Shown one piece after another: positions 1 through 64,000 of a DNA stretch of 64,000 nucleotides (position 1 is its first letter; the number at the start of each line of letters is the position of its first letter). The stretch lies in NCBI GenBank assembly GCA_951812965.1, contig OX638341.1, forward strand, positions 2,772,438-2,836,437. Direction: 5' to 3'. The translations under genes were made by a program, and so were the position numbers. This DNA comes from an uncultured Pseudohongiella sp. (lineage in GTDB: Bacteria > Pseudomonadota > Gammaproteobacteria > Pseudomonadales > Pseudohongiellaceae). Under the pieces are notes generated by a model. That model did no database searches and was not told the DNA's origin. It worked only from the letters and a program-made list of their open reading frames with translations.

Positions 1-48
1 GCCCGCAAAAGCCGCGCATTATAACGCGATGAAGAAAGCCCTGCGCTT

Positions 49-72
49 GTAGGGGCGAGGCATGCCTCGCCC
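49..72 (+). repeat. GTAG-headed REP palindrome, copy 1
   Basis: GTAG is followed directly by the perfect 20-bp palindrome GGGCGAGGCATGCCTCGCCC (53-72). The same unit occurs near 11.17, 45.08 and 63.91 kb, always outside genes. A GTAG or GGAG tetranucleotide at the foot of a palindrome is the known hallmark of REP sequences recognised by RAYT-type transposases. The repeat is seen directly; assigning it to the REP class is inference. Confidence 0.75.
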
Positions 73-100
73 GCGGATTACCCCGTTATCGAGCAACGCC

Positions 101-112
101 CACGGGCGAGGC
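101..112 (+). repeat. Half REP palindrome cut off at the insertion sequence edge
   Basis: GGGCGAGGC at 104-112 is the left arm of the REP palindrome seen at 53-72. It stops exactly where the insertion sequence inverted repeat begins (113). The missing right arm is not found on the other side of the element at 1497, so the other half was lost or recombined after insertion. Confidence 0.5.
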
Positions 113-1496
113 TGTTAAGAGCAAATAGAAATGTCCGGTTCTGTAGCAAATGATCTGTCCGGTTTGTTTTTGGCGTCTGGGGGGCCTTGGAGGGCGTAGC
201 CCGGAAAGGCCCCCCCAGACGCCGGCCGCCGCCGCGTTCCTACGCGGCGGTCCGTAAATTCTCCGTCAATAGTTTCCCCTGGGAGTCGTATCGCGCCAGT
301 TCGCGCGGGCCGTGGCGGATCGCAACGCACCCATCCAGATACTGCAAGACCTTGACTGTCGCCTTCACATAGTGACAACGGTACCGATCCGGCGGAATCT
401 GCAGCACCTTTCGACGAAAGCGTACGCAGTTGTCGTGCCCGACGACCCGCTCATGGTGCTCGCACAGGATCTCGTCCAGCCGATCGGCGTCGCCGCAGGC
501 CACGAAGGCGGACCCTTCCTCCCGCGGCGGCCGCGCGAACTCCGCGTTGAAGGCCGGCAGGTACGTCTCCCGCAAGTACCGATTCGCCGCTTCCATCTCC
601 GCAACCCCCGCCAGCGCCAACTCCTTCACCAGTCGGTCCTGGTGCGTCTTGAACGCTCGCTCCGAACGGCCCCGCGCCTCCGGCGAGTACGCCGGAATCA
701 TCTCGATGCCCAGCTGCCTCATCGCCCGTCCAAACTGCGTCGGATTGCCCTTGTCCACTTTGCCGCCCGCCGTCGGCGTGTGCCAGTAGTGACTGCCGCG
801 GTCGGTATACAGCGAACAGAACAGACCGCGCGCATCAATCACCTCGCGGATGCCGCGAAAGCTGCTCCACGTACCTTCCTCCTCGCAAAAGAACATCGAG
901 TAATGCGCGTTCGTGGCGTCGTCCATGGTCACGATCAGATCCCACATCCGACCCGGCGCCCATTCATGGCGACTGCCATCCTGGTGCAACAGCATGCCCG
1001 GCCACGGCGCCGGCTCCCGCCGCTTGCGATGCGCTCCGCGGCGTGACGCCCGCGCCACCAGGCCCGCTGCCTGCAAGGCGTTCTTCACCCAGGTGTAGCT
1101 GCGCTTCCCGCCATCGCGCCGGTACCAGGCATGAAAATGACGCACGTTCCAACCCCGGTGACGGTTCCGGTAGCGATCCACCAACGCCATCACTTCGTCG
1201 ACCGGCGCGCGACGGTTCGATGCTTGCGACAAGCGCTTGTCGATCAATCCGTCCAGGCCCGCTTCCTCATACCGATCTATCCAGCGCCGAAACGTGCGCT
1301 CACACACCCCAAGCAGCCGCGCAGCTTCTTCCTGCGTCAGCCGACTCTCCGTCCACGCACCAAAGGCTTCCTCAAAACGTTCCATTCGCGTCTCCTGCAA
1401 CCAGGCTGTTCGTCTCATCAGATGCTTCCTCCCGCATCCGATGAGAACCGGACAGACCTTGTGCTACAAGACCGGACAGATTATGTGCTCTCTACA
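113..1496. mobile_element. ISNCY-type insertion sequence
   Basis: The element is about 1384 bp with one transposase gene. The ends form inverted repeats of roughly 50 bp: the left begins TGTTAAGAGCA and the right, read inward, begins TGTAGAGAGCA. Both contain two spaced copies of TGTCCGGT (left about 134-165, right about 1446-1480). No target-site duplication is obvious: the left flank ends CGGGCGAGGC and the right flank starts TCCGTACATA. The left flank is half of a REP palindrome. Exact ends are inferred from the extent of the inverted repeats. Confidence 0.8.
240..1418 (-). CDS. ISNCY family transposase (DDE integrase type)
   Basis: The 392-aa product is a cut-and-paste or replicative DNA transposase. 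A helix-turn-helix domain lies at about residues 27-65 (LTQEEAARLLGVCERTFRRW). An integrase-core catalytic domain follows, with acidic residues fitting a DDE triad: D147 in LLHQDGS, D206 in LYTDRGSHY and E253 in ARGRSERAF. The frame is intact and the gene fills the element between its inverted repeats, so it could be active. The start MRRT has GGAAG a few bases upstream; a second ATG at 1385, preceded by AGGAG, would shorten the protein by 11 residues. The family name comes from recognition of the sequence pattern, not a search. Confidence 0.9.
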   Translation of the reverse strand: MRRTAWLQETRMERFEEAFGAWTESRLTQEEAARLLGVCERTFRRWIDRYEEAGLDGLIDKRLSQASNRRAPVDEVMALVDRYRNRHRGWNVRHFHAWYRRDGGKRSYTWVKNALQAAGLVARASRRGAHRKRREPAPWPGMLLHQDGSRHEWAPGRMWDLIVTMDDATNAHYSMFFCEEEGTWSSFRGIREVIDARGLFCSLYTDRGSHYWHTPTAGGKVDKGNPTQFGRAMRQLGIEMIPAYSPEARGRSERAFKTHQDRLVKELALAGVAEMEAANRYLRETYLPAFNAEFARPPREEGSAFVACGDADRLDEILCEHHERVVGHDNCVRFRRKVLQIPPDRYRCHYVKATVKVLQYLDGCVAIRHGPRELARYDSQGKLLTENLRTAA

Positions 1497-2018
1497 TCCG
1501 TACATATAGTTAGTTGCCGGGAGCGCGATAAGGTGTTATGGTTCCTGGTTGGGCATATAGTTGATTTTATTGATCCTTTAGCCCTTCAGGCTCAGAGAGA
1601 GCCACGATTAGCTTAGTATATGAACGATTGTGACCGCCTGAAAAACAAATGGGGTTACATCGTTTTTGCACGGACACGCCCGATCATCCGGTGTTGTCCG
1701 AATTGCAGAAGACAAGCACGGGAATTCTGATTCGGCTGGCCATGGCGCCCAAAATGGCGATGGCCCCGAAGTGACAACAAACTGAAAGATTGTTGCACAT
1801 AACAATACGTTACAACCGGACTCCGGTCTTGACCGGACCTTCGGCGCGAGAGCGGCTATCGAATCGATCCGCCGGGTGCCGGTATTGTCGAGTCTCCAGT
1901 CAATCGCCAGCCTGACGCCGCACCGGGCCCTGCGCCCCTGAACACGGCAATTCGGGAAACTGGCTTCCCTGGCATTCCCCCTGCTCGCTTCTGCGTTTAT
2001 CCAAGAGGAAACAAACGC
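1497..2018 (+). other. Non-coding leader region upstream of rne
   Basis: No convincing gene is seen in these 522 bases between the insertion sequence and rne. In enterobacteria a long rne 5' untranslated region carries stem-loops through which RNase E controls its own mRNA. This region contains GC-rich inverted repeats (for example ACCGG-act-CCGGT near 1814) compatible with such a leader, but no known fold was recognised. A ribosome binding site AGAGGAAA lies about 8 nt before the rne ATG. Promoter position is not clear. Confidence 0.4.
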
Positions 2019-4808
2019 ATGAAACGCATTCTGGTAAATGCAGCCCAACACGAGGAACTGCGGGTTGCGCTGGTCGATGGCCAGCGATTGTACGATCTCG
2101 ACATAGAATTCCCCAACAAGGCCCGCAAGAAAGCCAATACCTACAAAGGCGTGGTCACCCGGGTAGAGCCTAGCCTTGAAGCCGCATTCGTCGACTTCGG
2201 CGCCGCCCGCCACGGATTTCTGCCCTGGAAGGAAATTTCCGATCTGTACCGCAACAAGGCCGAAGACGGCAATGGCGGCAGCCCGATCAGGGAAGGCGCC
2301 GAAATCATCGTACAGGTCGAAAAGGAAGAACGCGGCAACAAGGGCGCCGCTCTGACCACTTTCGTCAGCCTGGCCGGCCGCTATCTGGTTTTGATGCCGA
2401 ACAATCCGAAACTCGGGGGAATTTCGCGCCGCATCGAAGGCGATGAGCGTTCGGAAATAAAGGAGTCCCTGCGCGAACTGGACATCCCCGACAATATGGG
2501 GTTGATCGTGCGCACCGCCGGCGTCGGCAAGCAGGCGCAGGAGCTGCAATTGGATCTGGACTATCTGACCAACCTTTGGCAGGCAATCCAGGATGTCTCC
2601 GGCCAGAAAAAAGCGCCCTTCCTGATTCACGAGGAAAGCAATGTCGTCCTGCGCACGATCCGTGACCATCTGCGCAAGGAAATCAGCGAGGTGCTGTTCG
2701 ACACAACGGAAACCTACGAAGAAGCGATGCAGTTCGTGCGCCAGGTAATGCCGCAATACGAAAGCCGCATCAAGCTGTATGAAGAGAAACTGCCGCTGTT
2801 CAACCGGTTCCAGATCGAGAACCAGATCGAAAGCGCTTTCGGCCGAGACGTAAGACTGCCTTCCGGCGGCACGATGTCGATCGATCCGACCGAGGCGCTG
2901 GTCGCGATCGATATCAATTCCGCCCGCGCCACGCGCGGCGCGGATATCGAGGAGACCGCGCTGAACACCAATCTCGAGGCGGCCGATGAAATCGCCCGGC
3001 AGTTGCGGCTGAGAGACATCGGCGGCCTGATCGTCATCGATTTCATCGACATGAGTTCCAACCAGCATCAGCGCCTGGTGGAAAATCGCGTGCGGGAAGC
3101 TCTTGAGGCCGACCGGGCGAGAGTGCAGGTCAGCCGGATATCACGCTTCGGCCTGCTGGAAATGTCACGGCAGCGGCTGCGCCCTTCCCTCGACGAGACC
3201 GCCAGCATTGTCTGCCCCCGCTGCAGCGGTCAGGGACGGGTCAGGGACGTCAAGTCGCTCGCGCTGTCGATGATGCGCATCATGCGCGAGGAAGCGAGCA
3301 AAGAAAGGAATCGCGAAGTCCGTGTCGCGGCCCCTCTCGATGTCGCCGCTTATCTGCTTAACGACAAGCGCGATGAAATTTCCGACATCGAAGAAGAGAA
3401 CGGCTCCAGCCTCGTTGTCGTTCCCGATTCCGAACTGGTGACGCCGCATTACCGCGTTGTCGGCGTCAATCAAAAGGGTGAAGAATACGAAATCGAAAGT
3501 TCGGAACCCGCTGACAGCGAAGTACCGGCCGAGACTGTCCGCAGGCAGCCGGCGGTAAGCCGGGGCGCCGTCGCGGACGCCCGGCCTCAACGTCCGGCTA
3601 CCGCCACTGGTCCTGTCGCCTTCCTGAACAATGCGATCCGCAATCTGTTCGGCGGCGGCGAAACGGCGCCGGCGGCCAGGTCTCCCGAACCTTCCACAGC
3701 GAAGCGTCCGCAAGCGGAGAAATCCAGGCGCGCAGCGCCGGCCCGGGATCGCAAGGAGGACCGCAAGTCCGAAGGCCGCACGAGGACAGACAGGCGCGGC
3801 AAGATAGACAGCGGCGCCAGATCCGAAAAACGCGGCAAAGCCGACAGCGGCAAGACTGAAAGCGGCAAGCGGGAAAAGGCTCCTCGAAAGGAAACCTCGG
3901 GCCGCGGACGCGGCGGCAGGCCGCGCAAACAGGCCGGCAAGGGAAAGGAATCGGCGGTAGCCGAAACCCGAACCGCCGAAACATCGGCGGGCGAAGATGT
4001 CCCGGAGGACAAGCAAACGTCGAAAGGCCAGGCCAGACGCCGGCCTGCCGCGAAACGGACCCGAAGCAGCACGCAACGCAAACGCGGACCGAGACCGGCG
4101 GACACCGGAGTCGAAGAGCCCACCGTGGCAGAGAATCTGTCGCTCACGGAATCCACGGAATCGGATCAGGCCGCCACAATTCACACGGACCCGATAGCGC
4201 CCGTGGATGAAACCACAACCGGCGCGGCGGAAGCGACTTCCGTGGCGCCGGGTGACGAAACGAAAGCCGGACATGAAAGCGAACAATCGGTCGAGGCCCA
4301 GACCTCACAAGAACCGGCAAAAGAGCCCGCGGCAAAACCCCGCAGATCCAGGGGCGGCCGCCCACGCAAGAAAGCGGTGAAAGCGGAGGATGCTGAAGCT
4401 TCGGCGGCAACTCCGGATGAAGCGGCAAAGGCGGACGAAACAGCAACTCCGGACGATACGGCAAAGGCGGTAGAAACCGTCGCGGCGGAACCGGCAGTAG
4501 CGATTGAAGCGCCCGACGCGCCGGCGGAGGCGCCGCTCGCCGTTGAACAGGCTGAGGAGAAACCCGCAAAACCTAAAAAACCCGCCAAACCGAAAAAATC
4601 CGCCAAACCGAAAAAAGCTGCATCGAAAGCTGCCGGGAAAGAAAAAGCCCCGGGAGCCGAATCCGCCGCGCCAGACACAAGCGATGGCGAGGCCCGGGCT
4701 GCGAAACCGGCGCAAGAAGCGCCAGCCGAGCCCCCGGTTCAACGCCGTGCGCCGAATGATCCAAGGGAAGTGCGCCGGCGCCAGGAAGAGGCGGCCGCGA
4801 CAAACTGA
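2019..4808 (+). CDS. rne: Ribonuclease E
   Basis: This is the essential endoribonuclease of mRNA decay and rRNA/tRNA maturation and the scaffold of the degradosome (929 aa). The N-terminal half holds the S1 domain (about 35-120) and the DNase I-like catalytic domain, with magnesium ligands D298 and D341 and Zn-link cysteines C399 and C402, each five less than the E. coli numbering. Residues about 531-547 ([13 protein letters not shown]) look like the amphipathic membrane-binding segment. The long C-terminal half is disordered, with two GGRPRK motifs (near 630 and 780), a run of KPKK repeats (about 850-870), and APNDPREV near the end, which resembles the NDPR motif of pseudomonad RNase E. It converges with etfA 15 nt downstream. 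Confidence 0.97.
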
Positions 4809-4823
4809 TGGGGAGCGGATCTG

Positions 4824-5765
4824 TTACAGGGCTTGTTCGAGTTCCGGCAGAGCCTTGAACAGATCCGCCACCAGACCGTAGTCCGCCACCTGAAAGATCG
4901 GGGCTTCCGCATCCTTGTTGATGGCGACTATGACCTTGCTGTCCTTCATGCCGGCGAGATGCTGGATCGCACCGGAAATGCCGACCGCGATATAGAGGTC
5001 GGGCGCGACGATCTTGCCGGTTTGTCCGACCTGCATGTCGTTCGGCACGAAGCCCGCGTCAACAGCCGCGCGCGAGGCGCCGATGGCCGCATTCAACTTG
5101 TCGGCGATTTTTTCCAGCAACACGAAGTTCTCGCCGTTCTGCATACCCCTGCCGCCGGAAATCACGACTTTCGCCGAAGTCAGTTCGGGGCGCTCGGAAA
5201 CTGAAAGGTTTTCGTCGACAAAGACGGAAAGGTCTTGCTCCACAACAATATCGCAGTTCTCGATTTCGGCCGTACCGCCATTGCCCCCGGCATCGAAGGC
5301 GGTAATTCGCACGGTAATTACCTTGACGGGATCGGCGGACTGCACGGTCGCCAGTGCGTTGCCGGCGTATATCGGCCGAACGAAAGTGTCCGCCGATTCG
5401 ACGGCGGAAATATCGGAAATTTGCGCGACGTCAAGTAGCGCCGCGACGCGGGGCATAAGGTTCTTGCCGGTGGTCGTTGCCGGTGTCAGCACGTGGGAAT
5501 ACGATCCTGCCAGATCCCGCGCCAGCGGCGCCACGCTCTCGGGCAATTGATGTTCAAAGCAGGCGGCGTCCGCCAGCAACACCCTGGAGATGCCGGCAAT
5601 TCCGGCCGCGGCGTCGGCCACGGCGGCACATTGATGTCCCGCCACCAGCACGTGTACTTCAGCCTGATCCAGATATCCCGCGATTTCGGCCGCCGCGGTT
5701 ATCGCATTCAGGCTTGCCACCTTGAGCGAGGCGTTATCGTGTTCCGCAATGACCAATATCGACAT
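4824..5765 (-). CDS. etfA: Electron transfer flavoprotein, alpha subunit
   Basis: The FAD-binding subunit (313 aa) of the soluble heterodimer that takes electrons from acyl-CoA dehydrogenases and related enzymes and passes them to ETF:quinone oxidoreductase. The C-terminal FAD domain is clear: the SGGRGM segment (about 206-211), and the family signature [18 protein letters not shown] starting near residue 257, followed by VIVAIN. The length is normal. It starts 9 nt after etfB, the usual etfB-etfA operon order. The ETF dehydrogenase gene is not in this window. Confidence 0.96.
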
Positions 5766-5774
5766 GACCGTTTC

Positions 5775-6524
5775 CTAGATCACTCTTGCTTCGCTTTTGA
5801 GTTTGCCGACGAGATCGTCCACGGTTTCGACGATAATCCCGGCCTCGCGTTCGGGTGGCGGCGACACGCGCAATGTCTTCAGACCGGAAGCGGGATCCAC
5901 GCCAAGATCGGCCGGGGTCAACTGATCGATCGGCTTGCGCTTCGCCTTCATGATATTCGGCAGGGAAGCATAGCGCGGCTCGTTCAGTCGCAGGTCGGTA
6001 GTGACAACCGCCGGCAGCTTGAGCGAAACCGTCTGCTCGCCGCCGTCGATTTCCCGGGTTACGACAATGCGCTCACCATCCAGTTCGGCCTTGCAGGCAA
6101 AAGTGCCCTGCCCCATACCGGCAATCGCCGCCAGCATCTGACCGACCTGGTTGTTGTCGCTGTCGATGGACTGCTTGCCCAGGATAATCAGTCCGGGAGT
6201 TTCCCGCTCCACCAATGCCTTGAGAATCCGCGCAACCTGCAAGGGCGCGACATCGCTATCGGCCGTAACGAGGATACCGCGGTCGCAGCCCAACGCGAGC
6301 GCGGTGCGCAATTGCTCCTGGCAGACCTGGGGGCCGATGGAAACCGCCACGATCTCGTCGGCCTGACCCGCTTCTTTCATGCGTACGGCCTGCTCGACCG
6401 CAATCTCGCAAAACGGATTCATCGCCATTTTTGCATTGGCGAGTTCCATGCCGGTTCCGTCGGACTTGACGCGAACTTTTACATTGGCATCGACTACGCG
6501 CTTGACGGCGACGAAAATCTTCAT
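5775..6524 (-). CDS. etfB: Electron transfer flavoprotein, beta subunit
   Basis: The 249-aa AMP-binding partner of EtfA. It starts [12 protein letters not shown] as the family does, and has the nucleotide-binding [11 protein letters not shown] segment at 116-126. Around 183-205 lies the loop ([27 protein letters not shown] region) that in this family docks onto partner dehydrogenases. It is the first gene of the etfBA pair. A DUF1285 gene lies 61 nt upstream on the same strand. Confidence 0.96.
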
Positions 6525-6585
6525 GGACAGAGGGATCCGGGCCTGCTGAAACGGGCGGCAATGATGCCGCTTTTACCGAATAGGG

Positions 6586-7173
6586 TCAACCGGATTCCAG
6601 GGCGGTTCGGCCGAGCTCGAAGAAGCAGCCCTTGCTGTCGACTCCGATAACGAGTTCACCGTCTTGCGGGTATTGCCTGGCGGCGGCGACCAGGCGGTAA
6701 AACACAGGGCGGCTCAACAATCCGTCCATGCCGCCGCGGACATGTACCGTGGGGCGGGGCTCCTCGGCGCCGGTAACGCAAAGCGGATGATCCGGGTCGA
6801 CTTCCACGGATTCCTCGACATTCGTGAAAAACACGATCACCTGTTCCCGGCCGGGATCGCGAATCTCCATATCGACGACGAGAAACGGGCAATCGTCTAC
6901 CTGGATGCGCACTTTTTCCACCGGGTTGACGAGGAAATACTCTTCTCCTTCCCGTTTCAGGATCGAAGCGAAGAGATTGATCATGGCCTGGCGGCGGATC
7001 GGCCTGCCTTCGTGATGCCAGACACCGTCGCGGCCTATGCGCAGATCGATGTCGCCGCAAAACGGCGGATCCCAGAGATGCACCGGCGCCGGTCCGCGCG
7101 GCCCGTTCACGCGGCGCAGCATCCGGAACGGGTCCGGCGTTGCTCCTGCATTGTCGCTGGGCTGGCCGTTCAA
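6586..7173 (-). CDS. DUF1285 family protein
   Basis: A conserved proteobacterial protein of unknown function, about 195 aa. The family pattern is recognised in WDPPFCGDIDLRIGRDG, then IRRQAMINLFASIL, then EYFLVNPVEKVRIQVDD. The chosen start is a TTG at 7173 with an exact AAGGAG six bases upstream; no ATG exists near the expected N-terminus, and the frame further upstream (to 7593) does not look like this family. No signal peptide or membrane segment is seen. It is divergent from selU, the two starts being about 93 nt apart, and shares its strand with etfBA. Confidence 0.8.
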   Translation of the reverse strand: MNGQPSDNAGATPDPFRMLRRVNGPRGPAPVHLWDPPFCGDIDLRIGRDGVWHHEGRPIRRQAMINLFASILKREGEEYFLVNPVEKVRIQVDDCPFLVVDMEIRDPGREQVIVFFTNVEESVEVDPDHPLCVTGAEEPRPTVHVRGGMDGLLSRPVFYRLVAAARQYPQDGELVIGVDSKGCFFELGRTALESG

Positions 7174-7266
7174 GAGATTCTCCTTCGCGCCTGCTTCCCC
7201 GCCGGCTGCCAGCGCATCCGGCAGAGTCGGTGATAAACTGATCGCGCCTGAAATTGTTTCCGCATT

Positions 7267-8373
7267 ATGCCAGCAGAATCCATGCAATCGGATTTCGCGC
7301 TTCTGTTCAAGCGCGATTGCCCCTTGCTCGACGTTCGCTCGCCCGTGGAATTTGCCAAAGGGGCTTTTCCCGCCAGCCGCAACATTCCCCTGCTGACCGA
7401 TGCGCAACGCGCCGCGGTGGGAACCATGTATCGCCGCAGCGGCGGCGAGGCGGCGACAAGGCTCGGTCACGAACTCGTAAGCGGCGAGCCGAGAAGCGTG
7501 CTCATCGAACGCTGGCGTAATTTCATCGCGCATAATCCCGATGCGCGCCTGTATTGTTTCCGCGGCGGACAGCGATCGCAAATCGTCCGGCAATGGTTGC
7601 GCGAGGAAGGGGTCGAAATTCCACTCGTGCCCGGCGGTTACAAGGCATTGCGCGGTTTTCTGCTACGCGTGCTCGAGCGGGCGGCGAATCGGGAATTTCT
7701 CGTAATCGCGGGAAAGACCGGCAGTGGCAAGACCCGGCTGCTTGCGGGTTTGCCGCACACCCTGGATATCGAAGGGGCGGCGCGGCACCGCGGCTCCGCA
7801 TTCGGCGCCTTGCCGGTTCCGCAACCTTCCCAAATCGATTTCGAAAACGCCATGGCGGTGGCGCTGCTGAAACTGGAATTCGAAACCGCGCCGGTCCTGA
7901 TAGTCGAAGACGAAAGTCGCGCCGTGGGCTCGCTCGCCATTCCCAATGTACTGTTCGAAAGCATGCGGCAGGCGCCGCTCGCGCTCATCGAGGAAAGCCT
8001 GGAAATGCGGGTGGAAACGATCCTGCACGACTACATTCTTTCCAATCTGTCCGCCTGGGAAGAACACAGCCCCGGTCGGGGCGCCGCCATACTCGAACAA
8101 TCGCTGCGCGCAAGCCTCGAGAAGATCCGGCGCAGGCTCGGTGACAACGGATTTCGCAAAACGGACGCCTTGATGCGACAGGCATTTGTTGCGGAAAACG
8201 GGGAAGGAATCGCGTGGCACCGGCAATGGATCGAGTATCTGCTGGAGAACTATTACGATCCGATGTACCAATACCAGCTTGCGCACAAACTCCCCCGCGT
8301 GCATTGCCGGGGCAGTCGCGAAGAAATCGCGCAATCTTGCCTTTCCTACATATCCTCGTCTGCAATCGCGTAG
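7267..8373 (+). CDS. selU: tRNA 2-selenouridine synthase
   Basis: Also called mnmH or ybbB. It converts 2-thiouridine at the wobble position of tRNA Lys, Glu and Gln to 2-selenouridine through a geranylated intermediate, using selenophosphate. The protein is 368 aa, the normal length. A rhodanese domain (about 12-130) carries C97 in LYCFRGGQRS, the same number as the essential cysteine of E. coli YbbB. A P-loop domain follows with Walker A AGKTGSGKT at 148-156. The last 28 nt overlap the 3' end of hpt on the other strand. The usual donor enzyme gene selD is not in this window. Confidence 0.94.
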   Translation: MPAESMQSDFALLFKRDCPLLDVRSPVEFAKGAFPASRNIPLLTDAQRAAVGTMYRRSGGEAATRLGHELVSGEPRSVLIERWRNFIAHNPDARLYCFRGGQRSQIVRQWLREEGVEIPLVPGGYKALRGFLLRVLERAANREFLVIAGKTGSGKTRLLAGLPHTLDIEGAARHRGSAFGALPVPQPSQIDFENAMAVALLKLEFETAPVLIVEDESRAVGSLAIPNVLFESMRQAPLALIEESLEMRVETILHDYILSNLSAWEEHSPGRGAAILEQSLRASLEKIRRRLGDNGFRKTDALMRQAFVAENGEGIAWHRQWIEYLLENYYDPMYQYQLAHKLPRVHCRGSREEIAQSCLSYISSSAIA

Positions 8374-8903
8374 ATGCCGTCGGCGTTGCGCAAATAGTTC
8401 CTGTAATCCATGCCGTAGCCGAAGACATAGCAGTTCGGCACATGCAGGCCAACGAAATCCGCTTTGGCCAGCGCTTCCGGCCGGGGACGCTGCTTGTCGA
8501 CGAGCACTGCCGACAGAACTCGATCCGCCCCCTGTTCGCGGCAATAGCGCAATACGGCCGCCAGGGTGTTTCCCTCATCGAGAATATCGTCGACGACGAG
8601 GATCACGCGCCCGCGCAGATCAAGAGCCGGCATGACGCGGCATTCGATCTCTCCCCCCGAAGTCGCACCTCGATACCGGGTCAGATGAAGATAGTCGATT
8701 TGCAGGGGAAATTGCAGCCGCACCGCAAGCTGGCCGGTAACGATCAGCCCGCCGTTCATCACACAAAGCAGGATCGGGTCGCTGCCGGAAAGCTCAGTTG
8801 CAATCTCGCGCGCCATCCTTGCCAGCGCAGCTTCCACCTTGTCGACGCCATGAATGAGAGTCGCGCGACTTGTGATCCCGGCTATCTCGGCTGTGGTCGG
8901 CAC
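8346..8903 (-). CDS. hpt: Hypoxanthine-guanine phosphoribosyltransferase
   Basis: A purine salvage enzyme (185 aa) joining hypoxanthine or guanine to PRPP. The PRPP-binding signature VILVVDDILDEGNT is at 100-113, and the family loop LHLTRYRG is near 72-79. The start is a GTG five bases after the mscS-like gene stops, so it is probably the last gene of a nagZ-channel-hpt unit. The 3' end overlaps selU by 28 nt in convergent orientation. It resembles the Hpt-like branch usual in pseudomonads; guanine preference cannot be judged. Confidence 0.92.
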   Translation of the reverse strand: MPTTAEIAGITSRATLIHGVDKVEAALARMAREIATELSGSDPILLCVMNGGLIVTGQLAVRLQFPLQIDYLHLTRYRGATSGGEIECRVMPALDLRGRVILVVDDILDEGNTLAAVLRYCREQGADRVLSAVLVDKQRPRPEALAKADFVGLHVPNCYVFGYGMDYRNYLRNADGIYAIADEDM

Positions 8904-8908
8904 GGCGC

Positions 8909-10036
8909 TCAGGATTCCGCTGGAGGTTCCGGCATTACTGCGGGCAGCCCATCGATAGTGGTGGTCGGGAAAGCGAGATCGGCGTCATGGGAATGAACGA
9001 TCTCCACGATGCGCAACAGCACGTCCTGTTTGATCTCATGAAACCGTATCCAGTTGGTGGTTTTGGTGAAGGTATAAACGAAGAAATCCAGTGACGAAGG
9101 CGCGCAATGATTGAAGTTGACGATCATGGTCTGGCTGGTGTCGATCTCCTCGTGGGCGCGCAGCATGGTCTTCACATCTTCCACGATCACGTCCATCCTG
9201 GCCGCGTCCCGGTAACGGATACCGAAGGTTTCATAGATGCGGCGATGGCTCATGCGTGAGGGATTTTCCAGCGAAAGCTTGTTGAACACCGAATTCGGTA
9301 CGTATAGCGGACGCTTGTCGAAGGTCCGCACGATGGTCAGACGCCAACCGATCTTTTCCACCGTGCCTTCGATTTCCCGGTCCGGCGAGCGTATCCAGTC
9401 GCCGATTGCAAAAGGACGGTCGAGATAGATCAACAATCCGCCGAAGAAATTGGCCAGCAGATCCTGGGCCGCAAAACCGACGGCAATGCCGCCGATACCG
9501 CCGAATGCGAGCACGGCAGTGATTTCGACGCCGAATGTCGGCAATACGACCAGTACGGCCGCTATCACGATAACCAGACGCAGCAAACGAACCAGTGCGT
9601 TCAGGGTGGTCGGGTCGATGCGAGTCTGAACCTGGTCCGGTTCGGCCTTAAGTTGTTCCAGCAAGCGCTGTTCGACGCCATTGGTAAATCGCAGCAGAAA
9701 CCAGGCCAGCAGCAGTATGACGACAATTTCTCTGACGGCATCGAAAAAAGAGCCGGCCTGTGTCGTGAAAAACATGGGGCCGGCTTGTTGCAGTTGAAAT
9801 TGCTGCAACTGGGTTACGGCGATTTCCAGAATGAAGATGGCGGCGTACAAGGTGATCAGCACAAGCAGGGGACGCCGGGCCGCTTCCAGCATGGCGTCGT
9901 CCCAGACGGTCGAGGTTTTCGCCGACTGCTTCTCCAGGCCGGCAAGGATTCGCTTGACTACGGCGCCGGCGATCAGCGCCAACACGAGCACCAGCAATAT
10001 TTGCCCGATCCAGGCTATGTCGTTCAACACAATCAT
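8909..10036 (-). CDS. MscS-family mechanosensitive ion channel
   Basis: An inner-membrane channel of the small-conductance MscS type (375 aa), expected to open under membrane tension during hypo-osmotic shock. It has an N-terminal transmembrane segment (IGQILLVLVLALIAGAVV), two or three further segments up to about residue 200, then the pore-lining and beta-domain core: FGGIGGIAVGFAAQDLLANFFGGLLIYLDRPF, GDWI, and VEKIGWRLTIVRTFDKRPLYVPNS. The chosen ATG at 10036 has GGAG eight bases upstream; the frame opens further upstream but overlaps nagZ. It follows nagZ by 25 nt. Confidence 0.92.
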   Translation of the reverse strand: MIVLNDIAWIGQILLVLVLALIAGAVVKRILAGLEKQSAKTSTVWDDAMLEAARRPLLVLITLYAAIFILEIAVTQLQQFQLQQAGPMFFTTQAGSFFDAVREIVVILLLAWFLLRFTNGVEQRLLEQLKAEPDQVQTRIDPTTLNALVRLLRLVIVIAAVLVVLPTFGVEITAVLAFGGIGGIAVGFAAQDLLANFFGGLLIYLDRPFAIGDWIRSPDREIEGTVEKIGWRLTIVRTFDKRPLYVPNSVFNKLSLENPSRMSHRRIYETFGIRYRDAARMDVIVEDVKTMLRAHEEIDTSQTMIVNFNHCAPSSLDFFVYTFTKTTNWIRFHEIKQDVLLRIVEIVHSHDADLAFPTTTIDGLPAVMPEPPAES

Positions 10037-10061
10037 GGTGAATGCTCCATTTAACCTTGCC

Positions 10062-11096
10062 TCAGTGCATTGCCGCGACGCCGGACTGCAAGCCGCTGAC
10101 TCTCGAGATGGCCTGCCGCCATGCTTCGTCTTCCGGAGCAGGCCCACCGATGGCCCGCATGCACCGCAACCCGCTGTTTCCCGGGATTTTCTCCCGCTCC
10201 AGCCAATCGGCCGCCCTTAGCGCGTCCGCTGGTGAATTGCAAACGAGCATCATGTCGCAGCCCGCGGCCAGGGCCTGCTCCAGCCTGTGCTCGATTGTGC
10301 CAGCAACATGCGCCGCGGTCATGCTCAGATCGTCGCTGAAGATCAGTCCCCGGAAGCCGATTTCTTCGCGCAGAACCGTCTGCAGCCAGTAGCGGGAGAA
10401 TCCCGCGGCTTCGGGACACAGATCCGGATAAACCACATGGGCCGGCATGATGCCCGCCAGCAATTCGTGAATGCGAACGAATGCCTGCAGGTCCCGCGAG
10501 CGTAATTCTTCCCCGTTGCGCGTATCCACCGGCAATTCCAGATGTGAGTCCGCGCCGACCACGCCGTGGCCGGGAAAATGTTTGCCGACAGCGGCCATGC
10601 CGGCTTTCGACATGCCGCCGATATAGGCTTGGGCCAGGCTTGTAACTGCCTCCGGATCGGCGGCAAAGGCGCGGTCGCCGATTACCGGTGAAGCCGGGTT
10701 GTACAGGTCGAGCACCGGGGCGAAACTGAAATCGAGCCCCGCCCGGACGATCTCCGCGGCCATGATCCAGCCGCAATCACGCGTCAGCGCAAGACCGCGC
10801 CCGGGATCCGATTCAAAAATCTCCCCCAATTTGCGCAGTGGCGGCAAGGACACAAAGCCGTCTCGAAATCGTTGCACCCGGCCGCCTTCCTGGTCCACCG
10901 CGATCAGCAGATGCGGCGCGCATTGCCTGATTGCGGCGGTCAATTCCCGGAGTTGTCCGGGCGAGAGATAGTTGCGCGCGAACAGGATGACGCCACCGAC
11001 GCTGTCGCGCTGCAACAGTTCAATCTCGTCCGCCGCCGGCATCGGCCCGCGCAAATCGAGCATCAACAATCCGGGAATCTTTTCCTCGGCGCTCAT
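10062..11096 (-). CDS. nagZ: Beta-N-acetylglucosaminidase (cell wall recycling)
   Basis: A cytosolic glycoside hydrolase of family 3 (344 aa) that removes GlcNAc from anhydromuropeptides imported during peptidoglycan recycling. It has IAVDQEGGRVQRF at about 65-77 and the NagZ loop KHFPGHG at 172-178, whose histidine is the acid/base. The catalytic aspartate is in IFSDDLSM near 253-260. There is no signal peptide, as expected for the cytosolic enzyme. It is divergent from lexA, with about 200 nt between their starts holding a REP and the SOS box. Confidence 0.95.
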   Translation of the reverse strand: MSAEEKIPGLLMLDLRGPMPAADEIELLQRDSVGGVILFARNYLSPGQLRELTAAIRQCAPHLLIAVDQEGGRVQRFRDGFVSLPPLRKLGEIFESDPGRGLALTRDCGWIMAAEIVRAGLDFSFAPVLDLYNPASPVIGDRAFAADPEAVTSLAQAYIGGMSKAGMAAVGKHFPGHGVVGADSHLELPVDTRNGEELRSRDLQAFVRIHELLAGIMPAHVVYPDLCPEAAGFSRYWLQTVLREEIGFRGLIFSDDLSMTAAHVAGTIEHRLEQALAAGCDMMLVCNSPADALRAADWLEREKIPGNSGLRCMRAIGGPAPEDEAWRQAISRVSGLQSGVAAMH

Positions 11097-11166
11097 CCAC
11101 GTACTCCAGTTCAGGCGGGAAAGTTATCACATTTGCCCTTGTTCCCGAGTTATGTCCGCTGTGCCT

Positions 11167-11190
11167 GTAGGGGCGAGGCATGCCTCGCCC
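11167..11190 (+). repeat. GTAG-headed REP palindrome, copy 2
   Basis: GTAG at 11167-11170 is followed by the same 20-bp palindrome as copy 1 (11171-11190, no mismatch). It sits between the divergent starts of nagZ and lexA, about 65 nt upstream of the SOS box. Confidence 0.75.
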
Positions 11191-11255
11191 GCTCTCGTTC
11201 GAAGCGTCAACCAGAGTAATCGAGTTCCTAAAGTTTTGGTCACGCCGCCGGATAA

Positions 11256-11271
11256 CTGTATATAATCACAG
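11256..11271 (+). promoter_or_regulatory. LexA operator (SOS box) upstream of lexA
   Basis: CTGTATATAATCACAG matches the gammaproteobacterial SOS box CTGT-N8-ACAG exactly. It lies 24 nt before the lexA start codon, and its TATAAT core could serve as the -10 element, so LexA binding would block transcription of its own gene. Only one box is seen here. Confidence 0.92.
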
Positions 11272-11295
11272 TAATTCGCGGCAACGAGGGCAACC

Positions 11296-11904
11296 ATGCA
11301 CGGATTGACTTCCCGCCAGAGGCAGATTCTGGACTTTGTTCGCGGCCATTTGCGCAATACCGGATACCCGCCGACACGATCCGAAATCGCCAGCCACATG
11401 GGATTCAGATCGGTAAACTCGGCCGAGGATCATTTGCGCGCCCTGGCGCGCAAGGGCGCCATTGAAATGATGCCCGGCGCTTCCCGCGGCATCCGCATTC
11501 CGGCGGATTCCCCGCCCGGCCTGCCGATCATCGGCCAGGTTGCGGCCGGCTCCCCAATCCTTGCCCAGGAGTCCATCGCGGATTACAGCGAAATCCCGGG
11601 GGAAATGTTCTCGCCGCGCGCCGATTACCTGCTGACGGTGCGGGGAAACAGCATGATAGGTATCGGCATTTACGAAGACGATCTGCTCGCCGTACACAAG
11701 ACCGCCGAAGCCCGTGACGGCGACATCGTCGTCGCCAGAATAGCTGACGACGTCACCGTCAAGCGTTTACGCAAGACCGGAGCGGCCCACCGCCTGGAAC
11801 TGGTCGCGGAAAATCCCGATATTGCGCCGATCGAGGTGGATTTACGCCGCGAAGATTTTGCCGTTGAAGGCGTCAGCGTCGGCGTGATTCGTCTGGGATT
11901 GTAG
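11296..11904 (+). CDS. lexA: LexA repressor
   Basis: The SOS repressor (202 aa). The winged-helix domain (1-70) contains [23 protein letters not shown]. Cleavage site A84-G85 in QVAAGSP, catalytic S119 in GNSM and K156 in VTVKRL fall at the E. coli positions, so RecA-stimulated self-cleavage should work. The upstream SOS box indicates autoregulation. No sulA or recN-like partner follows; the gene converges with topA, leaving 23 nt between stops. Confidence 0.97.
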
Positions 11905-11927
11905 TTCGGCGATTCAAGCGAGCCGCG

Positions 11928-14549
11928 TCAGCCTCGCTTGCCCGCACCGGCCTGCCAACTGCCGTCACGATAGAACGCCCGCCAGCCTGTCGGCTTGCCG
12001 TCCACCACGGATTGTACGAAATGCTCGCGCGTTTTGCGGCTGAAGGAGAGCACAGTCTGGTTGCCCTCTCCGTCCTCGACCGGCGCGTCGAACAGATAGC
12101 TGAACTTGGGGTCGATTTCTTTTCGGTGCGGCAGCAACTCGGCGATTTTCGGCGAACGCGTTTCGCGATTGCGCGGAAATCCGCTGGCCGCCAGGAACAG
12201 TCCCGAGGCGCCTTCGCGCAGGATGTAATGATCGTCGACCTTGTCGCATTTCAACTCCGGCATCGGCACGGGATCCATTTTGGGTGGCGCCGGCTTGCCG
12301 TTGCGCAATAACTTGCGCGTGTTGCGACAGTCGCTGTTGGTGCAGCCGAAATACTTGCCGAACCGGCCGGATTTCAATTGCATGTTATTGCCGCATTTAT
12401 CGCATTCGATAATCGGGCCTTCGTATCCCTGAATGCGAAACTCCCCTTGTTCCAGTTCGAAACCCGCACAATCGGGGTTGTTGCCGCAGATGTGCAATTT
12501 GCGGCCGGCGTCCACCAGGTAGGCATCCATTGCCGTATCGCAAATGCCGCAGCGATGTTTCTTGCGCAACTGAATGTTTTCCTGCTTTTCGGCTTCCTCC
12601 GCGTCTTTCGCGTGTATGGCTTCCTCGCCTGGAGTCAGATTGACCGTTGAGCGGCATTTCTCGTCGCCCGGCAGTCCGTAGGCGGTACAACCGAGAAAAA
12701 CTCCGGTGGAGGCATTGCGAATCTGCATCGGGCGACCGCATTTGGGGCAGGGAATATCCACATCCGTCGGCTTGTTGACGCGCATGCCACCCTCTTTCGC
12801 TTCAGCCGCGGCGAGTTGCGAGGTGAAATCGTGGTAAAACTCGTCAAGCAGCTTTTTCCAGTTCTTGCGGCCCTCCGCCACTTCATCGAGCGAGTCTTCC
12901 ATGCGCGCCGTGAAGTCGTAATCCATCAGGTCATTAAAACTCTCCTGCAGGCGCTCGGTAACGATGTCGCCGATCTTGAGGGCGTGAAATCGTCTGTTTT
13001 CCAGCTTCACATAGCCACGGTCCTGGATTGTGGAAATGGTCGCGGCGTAAGTGGAGGGCCTGCCGATTTCCCGTTTTTCCATTTCCTTCACCAGGCTCGC
13101 TTCGGTGTAACGCGGAGGCGGACGGGTAAAATTCTGCACCGGATCGAGTTTTTTCAGTCCCAGGGATTCACCGGCGGCAACATCGGGCAGCACCACATCC
13201 TCTTCTCGCGAGGGCATGACTGCCAGATAGCCCTGGAACTGCATGATCCGGCCTTTGGCGCGCAACTCGAATTCGCCGGCCTGCACCGTGATCGTGCTCG
13301 ACAGAAACCGCGCCGGAACCATCTGGCAGGCAATGAGAAACTGGCTGATTAGGGAGTAGAGCCGCCGGGCGTCCTTGTCCATATCCTTGAGTTCGTCCGC
13401 CTGCCGATTGACGTCGGTGGGACGGATCGCTTCATGGGCTTCCTGCGCCCCTTCGCGTGAACGGTAGAAATTGGGCTTCGGCGGCAGATAATCACTGCCG
13501 AAACGACCTTCGATGTGGCTGCGCGCGGCCGCGATCGCGTCATTGCTCAAGTGAGTCGAATCCGTTCGCATGTAGGTGATATGTCCGGCCTGGTACAACT
13601 GTTGGGCCAATCTCATGGTCTTGCCCACGCCGAATCCGAGGCGGGTGCTCGCGGCCTGTTGCAAGGTGGACGTAATCAGGGGCGGGCGCGGTCTTGAAGT
13701 TGTCGGCTTGTCCTCGCGCTCGCGCACGACGTATTCGGCGTTCCGCAGCACGGCCAGAGCCAAATCGGTGCTTTGCTTGTCGCCGGGCCTGAAATTCTTG
13801 CCGGCCTGTTTGATGACCTGACAGCGCAGATTCAGTTTCGCGCCAGTAGCAAGGTCCGCGAAAACCTCCCAGTATTCTTCCGGATTGAAAGCCCGGATCT
13901 CGCGCTCGCGTTCGACGATCAGTTTGACCGCGACCGATTGCACCCTGCCGGCGGACAGGCCGCGCGCGACCTTCGACCAAAGCAAGGGGGACAGCATGTA
14001 ACCTACCACGCGATCGAGGAATCGGCGCGCCTGCTGTTCCTCAACGTAGCGCATGTCCACCTTGCCGGTGTCGGCAAAAGCCTCGCGAATGGCCTTGCTG
14101 GTAATTTCATTGAAAACGACACGCTGAAACCGCTCTGGGTCACCGCCTATGGCTTCCTGCAGGTGCCAGGCAATGGCTTCTCCTTCACGGTCACGGTCGC
14201 TGGCCAGATAAATCGTTGGCGATTTGGCGGCCAGTTTCTGCAACTCTTCGACGATCTGTTCCTTGCCGGCCAGAATCTCGTAGCGGGCCTGCCAACCATT
14301 CTGGGGGTCCACGCCAAGTCGCTGAACGAGTTTTTGTTGTTCCTTTTTTTTACGACGAGCCTCCTTCTGCGCGGGCGTCAGCTTGCGGGCAGGGGTATCC
14401 GCGCGGCCTCGACGAGATTCAGCGCGACCTTTCTCAGGCAGATCCCGAATATGTCCGACACAGGACTTGACGATGAATTCCGGACCCAGATACCTGTTAA
14501 TGGTCCTCGCCTTGGCGGGCGACTCCACTATGACCAACGACTTTGCCAT
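11928..14549 (-). CDS. topA: DNA topoisomerase I
   Basis: The type IA enzyme (873 aa) that relaxes negative supercoils. The Toprim domain begins KSLVIVESPAKA, with acidic residues D118, D120 and E122 in ASDRDREGE. The active-site tyrosine is Y326 in ITYMRTDS. Residues about 40-85 form a basic insertion rich in lysine and arginine within the Toprim region, as in many proteobacterial homologues. The C-terminus has three topoisomerase zinc-finger units: CPKCGRPM, CGICDTAM and CDKCGNNM, each with its second cysteine pair. Confidence 0.97.
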   Translation of the reverse strand: MAKSLVIVESPAKARTINRYLGPEFIVKSCVGHIRDLPEKGRAESRRGRADTPARKLTPAQKEARRKKKEQQKLVQRLGVDPQNGWQARYEILAGKEQIVEELQKLAAKSPTIYLASDRDREGEAIAWHLQEAIGGDPERFQRVVFNEITSKAIREAFADTGKVDMRYVEEQQARRFLDRVVGYMLSPLLWSKVARGLSAGRVQSVAVKLIVEREREIRAFNPEEYWEVFADLATGAKLNLRCQVIKQAGKNFRPGDKQSTDLALAVLRNAEYVVREREDKPTTSRPRPPLITSTLQQAASTRLGFGVGKTMRLAQQLYQAGHITYMRTDSTHLSNDAIAAARSHIEGRFGSDYLPPKPNFYRSREGAQEAHEAIRPTDVNRQADELKDMDKDARRLYSLISQFLIACQMVPARFLSSTITVQAGEFELRAKGRIMQFQGYLAVMPSREEDVVLPDVAAGESLGLKKLDPVQNFTRPPPRYTEASLVKEMEKREIGRPSTYAATISTIQDRGYVKLENRRFHALKIGDIVTERLQESFNDLMDYDFTARMEDSLDEVAEGRKNWKKLLDEFYHDFTSQLAAAEAKEGGMRVNKPTDVDIPCPKCGRPMQIRNASTGVFLGCTAYGLPGDEKCRSTVNLTPGEEAIHAKDAEEAEKQENIQLRKKHRCGICDTAMDAYLVDAGRKLHICGNNPDCAGFELEQGEFRIQGYEGPIIECDKCGNNMQLKSGRFGKYFGCTNSDCRNTRKLLRNGKPAPPKMDPVPMPELKCDKVDDHYILREGASGLFLAASGFPRNRETRSPKIAELLPHRKEIDPKFSYLFDAPVEDGEGNQTVLSFSRKTREHFVQSVVDGKPTGWRAFYRDGSWQAGAGKRG

Positions 14550-14659
14550 CTATGCTTCCTTACTTCTTGACCCTGTCCGGCTCGCGGCCGAAAACTTTCA
14601 CGCGGAATATACAGGTACTCGACCAGTATCGGTCAAGGAATGTTCGACTAAGTATTCTC

Positions 14660-14804
14660 TGAAAAATTCCCTCCATGGAATTTTTCATTATCGCAAAATA
14701 AAAGCGTGGTTTTGCTTTGCTTCCGAATTCAATGGCTTACGCCATGGAATTCGACGGCACATCCTTGTGCCGCAGGGAAGCACTGACTTGATCAGAGCTT
14801 CCCT
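14660..14804. repeat. Array of consecutive hairpins between topA and ilvE
   Basis: At least four inverted repeats follow one another. The first is 14660-14670 with 14677-14687 (11 bp, loop CTCCAT). The second is 14724-14736 with 14741-14753 (13 bp, one mismatch, loop TTAC). The third is 14755-14761 with 14766-14772 (7 bp, loop TCCT). The fourth is 14774-14781 with 14797-14804 (AGGGAAGC with GCTTCCCT), which includes the ilvE stop codon. None is followed by a clear T-run, so classical terminators are unlikely. The first resembles a hairpin near 45.15 kb and shares the flank ACTAAGT. Confidence 0.6.
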
Positions 14805-15873
14805 AAAGGGGAACTTCCCGAATCCATCCGTATTGCTCGGCGATTTCGCCTTGCAGGATACCGACCAGTAGATCGTACAGTTCCTGCATGACCGGCCCGA
14901 CCGTTCCGCTTCCCCCGATATCGTCACCGAGTTCCCTGCGATTGACGACGTGCCAGGCGCCGTCGAACCATATCCGGGCGATCGGTGATACTACCGCCGC
15001 GGTTCCGCAGGCGCCCATCTCTACGAAATCGTCGAATTCGGCGCGCAGATCGATGGGCCTTTCCGCGATGGGCATACCGAGCCGGTCGGCGGCGAGTTGC
15101 ATGATTGAGCGGCGCGTAACGCTTGGCAGTATCGCTGACGAGCGCGGCGTGACCAGGCTGCCGTTGCGCATGACGACCAGGATGTTGGCCGATCCGGCCT
15201 CATCGATATATCGATTTTCCGCCGCGTCGAGATAAAGCGCTTCGCTGGCGCCCTGCTGCTGGGCCTTTCGCGTTGCCAGCAGGCCGCCCGCGTAGTTGGC
15301 GCCCACCTTGAAATTGCCCGTGCCATGGGGCGCCGCGCGGTCCATTTCCGAAACCGCGAGCGCGATCGGCGCAAGACCCGCCTGCTTGTAATAGGGTCCG
15401 ACCGGTGAGACGAACACGCGGAACTCGAATTCCGGCGCCGGCCGCAAACCGAGATTCTCGCCAACACCGATGAGCATGGGCCGGACGTACAGGCTGGCGC
15501 CGGAGCCGAAGGGCGGAATCCATTCGATGTTTTCCCGCACCGCGGCATCGACGCCGCGCATGAAAAGTTCAGTGGGCACTTGCGGCATCAGCAGACGCCC
15601 GGCCGCCTGTTTCATGCGCTCGCTGTTCAGATCCGGCCGGAACAGCAATACCCTGCCGTCGCGGGCGCATTGCGCTTTCATGCCCTCGAAGCATTCCTGG
15701 GCGTAATGTAATGCCGGCGAGCCTTCGTGCAAAGGCATGATCTCGCTGTCGATCATTCCGCCTTCGTCCCATTGGCCATCGCGCCAGCGGGCGGAAAATC
15801 GTCGGTCGGTCTTGACGTATTCGAATCCGAGTTCAGACCAGTTCAGCGCCTTGCCGCCGATTTTTCTGTTCAT
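14803..15873 (-). CDS. ilvE: Branched-chain amino acid aminotransferase
   Basis: A PLP enzyme of fold type IV catalysing the last step of leucine, isoleucine and valine synthesis. It is of the longer (about 355 aa) type, with LGFEYVKTDRRF near the N-terminus, YAQECFEGMKA, YVRPMLIG and the PLP lysine in GNFKVGANYAGG (K189). It ends with EEF-type loops and the GCGTAAVVSP motif (here GACGTAAVVSPI). The start is uncertain: the ATG at 15873 gives a family-like N-terminus, while an ATG at 15894 would add seven residues. Its stop codon lies within a hairpin. It is divergent from tatD. Confidence 0.92.
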   Translation of the reverse strand: MNRKIGGKALNWSELGFEYVKTDRRFSARWRDGQWDEGGMIDSEIMPLHEGSPALHYAQECFEGMKAQCARDGRVLLFRPDLNSERMKQAAGRLLMPQVPTELFMRGVDAAVRENIEWIPPFGSGASLYVRPMLIGVGENLGLRPAPEFEFRVFVSPVGPYYKQAGLAPIALAVSEMDRAAPHGTGNFKVGANYAGGLLATRKAQQQGASEALYLDAAENRYIDEAGSANILVVMRNGSLVTPRSSAILPSVTRRSIMQLAADRLGMPIAERPIDLRAEFDDFVEMGACGTAAVVSPIARIWFDGAWHVVNRRELGDDIGGSGTVGPVMQELYDLLVGILQGEIAEQYGWIREVPL

Positions 15874-15987
15874 TCCTGTTACCACCGCTTGCATCGGTCC
15901 GCATCATTTCCACCGGTTGTTTCGAGACTTCTCGCAGCGAGCGCCTTACGCTAGACTCCGAAGCCGCTCGGGAAACTGTTACTGTTC

Positions 15988-16788
15988 ATGAATCTCATCG
16001 ATATCGGCGCCAATCTGACGCACAAATCGTTCGAGCACGATTTTCAGCAGGTTGTGGATGATGCCAGAAGCGCCGGGCTAACGCACATCATTCTGACCGG
16101 CACGGATCGCACGACCAGTGAGGCGGCCTCCCGCTTCTCCGGCGCAAATCCCGACTTTTTCAGCAGCACCGCGGGATTTCATCCTCATGTAGCGCAAACC
16201 TTCACGGCTGGAGAATATGCCGCGGTCGCCGCGCTTTGCGAACTCGGGCAAGTCGTGGCCGTAGGCGAGACCGGACTCGATTTCAATCGCAATTTTTCGC
16301 CGCGGAAGGATCAACTGAACTGCTTCGAGAAGCACCTGGAAATCGCCGCTTCGGTCCGCAAACCGGTTTTCCTGCATCAGCGCGACGCCCATGCGGATTT
16401 CCTCTCGATTCTCAAACGGCATCGCGGCCGCATCAGCGGAGGTGTGGTGCATTGCTTTACCGACACCCTGGCGGCATTGCGCGACTATCTCGAACTGGAC
16501 ATGTATATCGGCATCACGGGCTGGATCTGTGACGAACGGCGCGGCGCCGATCTGCAATCCATCGTCGGGCACGTTCCACCGGAGCGGCTGTTGCTGGAAA
16601 CCGACGCACCTTATCTGCTGCCGCGAAACTTGCTGCCGAAACCTGCGGGCAGGCGCAACGAGCCGAAGTATCTGCCTGCGGTGCTCGACAAAATTGCCGA
16701 ATGCACCGGTGGCGACCGTGCCGAGATCGCGCGGCAGACCACGGAAAACGCGATACGACTGTTCGGCCTGGAACGCCTTTCCCTGTGA
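15988..16788 (+). CDS. tatD: TatD family metal-dependent hydrolase
   Basis: A TIM-barrel nuclease (266 aa) reported in E. coli to act as a 3'-5' exonuclease linked to DNA repair and quality control. The E. coli TatD pattern is followed closely: IDIGANLTHKSF at the N-terminus, STAGFHPH, VAVGETGLDFNRNFS, FLHQRDAH, VVHCFTDT, GITGWICDERRG and ETDAPYLLPR. The metal-binding residues of the family are present. It stands alone, divergent from ilvE and converging with the glutaredoxin-like gene 16 nt beyond. Confidence 0.93.
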   Translation: MNLIDIGANLTHKSFEHDFQQVVDDARSAGLTHIILTGTDRTTSEAASRFSGANPDFFSSTAGFHPHVAQTFTAGEYAAVAALCELGQVVAVGETGLDFNRNFSPRKDQLNCFEKHLEIAASVRKPVFLHQRDAHADFLSILKRHRGRISGGVVHCFTDTLAALRDYLELDMYIGITGWICDERRGADLQSIVGHVPPERLLLETDAPYLLPRNLLPKPAGRRNEPKYLPAVLDKIAECTGGDRAEIARQTTENAIRLFGLERLSL

Positions 16789-16804
16789 CGTGCAAGTAAG
16801 CCGT

Positions 16805-17053
16805 TTACCCGGGTCCGCCTTGCAGCAGTTCCGTTATCTGCTCAGGAACAAAGGGCCAGTTCAGTTCGCGGCCGCTGTGGGGATTGCGCAGCACGGGAAT
16901 TGTAAGCCCATAACGGGCAACCAGTTCTTCGGACTCGCTGATGTCCACCGGAGTCACCCGGATGTCCCGTGAACGGACCAGTTCATCGAGCATGACGGCG
17001 GCGTATTCGCAAAGATGGCAGCCGGCCGTGGTATAGAACAGCAATTCAGGCAT
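16805..17053 (-). CDS. Glutaredoxin-like (DUF836) protein
   Basis: A small thioredoxin-fold protein (82 aa) with a CHLC motif at 12-15 (TTAGCHLCEYA) and the cis-proline segment LTIPVLRN near 50-57. It belongs to the DUF836 glutaredoxin-like group, whose substrate is unknown. It follows pyrD by 11 nt on the same strand and is probably cotranscribed. No signal peptide. Confidence 0.85.
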   Translation of the reverse strand: MPELLFYTTAGCHLCEYAAVMLDELVRSRDIRVTPVDISESEELVARYGLTIPVLRNPHSGRELNWPFVPEQITELLQGGPG

Positions 17054-17064
17054 ACGCCGGCGAC

Positions 17065-18108
17065 TCAGGCATCGGCAAGCTCTTCCGCCAGTTCCCCGAT
17101 CAAACCGGGGCCGCGGAATATGAAGCCGCTATAGATCTGCAGCAGGTCGGCGCCAGCCGCCAGCATTTCACGCCCGTCCTGCCCGCTCATGATGCCGCCG
17201 ACGCCGATCACGGGAATGGCGCCGCCGACTTCCGCCCTGATCGCTCGTACGGTCTGCCGCGCGAGTCCAGTCAACGGCGCTCCGCTAAGCCCTCCGTTTT
17301 CCCGTGCAATACGCCGGGGCGTTGCGGCCGGCCTGCTCAAGGTCGTATTCGTCGCGATGATGCAATCAGCCTGCCACGCCATCAGCGATGCGCAAATCGA
17401 ACGAATCTCCCCCTCGCTCAGATCGGGGGCGAGTTTCCAGGCGATGGGCAGATACCTGTCCGACTCGGCCTCGTATTCCGATTGTGCCTGTTTCACGGCT
17501 TCCAGCAAGCGCTCGAGATGTGCGCCGAATTGCATGTCGCGCAGGCCCGGAGTATTGGGCGAGGAAATATTGACCGTGACGTAATCGGCTGCCTCCCGGC
17601 ATTGGCGCAGGCATTCCAGATAGTCATCTGTGGCGCGCTCGGCCGGGGTATCGCGATTCTTGCCGATATTTACTCCCAGGACGATTTTGCTGCGGCGCTG
17701 TTCCAGCCGCGTGACCGCATGCGCGATGCCCTTGTTGTTGAAGCCCATGCGATTGACGATGCAACCCGCCTTTCTGTCACGGAAAAGTCGGGGCCGCGGA
17801 TTGCCCGGCTGGGGCCGGGGTGTCAACGTGCCGATCTCGATAAAGGCGAAACCGAGCGCCGCCAGAGCGTCGATGTGGTCGCCGTTCTTGTCCAGTCCCG
17901 CGGCTAGGCCGACCCGATGGGGAAACTCCAGCCCCATCAGTCGCACCGGCCGCTGCCGTGTACGAGCGGAAGCTGCAAGCAGGCCGGACAGTCCGCACCG
18001 ATGCAAGAGATCAAGCGTTCCCAGGGCAATGCCGTGGGAAGCTTCCGCGGGAAGCCGGAACAGTGGCCCGGTGATCAGTTCATACAATTTGCGAGTCCGT
18101 GATTCCAC
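17065..18108 (-). CDS. pyrD: Dihydroorotate dehydrogenase (quinone)
   Basis: The class 2, membrane-associated FMN enzyme that oxidises dihydroorotate to orotate and reduces quinone in pyrimidine synthesis. Family landmarks are GLAAGLDKNGDHIDAL, the active-site loop VNISSPNTPGLRDMQ carrying the catalytic serine, IATNTTLSR, GGLSGAPL and IPVIGVGGIMSG. The longest frame begins with GTG at 18108 (347 aa); a TTG at 18087 gives YELITGPLFRLPAEASHG, which matches the usual N-terminus better and has GGA upstream. The start is therefore open. It lies directly behind the damaged receptor gene. Confidence 0.94.
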   Translation of the reverse strand: MESRTRKLYELITGPLFRLPAEASHGIALGTLDLLHRCGLSGLLAASARTRQRPVRLMGLEFPHRVGLAAGLDKNGDHIDALAALGFAFIEIGTLTPRPQPGNPRPRLFRDRKAGCIVNRMGFNNKGIAHAVTRLEQRRSKIVLGVNIGKNRDTPAERATDDYLECLRQCREAADYVTVNISSPNTPGLRDMQFGAHLERLLEAVKQAQSEYEAESDRYLPIAWKLAPDLSEGEIRSICASLMAWQADCIIATNTTLSRPAATPRRIARENGGLSGAPLTGLARQTVRAIRAEVGGAIPVIGVGGIMSGQDGREMLAAGADLLQIYSGFIFRGPGLIGELAEELADA

Positions 18109-18114
18109 CGGGTT

Positions 18115-20219
18115 TCAGAAACGAAAGCGAATACTTGCGTTAAAATGTCGCGGTAATTCAGGCAACGCTATCACGCCGCCGAACAGATTGGGAAATTCGC
18201 GCGAAAATACCGTTCGTCGGTAATGTTCTTGATATTGAAGCTGAACAGCCAATCGCGGGCTTCGTAGCCGAATCCCAGGTTCACCAACGTGTACGCCGGG
18301 AGTCAGACGCGGCGGGAATAGCCCGAGTACACTTCTTCCACGTCGGCGGCGCTGCCATTGATCGTCCAGCCATTGACGAGGTCCCATGTGCCCGTGAACG
18401 AGTAGATGTTTTCCGGCATACCGGCCCGGCGAGCGTCGCCGCCGATGACCTCGCCTCCCAGCGCGCCGCCGTACAAGCGCCAGGGCTCGATCCCGGGCAG
18501 ATCTTCCGCTCCGATGAAACTGCCGGCTTCGAGCGTGTTGAGATTGACGACCTCGATCCTGGAATAGCCGAATGAGAGCAACAGGCTTTCACTATCAGAC
18601 CAGCGTGTTTCGAATTCGATGCCGCGCGTACGTGAAGCCTGATTGGTAACAATGGCCTGGGCGGAGAAGTCGGTGCGTTCCTGACGGTAAGCCGCGGCGG
18701 CAAAATACAGTCTATTGTCGAGCAGCCGACCCTTCACTCCCCCTTCGAGCAATTCGGACTGGTCAAAAGCGCTGCCGTCCCTGACGCCGGCGGTAGTCAC
18801 TTCGGCGCCCTGCCCGGCGATGAGCGTCGATTGCCGCGAGACCGTAACATAGGGCAGCAAGCCGTTATCCAGTTGCCGGCTCAGACTCAGGGTCCAGGAA
18901 ATACCACCGACATTGTCTTCCGCCGCGGGAACGACGCAATCACCCGGAGGAAGGCAGAAATTGTTTGAACTCGGCAAAAGCAGTTTTTCCAGAGGCTGAC
19001 GGCTTTCAACATCGATGCTGTCGTGGCGCAGACCGACCAGCGCCGAGAACCCGCTGTCGAAATTCATATCGAGCAATGCGGCCAAACCGAAGTCAGTGTA
19101 GTTGCCGATGTAGTACTCGGTATAGCCATCGTCTATGCGGGTGGCGAGCAGGCGATGGGCAAGCGCGTCCAGCGGCCGGGTAAGGTCGCGCCGGTCGAAA
19201 TTTTCGTTGGTGTAGTCGTCGCCGTGTTCGAATTCCGTATGGCGCAGGGAAGGCGACAATTGCAAGTCCGCGGTCATCTCCTCGAAGCGGAACTGCCTTG
19301 AAAACACCAGCTTGTTTTCGACGACCCAGGTGTCGTGGAACTGGGAAAATCCGTAGGCGTTCTCGTTCAGATTGTCATAGTGTTCGAAGAACAACTGGTT
19401 CTTCCAATCCCAGCCGATGCCGTTGCCTCCCATCAGATCCTGGGTGAGCCGGTTCCAGCCGGCCACCTGGTTGCCCTCGTATTGATGCAACATGCCGCCG
19501 AACTGGGCGCGAATCGCGTTCGGGAAGTCCATATCCACCGACAGTTGCAGGAGATTCTGCCGTTGGCCGCTGTGGTCGTAATAACTGCCGGAATCTTCGG
19601 TCAGGGCGTACACGTAATAGCCCAGATCCCGCGAGCCGATCCGGCCCGGCCCGCCGGCCTCGGCGGCAAGCACGGCCTTGTCCCAACTGCCCGTGCTGAA
19701 CGAAACGGCGCCGCCGGTCTCGTCGAGAAACGCCCCGGTTTCCTCTATTCGGGCCGATTTCGGATTGAAATTCAGATAACCGCCGATTTTGGACGGCCCG
19801 TAGATCGGGGAAGCCGGACCCCGGATAACGTCGATGCGGTCGGACGCTCCGATCGGAGTCGGATAGTTCCCCGGATTGTCCAGCCGGCGCATGCCGCGAA
19901 AATAGGTTTCGCCCGGCGTGCCGCGGATGTCCAGGCCACCGGCCACGCCGAAGAACGACTGGGTAAAACTGCCCGGCGCGAGCACGATCAACTCATCGAT
20001 ATCCTGCATGTCGAATCTTTCGAGCAATGCCGATGAAATCGTCGAAGCGGAACGCGGCGTCTCCAACAGCGACGTTTCGAACCCGAACACCGATTCCACG
20101 TAGCCACCAGGGAGACTGTCGAGATCGCCCGTGACGACGATCTCCTCCACGACATCCTGCGCCGAGGCCAGGCCAGTGACCAACAACAAACAGAGACCTG
20201 CGGGAAATCGGGCTGGCAT
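18115..20219 (-). pseudogene. TonB-dependent outer membrane receptor, broken near its 3' end
   Basis: The main frame (18303-20219, 638 aa) has a signal peptide (MPARFPAGLCLLLVTGLASAQ), a TonB-box-like EEIVVTGD, a plug domain with IDVIRGPASPIYGPSKIGGYLNF, and a long beta-barrel. It looks like a siderophore-type receptor; the ligand is unknown. It stops at a TGA (18303-18305) after SGYSRRV. The same frame then continues LPAYTLVNLGFGYEARDWLFSFNIKNITDERYFRANF, and from about 18190 the next frame carries on as PNLFGGVIALPELPRHFNASIRFRF and a stop at 18115. That is a normal barrel end finishing in F. So two lesions, a nonsense codon and an apparent one-base loss in a CCC run, remove the last 62 or so residues. 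Confidence 0.85.
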
Positions 20220-20376
20220 TGTTTTCCTTCCCTGACCAAGCGCCGGGAAGCTTGCTATTTTTTTCGGTATCGGTCAACTTGCCGGCAGGCAATTCCGCGA
20301 AACGGCGCGAGTTTGCGGCGGAGCCATTCCGGCGAATCTTCAGACATCCACGCATGCGGGCGGGCAAGCGATTGCA

Positions 20377-21891
20377 ATGCGAAAATCCGACAACAGGGCG
20401 GCGCTGAGCCGCCGCGAACTGCTGGCCGGCGCGGGAGCCGCTCTTGGCGCCGGAATGCTGCCTGGCGCCCTGCTCCACGCGCAGAACGAGGCCGAAAATT
20501 CTTCCACCGTCGTCTTCACCGATACCACCATAGTTACCAACGACGTCGAGCGGCGCAGCCTGCGTAACATGGCGCTGGCGGTGCGCGACGGAGTCATTGC
20601 CGCAATCGGCGAAACTGATGAAGTATTGTCCGCATTTCCCGACGTGGAGGTCTACGACTGCAGCCGCAAGGCTTTGCTACCTGGCCTGATCAACTGTCAC
20701 GCGCATTTGTCGGCGACGATAGCCAAGGGTTTCAACGAGGATTTCGGCTTTCCCAACAGTCTGCAATTGCCGCAAAGTCCGGAAAGTATGCTGTCGGAGG
20801 ACGAGGTCACCTTGATGTCGGTGCTCGCGGCACTGGAAGGGCTGCGTTCGGGCACCACGACCATGGTGCAGAATGTGAGCGGCATCGCCCGCGACGCCGC
20901 GGCTTTGGCAAGAACCGGCCAGCGCTGGGTATTCGCCGAATCCGTACGCGATATCACCACCGTGGACGGTCCGATGTCGCCGCCGCGACTGGCAGATAGC
21001 GTTCCACCGCAATTTTCCGACCGGCTGCGTGAAGAAGGCATACAACGCATCGCCGATCTGCATGGCGCCTGGCACGGCCGCGACAACGGCCTGATCAGCG
21101 TCTTCCCCGCCGCCGCGCTGACCGAATTATCTTCGCCGCAATTGCTGCGCGACGTGCGCGAATTCGCCGAAACCCACGATCTCGGCTACACCATCCACAT
21201 GACCCAGTCCCGGGCCGAGGTCGATTTCATGCTGCGCTACCACGGCGTGCGGCCCGCGATTTTTCTCGCCGATAACGATTTTCTCGGTCCGCGGCTGTTC
21301 GCGGCCCATGCGCGCTATTGCGACGCCGCGGAGATTGAAGTTCTGGGCCGCAGCGGAACCATCATCACGCATCAGGCGGCGATGGCGGCGAATCGCGGCG
21401 TGAATCCGCCGATTACGGCCTTGCGTGAAGCCGGCTGTCCTATCGCCATGGGCACCGACAATAACAACACCGACATGTTGCATGTCATGAAAACGGCGAT
21501 ATCCATGGAGCGCATCCAGCGCAACGATGAAATTCCCGGCACTCTGCCGCAACCCGAAGACATGCTCGCGGACGCGGCTGGCGGCGGCGCACTCGCTATA
21601 CGGCAAGGCTCAATGCTCGGTTCGCTCGAAGTGGGCCGCAAGGCGGATCTGCTCGTGCTCGACACCATGCAGCCGCACCTGATTCCCTCCGGCCGCATCC
21701 TTTCCGCCTGGATTCACAACGGCCAGCCCTCCGACATCGAATCGGTCATGGTCGACGGCAGATTTGTCATGCGCGACCGCCGCGTACTGACGCTCGACGA
21801 GGCGGACATCCTGGAGCAAGCCTGGCAAATCGGCCGGCGGGTCTGGAACCGGATGCTGCAAAACGGCCCGCTGCCACTGCCCCGGCTGTGA
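20377..21891 (+). CDS. Tat-exported amidohydrolase family protein
   Basis: A 504-aa metal-dependent hydrolase of the amidohydrolase superfamily, nearest in pattern to the cytosine/SAH/triazine deaminase group. The N-terminus has a twin-arginine motif (SRRELLAG, 11-18) and a hydrophobic stretch ending near AHA/LLHAQ, so export by Tat is likely. Metal ligands are H108 and H110 (INCHAHLS), a histidine in YTIHMTQS and an aspartate in MGTDNNNTDML. The composite beta-sandwich is formed by residues 46-100 and the C-terminus (GRKADLLVLD). It is divergent from the damaged receptor gene across 157 nt. The substrate is not known. Confidence 0.85.
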   Translation: MRKSDNRAALSRRELLAGAGAALGAGMLPGALLHAQNEAENSSTVVFTDTTIVTNDVERRSLRNMALAVRDGVIAAIGETDEVLSAFPDVEVYDCSRKALLPGLINCHAHLSATIAKGFNEDFGFPNSLQLPQSPESMLSEDEVTLMSVLAALEGLRSGTTTMVQNVSGIARDAAALARTGQRWVFAESVRDITTVDGPMSPPRLADSVPPQFSDRLREEGIQRIADLHGAWHGRDNGLISVFPAAALTELSSPQLLRDVREFAETHDLGYTIHMTQSRAEVDFMLRYHGVRPAIFLADNDFLGPRLFAAHARYCDAAEIEVLGRSGTIITHQAAMAANRGVNPPITALREAGCPIAMGTDNNNTDMLHVMKTAISMERIQRNDEIPGTLPQPEDMLADAAGGGALAIRQGSMLGSLEVGRKADLLVLDTMQPHLIPSGRILSAWIHNGQPSDIESVMVDGRFVMRDRRVLTLDEADILEQAWQIGRRVWNRMLQNGPLPLPRL

Positions 21892-21968
21892 ACCCTTTTC
21901 ATTGCTAGACATCCATTGCAAAACCATTACAATCCGGGACTTCGCGCCTGCAACAGAGACCCCATGAC

Positions 21969-22928
21969 ATGAGTCAGCACTCGACGATAACGGAATTGAA
22001 GAACTGGTTGACGATGCAGATCATCGGCCAGGAGCGACTCATAGACCGGTTGCTGATCGCTTTGCTGGCGGATGGCCATTTGTTGGTGGAAGGCGCCCCC
22101 GGACTGGCCAAGACCAAGGCAATCAAGGATCTCTCCCGCGGCATCGAAGGCGACTTCCACCGCATCCAGTTCACACCGGACCTGTTGCCGAGCGATATAA
22201 CCGGAACCGAGGTTTTTCGGCCGGAAGACGGCTCTTTCCGCTTTCAACAAGGCCCGATTTTCCACAATCTGGTGCTTGCGGACGAGATCAACCGCGCTCC
22301 AGCCAAGGTGCAGTCGGCATTGCTCGAAGCCATGGGCGAACACCAGGTCAGCGTCGGCCGCGAATCCTTTACTCTGCCGCCGCTGTTTCTCGTCATGGCG
22401 ACGCAGAATCCGATCGAGCAGGAAGGAACCTATCCCTTGCCGGAAGCGCAACTCGACCGCTTTCTGATGCACGTCACCATCACCTATCCCTCTATCGAGG
22501 CCGAACGCGACATTCTTAACCTGGTGCGGGACGAGGCAGCCAACAAGTTGCCCGATCCCCCGAGCCAGGTGCCGCAGGAAAAAGTCTTTGCCGCCCGCCA
22601 GGAGGTGCTGGAAATGCATATGGCGCCGGAAGTCGAGGAATACATCATTCAACTCATCATGGCGACGCGCAATCCGCTGGTCTACGGCAAGGATCTGGAG
22701 GGTTGGCTCGAATACGGCGCCAGCCCCCGGGGCACGATTTCACTCGACCGCTGCGCGCGCGCCCACGCCTGGATTCAGGGCAAGGATTTCGTCAGCCCCG
22801 ACGATGTGCAGGAAATCATGTTCGATGTGCTTCGTCATCGCATACTGCTGAGCTTCGAGGCCGAGGCCAGCGGCGTTACACCGGACAAGGTTCTGGAAAC
22901 GATTCGCGAACGCGTACCGTCCGCCTGA
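21969..22928 (+). CDS. MoxR family AAA+ ATPase
   Basis: A cytosolic AAA+ chaperone-like ATPase (319 aa). Walker A EGAPGLAKT is at 41-49, Walker B LVLADEINRAP near 100-112, sensor 1 MATQNPIEQEGTYPLPEAQLDRF, and a C-terminal lid domain. MoxR proteins act with von Willebrand A (VWA) domain partners to fold or activate other proteins. This one heads an operon of DUF58, DUF4381, BatA-, BatB- and BatD-like genes, the standard partner set. The gene begins 77 nt after the amidohydrolase. Confidence 0.95.
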   Translation: MSQHSTITELKNWLTMQIIGQERLIDRLLIALLADGHLLVEGAPGLAKTKAIKDLSRGIEGDFHRIQFTPDLLPSDITGTEVFRPEDGSFRFQQGPIFHNLVLADEINRAPAKVQSALLEAMGEHQVSVGRESFTLPPLFLVMATQNPIEQEGTYPLPEAQLDRFLMHVTITYPSIEAERDILNLVRDEAANKLPDPPSQVPQEKVFAARQEVLEMHMAPEVEEYIIQLIMATRNPLVYGKDLEGWLEYGASPRGTISLDRCARAHAWIQGKDFVSPDDVQEIMFDVLRHRILLSFEAEASGVTPDKVLETIRERVPSA

Positions 22929-22943
22929 CGGGGACGCCCCGAG

Positions 22944-23912
22944 ATGAGTTCCAGGTACCGCATCGACCCTGAGCACGCCCGTTATCAGGCGACAGGGGCC
23001 GCCGTCAGCCTGCAGCAATTGCTGATGCAGCGCTATGCGGCCAAAACCCTGGAGTACCTGGCCCATACCCGATCCATCGCAGGCATCAGTGGACTGCATT
23101 TATCCAAGATGCGCGGCCGCGGCATCGATTTCGAGGAATTCCGGCCCTACCAGCCCGGGGACGATATCCGCCTCATCGACTGGCGAGTCACGGCTCGCAC
23201 GAACCGGCCTTTCACCAAGGTTTTCCGCGAGGAGCGCGAGCGCCCGGTCATCATCGCGGTGGATCAGACTCATAACATGTTTTTCGGCAGCCGGGTCGCA
23301 TTCAAGTCGGTGATCGCCGCGCAAACCGCGGCCGTTTTCTGTTGGCTGGCAATCGACAACGGAGATCGCGTGGGCGGCCTGGTCTTTTCCGACCGGGAGG
23401 TGCGGCTGGTCCGGCCCAAACGCAGCAGGCGCTCCGCGCTGCATCTGCTCAACCAGGTTTATGAGTTCAATCAGTCCCTGGTAAACGTCGCCACCAGCGA
23501 GCCCGCGGAAGCCGCAGAATCCCGCTTGTCCGATGCACTTGGACAAATTCGCAAGATCATGCGCCCCGGCAGCACCTTGTACGTGGTTTCCGATTTTGTC
23601 ACTCTTGACGAAAGGGCGATGCAATACCTCAATCAGCTAAGCCAGCACAACAACGTGGTATGTTGTCTGGTTTACGATGCTCTGGAAGAGTCATTGCCCA
23701 CTCCCGGGCTTTACAGCATCACGGATGGTCAGCGCAAGGGCGCGCTCAACACGCACAACCGGCGCGCTCGGGTGCGCTACCGGGAGCAGTTCGCCGAAAG
23801 AATGCAGCTGATCGAGTCCGAACTCGACCGGCTGCAGGTAGCCTTGCTGAAAATTCGCACCAATGATCTGGTCGTGGAACAGATTCGACAGTGGATAGCG
23901 CAGAACTCCTAG
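22944..23912 (+). CDS. DUF58 protein of the MoxR/Bat operon
   Basis: A 322-aa cytosolic protein with the DUF58 signature RPYQPGDDIRLIDWRVTAR at 67-85, followed by a VWA-like fold (VIIAVDQTHNMFF at 102-114). The first metal-site (MIDAS) position reads DQTHNM rather than DxSxS, so metal binding is doubtful. It lies 15 nt after moxR and overlaps the next gene by 22 nt. The function is inferred from its fixed place beside MoxR. Confidence 0.92.
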   Translation: MSSRYRIDPEHARYQATGAAVSLQQLLMQRYAAKTLEYLAHTRSIAGISGLHLSKMRGRGIDFEEFRPYQPGDDIRLIDWRVTARTNRPFTKVFREERERPVIIAVDQTHNMFFGSRVAFKSVIAAQTAAVFCWLAIDNGDRVGGLVFSDREVRLVRPKRSRRSALHLLNQVYEFNQSLVNVATSEPAEAAESRLSDALGQIRKIMRPGSTLYVVSDFVTLDERAMQYLNQLSQHNNVVCCLVYDALEESLPTPGLYSITDGQRKGALNTHNRRARVRYREQFAERMQLIESELDRLQVALLKIRTNDLVVEQIRQWIAQNS

Positions 23913-24454
23913 CTCAACTGGCGGATATTCATCTGCCCGAACCGGTAGGCTTGTGGCCTCCGGCGCCGGGCTGGTGGATTCTCGCCGCATTATTGCTGGC
24001 GGGCGTCATTTTCGGCGGCCGCAAGGCGCTTGCCGTCTGGCGCAAGCGGCGATTCTGCGCCCATGCCCTGCTGGAACTCGAGCGGACATACAATGAATTC
24101 GCCATGACTGAGGCCGAAGATCCGGAAAAGGCCCGGCTGCGCTATGTAAACGCGTTCAATTCCGTATTGAAGCGGGTGGCGCTGACGCATTTCCCGGATA
24201 CCGCGGTCGCCGGCCTCGGCGGCGGCGACTGGCTGCGCTTCCTGAAGGCCAACGGCAATTGCATGAACCTGGACCGCGAGCTGGCCGAGGCATTGAGTCA
24301 TGGCCGATTCCAGCCTACCATTTCAGTCGATACGGGCAGGCTGCATACTTTCGGCCGGGAGTGGATCCGCTCCATGTATCTGCGCCGGAGCCACGGCCGC
24401 CCACAGGACAAGCAGACCGCAAGCGGTCTGGGGCTTGGGGGTTCGGATGCTTGA
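23891..24454 (+). CDS. DUF4381 membrane protein of the MoxR/Bat operon
   Basis: A 187-aa protein with one transmembrane segment near residues 28-45 (GWWILAALLLAGVIFGG) and a cytosolic domain. The N-terminus (LAQLADIHLPEPVGLWPPAPGWW) is the usual DUF4381 start. The start codon is GTG at 23891, inside the end of the DUF58 gene (22 nt overlap), and the end overlaps the next gene by 8 nt, so translation is probably coupled. Confidence 0.88.
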   Translation: MDSAELLAQLADIHLPEPVGLWPPAPGWWILAALLLAGVIFGGRKALAVWRKRRFCAHALLELERTYNEFAMTEAEDPEKARLRYVNAFNSVLKRVALTHFPDTAVAGLGGGDWLRFLKANGNCMNLDRELAEALSHGRFQPTISVDTGRLHTFGREWIRSMYLRRSHGRPQDKQTASGLGLGGSDA

Positions 24455-25508
24455 GTTCACCTGGCCATGGGCATTCCTGCTTTTGCCGTTGCCCTTGCTG
24501 GTTTACCGGCTGATGGCGCGCGCGCCGCGTCAGGACGCCGCCTTGTACGTCCCCTTTTTCAACATGTTGACGCGCCTGCAGTCGGACAGCGAAAACCTGA
24601 CTTCAGGACGCCTGTTGACCTTGATCTGCTGCCTGCTGGTCTGGCTGCTCGTGGTATTGGCGGCAACCAGACCGCAATGGCTCGGCGAGCCGGTGCAACT
24701 GCCTTCCACCGGACGCGACCTTATGCTGGCAGTGGACATATCGGGCAGCATGGAAGCCCAGGACATGATCGTCGGCAGTCGCCAGGCTTCGCGCATCGAT
24801 GTGGTAAAGGCCGTGGTCGGCGATTTCGTCGAACGGCGGGAAGGCGACCGACTCGGACTGATACTGTTTGCGGCCCACGCCTACATCCAGGCGCCACTGA
24901 CTTTCGACCGCAAGGTCGTCGGCGAACTGCTGGAAGAAGCCGACATTGGCATTATCGAGGAATCCGCGACCGCAATAGGCGACGCCATCGGTCTGTCGGT
25001 GATCCATCTGCGCAACCGACCGGAGAACAGCCGCGTGCTGGTCCTCCTGACCGATGGGGTCAACAATGCCGGCGAAGTCTCGCCGGAACAGGCCGGGCAA
25101 CTCGCGCGCACCGAAAACATCAAGATATACACGATCGGCATCGGCGCGGATCAGATTACCCAGCGCACCTTTTTCGGTGCGCGCACGATCAATCCTTCGG
25201 CGGAACTCGATGAAGCGGTCCTGACCCGTATCGCGGAATCCACCGGCGGCCGCTATTTTCGCGCCAGGGACGTTTCGGACCTGGTGGAAATCTATGAAGA
25301 ACTGGATCGGCTGGAAACAATCGAGCAGGACGAGCAGACTTACCGGCCTACGCGTGTGCTGTTTCACTGGCCATTGGGTGCGGCGATGCTGATCAGTTTC
25401 CTGCTGGCGCTGATTTCGATTCCCTGGCTGTCACTTTCCGGCAGAGCGGTGCTTTCTGACCCGAACGAACAGCCGGCCGGGACCGGCGAAGCCTTGGGCC
25501 AGGAATAG
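24447..25508 (+). CDS. BatA-like VWA domain membrane protein
   Basis: A 353-aa inner-membrane protein. A first transmembrane segment (WPWAFLLLPLPLLVY) is followed by a second near 55-75, then a VWA domain with an intact metal site, DISGSM at 97-102, and downstream threonine and aspartate in LLTDGVNNAGE. A last transmembrane segment lies near 310-328. The ATG at 24447 is chosen over an upstream in-frame start because MLEFTWPWAF is the family N-terminus and overlaps the preceding gene by only 8 nt. It probably works with the MoxR ATPase. Confidence 0.92.
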   Translation: MLEFTWPWAFLLLPLPLLVYRLMARAPRQDAALYVPFFNMLTRLQSDSENLTSGRLLTLICCLLVWLLVVLAATRPQWLGEPVQLPSTGRDLMLAVDISGSMEAQDMIVGSRQASRIDVVKAVVGDFVERREGDRLGLILFAAHAYIQAPLTFDRKVVGELLEEADIGIIEESATAIGDAIGLSVIHLRNRPENSRVLVLLTDGVNNAGEVSPEQAGQLARTENIKIYTIGIGADQITQRTFFGARTINPSAELDEAVLTRIAESTGGRYFRARDVSDLVEIYEELDRLETIEQDEQTYRPTRVLFHWPLGAAMLISFLLALISIPWLSLSGRAVLSDPNEQPAGTGEALGQE

Positions 25509-25530
25509 GAGTGCTGGAATAACGATCATC

Positions 25531-27309
25531 ATGGAAATCTCAACCGCCATTTTCAACGAGTTTCATTTCCTGCGTCCCTGGTGGCTGCTGGCGCTGATAC
25601 CCGCAGTGATTTTCACGATTGCGCTCTGGCGCGCGAACAGTGCGCTCAGCGCCTGGGACAAGGCCATCGACAAGGATTTGCTTCCCTTCCTGCTGGACCG
25701 GTCCCGCAACGCGGCGCAACGCACGCCGCTCATGCTGTTGCTGGGCGCGTGGGCGTTGTCGGCCGTGGCGCTGGCGGGCCCGGTCTGGGAAAAACTGCCT
25801 CAGCCGGTGCAGCAGCGCGAAGACGCCCTCGTCATCGTTGTGGACCTTTCCCTTTCGATGTTCGCCCAGGACCACGTGCCTTCACGTCTCGATCTGGCCA
25901 AGCGCAAGTTGCGCGATATCCTGGCCCTGCGCGACGAAGGGCAGACGGCGCTGGTGGTATATGCCGGCGATGCCCACGCGGTCATGCCGCTTACCGACGA
26001 CGTGGTTACCATCGAAGCGCTGGTGCCTTCGCTGAGCCCCAACATCATGCCGCTGTTCGGCAGCAATCCCATGGCCGCCATGGACATGGCCATCGAATTG
26101 CTCGATAACGTCGAAGCTTCCGAAGGCAAGATCCTGCTGATGACCGACGGCATCAGCGGATTTGACCAGGAATTGCTGATTACGCGGCAACTCGAAGACA
26201 GACCGTACGAATTGTTGGTCATGGGCATCGGCACCGAACAGGGGGCGCCGATTCGCACCAGCGACGGCAACTTCCTGACCGACCAGCAAGGCGCAATGGT
26301 CGTTCCCTCCCTGAACCGCAATGTGCTGCAATCGCTGGCGAACCGGGTCGGCGGACGCTACCACGACATCCAGCTCTCCGACTCGGACCTGGCCTATCTG
26401 CTGACCGATCTGAACTTGCTCGACGATCCGCAATTGAGCGATGTCGAAGAGGAATTCGACGTCTGGTACGAAACCGGCCCCTGGCTGTTGCTGCTGGTGG
26501 CGCCGATGGTTGCCCTGACTTTCCGCCGCGGCTGGTTGTTCAGCATGCTTATGGCGGCTGGGGTGTTGGCGCTGGCGCCGGCGCCTCCCGCGCAGGCGGC
26601 CGAGTGGTCGGCCTTGTGGAAAACGTCGGATCAGCGCGGCGCCGACGCCTTCGCCAATGAGGAACACGCGGTGGCGGCGAGCCTGTTCGAATCGCCCGGC
26701 TGGCAAGGCGCCGCCAGTTATCGTGCGGAGAATTACGATTCGGCGATTGCCGCTTACAGCGCCCTCGATACAACTGACGGGCACTATAATCGCGGTAACG
26801 CACTGGCCCTTTCAGGCAATTACGCCGAGGCAATCGCCGCTTACGAATTGACCCTGGCGGTAGATCCGGAGCACGAAGACGCGATCTTCAACAAGGAAAT
26901 CGTGGAACAATTGCTGGAACAACAGCAATCGGAACAAGGCGAAAGCCAGGAAGGCAACAACGAAAGCGAACAGTCCGACCAGAACTCGGATCAGCAATCC
27001 GAACAGGACCAGGAGAACAGCGAGCAGCAGGATCAGGAAAGCCAGGAAGGCGATGAGAATCAGCAGCAGGATCAGCAACAGAACGAAGCGCCGGAAGACC
27101 AGGAAAACTCCGAATCCAACAGTGAACAGAACACGCCAAGCCAGAACAGCAATGAGGAATTCGAGGAGCAGCAGTCGCTTGAACAATGGCTGCGCCGGAT
27201 CGAGGACGATCCCGGCGAGTTGCTGGAGCGCAAGTTTCGCTACCAATACCGGCAGCGGCAATTGAACGGCACCGCCAACAGTCTTCAGGACGGGGGTCAG
27301 ATATGGTGA
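25531..27309 (+). CDS. BatB-like VWA and TPR protein with a long Q/E/N/S-rich tail
   Basis: A 592-aa membrane protein. The N-terminus has FHFLRPWWLLALIPAV and a second transmembrane segment, then a VWA domain whose metal site is VVDLSLSM (103-110) with LLMTDGISG later. Two more membrane segments lie near 315-355, and a TPR-like region (about 385-445: YNRGNALALSGNYAEAIAAYE) follows. Residues about 459-548 are almost wholly Q, E, N, S and D. This combines the BatB and BatC parts into one chain. Its stop overlaps the next gene's ATG (ATGGTGA). Confidence 0.92.
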   Translation: MEISTAIFNEFHFLRPWWLLALIPAVIFTIALWRANSALSAWDKAIDKDLLPFLLDRSRNAAQRTPLMLLLGAWALSAVALAGPVWEKLPQPVQQREDALVIVVDLSLSMFAQDHVPSRLDLAKRKLRDILALRDEGQTALVVYAGDAHAVMPLTDDVVTIEALVPSLSPNIMPLFGSNPMAAMDMAIELLDNVEASEGKILLMTDGISGFDQELLITRQLEDRPYELLVMGIGTEQGAPIRTSDGNFLTDQQGAMVVPSLNRNVLQSLANRVGGRYHDIQLSDSDLAYLLTDLNLLDDPQLSDVEEEFDVWYETGPWLLLLVAPMVALTFRRGWLFSMLMAAGVLALAPAPPAQAAEWSALWKTSDQRGADAFANEEHAVAASLFESPGWQGAASYRAENYDSAIAAYSALDTTDGHYNRGNALALSGNYAEAIAAYELTLAVDPEHEDAIFNKEIVEQLLEQQQSEQGESQEGNNESEQSDQNSDQQSEQDQENSEQQDQESQEGDENQQQDQQQNEAPEDQENSESNSEQNTPSQNSNEEFEEQQSLEQWLRRIEDDPGELLERKFRYQYRQRQLNGTANSLQDGGQIW

Positions 27310-29102
27310 GACAGGCAATTCTTTCAACGCTGGTTGCGCTGTTCGTCCTGCCATACGGGGCTTACACAAGCGCTCAGACCAGCGCCCCGCAAATCGAAAC
27401 CAGCGTCGACCGTACCGAACTCGCCCGCGGCGAAACCCTGACCTACACGATTCGGGTTTACGACCGTCGCCAGGGCATGCAGCTCGACCTGACCCCGCTG
27501 ACCGAGGAATTCGACGTGCTCGGCACGCGCACTTCGAGTCAGATCCGCAGCGTCAACGGCGCCGTCGAATCCTGGACCGACTATATCGTCACGCTTTTCC
27601 CGCTCACCGAAGGCAATCTGACCATACCCGCGATTCAGGTCAACGAAACCATGACCGATGCGATCGATGTGCTGGTGCGAAATGAGGGCCCCCGCTCCAA
27701 CCAGGGCAACGAGGAACTGTTCCTGGAACTCGAGTCCAACAAGGAATCGATCTACGTGCAGGAACAACTGCTTTTTGCCATCCGCCTGTATTACACGATC
27801 AATGGCATCCGCAATCCGCAGTTCACCGAACTCGAAATCCCCGATACCGTGATCCAGTTGATCGGTTCGCCCAACCAGTACGAAAAACTAATCGACGGTG
27901 TCCGCTACGGCGTGTACGAAAAGCGTTACGTGATTTTTCCGCAACGCAGCGGTTCGCTCGAAATTCCCGACATTCTCTTTCGCGGCGAAGTCACCGACGG
28001 CTCCAGTAATTTTGTCTTTCGCAACCTGAACACGCGCCGCGTAACCGCATTCACCGAGGGCGTGAGCATCGAAGTGCTCGAGCGACCGGAAATCGCGCGC
28101 GACAATGATTTCTGGCTGCCGTTGCGGCAACTGAGCGTGGAAGAAAGCTGGGAGGGACCGGTCGATGACCTGCAAATCGGCGACACGCTCGTGCGCACGA
28201 TCAGTATGCAAGCGGAAGGACTAGACGGAGCGGTGCTGCCGCCGCTGAACGAACTGGCGGTGGACCGCGCCAATGTGTACCCCGAACCTTCGGAAATCGA
28301 GCGCATGTTCGTCGATGGCAGCATCGTCGGCGCCCGGGTCGAGAGGAGTTCCATCGTCGCCACCGAAGCCGGCGCCCTGGAAATTCCCGAAGTCGTGATT
28401 CCCTGGTGGAACGTGGACACCGACCAGCGGGAATTCGCCAGGATTCCCGCCACGACGTTTCAAGTCGCCACGATAGCGGGCGCCACGCCCGCGGAACAAA
28501 CCATCGCCGGTACCGGCGAGGATCTTGCCGAACTGCTCGCCGCCGGTCCGCTGGTGGACCAGGAAATGATCGACGCTCAGGCCGCGGCGGAAACCATCGA
28601 AGTCAGCGAGAACTGGCTCGACTGGTTCTTCGGAATCGTCTTCGCGGTCGTGGCGGCCATGCTGTACCTGGCTCTCGTGAAACCCCATCATTCCGAGGTC
28701 GCTGGCTATCTGCGCGACCGCCGGCGCAGTGTCGAGGCGCATTTCGCACCTGAAAACAACGAAGCCGTGGCGTATCGTCAATTACGCAAGGCGCTGGCCG
28801 GCGGGGAAATCAGGGAAATCAGGCGCTGCCTGGTCTGCTGGGCCGATCACCATATCGACGAAAGGCGAATCGCAAACATGGAAGACATTCTCAACCAGCG
28901 CGACGTGCCGGAATTGCATGCCTTCGTCAACGCAATCCAGGCCTCGCTGTTCAATATCGCCGCTGCGCCGGATGCGCCGGGAGCGATCAATTCCCGGTCA
29001 CTTGCCGGATTGACCGCCCGGCTGCGCAAGGCCAGACACAAGCGCATTCGCAAACAGCGCAAGGCCGCACGCTACGCGCTTGTCCCGCTGTACCGCAACT
29101 GA
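27303..29102 (+). CDS. BatD-like protein
   Basis: A 599-aa protein with a signal sequence (MVRQAILSTLVALFVLPYGAYTSAQ), repeated beta-rich periplasmic domains (first: VDRTELARGETLTYTIRVYD), and a transmembrane segment near 467-487 (WFFGIVFAVVAAMLYLAL) followed by a cytosolic basic tail. It matches the BatD oxygen-tolerance family that ends MoxR/Bat operons. The ATG at 27303 overlaps the preceding stop by 7 nt and gives a clean signal sequence. It is the last gene; repeats of the transposase element begin about 115 nt after its stop. Confidence 0.9.
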   Translation: MVRQAILSTLVALFVLPYGAYTSAQTSAPQIETSVDRTELARGETLTYTIRVYDRRQGMQLDLTPLTEEFDVLGTRTSSQIRSVNGAVESWTDYIVTLFPLTEGNLTIPAIQVNETMTDAIDVLVRNEGPRSNQGNEELFLELESNKESIYVQEQLLFAIRLYYTINGIRNPQFTELEIPDTVIQLIGSPNQYEKLIDGVRYGVYEKRYVIFPQRSGSLEIPDILFRGEVTDGSSNFVFRNLNTRRVTAFTEGVSIEVLERPEIARDNDFWLPLRQLSVEESWEGPVDDLQIGDTLVRTISMQAEGLDGAVLPPLNELAVDRANVYPEPSEIERMFVDGSIVGARVERSSIVATEAGALEIPEVVIPWWNVDTDQREFARIPATTFQVATIAGATPAEQTIAGTGEDLAELLAAGPLVDQEMIDAQAAAETIEVSENWLDWFFGIVFAVVAAMLYLALVKPHHSEVAGYLRDRRRSVEAHFAPENNEAVAYRQLRKALAGGEIREIRRCLVCWADHHIDERRIANMEDILNQRDVPELHAFVNAIQASLFNIAAAPDAPGAINSRSLAGLTARLRKARHKRIRKQRKAARYALVPLYRN

Positions 29103-29437
29103 TAACCGGGCGCCCATCGCGGATTGCGGGAATTGCTGGAATGGGACTCGACACGATTGCTGAGACAGGATCTCGTGAACCGGATTCGAATTATCATTGG
29201 TATGGAGATTCTAGGGAGATTCTAGGACACCCATCATAAGATTCTAGAAGGAGATTCTAGGACACCCATCATAAGATTCTAGGACACCCATCGACCAAGT
29301 TGTTCAACATGAATCCAGTTCAACTTGATGGTCGATTGAAGAAACTCCGAATCGATTCGGGACCGACAGTCAGGAGAACTTTTTCGCAGGCACGGGCAAT
29401 GCTGCCCATTCAGACACGTAATTGAGGCCGCCCCGGA
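29103..29437. repeat. Left repeat block of the HUH transposase element
   Basis: There is no gene in this gap. From 29216 three near-identical units, each reading AGATTCTAGGACACCCATC, lie at about 29217, 29252 and 29274; extra partial copies of GGAGATTCTAG precede them. CTAGAA-GGAGA-TTCTAG (29244-29260) can fold as a hairpin. Just after the last GGACACCCA comes a longer imperfect hairpin, ATCGACCA (29290-29297) with TGGTCGAT (29329-29336) plus inner pairing. On the other side of the transposase gene the same motif appears inverted as TGGGTGTCC. Confidence 0.7.
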
Positions 29438-30400
29438 CTACGCGGCTTTTTTGGTCCGGCTCCTTTCTCTGGCCGCCAGTTTGTCCAGGCCGCTGAACAT
29501 CGTGATCGATTCCTTTTGAATCTCCAGCGCCAGCGTGCACCATTGCGCCTGGTTCAGATTCAAATCCGACAAGGCGGACGGAACCTCTTTCGGAATCAAT
29601 CCCTTCTTGTCCGCTCGGGCAATCCGCCCCGTCCAATCCACCAGTGCAATGTAGTTGCGCACATCGATCGGCAAGAAGGCCGACTCCCCATCGCGCTCGA
29701 TTCCGGACTGGAACGCCATCAGTCCAGGATACGGGCATTCCGTCAAATCGTTGTTTTCCGGCGCCACTCCGCGAATGCGCGCCTGGATGGAAGTAAATTC
29801 GGATTCGCCAAGCGTATTGCTGATCCCGGCCCGCACCGGATTCAAATCAACATAAGCCATGCATGACAGCAACGCCGCCTCATCCAGCAGCGCCTGGGAC
29901 TTGAAGCGCCCTTCCCAGAACCTTCCCGTGCAGTCGTCTTCCTTGTTGGCCCTTCGAGCCATGTACTCATTCAGACAGCGCATGAACCAACTGATGCTGG
30001 TCAGCCGTTCGCGCCAGGTCTTGACAATACGGTCCAGTTGCCGGTATTCCGCCTCGGACCGCAACTCCCCGCGCAGATAGCAATGCACCAGCGGGTCGCC
30101 CTTGTACAAACGCAGCCAGCGGCGGATGACGTCATCGCGGTTCCAATGGCGGCTGCGAGCGGGATCCACGTGCAGGACCACGTGGTAGTGATTGCTCATG
30201 ATCGCGTAGGCGGCTAAATCGATGGCAAAGACTTCGCCGAGCAATGCCAGACGGTCCACCAGCCAGGGCTTGCGGTGGTCGAAATTCTGGCCGGAATACC
30301 GGTCTTCGCCACTAAGGAAGGCCCGCCGCACGCAGCGGGAAACGCAATGGTAGAACGGTGTGTCCGCCAGCGAAATGATCTGTGAGCGGGGTCGGGTCAT
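29438..30400 (-). CDS. Y1 (HUH) transposase, RAYT-like
   Basis: A 320-aa single-strand DNA transposase of the IS200-like (Y1_Tnp) fold. The HUH motif is HYH at 71-73 in AIMSNHYHVVLHVD. A candidate catalytic tyrosine is Y183 in AYVDLNPVRAG, the block typical of REP-associated transposases. Between them lies an insertion and GRFWEGRFKSQALLDE. The C-terminal ~100 residues are specific to this subgroup and end in a basic KK. The ATG at 30400 is preferred; a TTG at 30418 would add six residues. The frame is intact. Whether it acts on the GTAG REPs in this window or on its own flanking repeats is unknown. Confidence 0.85.
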   Translation of the reverse strand: MTRPRSQIISLADTPFYHCVSRCVRRAFLSGEDRYSGQNFDHRKPWLVDRLALLGEVFAIDLAAYAIMSNHYHVVLHVDPARSRHWNRDDVIRRWLRLYKGDPLVHCYLRGELRSEAEYRQLDRIVKTWRERLTSISWFMRCLNEYMARRANKEDDCTGRFWEGRFKSQALLDEAALLSCMAYVDLNPVRAGISNTLGESEFTSIQARIRGVAPENNDLTECPYPGLMAFQSGIERDGESAFLPIDVRNYIALVDWTGRIARADKKGLIPKEVPSALSDLNLNQAQWCTLALEIQKESITMFSGLDKLAARERSRTKKAA

Positions 30401-30458
30401 ACTCTGCCTGCGGGTCAATGGATTTCTTGCAGATAGGTATAGTCAGGATTCGAAAAAA

Positions 30459-30543
30459 TGCCAGATCTTGGCAATATTTTGGTGGGTGTCCGACGGTGGT
30501 GTTCCATGATGGCGCCTTTAGGTGGGTGTCCCATGATGGCGCC
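30459..30543. repeat. Right repeat block of the HUH transposase element
   Basis: A small hairpin TGCCA-GATCT-TGGCA (30459-30473) is followed by two units of GGTGGGTGTCC at 30481-30491 and 30521-30531, each followed by CCATGATGGCGCC (directly in the second, after a short spacer in the first). The TGGGTGTCC core is the inverse of the GGACACCCA repeats left of the gene. Confidence 0.65.
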
Positions 30544-30553
30544 CCGATTCGAT

Positions 30554-30583
30554 TTTCGGCTCGCCAGGGATGGCGAGCCGAAA
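30554..30583. repeat. Strong hairpin between the transposase and purF
   Basis: A perfect 13-bp stem TTTCGGCTCGCCA (read on the minus strand) with a four-base loop lies about 87 nt downstream of the purF stop. There is no T-run after it on either strand, so it is not a textbook terminator; it may protect the purF mRNA 3' end or be a separate palindromic repeat. Confidence 0.5.
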
Positions 30584-30669
30584 TTTAGCGAAAAGGCGCT
30601 CCCGCCCACGGGCCCGATCGAAGCCACTGACAGTCTCACTCCCACAAAGATTCTGCGGCTTGGATTGAC

Positions 30670-32196
30670 CTATTCGCTGTTGTACAAGTCCGCCACAAGA
30701 GTTTGATCTTTCAGGCGCGCCACTTTCCGCCGGGCTTGCTTGGCGGCGTCGTTGCGGGAATGTTCCAGCCGGCGCAGATAGATTTCGTCGACGTCCGAGG
30801 TGATGTATTTGCCGTCGAAAACCGAACATTCGAAGCGAGTGATGTTCTTGTTCCCTTCGCGCGAGGATTCGACCAGGTCTTCCAGGTCTTGGTAGATTAG
30901 CCAGTCCGCACCGATGGCTTCCTGCACTTCATCGACATTGCGGCCAGCGGCGATGAGTTCCGAGGCCGCGGGCATATCGATGCCATATACATTGGGAAAG
31001 CGGATCGGCGGAGCGGCCGAAGCGAAATAAACCTTGCGCGCGCCGGCGTCCCTGGCCATCTGGATAATCTGCTTGGAGGTCGTGCCGCGCACGATGGAAT
31101 CGTCGACCAGCAGAACGTTCTTGCCGCGGAATTCCAGGTCGATCGCGTTGAGTTTCTGGCGCACGGATTTCTTGCGCTGTACTTGCCCCGGCATGATGAA
31201 AGTGCGGCCAATATAGCGATTCTTGACGAATCCTTCGCGGAATTTGACTCCCAGCCGATTGGCAAGTTCCAGCGCCGATGGGCGGCTGGTTTCCGGAATC
31301 GGAATGACCACGTCGATATCGTGCTTGGGGCGCAGGCGTTTCAACTTGTCCGCCAGTTTTTCACCCATGCGCAGTCGCGCCTTGTACACCGAAATGCCGT
31401 CCATCAGCGAATCCGGCCGCGCAAAATAAACGTGTTCGAAAATACAAGGGGTATGAATCCCCGGCTCGACGCAAACCCTGCTATGCAGGTTGCCGGCGAA
31501 ATCCATGTAGATGGCCTCGCCGGGAGCGACGTCGCGCTCGATATCGAAACCCTGGGAGTCGAGCGCGACGGACTCCGAGGCGACCATGTATTCGTGCTTG
31601 CCATCGCGTACGCGGCTGCCGAAGACCAGCGGCCTGATGCCATGGGGGTCGCGAAAACCGACAATACCGTAACCGGCGATCATGACGATGACTGCATAGG
31701 CCCCGCGGCAGCGCATATGAACGCCGGTAATCGCCGCGAACACGTCTTCCGGCGTCGGCGACATTTTGCCCCGCCGGTGCAATTCGTGGGCGAAAACGTT
31801 CAGCAGCACCTCTGAATCGGAATCCGTATTGATGTGCCGCAGATCGTCACGGAACAGATTCCGGCCCAGTTCGCGATTGTTGGTGAGATTGCCGTTATGG
31901 GCCAGCGCCAGTCCGTAGGGGGAATTCACGTAAAGCGGCTGAGCGAGCGCGGGGCTGCTGCTGCCGGCGGTGGGATAGCGCACATGGGCGATGCCCATCT
32001 GCCCCGTGAGCCGACGCATATGACGGTTGCGGAAGACATCATTGACCAGGCCGTTGTCCTTGCGAAGGTTCAGCTTGCCGTGGTCGCTGGTCATGATGCC
32101 GGCCGCATCCTGCCCGCGATGCTGCAGTACCGTCAGGGTGTCATACAGGCAAAGGCCGACATCCTTGCCCGTTACAACGCCAACCAGACCACACAT
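30670..32196 (-). CDS. purF: Amidophosphoribosyltransferase
   Basis: This enzyme catalyses the first committed step of purine synthesis, moving the glutamine amide to PRPP (508 aa). After removal of Met the N-terminal nucleophile is Cys2 (MCGLVGVV). The glutaminase domain has [17 protein letters not shown] and HNGNLTN. The phosphoribosyltransferase domain has the PRPP loop [17 protein letters not shown]. An upstream in-frame start is rejected because Cys2 must be N-terminal, and GGGAGAG precedes this ATG. It lies 31 nt after cvpA at the end of the truA-purF run. Confidence 0.97.
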
Positions 32197-32227
32197 GATC
32201 GTCTCTCCCGTTCGGCCGTGGTCGCCA

Positions 32228-32737
32228 TTATATGACAACCAGACCGCTGGATTGCGGAAATACGTTCGGTAACCACATAATCAGTTCCAGACCAAGCTGA
32301 ACCAGCAAGGATTGGCTCCAGAAATCGGCTCCGCCGATGAAAGGACGCAGCAGTAATAGCGCGACACAGACCAACAGCACACCCCACATGACGCCGAATA
32401 ATCCTCCGAGAACCCGATCCATCAAGGTTAGTCCGGCAAGGGATACAATCCTGGCCAATATATTGGCGATCAGCCAGTTTCCTAACAGCAGTACGCCTGT
32501 AAAAATCAGTAGAAACGCCACCACATTGCGCAAGGATGCGTCCCCGATGAGCCCCTCCATGGAATTGGCGAAACTGCCGGCATAGAGCCAGACTACCGCC
32601 ACCGCCGCCACCAACGTCACCAGCCACAGCAAAGTCCGCACAAGCCCCCGGAACAGGCCATGGACGCAGGCAAGCCCCACTACGATGAGGATAATGAAGT
32701 CGGCCGCATTCAGTTCCACGGGTTCCAAGATATTCAA
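32228..32737 (-). CDS. cvpA: CvpA family inner-membrane protein
   Basis: A 169-aa protein with about four transmembrane segments (first: [18 protein letters not shown]). It is named for colicin V production and is linked in enterobacteria to envelope stress and bile-salt resistance; the mechanism is not known. The start is a TTG overlapping the preceding stop (TTGA), followed by [14 protein letters not shown]. It is next to purF as in most gammaproteobacteria. Confidence 0.93.
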
Positions 32738-33279
32738 AACCTCTGCAATTCGAACGGCAGGATGACGCCGGCAATACCGAATTCATCCTCCAGCCGGGAT
32801 TGGTACTCCCGTGCCGTATCGTGCCCGAGCCAAGGACCCACCAGCACTGCCTGCAGCGGGCCCTGCCCGTTCTGCTGCAGGCGGACATAGGCTCGATATC
32901 CGGCCTCGCGCAATTGCGTCAGCAGTTGCCGCGCTTCGTCCTCGCCGGCGAACAATCCCATTCGCAAGCTCCAGCCGCGCGGCAGGCCCCGTTCGTCGAG
33001 GATGGGTATTTCGCGCCAACTGTCCGCGGCGTCTTCGGTACGGGCTTCTTCCACGGCGCGCTGGTCCGCCGACACAATGATTGCGAGAGTGTCGGCGAGT
33101 ATGACCGGCCTCGATTGCTCCGGCTCGGGCAGTACGGGAACCGAAGGAGGCGGCGGAATCCGGCTCGGCAATTGCGGTTGAATCGAATCCCGGCGGTCGA
33201 AAATCATCGGCAGGAAGATCAGTCCCAGCGCCAGAATGACAACAGCCGACAAGACTCCGCGTCTTATGATCTGTCTCAC
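32734..33279 (-). CDS. SPOR domain protein (DedD-like)
   Basis: A 181-aa inner-membrane protein with one N-terminal transmembrane segment (GVLSAVVILALGLIFLPMIF), a proline-rich linker (PSRIPPPPSVPVLPEPE) and a C-terminal SPOR domain (about 102-180: WSLRMGLFAGEDEARQLLTQL). SPOR domains bind denuded glycan at the septum. Its position between folC and cvpA is that of dedD. The GTG start overlaps folC by 4 nt. Confidence 0.9.
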   Translation of the reverse strand: MRQIIRRGVLSAVVILALGLIFLPMIFDRRDSIQPQLPSRIPPPPSVPVLPEPEQSRPVILADTLAIIVSADQRAVEEARTEDAADSWREIPILDERGLPRGWSLRMGLFAGEDEARQLLTQLREAGYRAYVRLQQNGQGPLQAVLVGPWLGHDTAREYQSRLEDEFGIAGVILPFELQRF

Positions 33280-34559
33280 AAGGCTTCCCTCGCGTCAGCC
33301 GTGGTAAATGGACGCGCGGCCGCGACCGTATGAAATGAACCGGTTACCACGACCAGATCCGACCCCGAACCGGCCGCCTCGCGATACGCATGCGCCACTT
33401 CGCCCGCAAGGACGATTTCAGCGCCCGGCAAGCGGGACCGCAGGCGTGAATACAATACGGACGCAGGCGCATTGCGTGTATCTTCGAATTCAGAAATATA
33501 CCAGACATCCACCTGGGCATTCAGGGCGGCCGCGATGCCTTCCATATCCTTATCCGCCAGCAAGGCGATAACTGCAGCGACCTTGCATCGCGGCCCGAGT
33601 CCAGCGCGCAGTTCGGCAATTCTTTCCGCGAGCCGCCGGGCAGCCGCGGGATTGTGCGCCACGTCTAGTAGGACCGCCGTTCCGCCGGTCCTGTCCCTGC
33701 ATTGCTCCAGCCGTCCCGGCAGGCCCGCCTGGCGTTGGGCGGCGCGAACTCCGTTATCCGTTATCCGCAAATCCGCAAGCTGTACCGCCTGCAAGGCGGC
33801 GGCCATGGCCGGTAAAGGCAAGTCCGGCTTTTTCAGGCCCTCGATCCGGATTGCCCCCCCCGCGCCGCGGCCCCACCAGCGCCAGGCTCCCGCTTCGACA
33901 CAGGCGCCAAATTCCTTCCCCCGGCAAAGCACCGGCGCGTCCAGTTTTCCGGCTTGCGTCAACACGCTCGCCGGCGGTTGTTCTTCGCCATAAACCAATG
34001 GCGTGCCGCGGCGAAGAATGCCGGCTTTCTCGGCGCCGATCTGCTCCCGGCTGCCGCCCAGCCACTCCTGGTGGTCCAACTCGATATTGGTAATCAGCGT
34101 TATATCCGCATCGACGATATTGACTGCGTCCAGGCGCCCGCCCAGGCCGACTTCGAGAATAATGGCGTCCAGTCGCTCGCGCGCGAATATATCCAGGGCG
34201 GCCAGGGTTGCGAATTCGAAGTAGCTGAGACTGATCCCTTCCCTGGCATGATCGACCTTCGCCAGGGCCGTACAGATCGACTCGTCTTCGCACTCCGTTC
34301 CGGAAATGCGAATTCGCTCGTTGAAGCGATGCAGGTGCGGCGACAGGTAACTGCCCGTGCACAGACCCGAATTCAGTAAAACCGCGTCAATGGCCGCCAG
34401 CGTCGAACCCTTGCCATTGGTTCCCGCAATCGTGAAAACGAAGGGCGCGGGGCGCGCAAGCCCCATGTTCTCCGCGACCTCGCGCACGCGATCGAGGCCG
34501 AGCTCCATGTCGCGTGGATGCACGGTAGCGATATGAGCCAGCCATGCAGGAAGATTCAC
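33276..34559 (-). CDS. folC: Folylpolyglutamate / dihydrofolate synthase
   Basis: A bifunctional Mur-ligase-like enzyme (427 aa) adding glutamate to dihydropteroate and folates. The ATP-binding loop FTIAGTNGKGST is near 41-52, with YLSPHLHRFNERIRI, the metal-binding glutamate region ILEVGLGGRLDAVN, and ITNIELDHQEWLG. The C-terminal domain has LLDVAHNPAAARRL. The start is GTG. It is 19 nt downstream of accD and overlaps the SPOR gene by 4 nt. Confidence 0.96.
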   Translation of the reverse strand: MNLPAWLAHIATVHPRDMELGLDRVREVAENMGLARPAPFVFTIAGTNGKGSTLAAIDAVLLNSGLCTGSYLSPHLHRFNERIRISGTECEDESICTALAKVDHAREGISLSYFEFATLAALDIFARERLDAIILEVGLGGRLDAVNIVDADITLITNIELDHQEWLGGSREQIGAEKAGILRRGTPLVYGEEQPPASVLTQAGKLDAPVLCRGKEFGACVEAGAWRWWGRGAGGAIRIEGLKKPDLPLPAMAAALQAVQLADLRITDNGVRAAQRQAGLPGRLEQCRDRTGGTAVLLDVAHNPAAARRLAERIAELRAGLGPRCKVAAVIALLADKDMEGIAAALNAQVDVWYISEFEDTRNAPASVLYSRLRSRLPGAEIVLAGEVAHAYREAAGSGSDLVVVTGSFHTVAAARPFTTADAREAL

Positions 34560-34578
34560 GTCGGGTTTTGCCGGGGCC

Positions 34579-35448
34579 TCAATTCACCGAGCGCCGGAAC
34601 CAGCCGAGCTTGTCGAGCAGTGAAGCGATGCGCCCGCGCAGGTCGCGGCGGTGCACGATCATGTCGACGGCGCCGTGTTCGAGCAGAAACTCGCTGCGCT
34701 GAAAGCCTTCGGGCAGTTTCACTTTCACGGTTTGGCGAATGACGTCGGGACCCGTAAAACCCACCAGGGCGTTGGGTTCGGCGATATTGACATCGCCCAG
34801 CATGGCCAGGCTGGCGGATACGCCGCCATAGACCGGGTCCACCAGAACGGAAATGTAGGGCAGGCTGTATTGACGCAGTCTTTCCAGCGCGGCGGCGGTC
34901 TTGGCCATTTGCATCAACGAGATCAGCGCTTCCTGCATGCGCGCGCCGCCGCTGGTGGAAAAACAGACCAGAGGCAACTCTTCCTCGATACAGATATTGA
35001 CCGCCTGAGCGAATTTCTCACCGACCACCGCTCCCATCGAACCGCCGATGAAGCTGAATTCGAACACCGCCACAAGCAGCGGCGACCCTTGCAGTTTGCC
35101 TTTCACTACGACGAGGGCGTCTTTCTCTCCGGTCGCCTTCTGGGCGCTGCCCAACCGGTCGCGATAACGTTTCCGATCCCTGAACTTGAGCAGGTCCACC
35201 GGCTCCAGGTCCGCCAGCAATTCCTGGCGATCGTCTTCGTCGAGGAACAGATCGATTCGGCGTCGGGCCGAAATGCGCATGTGATGATCGCATTTCGGAC
35301 AGACGTCGTGATTCTCGTCCAGGCTTTTGCGATACAACATTGCATCGCAGCGCGGGCATTGCTTCCAGACGCCTTCCGGCACGGTCGACTTGCGCGCGCC
35401 CGTCTCCCCGGACGAAATCGACGGCAATATCTTGTTTATCCAACTCAT
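34579..35448 (-). CDS. accD: Acetyl-CoA carboxylase carboxyltransferase, beta subunit
   Basis: The beta subunit (289 aa) of the carboxyltransferase that makes malonyl-CoA for fatty-acid synthesis. The N-terminal four-cysteine zinc ribbon is complete: CPRCDAML and CPKCDHH (near 32-58). The core has [36 protein letters not shown] and [16 protein letters not shown]. It overlaps trpA by 4 nt. The partner accA is not in the window. Confidence 0.97.
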
Positions 35449-36284
35449 GAATTCCGGTCCCCCTTCGCCTGACGCGCATTCAGCGCCTGCCGCAGATTGC
35501 CGATCAGCGCGGCGGCCTCGCTGATTTGGCCCGGCTCCCGCCGGGAAGCCGCCGGCAATTGCCCGATTCGCTCCACCAGGGCGCTGCCGACAATGATTCC
35601 ATCCCCCAGTTCATTCATGGCCAGGGCCGTTTCCACGTCCCTGATGCCAAAGCCGACGACCACCGGGAGCGAAGTCCAGTCCCTGAGCCGGGCAATATTC
35701 CGCTCCACCGATTCTCGATCCTCCAGCGCGGCGCCGGTAACTCCCTTGAGGGAGACATAATACAGATAACCGCTTGTGTATTCGATGATTTCTTTTGTGC
35801 GGGCCGCGGTGGTAGTAGGCGAAACCAGGAAGATCCGGTCTATATCCCGGCCCGCGAGCAAGGCAGGCAGGTCACCGGCTTCAGCCGGAGGCATGTCTAC
35901 CACGAGCACTCCGTCCACATCAGCGCGGGCGCAGTTTTCGGCAAATTGCGCGTAGCCCATGATCTCGATGGGATTTAGATAGCCCATCAGGACGATCGGC
36001 GTTTCCATGTCCCTTGTGCGGAAACGTGCGGCGAGTTCGAGCACTCCGCCGAGCGTCGCGCCGGCGGCAAGCGCGCGCTCCACGCCGCGCTGAATGGCCG
36101 GACCGTCGGATGACGGGTCGCTGAAAGGAATTCCCAGCTCGATCATGTCGGCGCCCTGGCGCACGAGTTCGTGCATGATTGCAAGCGACGTATCGAAGTC
36201 GGGATCGCCCGCAACCAGATAGGGAATCAGCAATCCCCTGCCCTCGTCGGCGGCGCGCGCCGCGCATTGCGAAATCCGGCTCAT
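35445..36284 (-). CDS. trpA: Tryptophan synthase, alpha chain
   Basis: This chain cleaves indole-3-glycerol phosphate to indole, which passes through a tunnel to TrpB (279 aa). The catalytic glutamate and aspartate are in [19 protein letters not shown], and the phosphate-binding region is VVGFGIRD and IIVGSALV. The ATG shares one base with the trpB stop (TGATG), a typical coupling junction for subunits made in equal amounts. Confidence 0.97.
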
Positions 36285-37504
36285 CAGGCGGTTCCGAAAT
36301 CCGCGTCTTCCAGTCTGGCGACAGCTTCAATGTCCTTGTCGCCGCGGCCCGAAAGATTGACCAGGATGTGCTGTTCGCTGTCCATGCCGGCGGCGAGGCG
36401 CGTCGCCCATGCCAGCGCGTGGCTCGATTCCAGCGCCGGAATGATGCCTTCCAGACGGGTCAGCTGATGAAATGCCTCCAAGGCTTCGGCGTCGGTCGCG
36501 CCGACGTATTGCACCCGTTTCAGGTCTTTCAGCCAGGAATGCTCAGGACCCACACCGGGGTAATCCAGACCCGCCGAGACCGAATGCGTATCGAGAATCT
36601 GGCCGTTTTCGTCCGTCATCAGGTAGGTTCGACTGCCATGCAGCACACCGGGCCGTCCCGCGCACAACGGCGCCGCATGGTCGGGCGTTTCCAGCCCGCG
36701 GCCGGCGGCTTCGACGCCATACATCGCCACTCCGCAGTCGGCGAGAAAGGGGTGAAACAGGCCGATGGCGTTCGAGCCGCCGCCGACACAGGCGACCAGG
36801 GCGTCGGGCATCACCCCGGTACGTTCGAGAAACTGACAGCGCGCCTCCCTGCCGATCACGCTCTGAAAATCCCGCACCATCCGCGGATAGGGATGGGGAC
36901 CGGCTACGGAGCCGATGATGTAAAAGGTGTCGTCGACATTGGTCGCCCAATCGCGCAAGGCTTCGTTCATCGCGTCTTTCAGCGTTCGCGAACCAGAGTC
37001 CACCGAGACAACCCGGGCTCCGAGCAATTTCATGCGATAGACATTGGGCGCCTGGCGGACAATGTCTTCGGCGCCCATGTAGACATGACATTCGAGGCCG
37101 AGGCGCGCGGCAACCGTGGCGCTGGCGACGCCGTGCTGGCCCGCGCCGGTTTCGGCGATCAGGCGTGTCTTGCCCATGTGCCTGGCCAGCAGGGCCTGGC
37201 CGATGGTGTTGTTGATCTTGTGGGCGCCGGTATGGTTCAGATCTTCGCGTTTCAGCCAGATCCGCGCGCCATCGCAGGCCTGACTCAGGCGCTCGGCAAG
37301 ATAGATGGGCGACGGACGTCCCACATAGTCGGCCAGGTCGGCATCGAAAATCTTCCAGAATTCCTCGTCGCGGGAGAGTTCGGCATAGGCCTCGGCCAGT
37401 TCCGAGACGGCCCGAATCAGGGTTTCGCCGACAAATACGCCGCCGTAGGGACCGAAATGGCCGGTCTCGTCGGGTCCTACGTAATCTGCCTCGGTATCAG
37501 GCAC
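36284..37504 (-). CDS. trpB: Tryptophan synthase, beta chain
   Basis: The PLP enzyme (406 aa) joining indole and serine to tryptophan. The PLP lysine is in HTGAHKINN (near residue 93). Other landmarks are AETGAGQHG, the GGGSNAIG phosphate loop and [13 protein letters not shown]. The start is GTG at 37504, overlapping trpF by 8 nt, with trpA following at once. Confidence 0.97.
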
Positions 37505-38126
37505 TTCTGGCCTCCCGGATGAAGTCTTGCAATTTTTTCAGGTCCTTTGCGCCGGGCCCGGATTCGACACCGGAACTCACATCGATGCCGAACGGCCGCG
37601 CCCGTTGTATAGCCTCCGCCACGTTGCCGGCGTGCAAACCACCGGCAACGACGATATTGCCGACTCCCGCCGCTACCAGATCCGCCGCGATTTCCCAGCG
37701 AAAAGACTTGCCGGTGCCGCCGTAACTCGTTTCGTCGTAAGTATCGAGCAAAATACGTTGCGCCGACGCGAATTCCGCGACCTGCCGCTGCAAGTCCGAA
37801 TCATCGCGCACTCGCAAGGCTTTCATGTACGGCAGCCCGAAAGATTCGCAAAAACCGGCGGATTCGTCACCATGAAACTGTAATCCGGTTAACAGGCCGG
37901 TAGCCGCCGCCGACCTGACTTCGGCAGGGTCCGGATTGACGAACAGCGCATATACCTCGGCGTCTTCCCCGGCCCGCTTGAGCACTTCACCGAATCGCGC
38001 GGGCGGCACATAACGACCGCTGGGCGGATAACAGATCAGGCCGATGGCGTCGGCGCCCAGGTCGATGGCGGCGCGGGCGTCTTCGGCGCGAGCAATGCCG
38101 CAAATCTTGATCCAGATATCGGTCAT
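37497..38126 (-). CDS. trpF: Phosphoribosylanthranilate isomerase
   Basis: The third step of tryptophan synthesis, an Amadori rearrangement on a TIM barrel (209 aa). The catalytic cysteine is in [13 protein letters not shown], and the general acid aspartate in LLDTYDE. The phosphate-binding end has [10 protein letters not shown] and DVSSGVES. It is a stand-alone trpF, not fused to trpC, between truA and trpB; trpC, D, E and G must be elsewhere. Confidence 0.96.
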
Positions 38127-38165
38127 GTTCCGACACGCCGGAAAAAACGGGGCATTGTAGCAAAA

Positions 38166-38993
38166 TTAACCCTGACCGGCGTCCGGCAAGCCGTCGAGAA
38201 TCGGCGGCGCGACGGCGCACGATGGAATTCCGTATTCCCGCGGATAGCTGACGGCGACGAGATATAGCCCATGCGCGGGCGCGGTGACTCCCGCCACCTT
38301 GCGGTCTCTCGCCAGCAGGACTTCGCGAATCCAGTCCGGTTTGCGTTCGCCACGGCCGACTTCCAGCAGCGCGCCGGCGATGTTACGCACCATGTGCTGC
38401 AGGAATGCATTGGCGCAGATATCGATTACCAGGAAATTGCGCTGCTCGTACACCTGGAGAAACCTGACCTCGCGGAGCGGTGATTTCGATTGGCAACCGG
38501 CAGCCCGGAAGCTGCTGAAATCAAGTTCTCCGAGCAGATGCCGGGCGCCTTCCCGCATGGCTTTCACATCCGGTTTACCGGGCTCTCGCACCGCTTTTCC
38601 CGCCAGCAGCGCCGAATCGATCGTCCCGTCATACAGAACATAGGCGTAGCGCCGGGACAATGCAGAAAATCTCGCGCTGAAACAGTCGCTTACCACGATT
38701 GCTTCACGCACCCTGACAGTCGGCGGCAGCAGACTGTTCGCTCCCATGGTCCAGGCGCGCTCACCTCGGTCAAGCGGGCAGTCGAAGTGGGCGATCTGGC
38801 CCGTCGCATGCACTCCCGCGTCGGTTCTTCCCGCGCAAACGAGTTTCACGGGCGAATCGGCTATCTTGCCGATGGCCGTCTCCAGGCTACCTTGCACGGT
38901 GGGGATTTCGGGTGAAGATTGTTTTTGCCAGCCGCCGAACGCCGATCCATCGTATTCGATGCGCAAGCATATGCGGTTCCCGCCTGCCGACAC
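38166..38993 (-). CDS. truA: tRNA pseudouridine(38-40) synthase
   Basis: The enzyme (275 aa) modifies U38-U40 in the tRNA anticodon arm. The catalytic aspartate is in CAGRTDAGVHATGQ (near residue 58). The N-terminus RICLRIEYDGSAFGGWQKQ and the C-terminal FLQHMVRNIAGALLEVG are characteristic. The start is GTG, 3 nt after the fimV stop. The gap to trpF is 39 nt. Confidence 0.96.
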   Translation of the reverse strand: MSAGGNRICLRIEYDGSAFGGWQKQSSPEIPTVQGSLETAIGKIADSPVKLVCAGRTDAGVHATGQIAHFDCPLDRGERAWTMGANSLLPPTVRVREAIVVSDCFSARFSALSRRYAYVLYDGTIDSALLAGKAVREPGKPDVKAMREGARHLLGELDFSSFRAAGCQSKSPLREVRFLQVYEQRNFLVIDICANAFLQHMVRNIAGALLEVGRGERKPDWIREVLLARDRKVAGVTAPAHGLYLVAVSYPREYGIPSCAVAPPILDGLPDAGQG

Positions 38994-38996
38994 GGG

Positions 38997-40700
38997 TCAA
39001 CTCAAATCATCGATAATCGCCAGTAGTTGCCTGGCTTCGCTGATCTGCCCGTCGTTGCCGGAACGGATGACGTTTTCCAGGATCTTGCGCGCCTTGTCGG
39101 TATCGCCCATCTTGTGAATCGAATAAGCCAGATTGAGTTGCTCGGCAACCTCTTCCTCTCCGGCTTCCTTGAGATCCACTTCAAAATCTTCCTCGTCTTC
39201 CTGTTCCTGTTCCTGTTCCTGTTCTTCTTCGCCAGGATCTTTCCTATCGTCCGATTCTTCCACACCGCCGGGATCTTCCGCATCGTCCGGATCTTCTACA
39301 TCGCCCGAATCGCCGGAGTCGATCGCAACCGCCTCGCCCGCGGGCTCTGTTTCCGCTGCCTGCTCTACGCTATCGTCTTCCGGGTTCTCGTCCGCTTCAT
39401 TTTCTTCCCGGGCGACTTCGCTGCCGATGACCACAAACGCTTCTTCCTGTTCATCGTCTTCATCCCGACGGTTGCCGCGCAACATCAGTACAACTACCAA
39501 AGCCAGCACCAGTATCGCCATGCCAATGGCAAGATAGACCGGATTGTCCAGTACGTTCTCCAGTGAACCCGCCGCTGTCGCCGGTTCGGTATCGATTTCG
39601 GCTTCCAACGCAGCCGCGGCTGCCTGTTCGGCTGCCTGCCGCGCCTGTTGTTCTTCGGCTTCGGCGGCGAGGGACGCCTGCAATTGCGACAACTCCTGCT
39701 CCTGTAGCTCGATGATCTGCTGCGCCATGGAGATCTGCACGTCGAGATCGTCGAGTCGCGCGCGCAATTCTTCCTGTTCGATCCGAACCCGGTCGGCTTC
39801 TTCCTGCGCCTGGGCCAACTCGTTTTCCAACTGCGCTATACGCTGATCGAGTTCGTCGTTCCCGCCCTGGCCGTCTTCGTCCGCTTCACCCACGACCAGA
39901 CTCAATTGACCGTCGGGATCGTCTTCCTGATCGATGGACTGGGGCGCCGGCGCCGCGAGCGGTTCGGGCTGGACACTGCCCGCATCCTGCTGCCGAGCCG
40001 TCTCGTCCTGCGTCGCGCCCGGCTCCAGTGCGCCCAACTCGGCCAGATTCGGCATGCGCAGTTCGACATCCGCGCGCAGTCGGTCAATGTCGCCGTCGAT
40101 GAAAGCTTCGGGATTGAGCCGGTGCAGGGCGAGCATGGTCTGGTTGAGATTTACCGGGTTTTCTCCCGCCAGGCTTTCGGCGATTCGCCAGAGACTGTCA
40201 CCGGAGACGGTGCGTATGCTTTGCCGGCCCGCCCCGGCAAGTTCGCCGCCCGCCGCTAAAGCCGGTTCGCTTGCCGGCGTTGCGGAAACCAGTTCAGGAG
40301 GAGGCGCGTCGCCGACCGCCAGCAAGTGTTGGCTGAGAATGCGCCCTCCGGGCCAGGAAGTATCGAGAATTACCGTGTATCTCGATTCGGGAATCGGCTG
40401 TTCGGTGGTAAGCGCCAGCCACGAGCCACCCGCGCCGGATTCGATTTGCATTTGCAACTGAAGAGCGGAAAGCAATTCGTAGCTGTCCGCGTTCAACTGC
40501 CGGTAATCAGCCACCGAAGCAAGCGCCACCTGTAACTCGGTTGGCTGTACGTCGCCCAGGTCCAGCAAGGAGATCCGCGCCTGCAACGGCTCGCCGGGTT
40601 GCGATTCCACCTGCAACACGCCAAGACCGACGGCGAAGGCGAAATTTGCCGTAACGGCCAGCGCCAGGCTCGAAAGAAAACTGTATAAAGATCTTTTCAT
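38997..40700 (-). CDS. fimV: FimV-like LysM membrane protein
   Basis: A pole-organising protein (567 aa) needed in pseudomonads for type IV pilus assembly and twitching. It has a signal-like N-terminus, the FimV N-domain (LGVLQVESQPGEPLQARISLLDL), a LysM domain near 155-215 (RTVSGDSLWRIAESLAG), a coiled coil at about 275-355, a transmembrane segment (AIGMAILVLALVVVLML), a very acidic region with EQEQEQEQ repeats, and the FimV C-terminal domain (EQLNLAYSIHKMGDTDKARKILENVI). It is shorter than the roughly 920-aa Pseudomonas protein, mainly in the acidic part. The ATG at 40700 is chosen over a TTG three codons upstream. The asd-fimV-truA order matches pseudomonads. Confidence 0.93.
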   Translation of the reverse strand: MKRSLYSFLSSLALAVTANFAFAVGLGVLQVESQPGEPLQARISLLDLGDVQPTELQVALASVADYRQLNADSYELLSALQLQMQIESGAGGSWLALTTEQPIPESRYTVILDTSWPGGRILSQHLLAVGDAPPPELVSATPASEPALAAGGELAGAGRQSIRTVSGDSLWRIAESLAGENPVNLNQTMLALHRLNPEAFIDGDIDRLRADVELRMPNLAELGALEPGATQDETARQQDAGSVQPEPLAAPAPQSIDQEDDPDGQLSLVVGEADEDGQGGNDELDQRIAQLENELAQAQEEADRVRIEQEELRARLDDLDVQISMAQQIIELQEQELSQLQASLAAEAEEQQARQAAEQAAAAALEAEIDTEPATAAGSLENVLDNPVYLAIGMAILVLALVVVLMLRGNRRDEDDEQEEAFVVIGSEVAREENEADENPEDDSVEQAAETEPAGEAVAIDSGDSGDVEDPDDAEDPGGVEESDDRKDPGEEEQEQEQEQEDEEDFEVDLKEAGEEEVAEQLNLAYSIHKMGDTDKARKILENVIRSGNDGQISEARQLLAIIDDLS

Positions 40701-40788
40701 TTTCCGCAACGCCCGATCCAGTGGCGTTCCGCGGCGCTTCGCCGCTCCGGATAAGCTCCGATGCAGCCCGCGACATTACGGGCAGTAT

Positions 40789-41811
40789 TCACGATAAGTA
40801 TTCTGCAAGCAACAATTCAGCGATCTGCACCGTATTCAGTGCAGCGCCCTTGCGGATATTGTCGGCCACTATCCACAGATTGATACCGTTCTCCATCGAA
40901 ATATCCTCCCGGATGCGGCCGACAAACACGGGATCGGTTGTCGCGGCATGTTCGACCGGAGTCGGATAGGCATTCGATTCAGGCTCGTCGATCACGGTCA
41001 CTCCGGGAGCATCGAACAGCAGATTACGCACTTCCGGCGCTGAAATCGGCTGTTCGGTCTCGATCTGCACCGCCTCGGAATGTCCGTAGAACACGGGAAT
41101 TCGCACACAGGTGGCGCTGACGCGGATCGAGTCGTCAGCCAGGATCTTGCGCGTCTCCCAGTTCATCTTCATTTCTTCCCGGGTATAGCCGTTGTCGAGG
41201 AACGTATCGATATGCGGCAAGGCGTTGAAGGCGATCTGGACGGGAAACACTTCCGCGGTCGCCGGCCGGCCGTTGAGCAGTTCGGCCGTCTGCCGCGCCA
41301 GTTCCTTGACCGCCGCCCGTCCGGCGCCGGAAACCGCCTGATAGGTGGCCACGCTTATCCTGCGGATACCCGCCGCATCGTGGATCGGCTTCAAGGCAAC
41401 GACCATCTGCATGGTCGAACAATTCGGATTGGCGATGATGTTGCGGTTGCGGAAGTCGGCAAGGCTCTGGGGATTGACCTCGGTCACCACTAGCGGAATA
41501 TCGTCGTCGTAGCGAAAACACGAGGTATTGTCGATCACCACGCAGCCTGCATCGGCCGCTTTCGGGGCAAACTCGGCCGAAATCGAGCCGCCCGCGGAAA
41601 AAAGACCGATATCGACCTTGCTGAAATCGAAATCCGCCAGATTTTCCACCACGAGTGGCTTGTTGCCGAACATTACGTTGGAACCCGCCGAGCGCTCGCT
41701 TGCCAGGGCATGGACGTTTTCCACCGGAAACTTGCGTTCAGCGAGAATGGCCAGCAGGCATTCCCCGACAGCGCCGGTGGCGCCGACCACGGCCACATTG
41801 CACTTGTTCAT
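40789..41811 (-). CDS. asd: Aspartate-semialdehyde dehydrogenase
   Basis: This enzyme reduces aspartyl phosphate to the semialdehyde, the branch point to lysine, diaminopimelate, methionine and threonine (340 aa). The NADP loop is VAVVGATGAVGE. The catalytic cysteine is in NPNCSTMQM (near 130), and substrate-binding residues are in YQAVSGAGRAAVKEL and the later histidine of YGHSEAV. The ATG at 41811 gives the usual N-terminus. It lies 14 nt downstream of leuD with no leuB between. Confidence 0.96.
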   Translation of the reverse strand: MNKCNVAVVGATGAVGECLLAILAERKFPVENVHALASERSAGSNVMFGNKPLVVENLADFDFSKVDIGLFSAGGSISAEFAPKAADAGCVVIDNTSCFRYDDDIPLVVTEVNPQSLADFRNRNIIANPNCSTMQMVVALKPIHDAAGIRRISVATYQAVSGAGRAAVKELARQTAELLNGRPATAEVFPVQIAFNALPHIDTFLDNGYTREEMKMNWETRKILADDSIRVSATCVRIPVFYGHSEAVQIETEQPISAPEVRNLLFDAPGVTVIDEPESNAYPTPVEHAATTDPVFVGRIREDISMENGINLWIVADNIRKGAALNTVQIAELLLAEYLS

Positions 41812-41825
41812 CGTATGATTCCGGA

Positions 41826-42476
41826 TTATGGATCGGGGGTCTGGAAATACCATGGCGATCGTTCTCGCCAACCTTGCTCGAATGCGCGAATCGTCGCCTC
41901 ATCTTCGAGGGTTATGCCGATATCGTCGAGCCCGTTGAGCAGACAATGCTTGCCGAACTCATCTACCTGAAAACTCAATTCGCCACCATCGGGCCTGACA
42001 ATGATCTGACCGAGCAGCTCGATCCTCAGTCGATAACCGGGCGTCGACTCGGCTTCCCGGAAAAGATCGTCAACAATATTCCTATCTAAAACAATAGGTA
42101 ATATCCCATTTTTGAAGCAATTATTAAAAAATATGTCGGCGAAGCTAGGCGCGATTACCGCGCGGAAACCGTAATCGTCTAGTGCCCAGGGCGCATGTTC
42201 CCGGCTCGAGCCACAACCGAAATTGTCGCGCGCCAGCAATATCGAAGCGCCCTGGTATCGCGGCTGATTGAGCACGAAATCCGGATTCAGTTCCCGCTTG
42301 CTGTTGTCTGCGTCCGGCTCGCCCACATCCAGATAGCGATGTTCATCAAACAGGTTTGCGCCGAAACCGCTACGCCGGATCGACTTGAGAAACTGCTTGG
42401 GAATGATGAAATCCGTATCCACATTGGCCCGGTCCAGGGGCATCACCAATCCTTCTTCGACTACGAATGCTTTCAT
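41826..42476 (-). CDS. leuD: 3-isopropylmalate dehydratase, small subunit
   Basis: The small subunit (216 aa) of the isomerase acting in leucine synthesis. The N-terminus is [22 protein letters not shown] and the swivel-domain signature is [16 protein letters not shown]. The longer frame upstream runs into leuC and is rejected; the ATG at 42476 is 10 nt after the leuC stop. Confidence 0.96.
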
Positions 42477-42486
42477 GACTGAATAC

Positions 42487-43908
42487 CTACCCGACTTCGC
42501 GCACATCGACGAAACGGCCATACACTGCCGCCGCCGCCGCCATCGCGGGGCTGACCAGATGGGTGCGCCCACCCCTGCCCTGGCGGCCTTCGAAATTGCG
42601 GTTGGAAGTCGACGCGCAATGCTTGCCGGCCGGCAATTGATCGGCATTCATCGCCAGGCACATGGAACAGCCGGGTTCGCGCCATTCCATGCCGGCCGCG
42701 GTGAAGACCCGGTCGAGTCCTTCGGCTTCGGCCTGTTCCTTGACCAGGCCTGAACCCGGAACGACCAGCGCGCATTCGATGTTGTCGGCAATGCGCCTGC
42801 CTTCGACGACCCTGGCCGCTTCGCGCAAATCCTCGATCCTTGAATTGGTGCAAGAGCCAATGAATACGTAGTCCAGCCGGATATCGCCGATCGGCGTGCC
42901 TGCCTTCAGCCCCATATAGTCCAGCGCCTGTTCCATATTGCCGCGCCGGGCGGCGTCGGCTTCCGCTTCCGGCCTTGGAATGGCGGAATTGACGGGCGCA
43001 ACCATTTCCGGCGAGGTTCCCCAGGTAACCTGGGGTTCGATATCCTCGCCGCGCAGTTCCACGGTCTTGTCGAAATGCGCGTCGTCGTCACTGATCAAAC
43101 CGCGCCAGGCGGCGACCGCGCGCTCCCACGTCTCGCCCGCGGGCGCGAAGGGACGGCCCTTGATGTATGCCAGGGTTTTCTCGTCCACGGCGATCAGGCC
43201 CGCCCGGGCGCCGGCCTCGATCGTCATGTTGCAGACGGTCATGCGCCCCTCGATACTCAAATCGCGAATGACCTCGCCCCCGTATTCGATGGTGTGGCCT
43301 GTGCCGCCCGCGGTACCGATTCGGCCGATGATGGCCAGCACTACATCTTTTGCGGTCACGCCGATGCCAAGTTTGCCGTCGACGCGCACGAGCATGTTCT
43401 TCATTTTCTTCTGTAACAGGCATTGGGTGGCGAGCACATGCTCGACCTCGGAGGTGCCGATGCCATGGGCCAGAGCGCCCAGGGCGCCATGGGTCGAAGT
43501 ATGCGAATCGCCGCAGACGATGGTCATACCGGGCATCGTTGCGCCTTGCTCGGGCCCGACCACATGTACGATTCCCTGGCGGCGGTCGTTCATACCCAAC
43601 TCGACAATGCCGAATTCCCGGCAATTCTCGTCCAGCGTGGCGACCTGCAATTTGGATACGGGATCCTTGATGCCCGACAGGCCCCGCTTCCGCTCTTCGG
43701 CGGTAGTCGGGATATTGTGATCCGGAGTCGCCAGATTGGCGCCCGTACGCCAGGGCTTCCGGCCGGCAAGGCGCAGACCTTCGAATGCCTGGGGCGAAGT
43801 TACCTCGTGAATGAGATGCAGGTCGATATAGATCAGCGCGGTGCCGTCCGGGCGCTGCTTGACCAGGTGTGCATCCCAGATCTTGTCGTATAAGGTTTTA
43901 CCGCTCAT
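42487..43908 (-). CDS. leuC: 3-isopropylmalate dehydratase, large subunit
   Basis: The iron-sulfur subunit (473 aa), aconitase family. It has [29 protein letters not shown] in the middle and the three 4Fe-4S cysteines in [17 protein letters not shown] and CSMCLAMN. The ATG at 43908 gives [16 protein letters not shown], the normal family start. It follows aroC by 31 nt. leuA and leuB are not seen in the window. Confidence 0.96.
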
Positions 43909-43939
43909 GATTTCTGCATCCAATTCTGCGTTATCGGCT

Positions 43940-45022
43940 CTACCGCGGTTCCCGGCGCCGCGCGTCACCGCATTGCGCGCGGTCGCGCAACAGATGATCC
44001 ATCAATACGATCGCCGTCATCGCCTCGGCGATTGGCGTCGCGCGGATTCCCACGCAAGGGTCGTGGCGGCCGGTGGTAACTACTTCTGCCGGTTCTCCGG
44101 CCACTGTAATCGTCTTGCCGGGAATCCGGATACTCGACGTGGGCTTCAGCGCAATCTGCACGAGGATGTCCTGACCGGAGGAAATTCCCCCCAGAATACC
44201 GCCGGCGTTGTTGCCGAGAAAGCCTTCGGGAGTGATTTCATCGCGATGCTCACTGCCTTTCTGGGTCACCGACGCGAATCCCGCGCCTATTTCCACGCCC
44301 TTGACCGCGTTGATGCTCATCAGCGCCTTGGCCAGATCGGCATCGAGACGATCGAATATCGGCTCGCCCAGGCCTGCCGGCACGCCACTGGCGCAAACGC
44401 AAATGCGGGCGCCGATGGAATTGCCCTCCTCGCGCAGCGCCACGATGTACTTTTCCATTGCCGCCACCATGTCGGCGTCCGGGCAGAAGAACGGATTGTT
44501 CTCGATCTCGTCGAAATCGACTTTCTCGATTCCGATCGGGCCGAGCTGGCTCAAGTAGCCGCGTACGCTGACGCCACAATGCTCCGACAGATACTTTTTC
44601 GCGATCGCTCCCGCGGCGACGCGCATGGTGGTTTCACGTGCGGATGCGCGTCCACCGCCCCGATAATCCCTGAATCCGTACTTCCTGTCATAAGTAAAAT
44701 CTGCGTGAGCTGGGCGATACAAGTTCTTGATATTGCTGTAATCCCTCGATCGCTGATCGGTGTTTTCGATGATCAGGCCTATTGGCGTGCCCGTGGTTCT
44801 GCCTTCGAATACGCCGGACAGGATCCGCACCTTGTCGTCTTCCCTGCGCTGCGTGGTATAGCGGGACTGGCCGGGTTTGCGCCGGTCCAGGTCTCGCTGC
44901 ATGTCCGCTTCGCTCAATTCCATTCCAGGCGGACAGCCATCCACGATACAGCCCAGCGCCGGCCCGTGACTCTCGCCGAAGCTGGTGACAGTGAATAAGT
45001 TGCCTATGCTGTTCCCGGACAT
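43940..45022 (-). CDS. aroC: Chorismate synthase
   Basis: The last step of the shikimate pathway, using reduced FMN (360 aa). Signatures are [31 protein letters not shown] at the N-terminus, [33 protein letters not shown] and, near the end, [18 protein letters not shown]. The catalytic histidines are in GESHGPALG and GRHDPC. The ATG at 45022 is the family start; the frame open further upstream crosses a REP and is not coding. Confidence 0.97.
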
Positions 45023-45073
45023 TTTGTAGTTGTCGGCCAAGCCGGCGCCAGATTTGAGGATTGCGCGATTCGC

Positions 45074-45097
45074 GGGCGACGCATGCGTCGCCCCTAC
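45074..45097 (-). repeat. REP palindrome, copy 3, with a compensatory change
   Basis: GGGCGACGCATGCGTCGCCC (45074-45093) followed by CTAC, that is GTAG plus palindrome on the minus strand. It differs from the other copies by one base in each arm, G to C and C to G, so pairing is kept. It lies about 50 nt upstream of the aroC start. Confidence 0.75.
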
Positions 45098-45143
45098 AGC
45101 TACCGAGCCGCTGGAAAATCCGCGGATTGTACCACTAAGTTTC

Positions 45144-45177
45144 CTCTGAATAATTCCATCCTTGGAATTATTCAGAG
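45144..45177. repeat. Perfect 15-bp hairpin overlapping the prmB stop codon
   Basis: CTCTGAATAATTCCA (45144-45158) pairs without mismatch with 45163-45177 across the loop TCCT. The prmB stop codon TAA lies inside the stem. The hairpin and its flank (ACTAAGT, then GGAAGC on the other side) resemble parts of the hairpin array at 14.65-14.80 kb. No T-run follows, so it is more likely a repeat than an intrinsic terminator. Confidence 0.65.
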
Positions 45178-46055
45178 CTTCCGCAATTCCCTGCAAGCCG
45201 TTGCAGTTGCGAACGCTTGAGCGCGCAGACTCCGGCGCCGCCGTGTTCGAATGCAAGCCACAGAAAATCCGTCTGCGGAAAGCGATTCTCCAACTCCCCG
45301 GCGCTAAAACCAGTCTCGAGGATCAGCCAGCCGCCGGGGTTCAACCGCTTTGACGCCTGCTTGAGCAGGCTCTCCGCGATGTCGACGCCGTCCGAGCCGC
45401 CATCGAGCCCGAGGGCGGGCTCAAAGCGGTATTCAGCGGGCAATTGCACTATTTCTTCCGGGGAAACATAGGGCGGATTGGCCAGGATCAGGTCGTAGCT
45501 GCCATCCAGTTCGCAGAACAAGTCTGATTGCAGCGCCGAAACGCGATCTTCCAGCCCGTGCAAACGGATGTTTTCCCGCGCCAGGTCCAGCGCTTGTTCG
45601 GATACGTCAGTAAGGTCGACACGGCAGGAAGGGAATCGCAGCGCACAGGCAAGGCCGATACAGCCGCCGCCGCAGCACAGATCGAGAACGGCGCCTGGTT
45701 CGCCGACCAGCAGCGGTTCGAAACCACTGTCGATCAATTCTGCTATCGGCGACCGCGGAACCAGGGCGCGGGAGTCGCAGATGAATTCATGTCCGGCGAA
45801 CCAGGCCTTGCCTAGCAGATAAGCGGTGGGAATGCGCTTTTCGATGCGCTCCCGAGCGAGATTTTCCAACTTTTCGAGTTCATCCGGACCGAAATCCCGA
45901 TCCTGCTGTTCGATAGACTGCCGGAAATCCAGGTTCAGCGCCCCGAACACCAGAAATACGGCCTCGTCATGGACATTGCCGGCGCCGTGGCCGCAATGGA
46001 CGCCGGCTGCCGCCATACGTCCGGCAAGCTGATTGATGTATTGCTGAAGGCGCAT
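45168..46055 (-). CDS. prmB: Ribosomal protein uL3 glutamine methyltransferase
   Basis: An N5-glutamine methyltransferase (295 aa). The SAM site is [17 protein letters not shown] and the catalytic motif is [18 protein letters not shown]. The N-terminus ([36 protein letters not shown]) matches PrmB rather than PrmC. The ATG at 46055 is chosen because the longer frame runs into folE on the other strand. The last codons and stop lie in a hairpin. It is next to aroC, as prmB is in E. coli. Confidence 0.93.
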
Positions 46056-46100
46056 GATGATATGATTGCGCGCTGATTTTCGACCAGTGGAACAGTGATA

Positions 46101-46673
46101 ATGCCAGATCAAGATGTCGGCGACATGCAGGAATTGGAAAAGGCCTACGCCGCGATTTTGAACGCGGTCGGCGAAGACCCGGATCGCGACGGGTTGCGCA
46201 AGACCCCAGGGCGCGCTGCGGAAGCACTCAGGTTTCTGACGCGCGGCTACAGCCAGAATGTAGCCGAGGTAGTCAACGAGGCCCTGTATCCTTCCGCCAC
46301 GGATGAGATGGTCATCGTCAAGAATATCGAGATGTACAGCATGTGCGAGCATCATCTGCTGCCATTCATCGGCAAGTGCCACGTGGCTTACGTGCCCGAC
46401 GGCAAGGTGCTCGGCCTGTCAAAAATCGCCCGGATCGTTGACGTTTTCGCTCGCCGCTTGCAAATCCAGGAAAATCTTACCCAGCAGATCGCCAATTCCA
46501 TCCAGGAGATTACCGGCGCCAAGGGCGTGGCCGTAATCGTGGAAGCGCAACACATGTGCATGATGATGCGTGGGGTAGAGAAACAGAATTCGGTGATGAC
46601 CACATCCTGCATGCTCGGCGCATTCCGTGCGCGAGTGTCTACACGAACCGAATTTCTGTCATTGCTCGGCTGA
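46101..46673 (+). CDS. folE: GTP cyclohydrolase I
   Basis: This enzyme converts GTP to dihydroneopterin triphosphate, the first step to tetrahydrofolate (190 aa). Zinc ligands are the cysteine and histidines in [12 protein letters not shown] and the cysteine in [33 protein letters not shown] is the conserved core. The ATG at 46101 is preferred to a GTG two codons earlier. It is divergent from prmB (45 nt) and overlaps the next gene by 15 nt, convergent. Confidence 0.96.
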
Positions 46674-47573
46674 TTGCAGCACCAGTTCCACCCGCTCAGC
46701 ACAGTTTCCCGCGGCGCACAGCGGCGCCAGCGGCCCCAGGCCGCGGGCCGACAGCCGGTCGGCCTCGATACCCTGATCCAGCAGCAATTGCCGCACCGCT
46801 TCGGCGCGGCGCTCGCTGCGGTCAAGCAATTGTTCGAGACCGCCCTCCCCCTGCAGATGGGCGACAACGACCAGACGCAATTCCGGTTCGAGCCGGAGCA
46901 ATTCCACTACGGTATCCAGTCCGGAGTCCGCCGCCGGTCGATCATTGGCGCCGAATGTCAGTCCCGGCACGATGACCCCGCCCGTTTCGAGCAATCGTTC
47001 GAGCAGAAACGTCGGGTCGGCCTCGGCGGGGTCCGCAACATCGCCGTCGAGTTCGATGATTTCCAGATAAGTCAGCAGTTGGCGGTTGATGCGGGTAATG
47101 ACGTAAGCCGAGATATAGAACTGTCCCGGAGGTTCCGACCCCATGGCCAGGTAGTACTGGTTCCGCACCGGACCGTACAGCACGCGCTTGCCGAAAATGT
47201 CGTTGGCCCAGTATTCGCTGCTGCCGCAGGCTCGTCCCGCACAACTGAACAACTCGCGGTGACCGCGCAGTTGCATCTGTTCGACGAAGAAGTCGTAGAC
47301 GTCCTGGCCGGAAAAGCCGCCCGAAACTTCGTACAAAATCTGCGTCAGATTGCCGCGAACCCGTTCCGACGCTTCAGGCGCCACCTGGCCGCGGGTGCTT
47401 TGCAAACTGCCGAGCACGACCCGGTAGTTGACGTCTTCGGACGTCTCAAATTCGCTGATCCCGGAATCGGGAAAACCACTGAATAACGGATGATCGGCGG
47501 GGCCGGACTGCTGGGCGCCGGCGCCGCCGGCCAGCAGCAACGGTATTGCCAGTACAAGGTATCGGGCCTGCAT
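46659..47573 (-). CDS. DUF4892 protein with an OmpA-like C-terminus
   Basis: A 304-aa secreted protein. The signal peptide is [21 protein letters not shown]. The N-terminal part matches DUF4892 ([24 protein letters not shown], then [20 protein letters not shown], a pair of cysteines likely disulfide-bonded). After about residue 205 there is an OmpA-like peptidoglycan-binding domain ([61 protein letters not shown]). It probably sits in the periplasm near the cell wall; its role is unknown. It overlaps folE by 15 nt. Confidence 0.82.
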
Positions 47574-47597
47574 GTTTGTTACCCCATATCTTGCAAA

Positions 47598-48059
47598 TCA
47601 ATCTTCGGTTTCGTCCGCGGCGGCTTTTTTTCCCGGAGACTTTCTGCGAGAGGTTTTCTTCGCCGGCGCTTCCGCATCCGGCGCAGCCTCTTCAGCGGAT
47701 TCCTCCTTTGCCTCGTCCTCGACCTCTACGGACTCCGTGTCGGAATCGTCCGCTTCCGCCGTTGATTCCTCCTCATCCGAAAAGCTCGGAAACTCCGAGA
47801 ACGGGAAAGGCTTCTGTTCCCTGTTCCAACTGGCGAACAGCAATATCTCGTGTATGTATTCGCCCAGCGCCGCAGCCAGATCGCGCAGATTGCGGTTGTC
47901 CTCCCCGGTAAAAACGGTGAACAGCGCCTGCACGAGGCCAAGCACGATCGCCAGGGGGCCGACTATCAGCGCGAAAATCAGCAGAAACAGAACGACAAAC
48001 ATGACCCGGCCCCAAATTGCCGGATTCTTCCAGGGACTTTCATTCGGGTTTTCAGACAT
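47598..48059 (-). CDS. DUF4389 membrane protein
   Basis: A 153-aa protein. WKNPAIWGRVMFVVLFLLIFALIVGPLAIVLGLVQALFTVFTGEDN (about 10-54) matches DUF4389 and holds one long or two short transmembrane segments; RDLAAALGEYIHEILLFASW follows. From residue 95 on the tail is acidic and ends basic (KKTSRRKSPGKKAAADETED). It overlaps gpsA by 8 nt and so is likely coupled to it. The function is unknown. Confidence 0.82.
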   Translation of the reverse strand: MSENPNESPWKNPAIWGRVMFVVLFLLIFALIVGPLAIVLGLVQALFTVFTGEDNRNLRDLAAALGEYIHEILLFASWNREQKPFPFSEFPSFSDEEESTAEADDSDTESVEVEDEAKEESAEEAAPDAEAPAKKTSRRKSPGKKAAADETED

Positions 48060-49098
48060 TGGTACGCCTCAGGGTCTTGTCCTCGCTGGCGACGAACTCC
48101 ACGTCGAGCGCCTGTTCGCTCAGCATCAGCGAGGATAATATGCTCTTGATCGATTCCTGCTCATAGATGATCCGGTACAAACCACTCGCCAGGGGCATGT
48201 ACACGCCGAGTTCATCGGCTTTCCGGGCTACCAGTTTAACCGTGTTGACGCCTTCCGCAACCTGTCCCACTTCCTTCGAAGCTTCTTCAATGCTCTTGCC
48301 CTGCCCGAGGGCCAATCCGATGCGATAGTTTCGGCTCAGTGGGGTCGAACTCGTCACCACCAGATCACCGACGCCAGAAAGGCCCAGAAAAGTCATGGGA
48401 TCGGCGCCGAGTTCGCTGCCGAACCGGGCCATCTCCGTAAGCGCCCTTGTCACCAACATGCTGTTGGTATTGTGACCCATGCCCAGGGCGGCGGCGATGC
48501 CGGCAATTATGGCGTAAATGTTTTTCAGCGAGCCACCGAGTTCGACGCCGAGCATGTCGTCGTTGGTGTATACCCGAAAAGACTCCGAGCGCAGCAACAA
48601 GCGCACATGTTCGCGCACGTTCTCGTCATCGCTGGCGATTACCGTGCCCGTCAAGTGTCCAGCGGCGATCTCCCGGGCCAGATTCGGGCCGCTGAGTACG
48701 CCGACTCGCGCCAGGGGAGCTTCCTGCCGCAGCACCTGGCTCATGAGCAGGAAAGTCTCCGGCTCGATGCCCTTGGTGCCGCTGACGACCATGGCGTGCG
48801 GCGTTATGTGGGAAACCATTTCGCGCACGACGGCGCGGAAACTCGTACTGGGCACCGCCACGAATATCAATTCGGCGGCGGCAACCGCCGCCGGCATGTC
48901 GTCCGAAGCCAAAACCCGGGAACTGATTTCGTAACCCGGCAGGTATTGCGGATTCTCGCGCCGGTTGTTCACGTCCCAGGCGAGTTCGTCGCTGCGCATC
49001 CAGAAACTGACGTCGCATCCGTTCCTGGCGGTTATATTGGCGATGACCGTGCCGAAGCTGCCGCCCCCGACCACCGCGACCTTTTCAATCTGCTTCAC
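48052..49098 (-). CDS. gpsA: Glycerol-3-phosphate dehydrogenase [NAD(P)+]
   Basis: This enzyme makes glycerol-3-phosphate for phospholipid synthesis from dihydroxyacetone phosphate (348 aa). The nucleotide loop VAVVGGGSFGTVIAN is near the N-terminus. Substrate residues are in GTKGIEP, the catalytic lysine region is LGGSLKNIYAIIAGIA, and LSGVGDLVVTSSTPLSRNYRIG is characteristic. The GTG at 49098, with GGAG eight bases upstream, is chosen over a TTG seven codons earlier. Confidence 0.95.
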   Translation of the reverse strand: MKQIEKVAVVGGGSFGTVIANITARNGCDVSFWMRSDELAWDVNNRRENPQYLPGYEISSRVLASDDMPAAVAAAELIFVAVPSTSFRAVVREMVSHITPHAMVVSGTKGIEPETFLLMSQVLRQEAPLARVGVLSGPNLAREIAAGHLTGTVIASDDENVREHVRLLLRSESFRVYTNDDMLGVELGGSLKNIYAIIAGIAAALGMGHNTNSMLVTRALTEMARFGSELGADPMTFLGLSGVGDLVVTSSTPLSRNYRIGLALGQGKSIEEASKEVGQVAEGVNTVKLVARKADELGVYMPLASGLYRIIYEQESIKSILSSLMLSEQALDVEFVASEDKTLRRTNV

Positions 49099-49178
49099 GC
49101 ATTCCGCTCCACATTGCAATGATGATAGCCGCTATCCAATCGCGGACAAAATGGGAAAGCCGAGCCCAGGCAGGGAAA

Positions 49179-50651
49179 TCAGAGCGCTATGCCCTGAATC
49201 AGACTCATCAGCGAGGCCGGGTATACGCCGAACAGAACCAGCAGCGCGAACAGGACGAGCACTATCGCGAAAGCGGCGTTTCCCTGACGCAATTCCGGCG
49301 CGTCCGCCGGTTCCGGCAGCAACATGCGATAGACGATGCGCAAGTAGTAATACAGTCCGATACCACTGCCGACGACCAGGGCGGCGAGCAGCAGCCACAA
49401 GCCCGATTCCACTCCCGCCAGCACCAGATAGAACTTGCCGATGAAGCCCGCGGTGAGGGGGATGCCCGCCAGCGAGAGCAACATGCCGGTAAACGCGGCC
49501 GCCAGCCAGGGGCGCCGCCAGAACAGGCCCTGATAGTCGCTGATGCCGTCTCTTTCCAGGGCATCCGAGGACAGCAGTGAGACGACGCCGAATGCACCAA
49601 GGGTCATGACTACATACGCGAAAAGATAAAAGCTCACCGCTTCGATGCTGATCGGCCCTTCCGCGTAAAAGGCGGCAATGATCGCGATCAGCAGGTAACC
49701 CATGTGGGCTATCGAGGAATAGGCAAGTATTCGCTTTATATTATCCTGCAACAAGGCGAGCAGGTTGCCGGCGATGATGGAAAGCAGCGCCAACAATGAA
49801 AATACGATCACCACCGGGGCGATGCCGAGGCTTCTGGTTTCCACCACAACGCGCAGCAAGACGATGAAAACGACGATCTTGCCGATCGTCGCCAGATAGG
49901 CGGTCGCCGGCGCCGGCGCGCCTTCATAAACATCGGGCGTCCAGATGTGAAACGGAAACAGGGACAACTTGAAAGCCACGCCGGCCGAGACCAGTAACAG
50001 CGCGACTACGGAAAATCCGACTCCCGGCCCCGCAGGCAGCCCGCCCAGTCCGGCAAAAGCGAGACTGCCGGTCTCGGCATAGATCAAGGCCACGCCGAAC
50101 AGGATCATCGCCGTGGAAACCGCGGACAGGATCAGATACTTCACCGCCGACTCGAGCGCGTGACTGTTTGCCTTGCGCTTGCTGTGCACGGGATAGGCCA
50201 ACATGCCGTACAGCGACATGCTCAAGGTTTCCAGCCCCAGCAACAGGCTCGCGAAATGGTTGGCTCCGGCGAGCACTATAGCCCCGAGAGTGGCCAATGA
50301 CAGCAACAGGAAGAATTCCTCACGCTGGTCATCGAATTCGGTCCAGTAGTTGTGACTGAGCAGGCTTACGCCAACTGCCGCGGCGCAGATCAGCACGGTA
50401 AAGAACTGGGCGTAGGCGTCCATCGTCAGTAATGGCGCCGCTTCCGGCGCGGGACCGGTTAACAGGCGCATGGCGAGCAGTGCGGCGAGCAGCAGACCCG
50501 CGACCGTCGAGCCGAGGACAAATGGATAATTTCGTTTCACGCCGATCGCCATCATGACCCAGATCGATGTCGCGGTAACGGCAAGCAAGGGCAACAGGGG
50601 AATCAGGTCCCCCGCGCTCATCGTGTAGCCGGCGTAATCCAGTGGCGTCAT
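49179..50651 (-). CDS. nuoN: NADH-quinone oxidoreductase, subunit N
   Basis: A proton-pumping antiporter-like subunit of complex I (490 aa, about 14 transmembrane helices). FAGLGGLPAGPGVGFSVVALLLVSAGVAFKLSLFPFHIWTPDVYEGAPAP carries the conserved lysine and WTPDVYEG motif. It is the last nuo gene and overlaps nuoM by 4 nt. No clear terminator is seen in the 80 nt between it and gpsA. Confidence 0.96.
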   Translation of the reverse strand: MTPLDYAGYTMSAGDLIPLLPLLAVTATSIWVMMAIGVKRNYPFVLGSTVAGLLLAALLAMRLLTGPAPEAAPLLTMDAYAQFFTVLICAAAVGVSLLSHNYWTEFDDQREEFFLLLSLATLGAIVLAGANHFASLLLGLETLSMSLYGMLAYPVHSKRKANSHALESAVKYLILSAVSTAMILFGVALIYAETGSLAFAGLGGLPAGPGVGFSVVALLLVSAGVAFKLSLFPFHIWTPDVYEGAPAPATAYLATIGKIVVFIVLLRVVVETRSLGIAPVVIVFSLLALLSIIAGNLLALLQDNIKRILAYSSIAHMGYLLIAIIAAFYAEGPISIEAVSFYLFAYVVMTLGAFGVVSLLSSDALERDGISDYQGLFWRRPWLAAAFTGMLLSLAGIPLTAGFIGKFYLVLAGVESGLWLLLAALVVGSGIGLYYYLRIVYRMLLPEPADAPELRQGNAAFAIVLVLFALLVLFGVYPASLMSLIQGIAL

Positions 50652-52147
50652 GGCTGCAATGCTCCGACTGCCGCGGCGCCGGCCTGGCTTTCCAGCAGCG
50701 CCTGCAAGGTCGGCGCGGAAAGATCGAGGAAGGATTGCGGATACACTCCCATCCAGACCAGGCCCGCCATCATGGCGGCGTAAAAGGCCATTTCCCGATT
50801 GTCGAGATCGAGCAGGCGGCTGCCATCGAATGCGTTGTCCGAATACTTGCCATGGAAGATCTTCTGGATCACCCAAAGCGAGTAGACCGAGGCAAATATC
50901 AGGCCGAAGGCGGAGATGATCGTAAGCACCTGGTTAGCCTGGAAAGCGCCCAGCAAGGCGAGAAACTCACCGATGAAATTGCCCAGGCCCGGCATGCCCA
51001 GTGCGGCGATGGAAAAGAACAGCGCCACCGCCGACATGCGCGGTACGCGGCCCCAGAATCCACCCATTTCATGCATGTTGCGGGTATGGATGCGATGTTG
51101 CAGGGCGCCGGCGAGCATGAACAAGGCGGCCGAGCTGAGTCCGTGGGCAAGCATCGTCATCACCGCGCCTTGCAGGGCCAATTCGTTCCAGGCGTATACG
51201 CCCAGGGTAACGAAACCCATGTGACTGACGCTGGTGTAGGCGATCAGCCGCTTGATGTCCGACTGGGCGAACGCCACCTTGGCGCAATACAGGATACTGA
51301 TGGCGGCCAAAGTCATGGCGAAGGGCGCGAATTCGGCGGCGGCGTTCGGGAACAGGGGCACGGCGAAGCGCACCAGCCCGTAGGCGCCGGTCTTGAGCAA
51401 TACGCCAGCGAGAATGATGCTGCCGGCGCTTGGCGCCTGGCTGTGGGCGTCGGGCAACCAGTTGTGGAACGGCACGCTGGGAAGTTTAGTGGCGAAGCCG
51501 ATGAAGAAACCGAGCATGACCCACATTTCCATGCTTCGGTTCATACCCACGTTGAGCAGGTCCTGGTACGCGAAACTGAAAAAGCCGAATTGCAGATAGT
51601 GGAACCAGGCCAGCACCACGATCGAGACGAGCATGATCAGGCCGCTCACCTGGGTGAATATGAAGAACTTCTTGGCCGCGTAGAATTTATTCTCATGCCC
51701 CCAGATCGCGATGATGAAATACATCGGGATCAGCATCACTTCCCAGAAAAAGAAGAACAGGAACAGATCCAGCGCGGTGAATATTCCGACCACTCCCGCC
51801 AGGGTCCAGAGCAGGTTGAAATAGAAGAATCCCGCGCGTTCCGTGATTTCCGACCAGGCCGAACCGACCGCGACTATGCCGAGAAAAGCCGTCAGCAGAA
51901 GCAGCAACAGGGAAAACCCGTCGACCGCGAATTGCAGGGAAATGCCGAAACGCGGCAGCCAGGCGTGATTGTATGCGGCCAGCCAGCCGTTTTCCGGGGT
52001 GGCGCTGAGCAGGCTCAACATCAACAGCAATTCAATTGCCAGCACCGCTAGGGCGATCCAGCGCGGCAAGGCGGGATTGATGCGCTCGCTGAACCAGGCC
52101 AGCAGACCGCCGATGAACAAGAGAGCGATGAGCAGCGTCAGGATCAC
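50648..52147 (-). CDS. nuoM: NADH-quinone oxidoreductase, subunit M
   Basis: Antiporter-like membrane subunit (499 aa). It has FFFWEVMLIPMYFII with the conserved glutamate, GFATKLPSVPFHNWLPDAHSQAPSAGSIILAGVLLKTGAYG with pump lysines and histidine, and IKRLIAYTSVSHMGFV. The GTG start overlaps the nuoL stop by 4 nt. Confidence 0.97.
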   Translation of the reverse strand: MILTLLIALLFIGGLLAWFSERINPALPRWIALAVLAIELLLMLSLLSATPENGWLAAYNHAWLPRFGISLQFAVDGFSLLLLLLTAFLGIVAVGSAWSEITERAGFFYFNLLWTLAGVVGIFTALDLFLFFFFWEVMLIPMYFIIAIWGHENKFYAAKKFFIFTQVSGLIMLVSIVVLAWFHYLQFGFFSFAYQDLLNVGMNRSMEMWVMLGFFIGFATKLPSVPFHNWLPDAHSQAPSAGSIILAGVLLKTGAYGLVRFAVPLFPNAAAEFAPFAMTLAAISILYCAKVAFAQSDIKRLIAYTSVSHMGFVTLGVYAWNELALQGAVMTMLAHGLSSAALFMLAGALQHRIHTRNMHEMGGFWGRVPRMSAVALFFSIAALGMPGLGNFIGEFLALLGAFQANQVLTIISAFGLIFASVYSLWVIQKIFHGKYSDNAFDGSRLLDLDNREMAFYAAMMAGLVWMGVYPQSFLDLSAPTLQALLESQAGAAAVGALQP

Positions 52148-53994
52148 AGCAGAACTCCAACCGCGATCAGGGCCACGAGGCCGGCGGCCATCGACAACAC
52201 GTACCAGCGCAGATAACCGGTCTGGGTGCGCACGATCAGCAGATGACCCGCCCGACTCAATGCCGCCAGCATGTCATAAAAGGCATCGATAATATCTTTC
52301 GCATTGACCCGCGCCAGATACAGAAACGGATTGACGAACAGGAAGTCGTACAGTCGGTCCATGCCCCAGCCACTGTTCCAGAACCGGTGCAAGGCGCGGG
52401 AACCTGGCAAGGACATGAGTTTCTCCGCGGAAAGGATGCCTGAACCGTAAAACAGATAACTGATTGCTATGCCGAACAAAGGCAGCGCGATCATGACGCC
52501 ATGCATGAAGGCGCTGATGTGATGCTCTTCATGCTCGGCCCCATGACTGAAGACTGCGTCGAGCGGCACCGGAATCCAGCCGCCGAACAGCGACAGCGCC
52601 ATCAATATGAACAACGGCAAGGCAATGTTGAGACCCTTCACTTCCTTGGCGTCGTGATGCCCCCTGCTCTCGCCGAAAAAGACCACGAAGAACAGGCGAA
52701 AAGTGTAGATGCCGGTAAAGAAGGCTCCGATGACGCCGCCGAGCCACAGCCAGAGCCCCTGCCCTTCGACTTCGAGCGCGGCGATCAGGATTTCGTCCTT
52801 GCTGAAATAGCCGGAAGTATAGGGAAACGCCGTCAGCGCGAGTCCGCCGATGAGAAAGCACAGGAACCCGACCGGAAGCTGTTTGCGTTTCGCCCCCATG
52901 CGAAAGATGTCCTGCTCGTGATGCAGGCTGAGAATGACCGCGCCGGCGCCCAGGAACAGCAACGCCTTGAAGAAGGCGTGAGTCATCAGGTGGAAAATCG
53001 CGCCGGACCAGGCGCCGACGCCGAGGCCCAGGAACATGTAACCGATCTGAGAAACCGTTGAATAAGCGAGGATGCGCTTGATGTCGTTCTGGGTCATGGC
53101 GGTGAATCCGGCCATGAGCAAGGTAATCAGTCCGACCCAGGCAACCAGCAACTGCACATTGGGCGCCAGCTCGAACAGGGTGTGCGTGCGGGCGATCAGG
53201 TAAACGCCTGCAGTGACCATGGTGGCGGCGTGAATCAGGGCGCTGATCGGCGTCGGGCCCGCCATGGCGTCGGGCAGCCAAGTCTGCAGGGGTAACTGGG
53301 CGGACTTGCCGACCGCGCCGCCGAGCAGCAACAGCGCGGTGATCGCCGGCAAGGCTGAGCCGACCGCCCATTCCGCCTCGGCCGCGTGCAGCATGTCTTG
53401 GATATTCAGGGTGCCGAGTTGGGCGAACAGCAGGAACAGGCCGATTGCCATGGCGGTATCGCCCACGCGGGTGACGACGAAAGCCTTGCGCGCCGCGTAG
53501 CCATTGTATGGGTCGTCATACCAGAACCCGATCAGCAGATAACTGCACAGACCGACGCCTTCCCAGCCCAGGTACAGCAAGAGCAGATTGTCGCCCAGCA
53601 CCAGCAGCAACATGGCGAAGACGAACAGGTTCATGTAGCAGAAGAAGCGGCTGAAATCGGGGTCGTCCGCCATATAGCCGGTGGAATAAACGTGGATCAG
53701 GAAGCCCACTCCGGTAATGACGAGGATCATCACCAGCGACAATCCATCGAGATACAGGTTGATGCCGGGGTCGAAGCCGGCCACGGACATCCACGTCCAG
53801 ATCGGCACGGTGTGGCTTTCCAGGCCCGACTGCAGGAAACTGACCGCCACCAGCGCCGCGACGGCAAAGGACAGGCCGATGCTGCCGGCGCCGATCCAGC
53901 CGGCGGGGCCCTTGGCCAGTTTGCCCTCGGCAAGCGCCAGGATCAGAAAACCCAGCAATGGAAACGTCGGCAACAGCCAGATCAGATCAAGCAC
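52144..53994 (-). CDS. nuoL: NADH-quinone oxidoreductase, subunit L
   Basis: The distal antiporter-like subunit (616 aa) with the long amphipathic lateral helix in its C-terminal part. LLYLGWEGVGLCSYLLIGFW holds the conserved glutamate, GAVGKSAQLPLQTWLPDAMAGPTPISALIHAATMVTAGVYLI the channel residues, and IKRILAYSTVSQIGYMFLG follows. The start is GTG, 6 nt after nuoK. Confidence 0.97.
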   Translation of the reverse strand: MLDLIWLLPTFPLLGFLILALAEGKLAKGPAGWIGAGSIGLSFAVAALVAVSFLQSGLESHTVPIWTWMSVAGFDPGINLYLDGLSLVMILVITGVGFLIHVYSTGYMADDPDFSRFFCYMNLFVFAMLLLVLGDNLLLLYLGWEGVGLCSYLLIGFWYDDPYNGYAARKAFVVTRVGDTAMAIGLFLLFAQLGTLNIQDMLHAAEAEWAVGSALPAITALLLLGGAVGKSAQLPLQTWLPDAMAGPTPISALIHAATMVTAGVYLIARTHTLFELAPNVQLLVAWVGLITLLMAGFTAMTQNDIKRILAYSTVSQIGYMFLGLGVGAWSGAIFHLMTHAFFKALLFLGAGAVILSLHHEQDIFRMGAKRKQLPVGFLCFLIGGLALTAFPYTSGYFSKDEILIAALEVEGQGLWLWLGGVIGAFFTGIYTFRLFFVVFFGESRGHHDAKEVKGLNIALPLFILMALSLFGGWIPVPLDAVFSHGAEHEEHHISAFMHGVMIALPLFGIAISYLFYGSGILSAEKLMSLPGSRALHRFWNSGWGMDRLYDFLFVNPFLYLARVNAKDIIDAFYDMLAALSRAGHLLIVRTQTGYLRWYVLSMAAGLVALIAVGVLL

Positions 53995-54000
53995 TGGTCC

Positions 54001-54312
54001 TTATCCTTTCAATTCACTGAGCACATTGATGTCGACGGTCTGGAAGCGCCGGTACATCTGGATGATCAGGCCCAGGCCGACGGCGACTTCCGCCGCGGCC
54101 AAAGTCAGAATCAGCACGAACATGATCTGCCCGTCCGCCTGCTCCCAGCGCGAACCGGCGACGATGAACGCCAGCCCGCAGGCGTTGAGCATGACTTCCA
54201 GCGACATCAGCACGAACACGATATTGCGCCGGGTGAGCACGCCGATCAGACCCAGCGAGAACAGGATTCCCGCCAGGATCAAACCGTGCTCGACCGGAAT
54301 CGCTCCCATCAT
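54001..54312 (-). CDS. nuoK: NADH-quinone oxidoreductase, subunit K
   Basis: A small three-helix membrane subunit (103 aa), homologous to Mrp[30 protein letters not shown] contains the conserved proton-path glutamate, and a second is in [15 protein letters not shown]. Two ATGs stand in a row (54312, 54309). It overlaps nuoJ by 4 nt. Confidence 0.96.
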
Positions 54313-54809
54313 TCGTCTTCCGCCCCGGGTTTCCGCGCCAGGTGATAAGCGGAGATAAGCCCCGCCAGCAACAGTATCGAGGCTAGTTCCACGGCTAGCA
54401 CATAAGGCCCGAACAGCCGCGCGCCGACCGCCATGACGCCGACCTGTTCCGGCGCCGACATGCCCTCGACCCCGCTCAGGACGTACAGCAGTTGTGCAAG
54501 CAGCACGGCCGCGAGCAACGCCGGCAGAATCCAGCCGCGGCCGGCCAGCCAGGCCCGCTCCTGTTCCCGCGTGTTCTGGCCGAGGTTGAGCATCATGATC
54601 ACGAACAGGAACAGCACCATGATGGCGCCGGCATAGACGATGGCCTCGAGCATGGCCGCCAGCGGGGCCCCGAGCGTGTAGAAGATCACCGCCACCGCGA
54701 GCAGCGAGAGAATCAGGTAAATCAGGGCATGCACGATATTGGTCTGCACGATGACGCAGACGGTGGCGATGACGGCGACGACAGCGGCGAGATAAAACAG
54801 CAGCATCAT
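54309..54809 (-). CDS. nuoJ: NADH-quinone oxidoreductase, subunit J
   Basis: A five-helix membrane subunit (166 aa). The family block is [53 protein letters not shown]. The ATG at 54809 overlaps the nuoI stop by 4 nt; the much longer frame upstream is nuoI read in another frame. Confidence 0.95.
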
Positions 54810-55345
54810 GGCAGCAGGCTCCTGACGTCCACGGGCTGCGCCTCGTTGAGCGCTTCGCCCTTGTCCTTGCCGGCCACCTGCTTGCCCGCCACGCGATAGA
54901 AATTGTAGTCGTGATACTTGCCGACGCCGTCGATCAGCAGGTCTTCCTTCTCCCAGACCATGTCCTGGCGTTCGTATTCGGCCATTTCGAAATCCGGCGT
55001 CAGTTGTATGGCATTGGTGGGGCAGGCCTCCTCGCAGAATCCGCACATGATGCAACGGGAGAAGTTGATGCGGAAGAACTCCGGGTACCAGCGACCGTCT
55101 TCGGTCTCCGTCTTCTGCAAGGCGATGCAATCGACCGGACAGGCCACCGCGCACAGATTGCAGGCCACACAGCGTTCCTCGCCGTCCGGGTCGCGGCTGA
55201 GAATGATGCGGCCACGCCAGCGGGGAAACATGTAGGGCGGTTCGTCGGGGTATTGCACGGTGTCCGCCTTGACGAACAACTTGCGGAACACGCCCCACAA
55301 GGTGACCGCCTGGCTGAGCAACGTGTCTTTTATCAATTTGAACAT
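54806..55345 (-). CDS. nuoI: NADH-quinone oxidoreductase, subunit I
   Basis: The peripheral-arm ferredoxin-like subunit (179 aa) carrying clusters N6a and N6b. Both 4Fe-4S motifs are complete: [15 protein letters not shown] and [15 protein letters not shown]. The amphipathic N-terminus ([24 protein letters not shown]) lies on the membrane. It is 15 nt downstream of nuoH. Confidence 0.97.
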
Positions 55346-55360
55346 GATTTCTCCCCGCCC

Positions 55361-56320
55361 CTACATCGTGCCCAGGACCACCGCGCCGGTAATCAGCAGA
55401 TTCACCAGTGACAGCGGCAGCAGAAACAGCCAGCCGTAGCTCATGAGCTGGTCATAACGCGGCCGTGGCAGCGCCGCGCGCATCAATATGAAAAACGCGA
55501 TGAAAACCCCGGCCTTGAGCGAGAACCAGACGATCGGCGGCAGAAAGGCCGGCCCCAGCCAGCCGCCGAAGAACAGCACGGTGATCAGCGAGGAAATCAG
55601 CACCAGGCCAAGATATTCGCCGACGAAGAACATGCCGAATTTCATGCCGGAATACTCGGTGTGATAGCCGGCGCAGATTTCCTGCTCGGCTTCTGGAATG
55701 TCGAACGGCAGCCGGTGGCTCTCGGCGACTCCGGCGATCAGGAATATGAGAAAGCCGATGCATTGCGGAAGGATGTACCAACCGTCGGCCTGGGTTTCGA
55801 CGATTTCGCGAAGATTGAAGCTGCCCGACAACACGACCACGCCGAGCAGGGAAATACCCATGAAGACTTCGTAGCTGACCATCTGCGCCGCCGCGCGCAA
55901 GCTGCCGAGCAAGGCGTACTTGTTGTTCGACGACAGGCCGCCGAGCATGACGCTGTAGGCCCCGAGAGAAGCCATTGCCAGCACGAACAGCACGCCGACG
56001 TTGGAATCGATCACACCGACTTCGGGCGTGAACGGGATCACCGCGAAACTCATCAATACGACGATCATGATGATCGCCGGCGCCAGCACGAAGGTGAATT
56101 TGTCTGCGAACGGCGGCACCCAGTCTTCCTTGGTAAAGATCTTTATCATGTCGGCGACGACCTGCAATATGCCGAACCAGCCCACACGGTTCGGGCCGAG
56201 GCGTTCCTGCCAGAAACCAAGCAGCCGCCGCTCGACCCAGATCAGCATGGCGGCGAGCGCGACCACCACCAGCAGGATGCTGGCGATGCTCAAGGCTGAA
56301 CCGACCGCAAAGCTAAACAT
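55361..56320 (-). CDS. nuoH: NADH-quinone oxidoreductase, subunit H
   Basis: The membrane subunit (319 aa) forming part of the quinone chamber. It has [41 protein letters not shown] and [29 protein letters not shown], both conserved loops at the junction with NuoB and NuoD. It overlaps nuoG by 8 nt. Confidence 0.97.
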
Positions 56321-59105
56321 CGCCCTGCTCCCGCGCCAGGTCGGACACGATCAATTCGCCGAGGCCCCGGCCATGCGGGGTTTCCGCGGGCGTCAACTCG
56401 ACTCGCGCGCCGAGACCATGAAAATCGATTTCGCGGTCGCCGACGTGCAAGGCCACGGCGCCGGGACTCGTTTGCGTGCGAATGCAGGTCAGCGCCGTCA
56501 CGCTGACGCCGCCGGCGTCGCCGGCAACGCTCAGCCGCACGCCCTGGCCCTGTTTCAGACCATGCTTCACGGCGTCCGCTGGCGCGACCGCGACAAAGGC
56601 GCCGGTCATGCGCTTGCGAATCGCCTCGCTGCGGGAACTCAGTTCCTCACTGCCGAAAATCTGGTGCGCGGGCAGCAATTCGAGACCTGCGCCGTCTCCG
56701 TTCACCGGCGGCGGGAAAAAGCCGCCGCTCTCCGTTCTTTTCTCCAGCAGCAATGTGCCGCCATGTCCTTGCCGCAATGGACCGTTGATCTCGTCCTGAA
56801 ACTTGCTGATGCTCTGGTTGGAGTTCCATTGCGGCGCCCAGGTCGAGGCAAGAATCGTCGCATCGCGCAGGGGTGGGACGCCTTCCATCGAAAACGCCAG
56901 TGCGGACTCTGGGTCCTGGGCCTGCTTCGGCTCGTGCACGTTCAGGTTTGCCTTCATCGCCGTCCTGCCGCTATAGCGTTCGGACTGGCGCGGCACCTTG
57001 ATGCCGCCGGGCAGGCTCGAAGTATCCGGCAGCACATCCCTCAGTTTCGCGAACACGGGAATCGAATCCGCGCCTTCGAGCAGCGCCTGGCGAAAATGTT
57101 CGAAGTCGCCGGTCCACTGCCAGGCCGGTCGCGCCGCGCTGTGGTTGCGATGCACCTGGTATGCGAGTTGCGCCCTGCCCTCGTAATTCACATAACTCGT
57201 TTGCTGTTCGGAGAAAGCGGTAACCGGTAGCACCAGGTCTGCTTTCGCCGTGGTGCGATTGGGCAGCAAATCGAGCGCTACGCTTGCTTTCGCCGCGGCC
57301 AGGGCCGCATCGACCTGGGCATGAGGCGCGCGGCGGTACAGGTCGTTTTCCAGCACGATGACATTGGCCGCCTCGCCTGCGCTCAATTTGCGCAAGGCTT
57401 CGCCGAGGCTGTTCTTCGGCCGGGTCATCAGGTGCAGGCCCATGCTGTTGACTTCCGTCGTCAGCAGGCAGAGATCCACCGGCGCGGAAGCGCCGTTCCC
57501 GCGGCGCTTCCGCAGCGCGCCGGCGATATTGATCGCCGCCTTGATCAGATCGACATCGCCGCTGCTTGCCCCGGCAACGATCAGCGGCCTGCTGGCGGCA
57601 AGCAAGTGATCGGCGATTCGCGCGAGCGGGTCGATGTCGTCTTCGGCGGAGGACCCGCCCTCGGCCGAAGGCGCATCGGAATCGATCCGGTGGGCCAACT
57701 CGAAAGCGTTCCGCGCGAGCGCCGAAGGTGTGTCGATTACGCGATCCGAAGCCACATCGTCCAATCTGGTGGCGCCACTGGAGAGTATGCAAAGCGGGCT
57801 GCGTTCCTGCTGGGCGAGTTCGCGCACCGCGGCGTCCTGCCAGCGCGGGATATTGGCGCCGTCGGCCAATTCCAGCGCCTTGTTGCGCACCGACTGGCGC
57901 AGGGCCAGCGCGATCCGCGGCGCGGTATTGGTAACGTCCTCGCCGAGCACGAGCACGGCGTCGGCCTGCTCGATTTCACGGATGGATGGATTGTGGAATT
58001 GCGGGTCGCCCGCCGCCTCGGCGATCAGTTGCATGCAGGCGTGTTCGGAGTCGGAATAGCCGGTATGAAAATTCTCTTCTCCGACCAGCTTGCGCAAGGC
58101 GAAGTTGGCTTCGTTTCCGGCCCGGGGCGAGCCTATGCCTATAGTGCCGCGGGCGCTGCCTATAGTGCCGCCGGCGCTTCCGGCGATCTCGCGCAACTGC
58201 TGCCCGGCCGCGTCCGCATCGAGTTCGTTGCCCGCACCGTCCAGCGGGGTCTTGAGGCGTTCGGCATCGTTCACGTAGCCCGTGCCGAAGCGGCCGCGGT
58301 CGCAGATGAAATAGCCGTTCAACTCATCGTGGTAGCGATTGACGACGCGACGCAATTCCCCGTAACGCTCGCCGGGGGCGATGTTGCAGCCCACGCCGCA
58401 GCCGGCGCAAACCGAAGGCGCGGTCTGCAGATCCCATTTGCGCGTGTAGCTCTCGCTGAAAACCTTGTCGGTAAAGACCCCGGTAGGACAAACCTCGACC
58501 AGGTTGCCGCTGAACTCGCTTTCCAGCGTGCCTTCCCGATGTCGTCCGAAATAGGTGAAATGATGCGAGGCCTGGGCCGAGAGGTCTTCCCCGCCCGCGT
58601 ATTCGTTATAGAAGCGCACGCAGCGATAGCAGGTGATGCAACGATTCATCTCGTGATTGATGAAGGGGCCGAGATACTGGTTGCGGTGCGTTACCTTCTT
58701 CTTGTCGTAGCGGCGATAGTTGTGGCCCGACATCAGCGTCATGTCCTGCAAGTGGCATTCGCCGCCTTCCTCGCAAACCGGGCAATCGTGGGGATGGCTG
58801 ATCATCAGGCTTTCGATGACTCCGGCCCGGAAAGCCTTCGCCTGCGGGTCTTCGATGGAAATTCTCGCGCCGGGCTGCACCGGGGTCATACAGGCCATGG
58901 TCATGATGCCCGCGTTGTCTTCGTCGTTGCGATATTGCTTGACCGCACACTGGCGGCAGGCGCCGACCGAGCCCATGCACGGGTGCCAGCAGAAATACGG
59001 CAGGTCCAGGCCCAGCGACAGGCATTCCTGCAACAGGTTGCTGCCGGCGTTCACCTCGTAGGTGACGCCGTCTATCGTGATTTGCACTTTCGCGTTGTCA
59101 GTCAT
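56313..59105 (-). CDS. nuoG: NADH-quinone oxidoreductase, subunit G
   Basis: The largest peripheral subunit (930 aa). The N-terminal 2Fe-2S domain ([16 protein letters not shown]) is followed by the histidine-ligated 4Fe-4S site ([16 protein letters not shown]) and [22 protein letters not shown] with C in [11 protein letters not shown] indicates cluster N7 as in E. coli. The rest is molybdopterin-oxidoreductase-like without the cofactor. A 21-bp tandem duplication at 58137-58178 gives a repeated seven-residue unit near residue 315 ([14 protein letters not shown]). Confidence 0.96.
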
Positions 59106-59111
59106 TTGTTG

Positions 59112-60398
59112 TCAGTGCTTGTAAGGGCAACGTTGCTCCGTTATGTGCCGCTCGAAATCCTCGCGAAAATAGCGCAGACCGCTGCCCAGTGGCGCGGTGG
59201 CGCCGGGCGCGAGCGCGCAAAAGGTCTTGCCGGGACCCATGTAGTCCACGTGTTCTTCGAGAATTGCCAGGTCCTTGTGAGTACCGTTGCCGCGCTCGAA
59301 TTCCCGGAATATTTCGTCAACCCAGGGCAGTCCGTCCCGGCACGGTGTGCAATAGCCGCATGACTCATGCGAGAAGAACGTCATCAGATTGCCGATCATT
59401 CCCACCGGGCAAGTCTTGTCGTCCAGCAGAATCAGGGTGCCGGTGGCGAGCCTGCTGCCGGCGCCGGCGATATCGTCGTAGTCGAGATTCAGGTCGAGAT
59501 GCTCCGGCAGCATGAAATCCGTCGAACCGCCGCCGGGCAGAAACCCCTTCAGTTGCAGGCCGTCGCGCATGCCGCCGCCGTAGACTTCCAGCAATTCGCG
59601 GATCGGTGTGCCCAGGGGCAGTTCCCAGCAGCCGGGCGTGCGCGCCTTGCCGCTGATGCCGAACAGCTTGGTGCCATGATCGTTGCCTTTCGTCAGGCTG
59701 CGATACCAGTCGATGCCCCAGGCGAGGATGCCGGGCAGATTGCAGATGGTTTCCACGTTGTTGACGATGGTCGGCTTGCCCCAAAGTCCGCTGACCTGGG
59801 GGAAAGGAGGCTTGGCGCGCGGGTTGGCGCGCTTGCCTTCGAGCGCGTTCAGCAGCGCGGTTTCTTCGCCGCAAATATATCGTCCGGCGCTGGTATGCAT
59901 GATGATGTCGAGGTCGAAGCCGGTGTCGAGGATATTTTTCCCCAGATAGCCGCGCTCGTAAGCCTCAGCCAGCGCCTTGCGCAATATGCGCTCAGAATCG
60001 GTATATTCTCCGCGCAGGAATATATACGCCTTGCTTGCCTGGATGGCATAGGAAGCGATGATCATGCCGTCGATGAGCAGATGCGGATCGCCTTCCATCA
60101 GCAAGCGATCCTTGAAGGTGCCCGGCTCCATTTCGTCTGCGTTTACGACGAAATATTTCTGTTGCGGGGCTCCCTCTCCCATGGGCACGAAACTCCATTT
60201 CAGCCCGGTCGGGAAGCCGGCGCCGCCGCGGCCTTTCAGACCCGATTCCTTGACCCGGTCGAGCACGTCCGCCGGCTCCAGGCCGCGAGCGATCGCGTGC
60301 AGGCCGAGATACCCGCCGCTCTTTTCGTAGGCCGCCAGATCCAGCGGCTGCCGCGAGAAATCGATGTTCCTGGTCAAGGGGTTCGTAACCACGATCAA
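59112..60398 (-). CDS. nuoF: NADH-quinone oxidoreductase, subunit F
   Basis: The NADH- and FMN-binding subunit (428 aa). GLKGRGGAGFPTGLKW binds NADH, and GAYICGEETALLNALEG (here GRYICGEE) the flavin region. Cluster N3 cysteines are in ESCGYCTPCRDG and a later cysteine in TFCALAPG. The start is TTG overlapping the nuoE stop (TTGA). Confidence 0.96.
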   Translation of the reverse strand: MIVVTNPLTRNIDFSRQPLDLAAYEKSGGYLGLHAIARGLEPADVLDRVKESGLKGRGGAGFPTGLKWSFVPMGEGAPQQKYFVVNADEMEPGTFKDRLLMEGDPHLLIDGMIIASYAIQASKAYIFLRGEYTDSERILRKALAEAYERGYLGKNILDTGFDLDIIMHTSAGRYICGEETALLNALEGKRANPRAKPPFPQVSGLWGKPTIVNNVETICNLPGILAWGIDWYRSLTKGNDHGTKLFGISGKARTPGCWELPLGTPIRELLEVYGGGMRDGLQLKGFLPGGGSTDFMLPEHLDLNLDYDDIAGAGSRLATGTLILLDDKTCPVGMIGNLMTFFSHESCGYCTPCRDGLPWVDEIFREFERGNGTHKDLAILEEHVDYMGPGKTFCALAPGATAPLGSGLRYFREDFERHITEQRCPYKH

Positions 60399-60922
60399 TC
60401 CTGATTGTTCCGGTAACGCGAGAAGAGTTCACCCAGGTCTTGCCGGTCGAGATTGCGATGCAGATCCGGCCCCACCATCATTACCGGCGCCCGGTCACAG
60501 TCACCGAGGCAAGGAACGGGAATCAAGGTAAATTCGCCGTCTTCGCTGGTCTCGCCGAATTCGATGCCGAGTTCCTCCGAAACCTTTTCCCTGACCTGAT
60601 CGCAGCCCATGATCCAGCAACTGACGCTGTTGCAATACAGGATCACGTTTTTCCCTACCGGCCGGCGGTAGATCAGATTGAAAAACGTCGCCACGCCTTC
60701 GAGTTCCGCTACAGGAAGGCCGAGATATTCGGCCACGGCGAGCAGGGATTCGTCGGAAACCCAGCCGCGCTGCTTTTGCACGATCTTCAATGCTTCCAGT
60801 CCCACGGCGCGGGTATCGGGATACAGCGTGCGCTCGTGTTCGATCTCGGCGATTTCCTCGTCGCTGAGGTAATCCGACGGCAAGGCTGTCGAGGCGATCA
60901 CTTGTCCACTCATTGTGCTCAT
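60395..60922 (-). CDS. nuoE: NADH-quinone oxidoreductase, subunit E
   Basis: The thioredoxin-like subunit (175 aa) with the 2Fe-2S cluster N1a. Ligands are in YCNSVSCWIMG and VPCLGDCDRAP, the standard spacing. The ATG at 60922 is chosen; a second ATG three codons later is possible. It follows nuoCD by 16 nt. Confidence 0.95.
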   Translation of the reverse strand: MSTMSGQVIASTALPSDYLSDEEIAEIEHERTLYPDTRAVGLEALKIVQKQRGWVSDESLLAVAEYLGLPVAELEGVATFFNLIYRRPVGKNVILYCNSVSCWIMGCDQVREKVSEELGIEFGETSEDGEFTLIPVPCLGDCDRAPVMMVGPDLHRNLDRQDLGELFSRYRNNQD

Positions 60923-60938
60923 CGGTTCCGTTCCGTCC

Positions 60939-62723
60939 CTACCGGTCCACATCCGCCATGACGAAATCGATGCTCGCGATGATCGCGATCAGGTCCGCCA
61001 CCATGAAGCCGTTGCTGATCGCCGGAATCATCTGCAAATGGGCGAAGGACGGCGTGCGGATTCGCGTGCGATAAGAACCGCCGCTGCCGTCGCTGACCAG
61101 GTAGTAACTGTTGATGCCCTTGGTCGCTTCGATCGAAACGGTGACTTCGTCCGGCGGAATCACCGGCCCCCAGCTTACGCTGAGGAAGTGGTTGATCAGG
61201 GTTTCGATATCGCGCAGGGTTTCTTCCTTGCGCGGCGGCGTGGTCAGCGGATGGTCGGCCTTGTAATGACCGCCCGGCATGTTGTCCAGACATTGCTTGA
61301 TGATGCGCAGACTCTGGCGCATTTCCTCGACCCGCACCGCGCAACGGTCGTAACAGTCGCCGTTGACGGCGATGGGTACGTCGAATTCGAAATTGTCGTA
61401 GCCGGCATAGGGCCGCTGTTTGCGGAAATCCCATTCCAGGCCGGTAGCGCGCAATCCGGCGCCGGTGACGCCCCAGTCGAAGGCTGCCTGTGTGTCGTAA
61501 ACGCCGACGCCCTGGGTGCGCCGCTTGAGAATGCCGTTATTGAGCACCATGCTGTCGTACTCGTCGAGCCGCGGCGGCATGAATTCGAGCAGTTCGCGCA
61601 CGCGCATGTCCCAGCCTTCGGGCAGGTCCTGGGCGACGCCGCCGATGCGGAACCAGCCCGGATGCATGCGCGCGCCGCAAATCGACTCGATGATATTGAA
61701 GATGCGCTCGCGCTCGACGAACATGTAGAAGATCGGCGAAAGCTGGCCCACGTCCTGGGCGAAAGTGCCATAGAACAGCAAATGGCTGCAGATGCGGAAC
61801 ATTTCCGCCAGCATGATGCGGATGACCTTGGCGCGCTCCGGCACTTCGATGCCGGCCATCTTCTCCACCGCCATGACATACGGCAGGTTGTTCATCACCC
61901 CGCCGAGGTAATCAATGCGGTCGGTATAGGGAATGAAGGTGTGCCAGGACTGGCGTTCGGCCATTTTTTCCGCGCCGCGGTGGTGGTAGCCGATATCCGG
62001 CACCGCATCGATCAGAATCTCGCCGTCGAGTTGCAGCGCGATGCGGAAGGCGCCGTGAACGCTCGGGTGATTCGGGCCGAGATTGAGAAACATGAATTCC
62101 GAGTCTTCGGACTTCCGTTTCATGCCCCATTGTTCGGGATTGAACAGCAGCGCGTCCTGTTCGTAACCCGCCTGGTCGTCGTCGAGCGAGTACGGATCCA
62201 TTTCCGTCGCCCGGGCCGGATGTTCCTTGCGCAGGGGATGGCCTTCCCAGGTCGGCGGCAAAATCAGCCGGTACAAGTTCGGATGACCTTCGAAATTGAT
62301 CGAGAACATGTCCCAGGCTTCGCGCTCGTACCAGTTCGCGGCGGGCCACAGTCCGGTTACGGTCGGAATGTTCAGGTCCGCGTCCATCAGCGGCACCTTG
62401 ACGCGGAAGTCGCAATTGCCCGAGAAGGACATCAGGTGGTAGACGACGGTGAATTCGCTCGGCGGCTGCGATTCGCGATGCGTGCGCATGCGCTCGTCGA
62501 TGGCGGTCAGATCGAACAGCATCTCGAAACGCGGCCCGGCAGAACCACCCCCGTCACGCAGTTCGCGCAGGAATTCCACCACATCGCCGCGGTCCACCCA
62601 GACCGTGGGAATGCCGTCACAGGTGAATTGCTCCGCCAGCATGCGGCCGGCGAATTTCGCCTGCAACTCAGCGGGAATCAAGCTGGTTGCCGAGCTTTGG
62701 CTGGTGGCTGTCGCGACTTGCAT
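60939..62723 (-). CDS. nuoC: NADH-quinone oxidoreductase, fused subunits C and D
   Basis: A fused C/D subunit (594 aa; also called nuoCD). The C part covers about 1-185 and includes [44 protein letters not shown]. The D part begins near 205 with [19 protein letters not shown], with quinone-site residues in [12 protein letters not shown] and the histidine/tyrosine region, and [12 protein letters not shown] and [10 protein letters not shown] later. The fusion is typical of enterobacteria and pseudomonads. Confidence 0.97.
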
Positions 62724-62766
62724 GTCGATTGATGATCCGGTTCTTTCCCTTTATGCGACCTGGGTC

Positions 62767-63408
62767 TCAGACGCGGTCCGGAGAGCGCAATTCGGTTGCG
62801 GCGATCCGCTCGTCATGGCGGAACTCGCGCTGCACTGTCCTCGGTTTTTTCTGGATGATGCCCTGGTCGTTGATGACCCAGCTCAGCGGCCGGCGTTGCT
62901 TGCCGACCTGTTCCTGCAACAGGATCAAACCCTGAAGCAAGGCCTCGGGACGCGGCGGGCAGCCGGAAACGTAAACGTCCACGGGCAGAAACTTGTCCAC
63001 TCCCTGCACTACCGAATAAATGTCGTACATGCCGCCGGAATTGGCGCAGGAACCCATGCTGATCACCCACTTGGGTTCGAGCATCTGGTCGTATAGCAAC
63101 CGCACCACCGGCGCCATCTTGCGGAACACGGTGCCGGCGATGACGATCATGTCCGCCTGCCGGGGGGTGCCGCGAATGACCTCAGAGCCGAAACGCGCCA
63201 TGTCGTGGCGGGCGGTCAAGGCGGTAGCCATTTCCACGTAACAGCAGGAAAGACCGAAATTGAATGGCCAGATTGAGTTCTTGCGGCCCCAGGCGATCAT
63301 GTCCTCGAGACTGGCCATAACCACGTTGCGGCGCAGGAATTCGTCGACGCTCGCGCCGCCGGGCTGACCCGATGAAGCCTCGGAAGCCTTCTGCAATTGC
63401 CAGCTCAC
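62767..63408 (-). CDS. nuoB: NADH-quinone oxidoreductase, subunit B
   Basis: The subunit (213 aa) carrying cluster N2, the last electron carrier before quinone. Ligands are the adjacent cysteines in [10 protein letters not shown], the cysteine in GSCANSGG and that in [10 protein letters not shown]. The GTG start overlaps the nuoA stop by 4 nt. The gap to nuoCD is 43 nt. Confidence 0.97.
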
Positions 63409-63833
63409 AATTGGAATTCCTTCTTGTTGGTTACACCGCCCGCACCGCGCAATTCACGCAGTTCGCGCCGCTGGATGCCGGTGCGCCAGTCGAGCGCGCC
63501 GACGCGCCAGAGATAGAACAGCGCCGCGAGCAGAATGACGATGAAAACAACGATCTCAATGAAGCCCGTCCAGCCGGTTTCGCGCACGGATACCGCCCAG
63601 ACGAAAAGGAATACGACTTCGAGATCGAAAATGATGAACAGGATGGCCGGCAGATAGAAATGCACCGCGGTGCGGAATTGCGCCGAACCAACGGAAACGA
63701 TGCCCGACTCGAAAGGCGTATCGGTGTACTTGCGGGAGGCGCTTTGCCCGAGAAAATACGACAGACCGAGCATGATGCCGACCAGCGCCAGCACGGCGGC
63801 GGCGTAAAAGAAAAAAGGGGCCAATTCGCTCAT
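63405..63833 (-). CDS. nuoA: NADH-quinone oxidoreductase, subunit A
   Basis: A three-helix membrane subunit (142 aa), first gene of the nuo operon. [47 protein letters not shown] is the family core with the conserved glutamates and aspartate. A REP lies about 77-104 nt upstream of the start; the nuo promoter is expected further right in this gap or beyond the window. Confidence 0.96.
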
Positions 63834-63909
63834 CTGAAGGTCGCCGAAATCGGTCCGGGAATGTACACGGAACGGCCGTTCAAGGCAAGCGCATGTGCGC
63901 CTTCAACAT

Positions 63910-63937
63910 GTAGGGGCGAGGCATGCCTCGCCCCTAC
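63910..63937. repeat. REP palindrome, copy 4, symmetrical with GTAG on both sides
   Basis: The 20-bp palindrome (63914-63933) is preceded by GTAG and followed by CTAC, so the whole 28 bp is a perfect inverted repeat. It lies upstream of nuoA. The remaining bases to the window end show no gene I can support. Confidence 0.75.
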
Positions 63938-64000
63938 GGTCTCATGAACCTGCTTAGCGCGGCAACTGCCCGCGGATCATTCGCTGGTTCCGCGGAATTG

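Follow-up and report, generated by a model that had tools for sequence, protein, structure and literature searches.

Features of the locus

The window, by which we mean the entire stretch of 64,000 nucleotides that was analyzed, carries a TonB-dependent receptor gene on its minus strand and, diverging from it, a gene for a Tat-signal amidohydrolase. The receptor gene is open for most of its length and is followed by a homologous tail that its reading frame does not reach:

18303 to 20219, minus strand: open part of the probable receptor pseudogene, a 638-codon open reading frame (ORF) covering the signal peptide, the plug and most of the barrel
18303 to 18305, minus strand: in-frame TGA, in a column where relatives have sense codons (alignment and tblastn)
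18190 to 18192, minus strand: CCC run marking a one-base shift of the homologous frame (second-frame alignment, 18207 to 18118)
18115 to 18302, minus strand: barrel tail outside the open frame, recognized by homology, ending in ...NASIRFRF, with the old stop at 18117 to 18115
20377 to 21891, plus strand: intact Tat-signal amidohydrolase (TRZ/ATZ-like), the divergent neighbor, not part of the pseudogene

The Pfam Plug domain (PF07715) matches the window receptor at 4.9e-11 and scores 43.5 bits, above its cut-off of 23.9, in agreement with the family assignment made by an earlier, sequence-only reading of this DNA. The barrel of TonB-dependent receptors is a C-terminal, 22-stranded domain (Pfam PF00593), and this second profile gave no match to the window protein and two intact relatives at E 0.001 or to a third relative at E 1.

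Terminal lesions and intact homologs

Two lesions had been proposed near the 3′ end of the gene, and both are borne out by alignment. The receptor frame ends at the TGA as described, and behind it the same frame reads LPAYTLVNLGFGYEA..., through which tblastn alignments of one receptor gene from each of two related genomes (copy A of G022 and of G021) pass uninterrupted. Identity to these two copies is 77% and 87%, respectively, over the 30 residues before the TGA, and 83% and 90% after it. The one-base shift at the CCC run is likewise evident in the second frame, where the last 30 receptor residues align at 83% (G022) and 87% (G021) identity within an ORF at 18115 to 18387. The window protein and that of G022 copy A are 86% identical. 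As the earlier reading also held, the tail closes as a proper barrel terminus ending in phenylalanine, and this aromatic-ended C-terminal strand is absent from the window frame, in which the stop comes first.

A profile search that covered 84 genomes from the genus located the receptor in 11, and in two of these the gene is broken. The other nine have 12 intact, full-length copies: two in tandem in each of G021, G022 and G073, and one in each of G018, G030, G033, G083, G072 and G087. Every one of the 12 copies lacks an internal stop and ends in phenylalanine, and none ends at the TGA of the window gene; four outer relatives end in tryptophan. Because all 12 homologs read on to the terminal phenylalanine, we conclude that the terminal lesions are private to the window genome. 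Intact orthologs in relatives and disabling lesions in the window gene are what is expected of a pseudogene.

For the wider comparisons made below, 20 full-length sequences were available besides the window gene and the remnant in genome G104, and one of these (L060) is the G083 record, leaving 19 distinct homologs. Within this set, masked residues occur toward the end of L067, a sequence from the same assembly as L066, and the G087 protein is approximately 50% identical; L068 (no full ORF) and L069 to L071 (26 to 27% identity) were left out. The three genomes with tandem copies are metagenome-assembled genome (MAG) records, namely JANQSV01 (G021, IP30b_bin.5), JAJDYJ01 (G022, jk18x34bins.22) and VYCF01 (G073, SB0675_bin_1). 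Other jk18x bins than those used here are tied to Caribbean Ircinia sponges in one report (PMC9531527), and the window organism may also live in sponges. Our literature search found no paper on TonB-dependent receptor pseudogenes in sponge symbionts, nor one treating such pseudogenes together with the C-terminal phenylalanine; for pseudogenes and genome reduction in symbionts with TonB systems it led to work on a mosquito symbiont.

On the minus strand at 18195 to 18189, the one-base loss leaves the sequence T TTC CCA, which fits the pattern X XXY YYZ typical of -1 slippery heptamers. This arrangement raises the idea of recoding, whereby readthrough of the TGA followed by a -1 slip would give some full-length barrel, and the -1 frame does continue into the homologous tail at precisely this point. 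However, two successive recoding events would yield very little product, and no relative uses such a device, as all 12 genus copies read straight through. The heptamer is probably a by-product of a one-base loss next to a run of T residues, and we consider recoding exceedingly improbable.

Fusion of two tandem receptor genes

The tandem receptor genes of G021, G022 and G073, designated copy A and copy B, occupy the same site as the window gene, between pyrD and a MoxR gene. Whereas these three genomes keep two intact genes, the window has one that is both fused and broken. Its 5′ end derives from copy B:

20189 to 20360, minus strand: copy-B-derived segment, comprising the upstream region and approximately the first 31 coding nucleotides (site comparison)

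We compared the window gene with both copies at 261 diagnostic sites, each uniform among the three A copies and among the three B copies but different between A and B. The window gene matches B throughout the upstream region and up to coding nucleotide 31, A at 48, B at 96 and neither at 183, and it is mostly A from 187 onward, which places the crossover from B to A between coding nucleotides 31 and 187. Furthermore, the upstream region from -140 to 0 is 84 to 89% identical to B copies and 35 to 44% to A copies, whereas coding nucleotides 61 to 780 are 84 to 85% identical to A copies and 74 to 76% to B copies. The receptor body is 84 to 86% identical to the copy A proteins of G022 and G021, and 84% identical at the DNA level to G073 copy A.

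A six-gene tree, in which some genes are missing, places the window genome as sister to (G022,(G021,G073)) with support of 95 to 100, and the receptor body clusters with the A copies with support of 95. The simplest reading of these sequence comparisons is that a tandem pair collapsed through recombination in the 5′ coding region common to both genes.

Internal deletions and an EF-hand-type loop

The sequence upstream of the terminal lesions had been described as undamaged. This part of the earlier account does not stand: the 5′ end belongs to a different gene copy, and comparison with copy A reveals two in-frame losses, of 107 and 3 codons:

19432 to 19439, minus strand: junction of an in-frame deletion of 107 codons (321 nt), reading GATCTGAT
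18522 to 18523, minus strand: junction of an in-frame deletion of 9 nt, three codons that relatives keep

In G022 copy A, GATCTGAT and the near-copy GACCTGAT, alike at seven of eight bases, lie exactly 321 nt (107 codons) apart, and the copy A genes of G021 and G073 repeat just the GAYCTG core at this spacing. An 8-nt repeat at the spacing of a deletion, as seen here in a homolog, is the usual mark of deletion between short repeats, and such an event would account for the larger gap. Because both deletions keep the frame, they may predate the inactivation of the gene.

The missing 107 codons include a 12-residue EF-hand-type loop (e.g., DRNGDGRISHQE), which is present in all 19 distinct full-length homologs, although its Pfam EF-hand score (E 0.09) is below the cut-off. 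In one homolog (L055, 6001 to 8442) this calcium-loop motif occupies residues 280 to 291. The motif probably sits in a long surface loop of this receptor family. Our literature search on TonB-dependent receptors with EF-hand loops led to neisserial metal receptors and showed no family of the present kind.

An AlphaFold model of the intact G073 copy A was built from a 14-row alignment, and we used only its strand pattern, given a mean pLDDT of 43.5. It has barrel-like strands, and those at residues 240 to 253 and 360 to 375 flank the EF-hand-type loop. With low confidence, this pattern suggests that the 107-codon deletion probably removed the loop together with most of one barrel strand, and that the TGA would cost approximately three further strands (756 to 766, 770 to 777 and 806 to 813).

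Age of the probable inactivation and the possibility of sequence errors

We found no relaxed selection on the remaining receptor sequence by three measures, namely dN, invariant sites and neutral fraction. Pairwise omega against sister sequences is 0.09 to 0.10, and dN on the window branch is 0.88 to 1.34 times that of sister branches, a coarse measure given that the same ratio ranges from 0.22 to 2.64 in eight control genes. Of 199 sites that are otherwise invariant, three are changed in the window receptor, compared with zero to two in eight of nine comparison copies; the ninth, the divergent G072, has changes at 12 of 211. The neutral fraction of the window branch has point estimates of -0.8 to 3.3%, with bootstrap upper limits of 3 to 9%. 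This lack of relaxation limits the age of the damage. It agrees with a recent death of the gene, as it would with a live gene carrying sequence errors.

To survey the window for comparable defects, an automatic scan for stops and frame shifts used 111 ORFs of relatives, merged into 44 stretches in which a relative reached at least 55% identity and which cover 58,274 nt, the receptor included. After shadow ORFs and extended starts had been removed by inspection, these 58,274 nt held no further stop or shift flanked by conserved sequence. An error-prone assembly was also considered and rejected: the ten other flagged ORFs were judged to be antisense or overlapping shadow ORFs or upstream start extensions, by inspection against the ORFs of the window and, for the place at 16970, from the ORF list alone.

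If the two terminal lesions were nonetheless errors of sequencing or assembly, the window would encode a live, shortened, fused receptor whose only losses are the EF-hand-type loop and a handful of codons. The position of one lesion at a run of C residues, the lack of relaxed constraint and the preserved frame at both internal deletions all agree with this possibility. However, it calls for two errors about 110 nt apart in one gene, while the rest of the covered sequence has no unexplained stop or frameshift, and the loss of most of a barrel strand predicted from the low-confidence model also speaks against a live receptor. We therefore regard errors as an unlikely explanation. Since a single gene bears several lesions of different kinds, the evidence favors a genuine and recently inactivated TonB-dependent receptor gene, a pseudogene that is also a fusion, and we consider this reading the most likely. 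The constraint measures, the few changed invariant sites and the small neutral fraction agree with the earlier view that the event is recent, at least on the scale of these species.

Parallel loss in a second species

Genome G104 is a one-contig genome that lies outside the clade of the window genome (G000), G021, G022 and G073 in the tree, and it keeps the same neighboring genes. The decayed pair of genes lies at L088 6943 to 8128. What remains of the receptor, a B-like copy, is the signal-peptide stretch and the final 292 codons; approximately 500 codons between these remnants are gone, and the frame changes where they meet. A TGA next to this junction falls within the signal-peptide stretch as read in a different frame. 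The amidohydrolase of G104 is reduced to its last 48 codons, and the upstream region common to the two genes is kept. Because the losses lie on either side of this preserved region, G104 has suffered at least two deletions, none of which is common to the window. A lesion common to the window and G104 was considered and is ruled out by the different deletions.

The receptor was thus lost independently in a second related species. Such repeated and recent loss suggests a dispensable, accessory uptake route; the receptor occurs in 11 of 84 genus genomes and is broken in two of them.

The neighboring amidohydrolase

The earlier reading had raised the possibility that the Tat amidohydrolase next door belongs to the same lost pathway as the receptor. 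The arrangement gives some reason to think so, as the two genes are divergent neighbors in G000, G022 and G073, both are ruined by separate deletions in G104, which raises the odds slightly, and in G011 the dehydrogenase adjoining the amidohydrolase is followed by a different TonB receptor. In the window, however, the amidohydrolase is open and 91 to 92% identical to its G022 and G073 orthologs, with a pairwise omega of 0.097; relative to the sister, dN on its branch is higher by a factor of 1.81, a ratio based on small numbers.

The distribution of the two genes in the genus also argues against a common pathway. Near full-length amidohydrolase orthologs (at least 75% identity) are found in nine genomes (G000, G022, G073, G025, G099, G012, G023, G080 and G011), and only the first three of these also have the receptor, leaving six with the enzyme alone; G089 has a split match. 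Conversely, seven genomes have an intact receptor and no amidohydrolase. We therefore find a shared pathway under loss decidedly unlikely: the proposal fares poorly in the genus survey, although the ruin of both genes in G104 does favor a connection of some sort.

At three of the six enzyme-only loci examined (G011, G099 and G012), the amidohydrolase adjoins a gene for a PQQ-dependent dehydrogenase, and the other three have no receptor among the scanned neighbors. The pairs of amidohydrolase ortholog and dehydrogenase lie at L105 5125 to 8478, L107 6059 to 9415 and L108 4519 to 7994. The dehydrogenase is a possible functional partner of the amidohydrolase.

A proposed course of receptor loss

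We propose that the ancestor of the window genome had a tandem pair, with copy B beside the amidohydrolase and copy A beside pyrD, as in G022 and G073. Recombination in the common 5′ coding region would have placed the body of A behind the promoter and signal-peptide start of B, with the remainder of B deleted. A short-repeat deletion would then have taken 107 codons in frame, with the EF-hand-type loop and, by the model, most of one barrel strand, and a further 9 nt would have been lost in frame. Finally, the TGA and the one-base shift would have deprived the protein of its last strands and terminal phenylalanine. A barrel without its C-terminal strand should not be assembled by the BAM machinery, and this way into the cell would be closed to the ligand of the receptor. 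Because the genome has no second receptor copy (other matches in its single contig of 3,425,201 bases are partial and at most 33% identical), the nutrient uptake route is probably lost, as had been suggested.

A more elaborate account is a stepwise dismantling of the receptor under selection, in which an in-frame loss of the loop first spared the barrel and a complete switch-off followed, the parallel inactivation in G104 reflecting the same pressure. Loss of the loop could then, for example, have allowed escape from a phage or toxin that uses the receptor. We hold this account to be very unlikely.

Among known systems, the TonB-dependent siderophore-type receptors (NCBIfam TIGR01783) match the window receptor in the plug and first barrel strands, with a score below the cut-off (92.3 versus 223.5 bits). 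The best PDB match is the pyochelin receptor 1xkw, which covers just residues 45 to 241 of the profile. A further resemblance to receptors of the TIGR01783 type is that the intact genus relatives end in phenylalanine. The intact family differs from that type in having the EF-hand-type loop; the window copy lacks both the loop and the C-terminal strands.

The lesions, at least four on a fused tandem gene, are ordinary in kind. Nonsense codon, frameshift, short-repeat deletion and duplicate collapse are all features of ordinary bacterial pseudogenes, from which the window gene does not differ in kind, and their presence together in one gene makes it a clean example of recent receptor loss. The receptor family with its conserved EF-hand-type loop is perhaps of more interest than the pseudogene.
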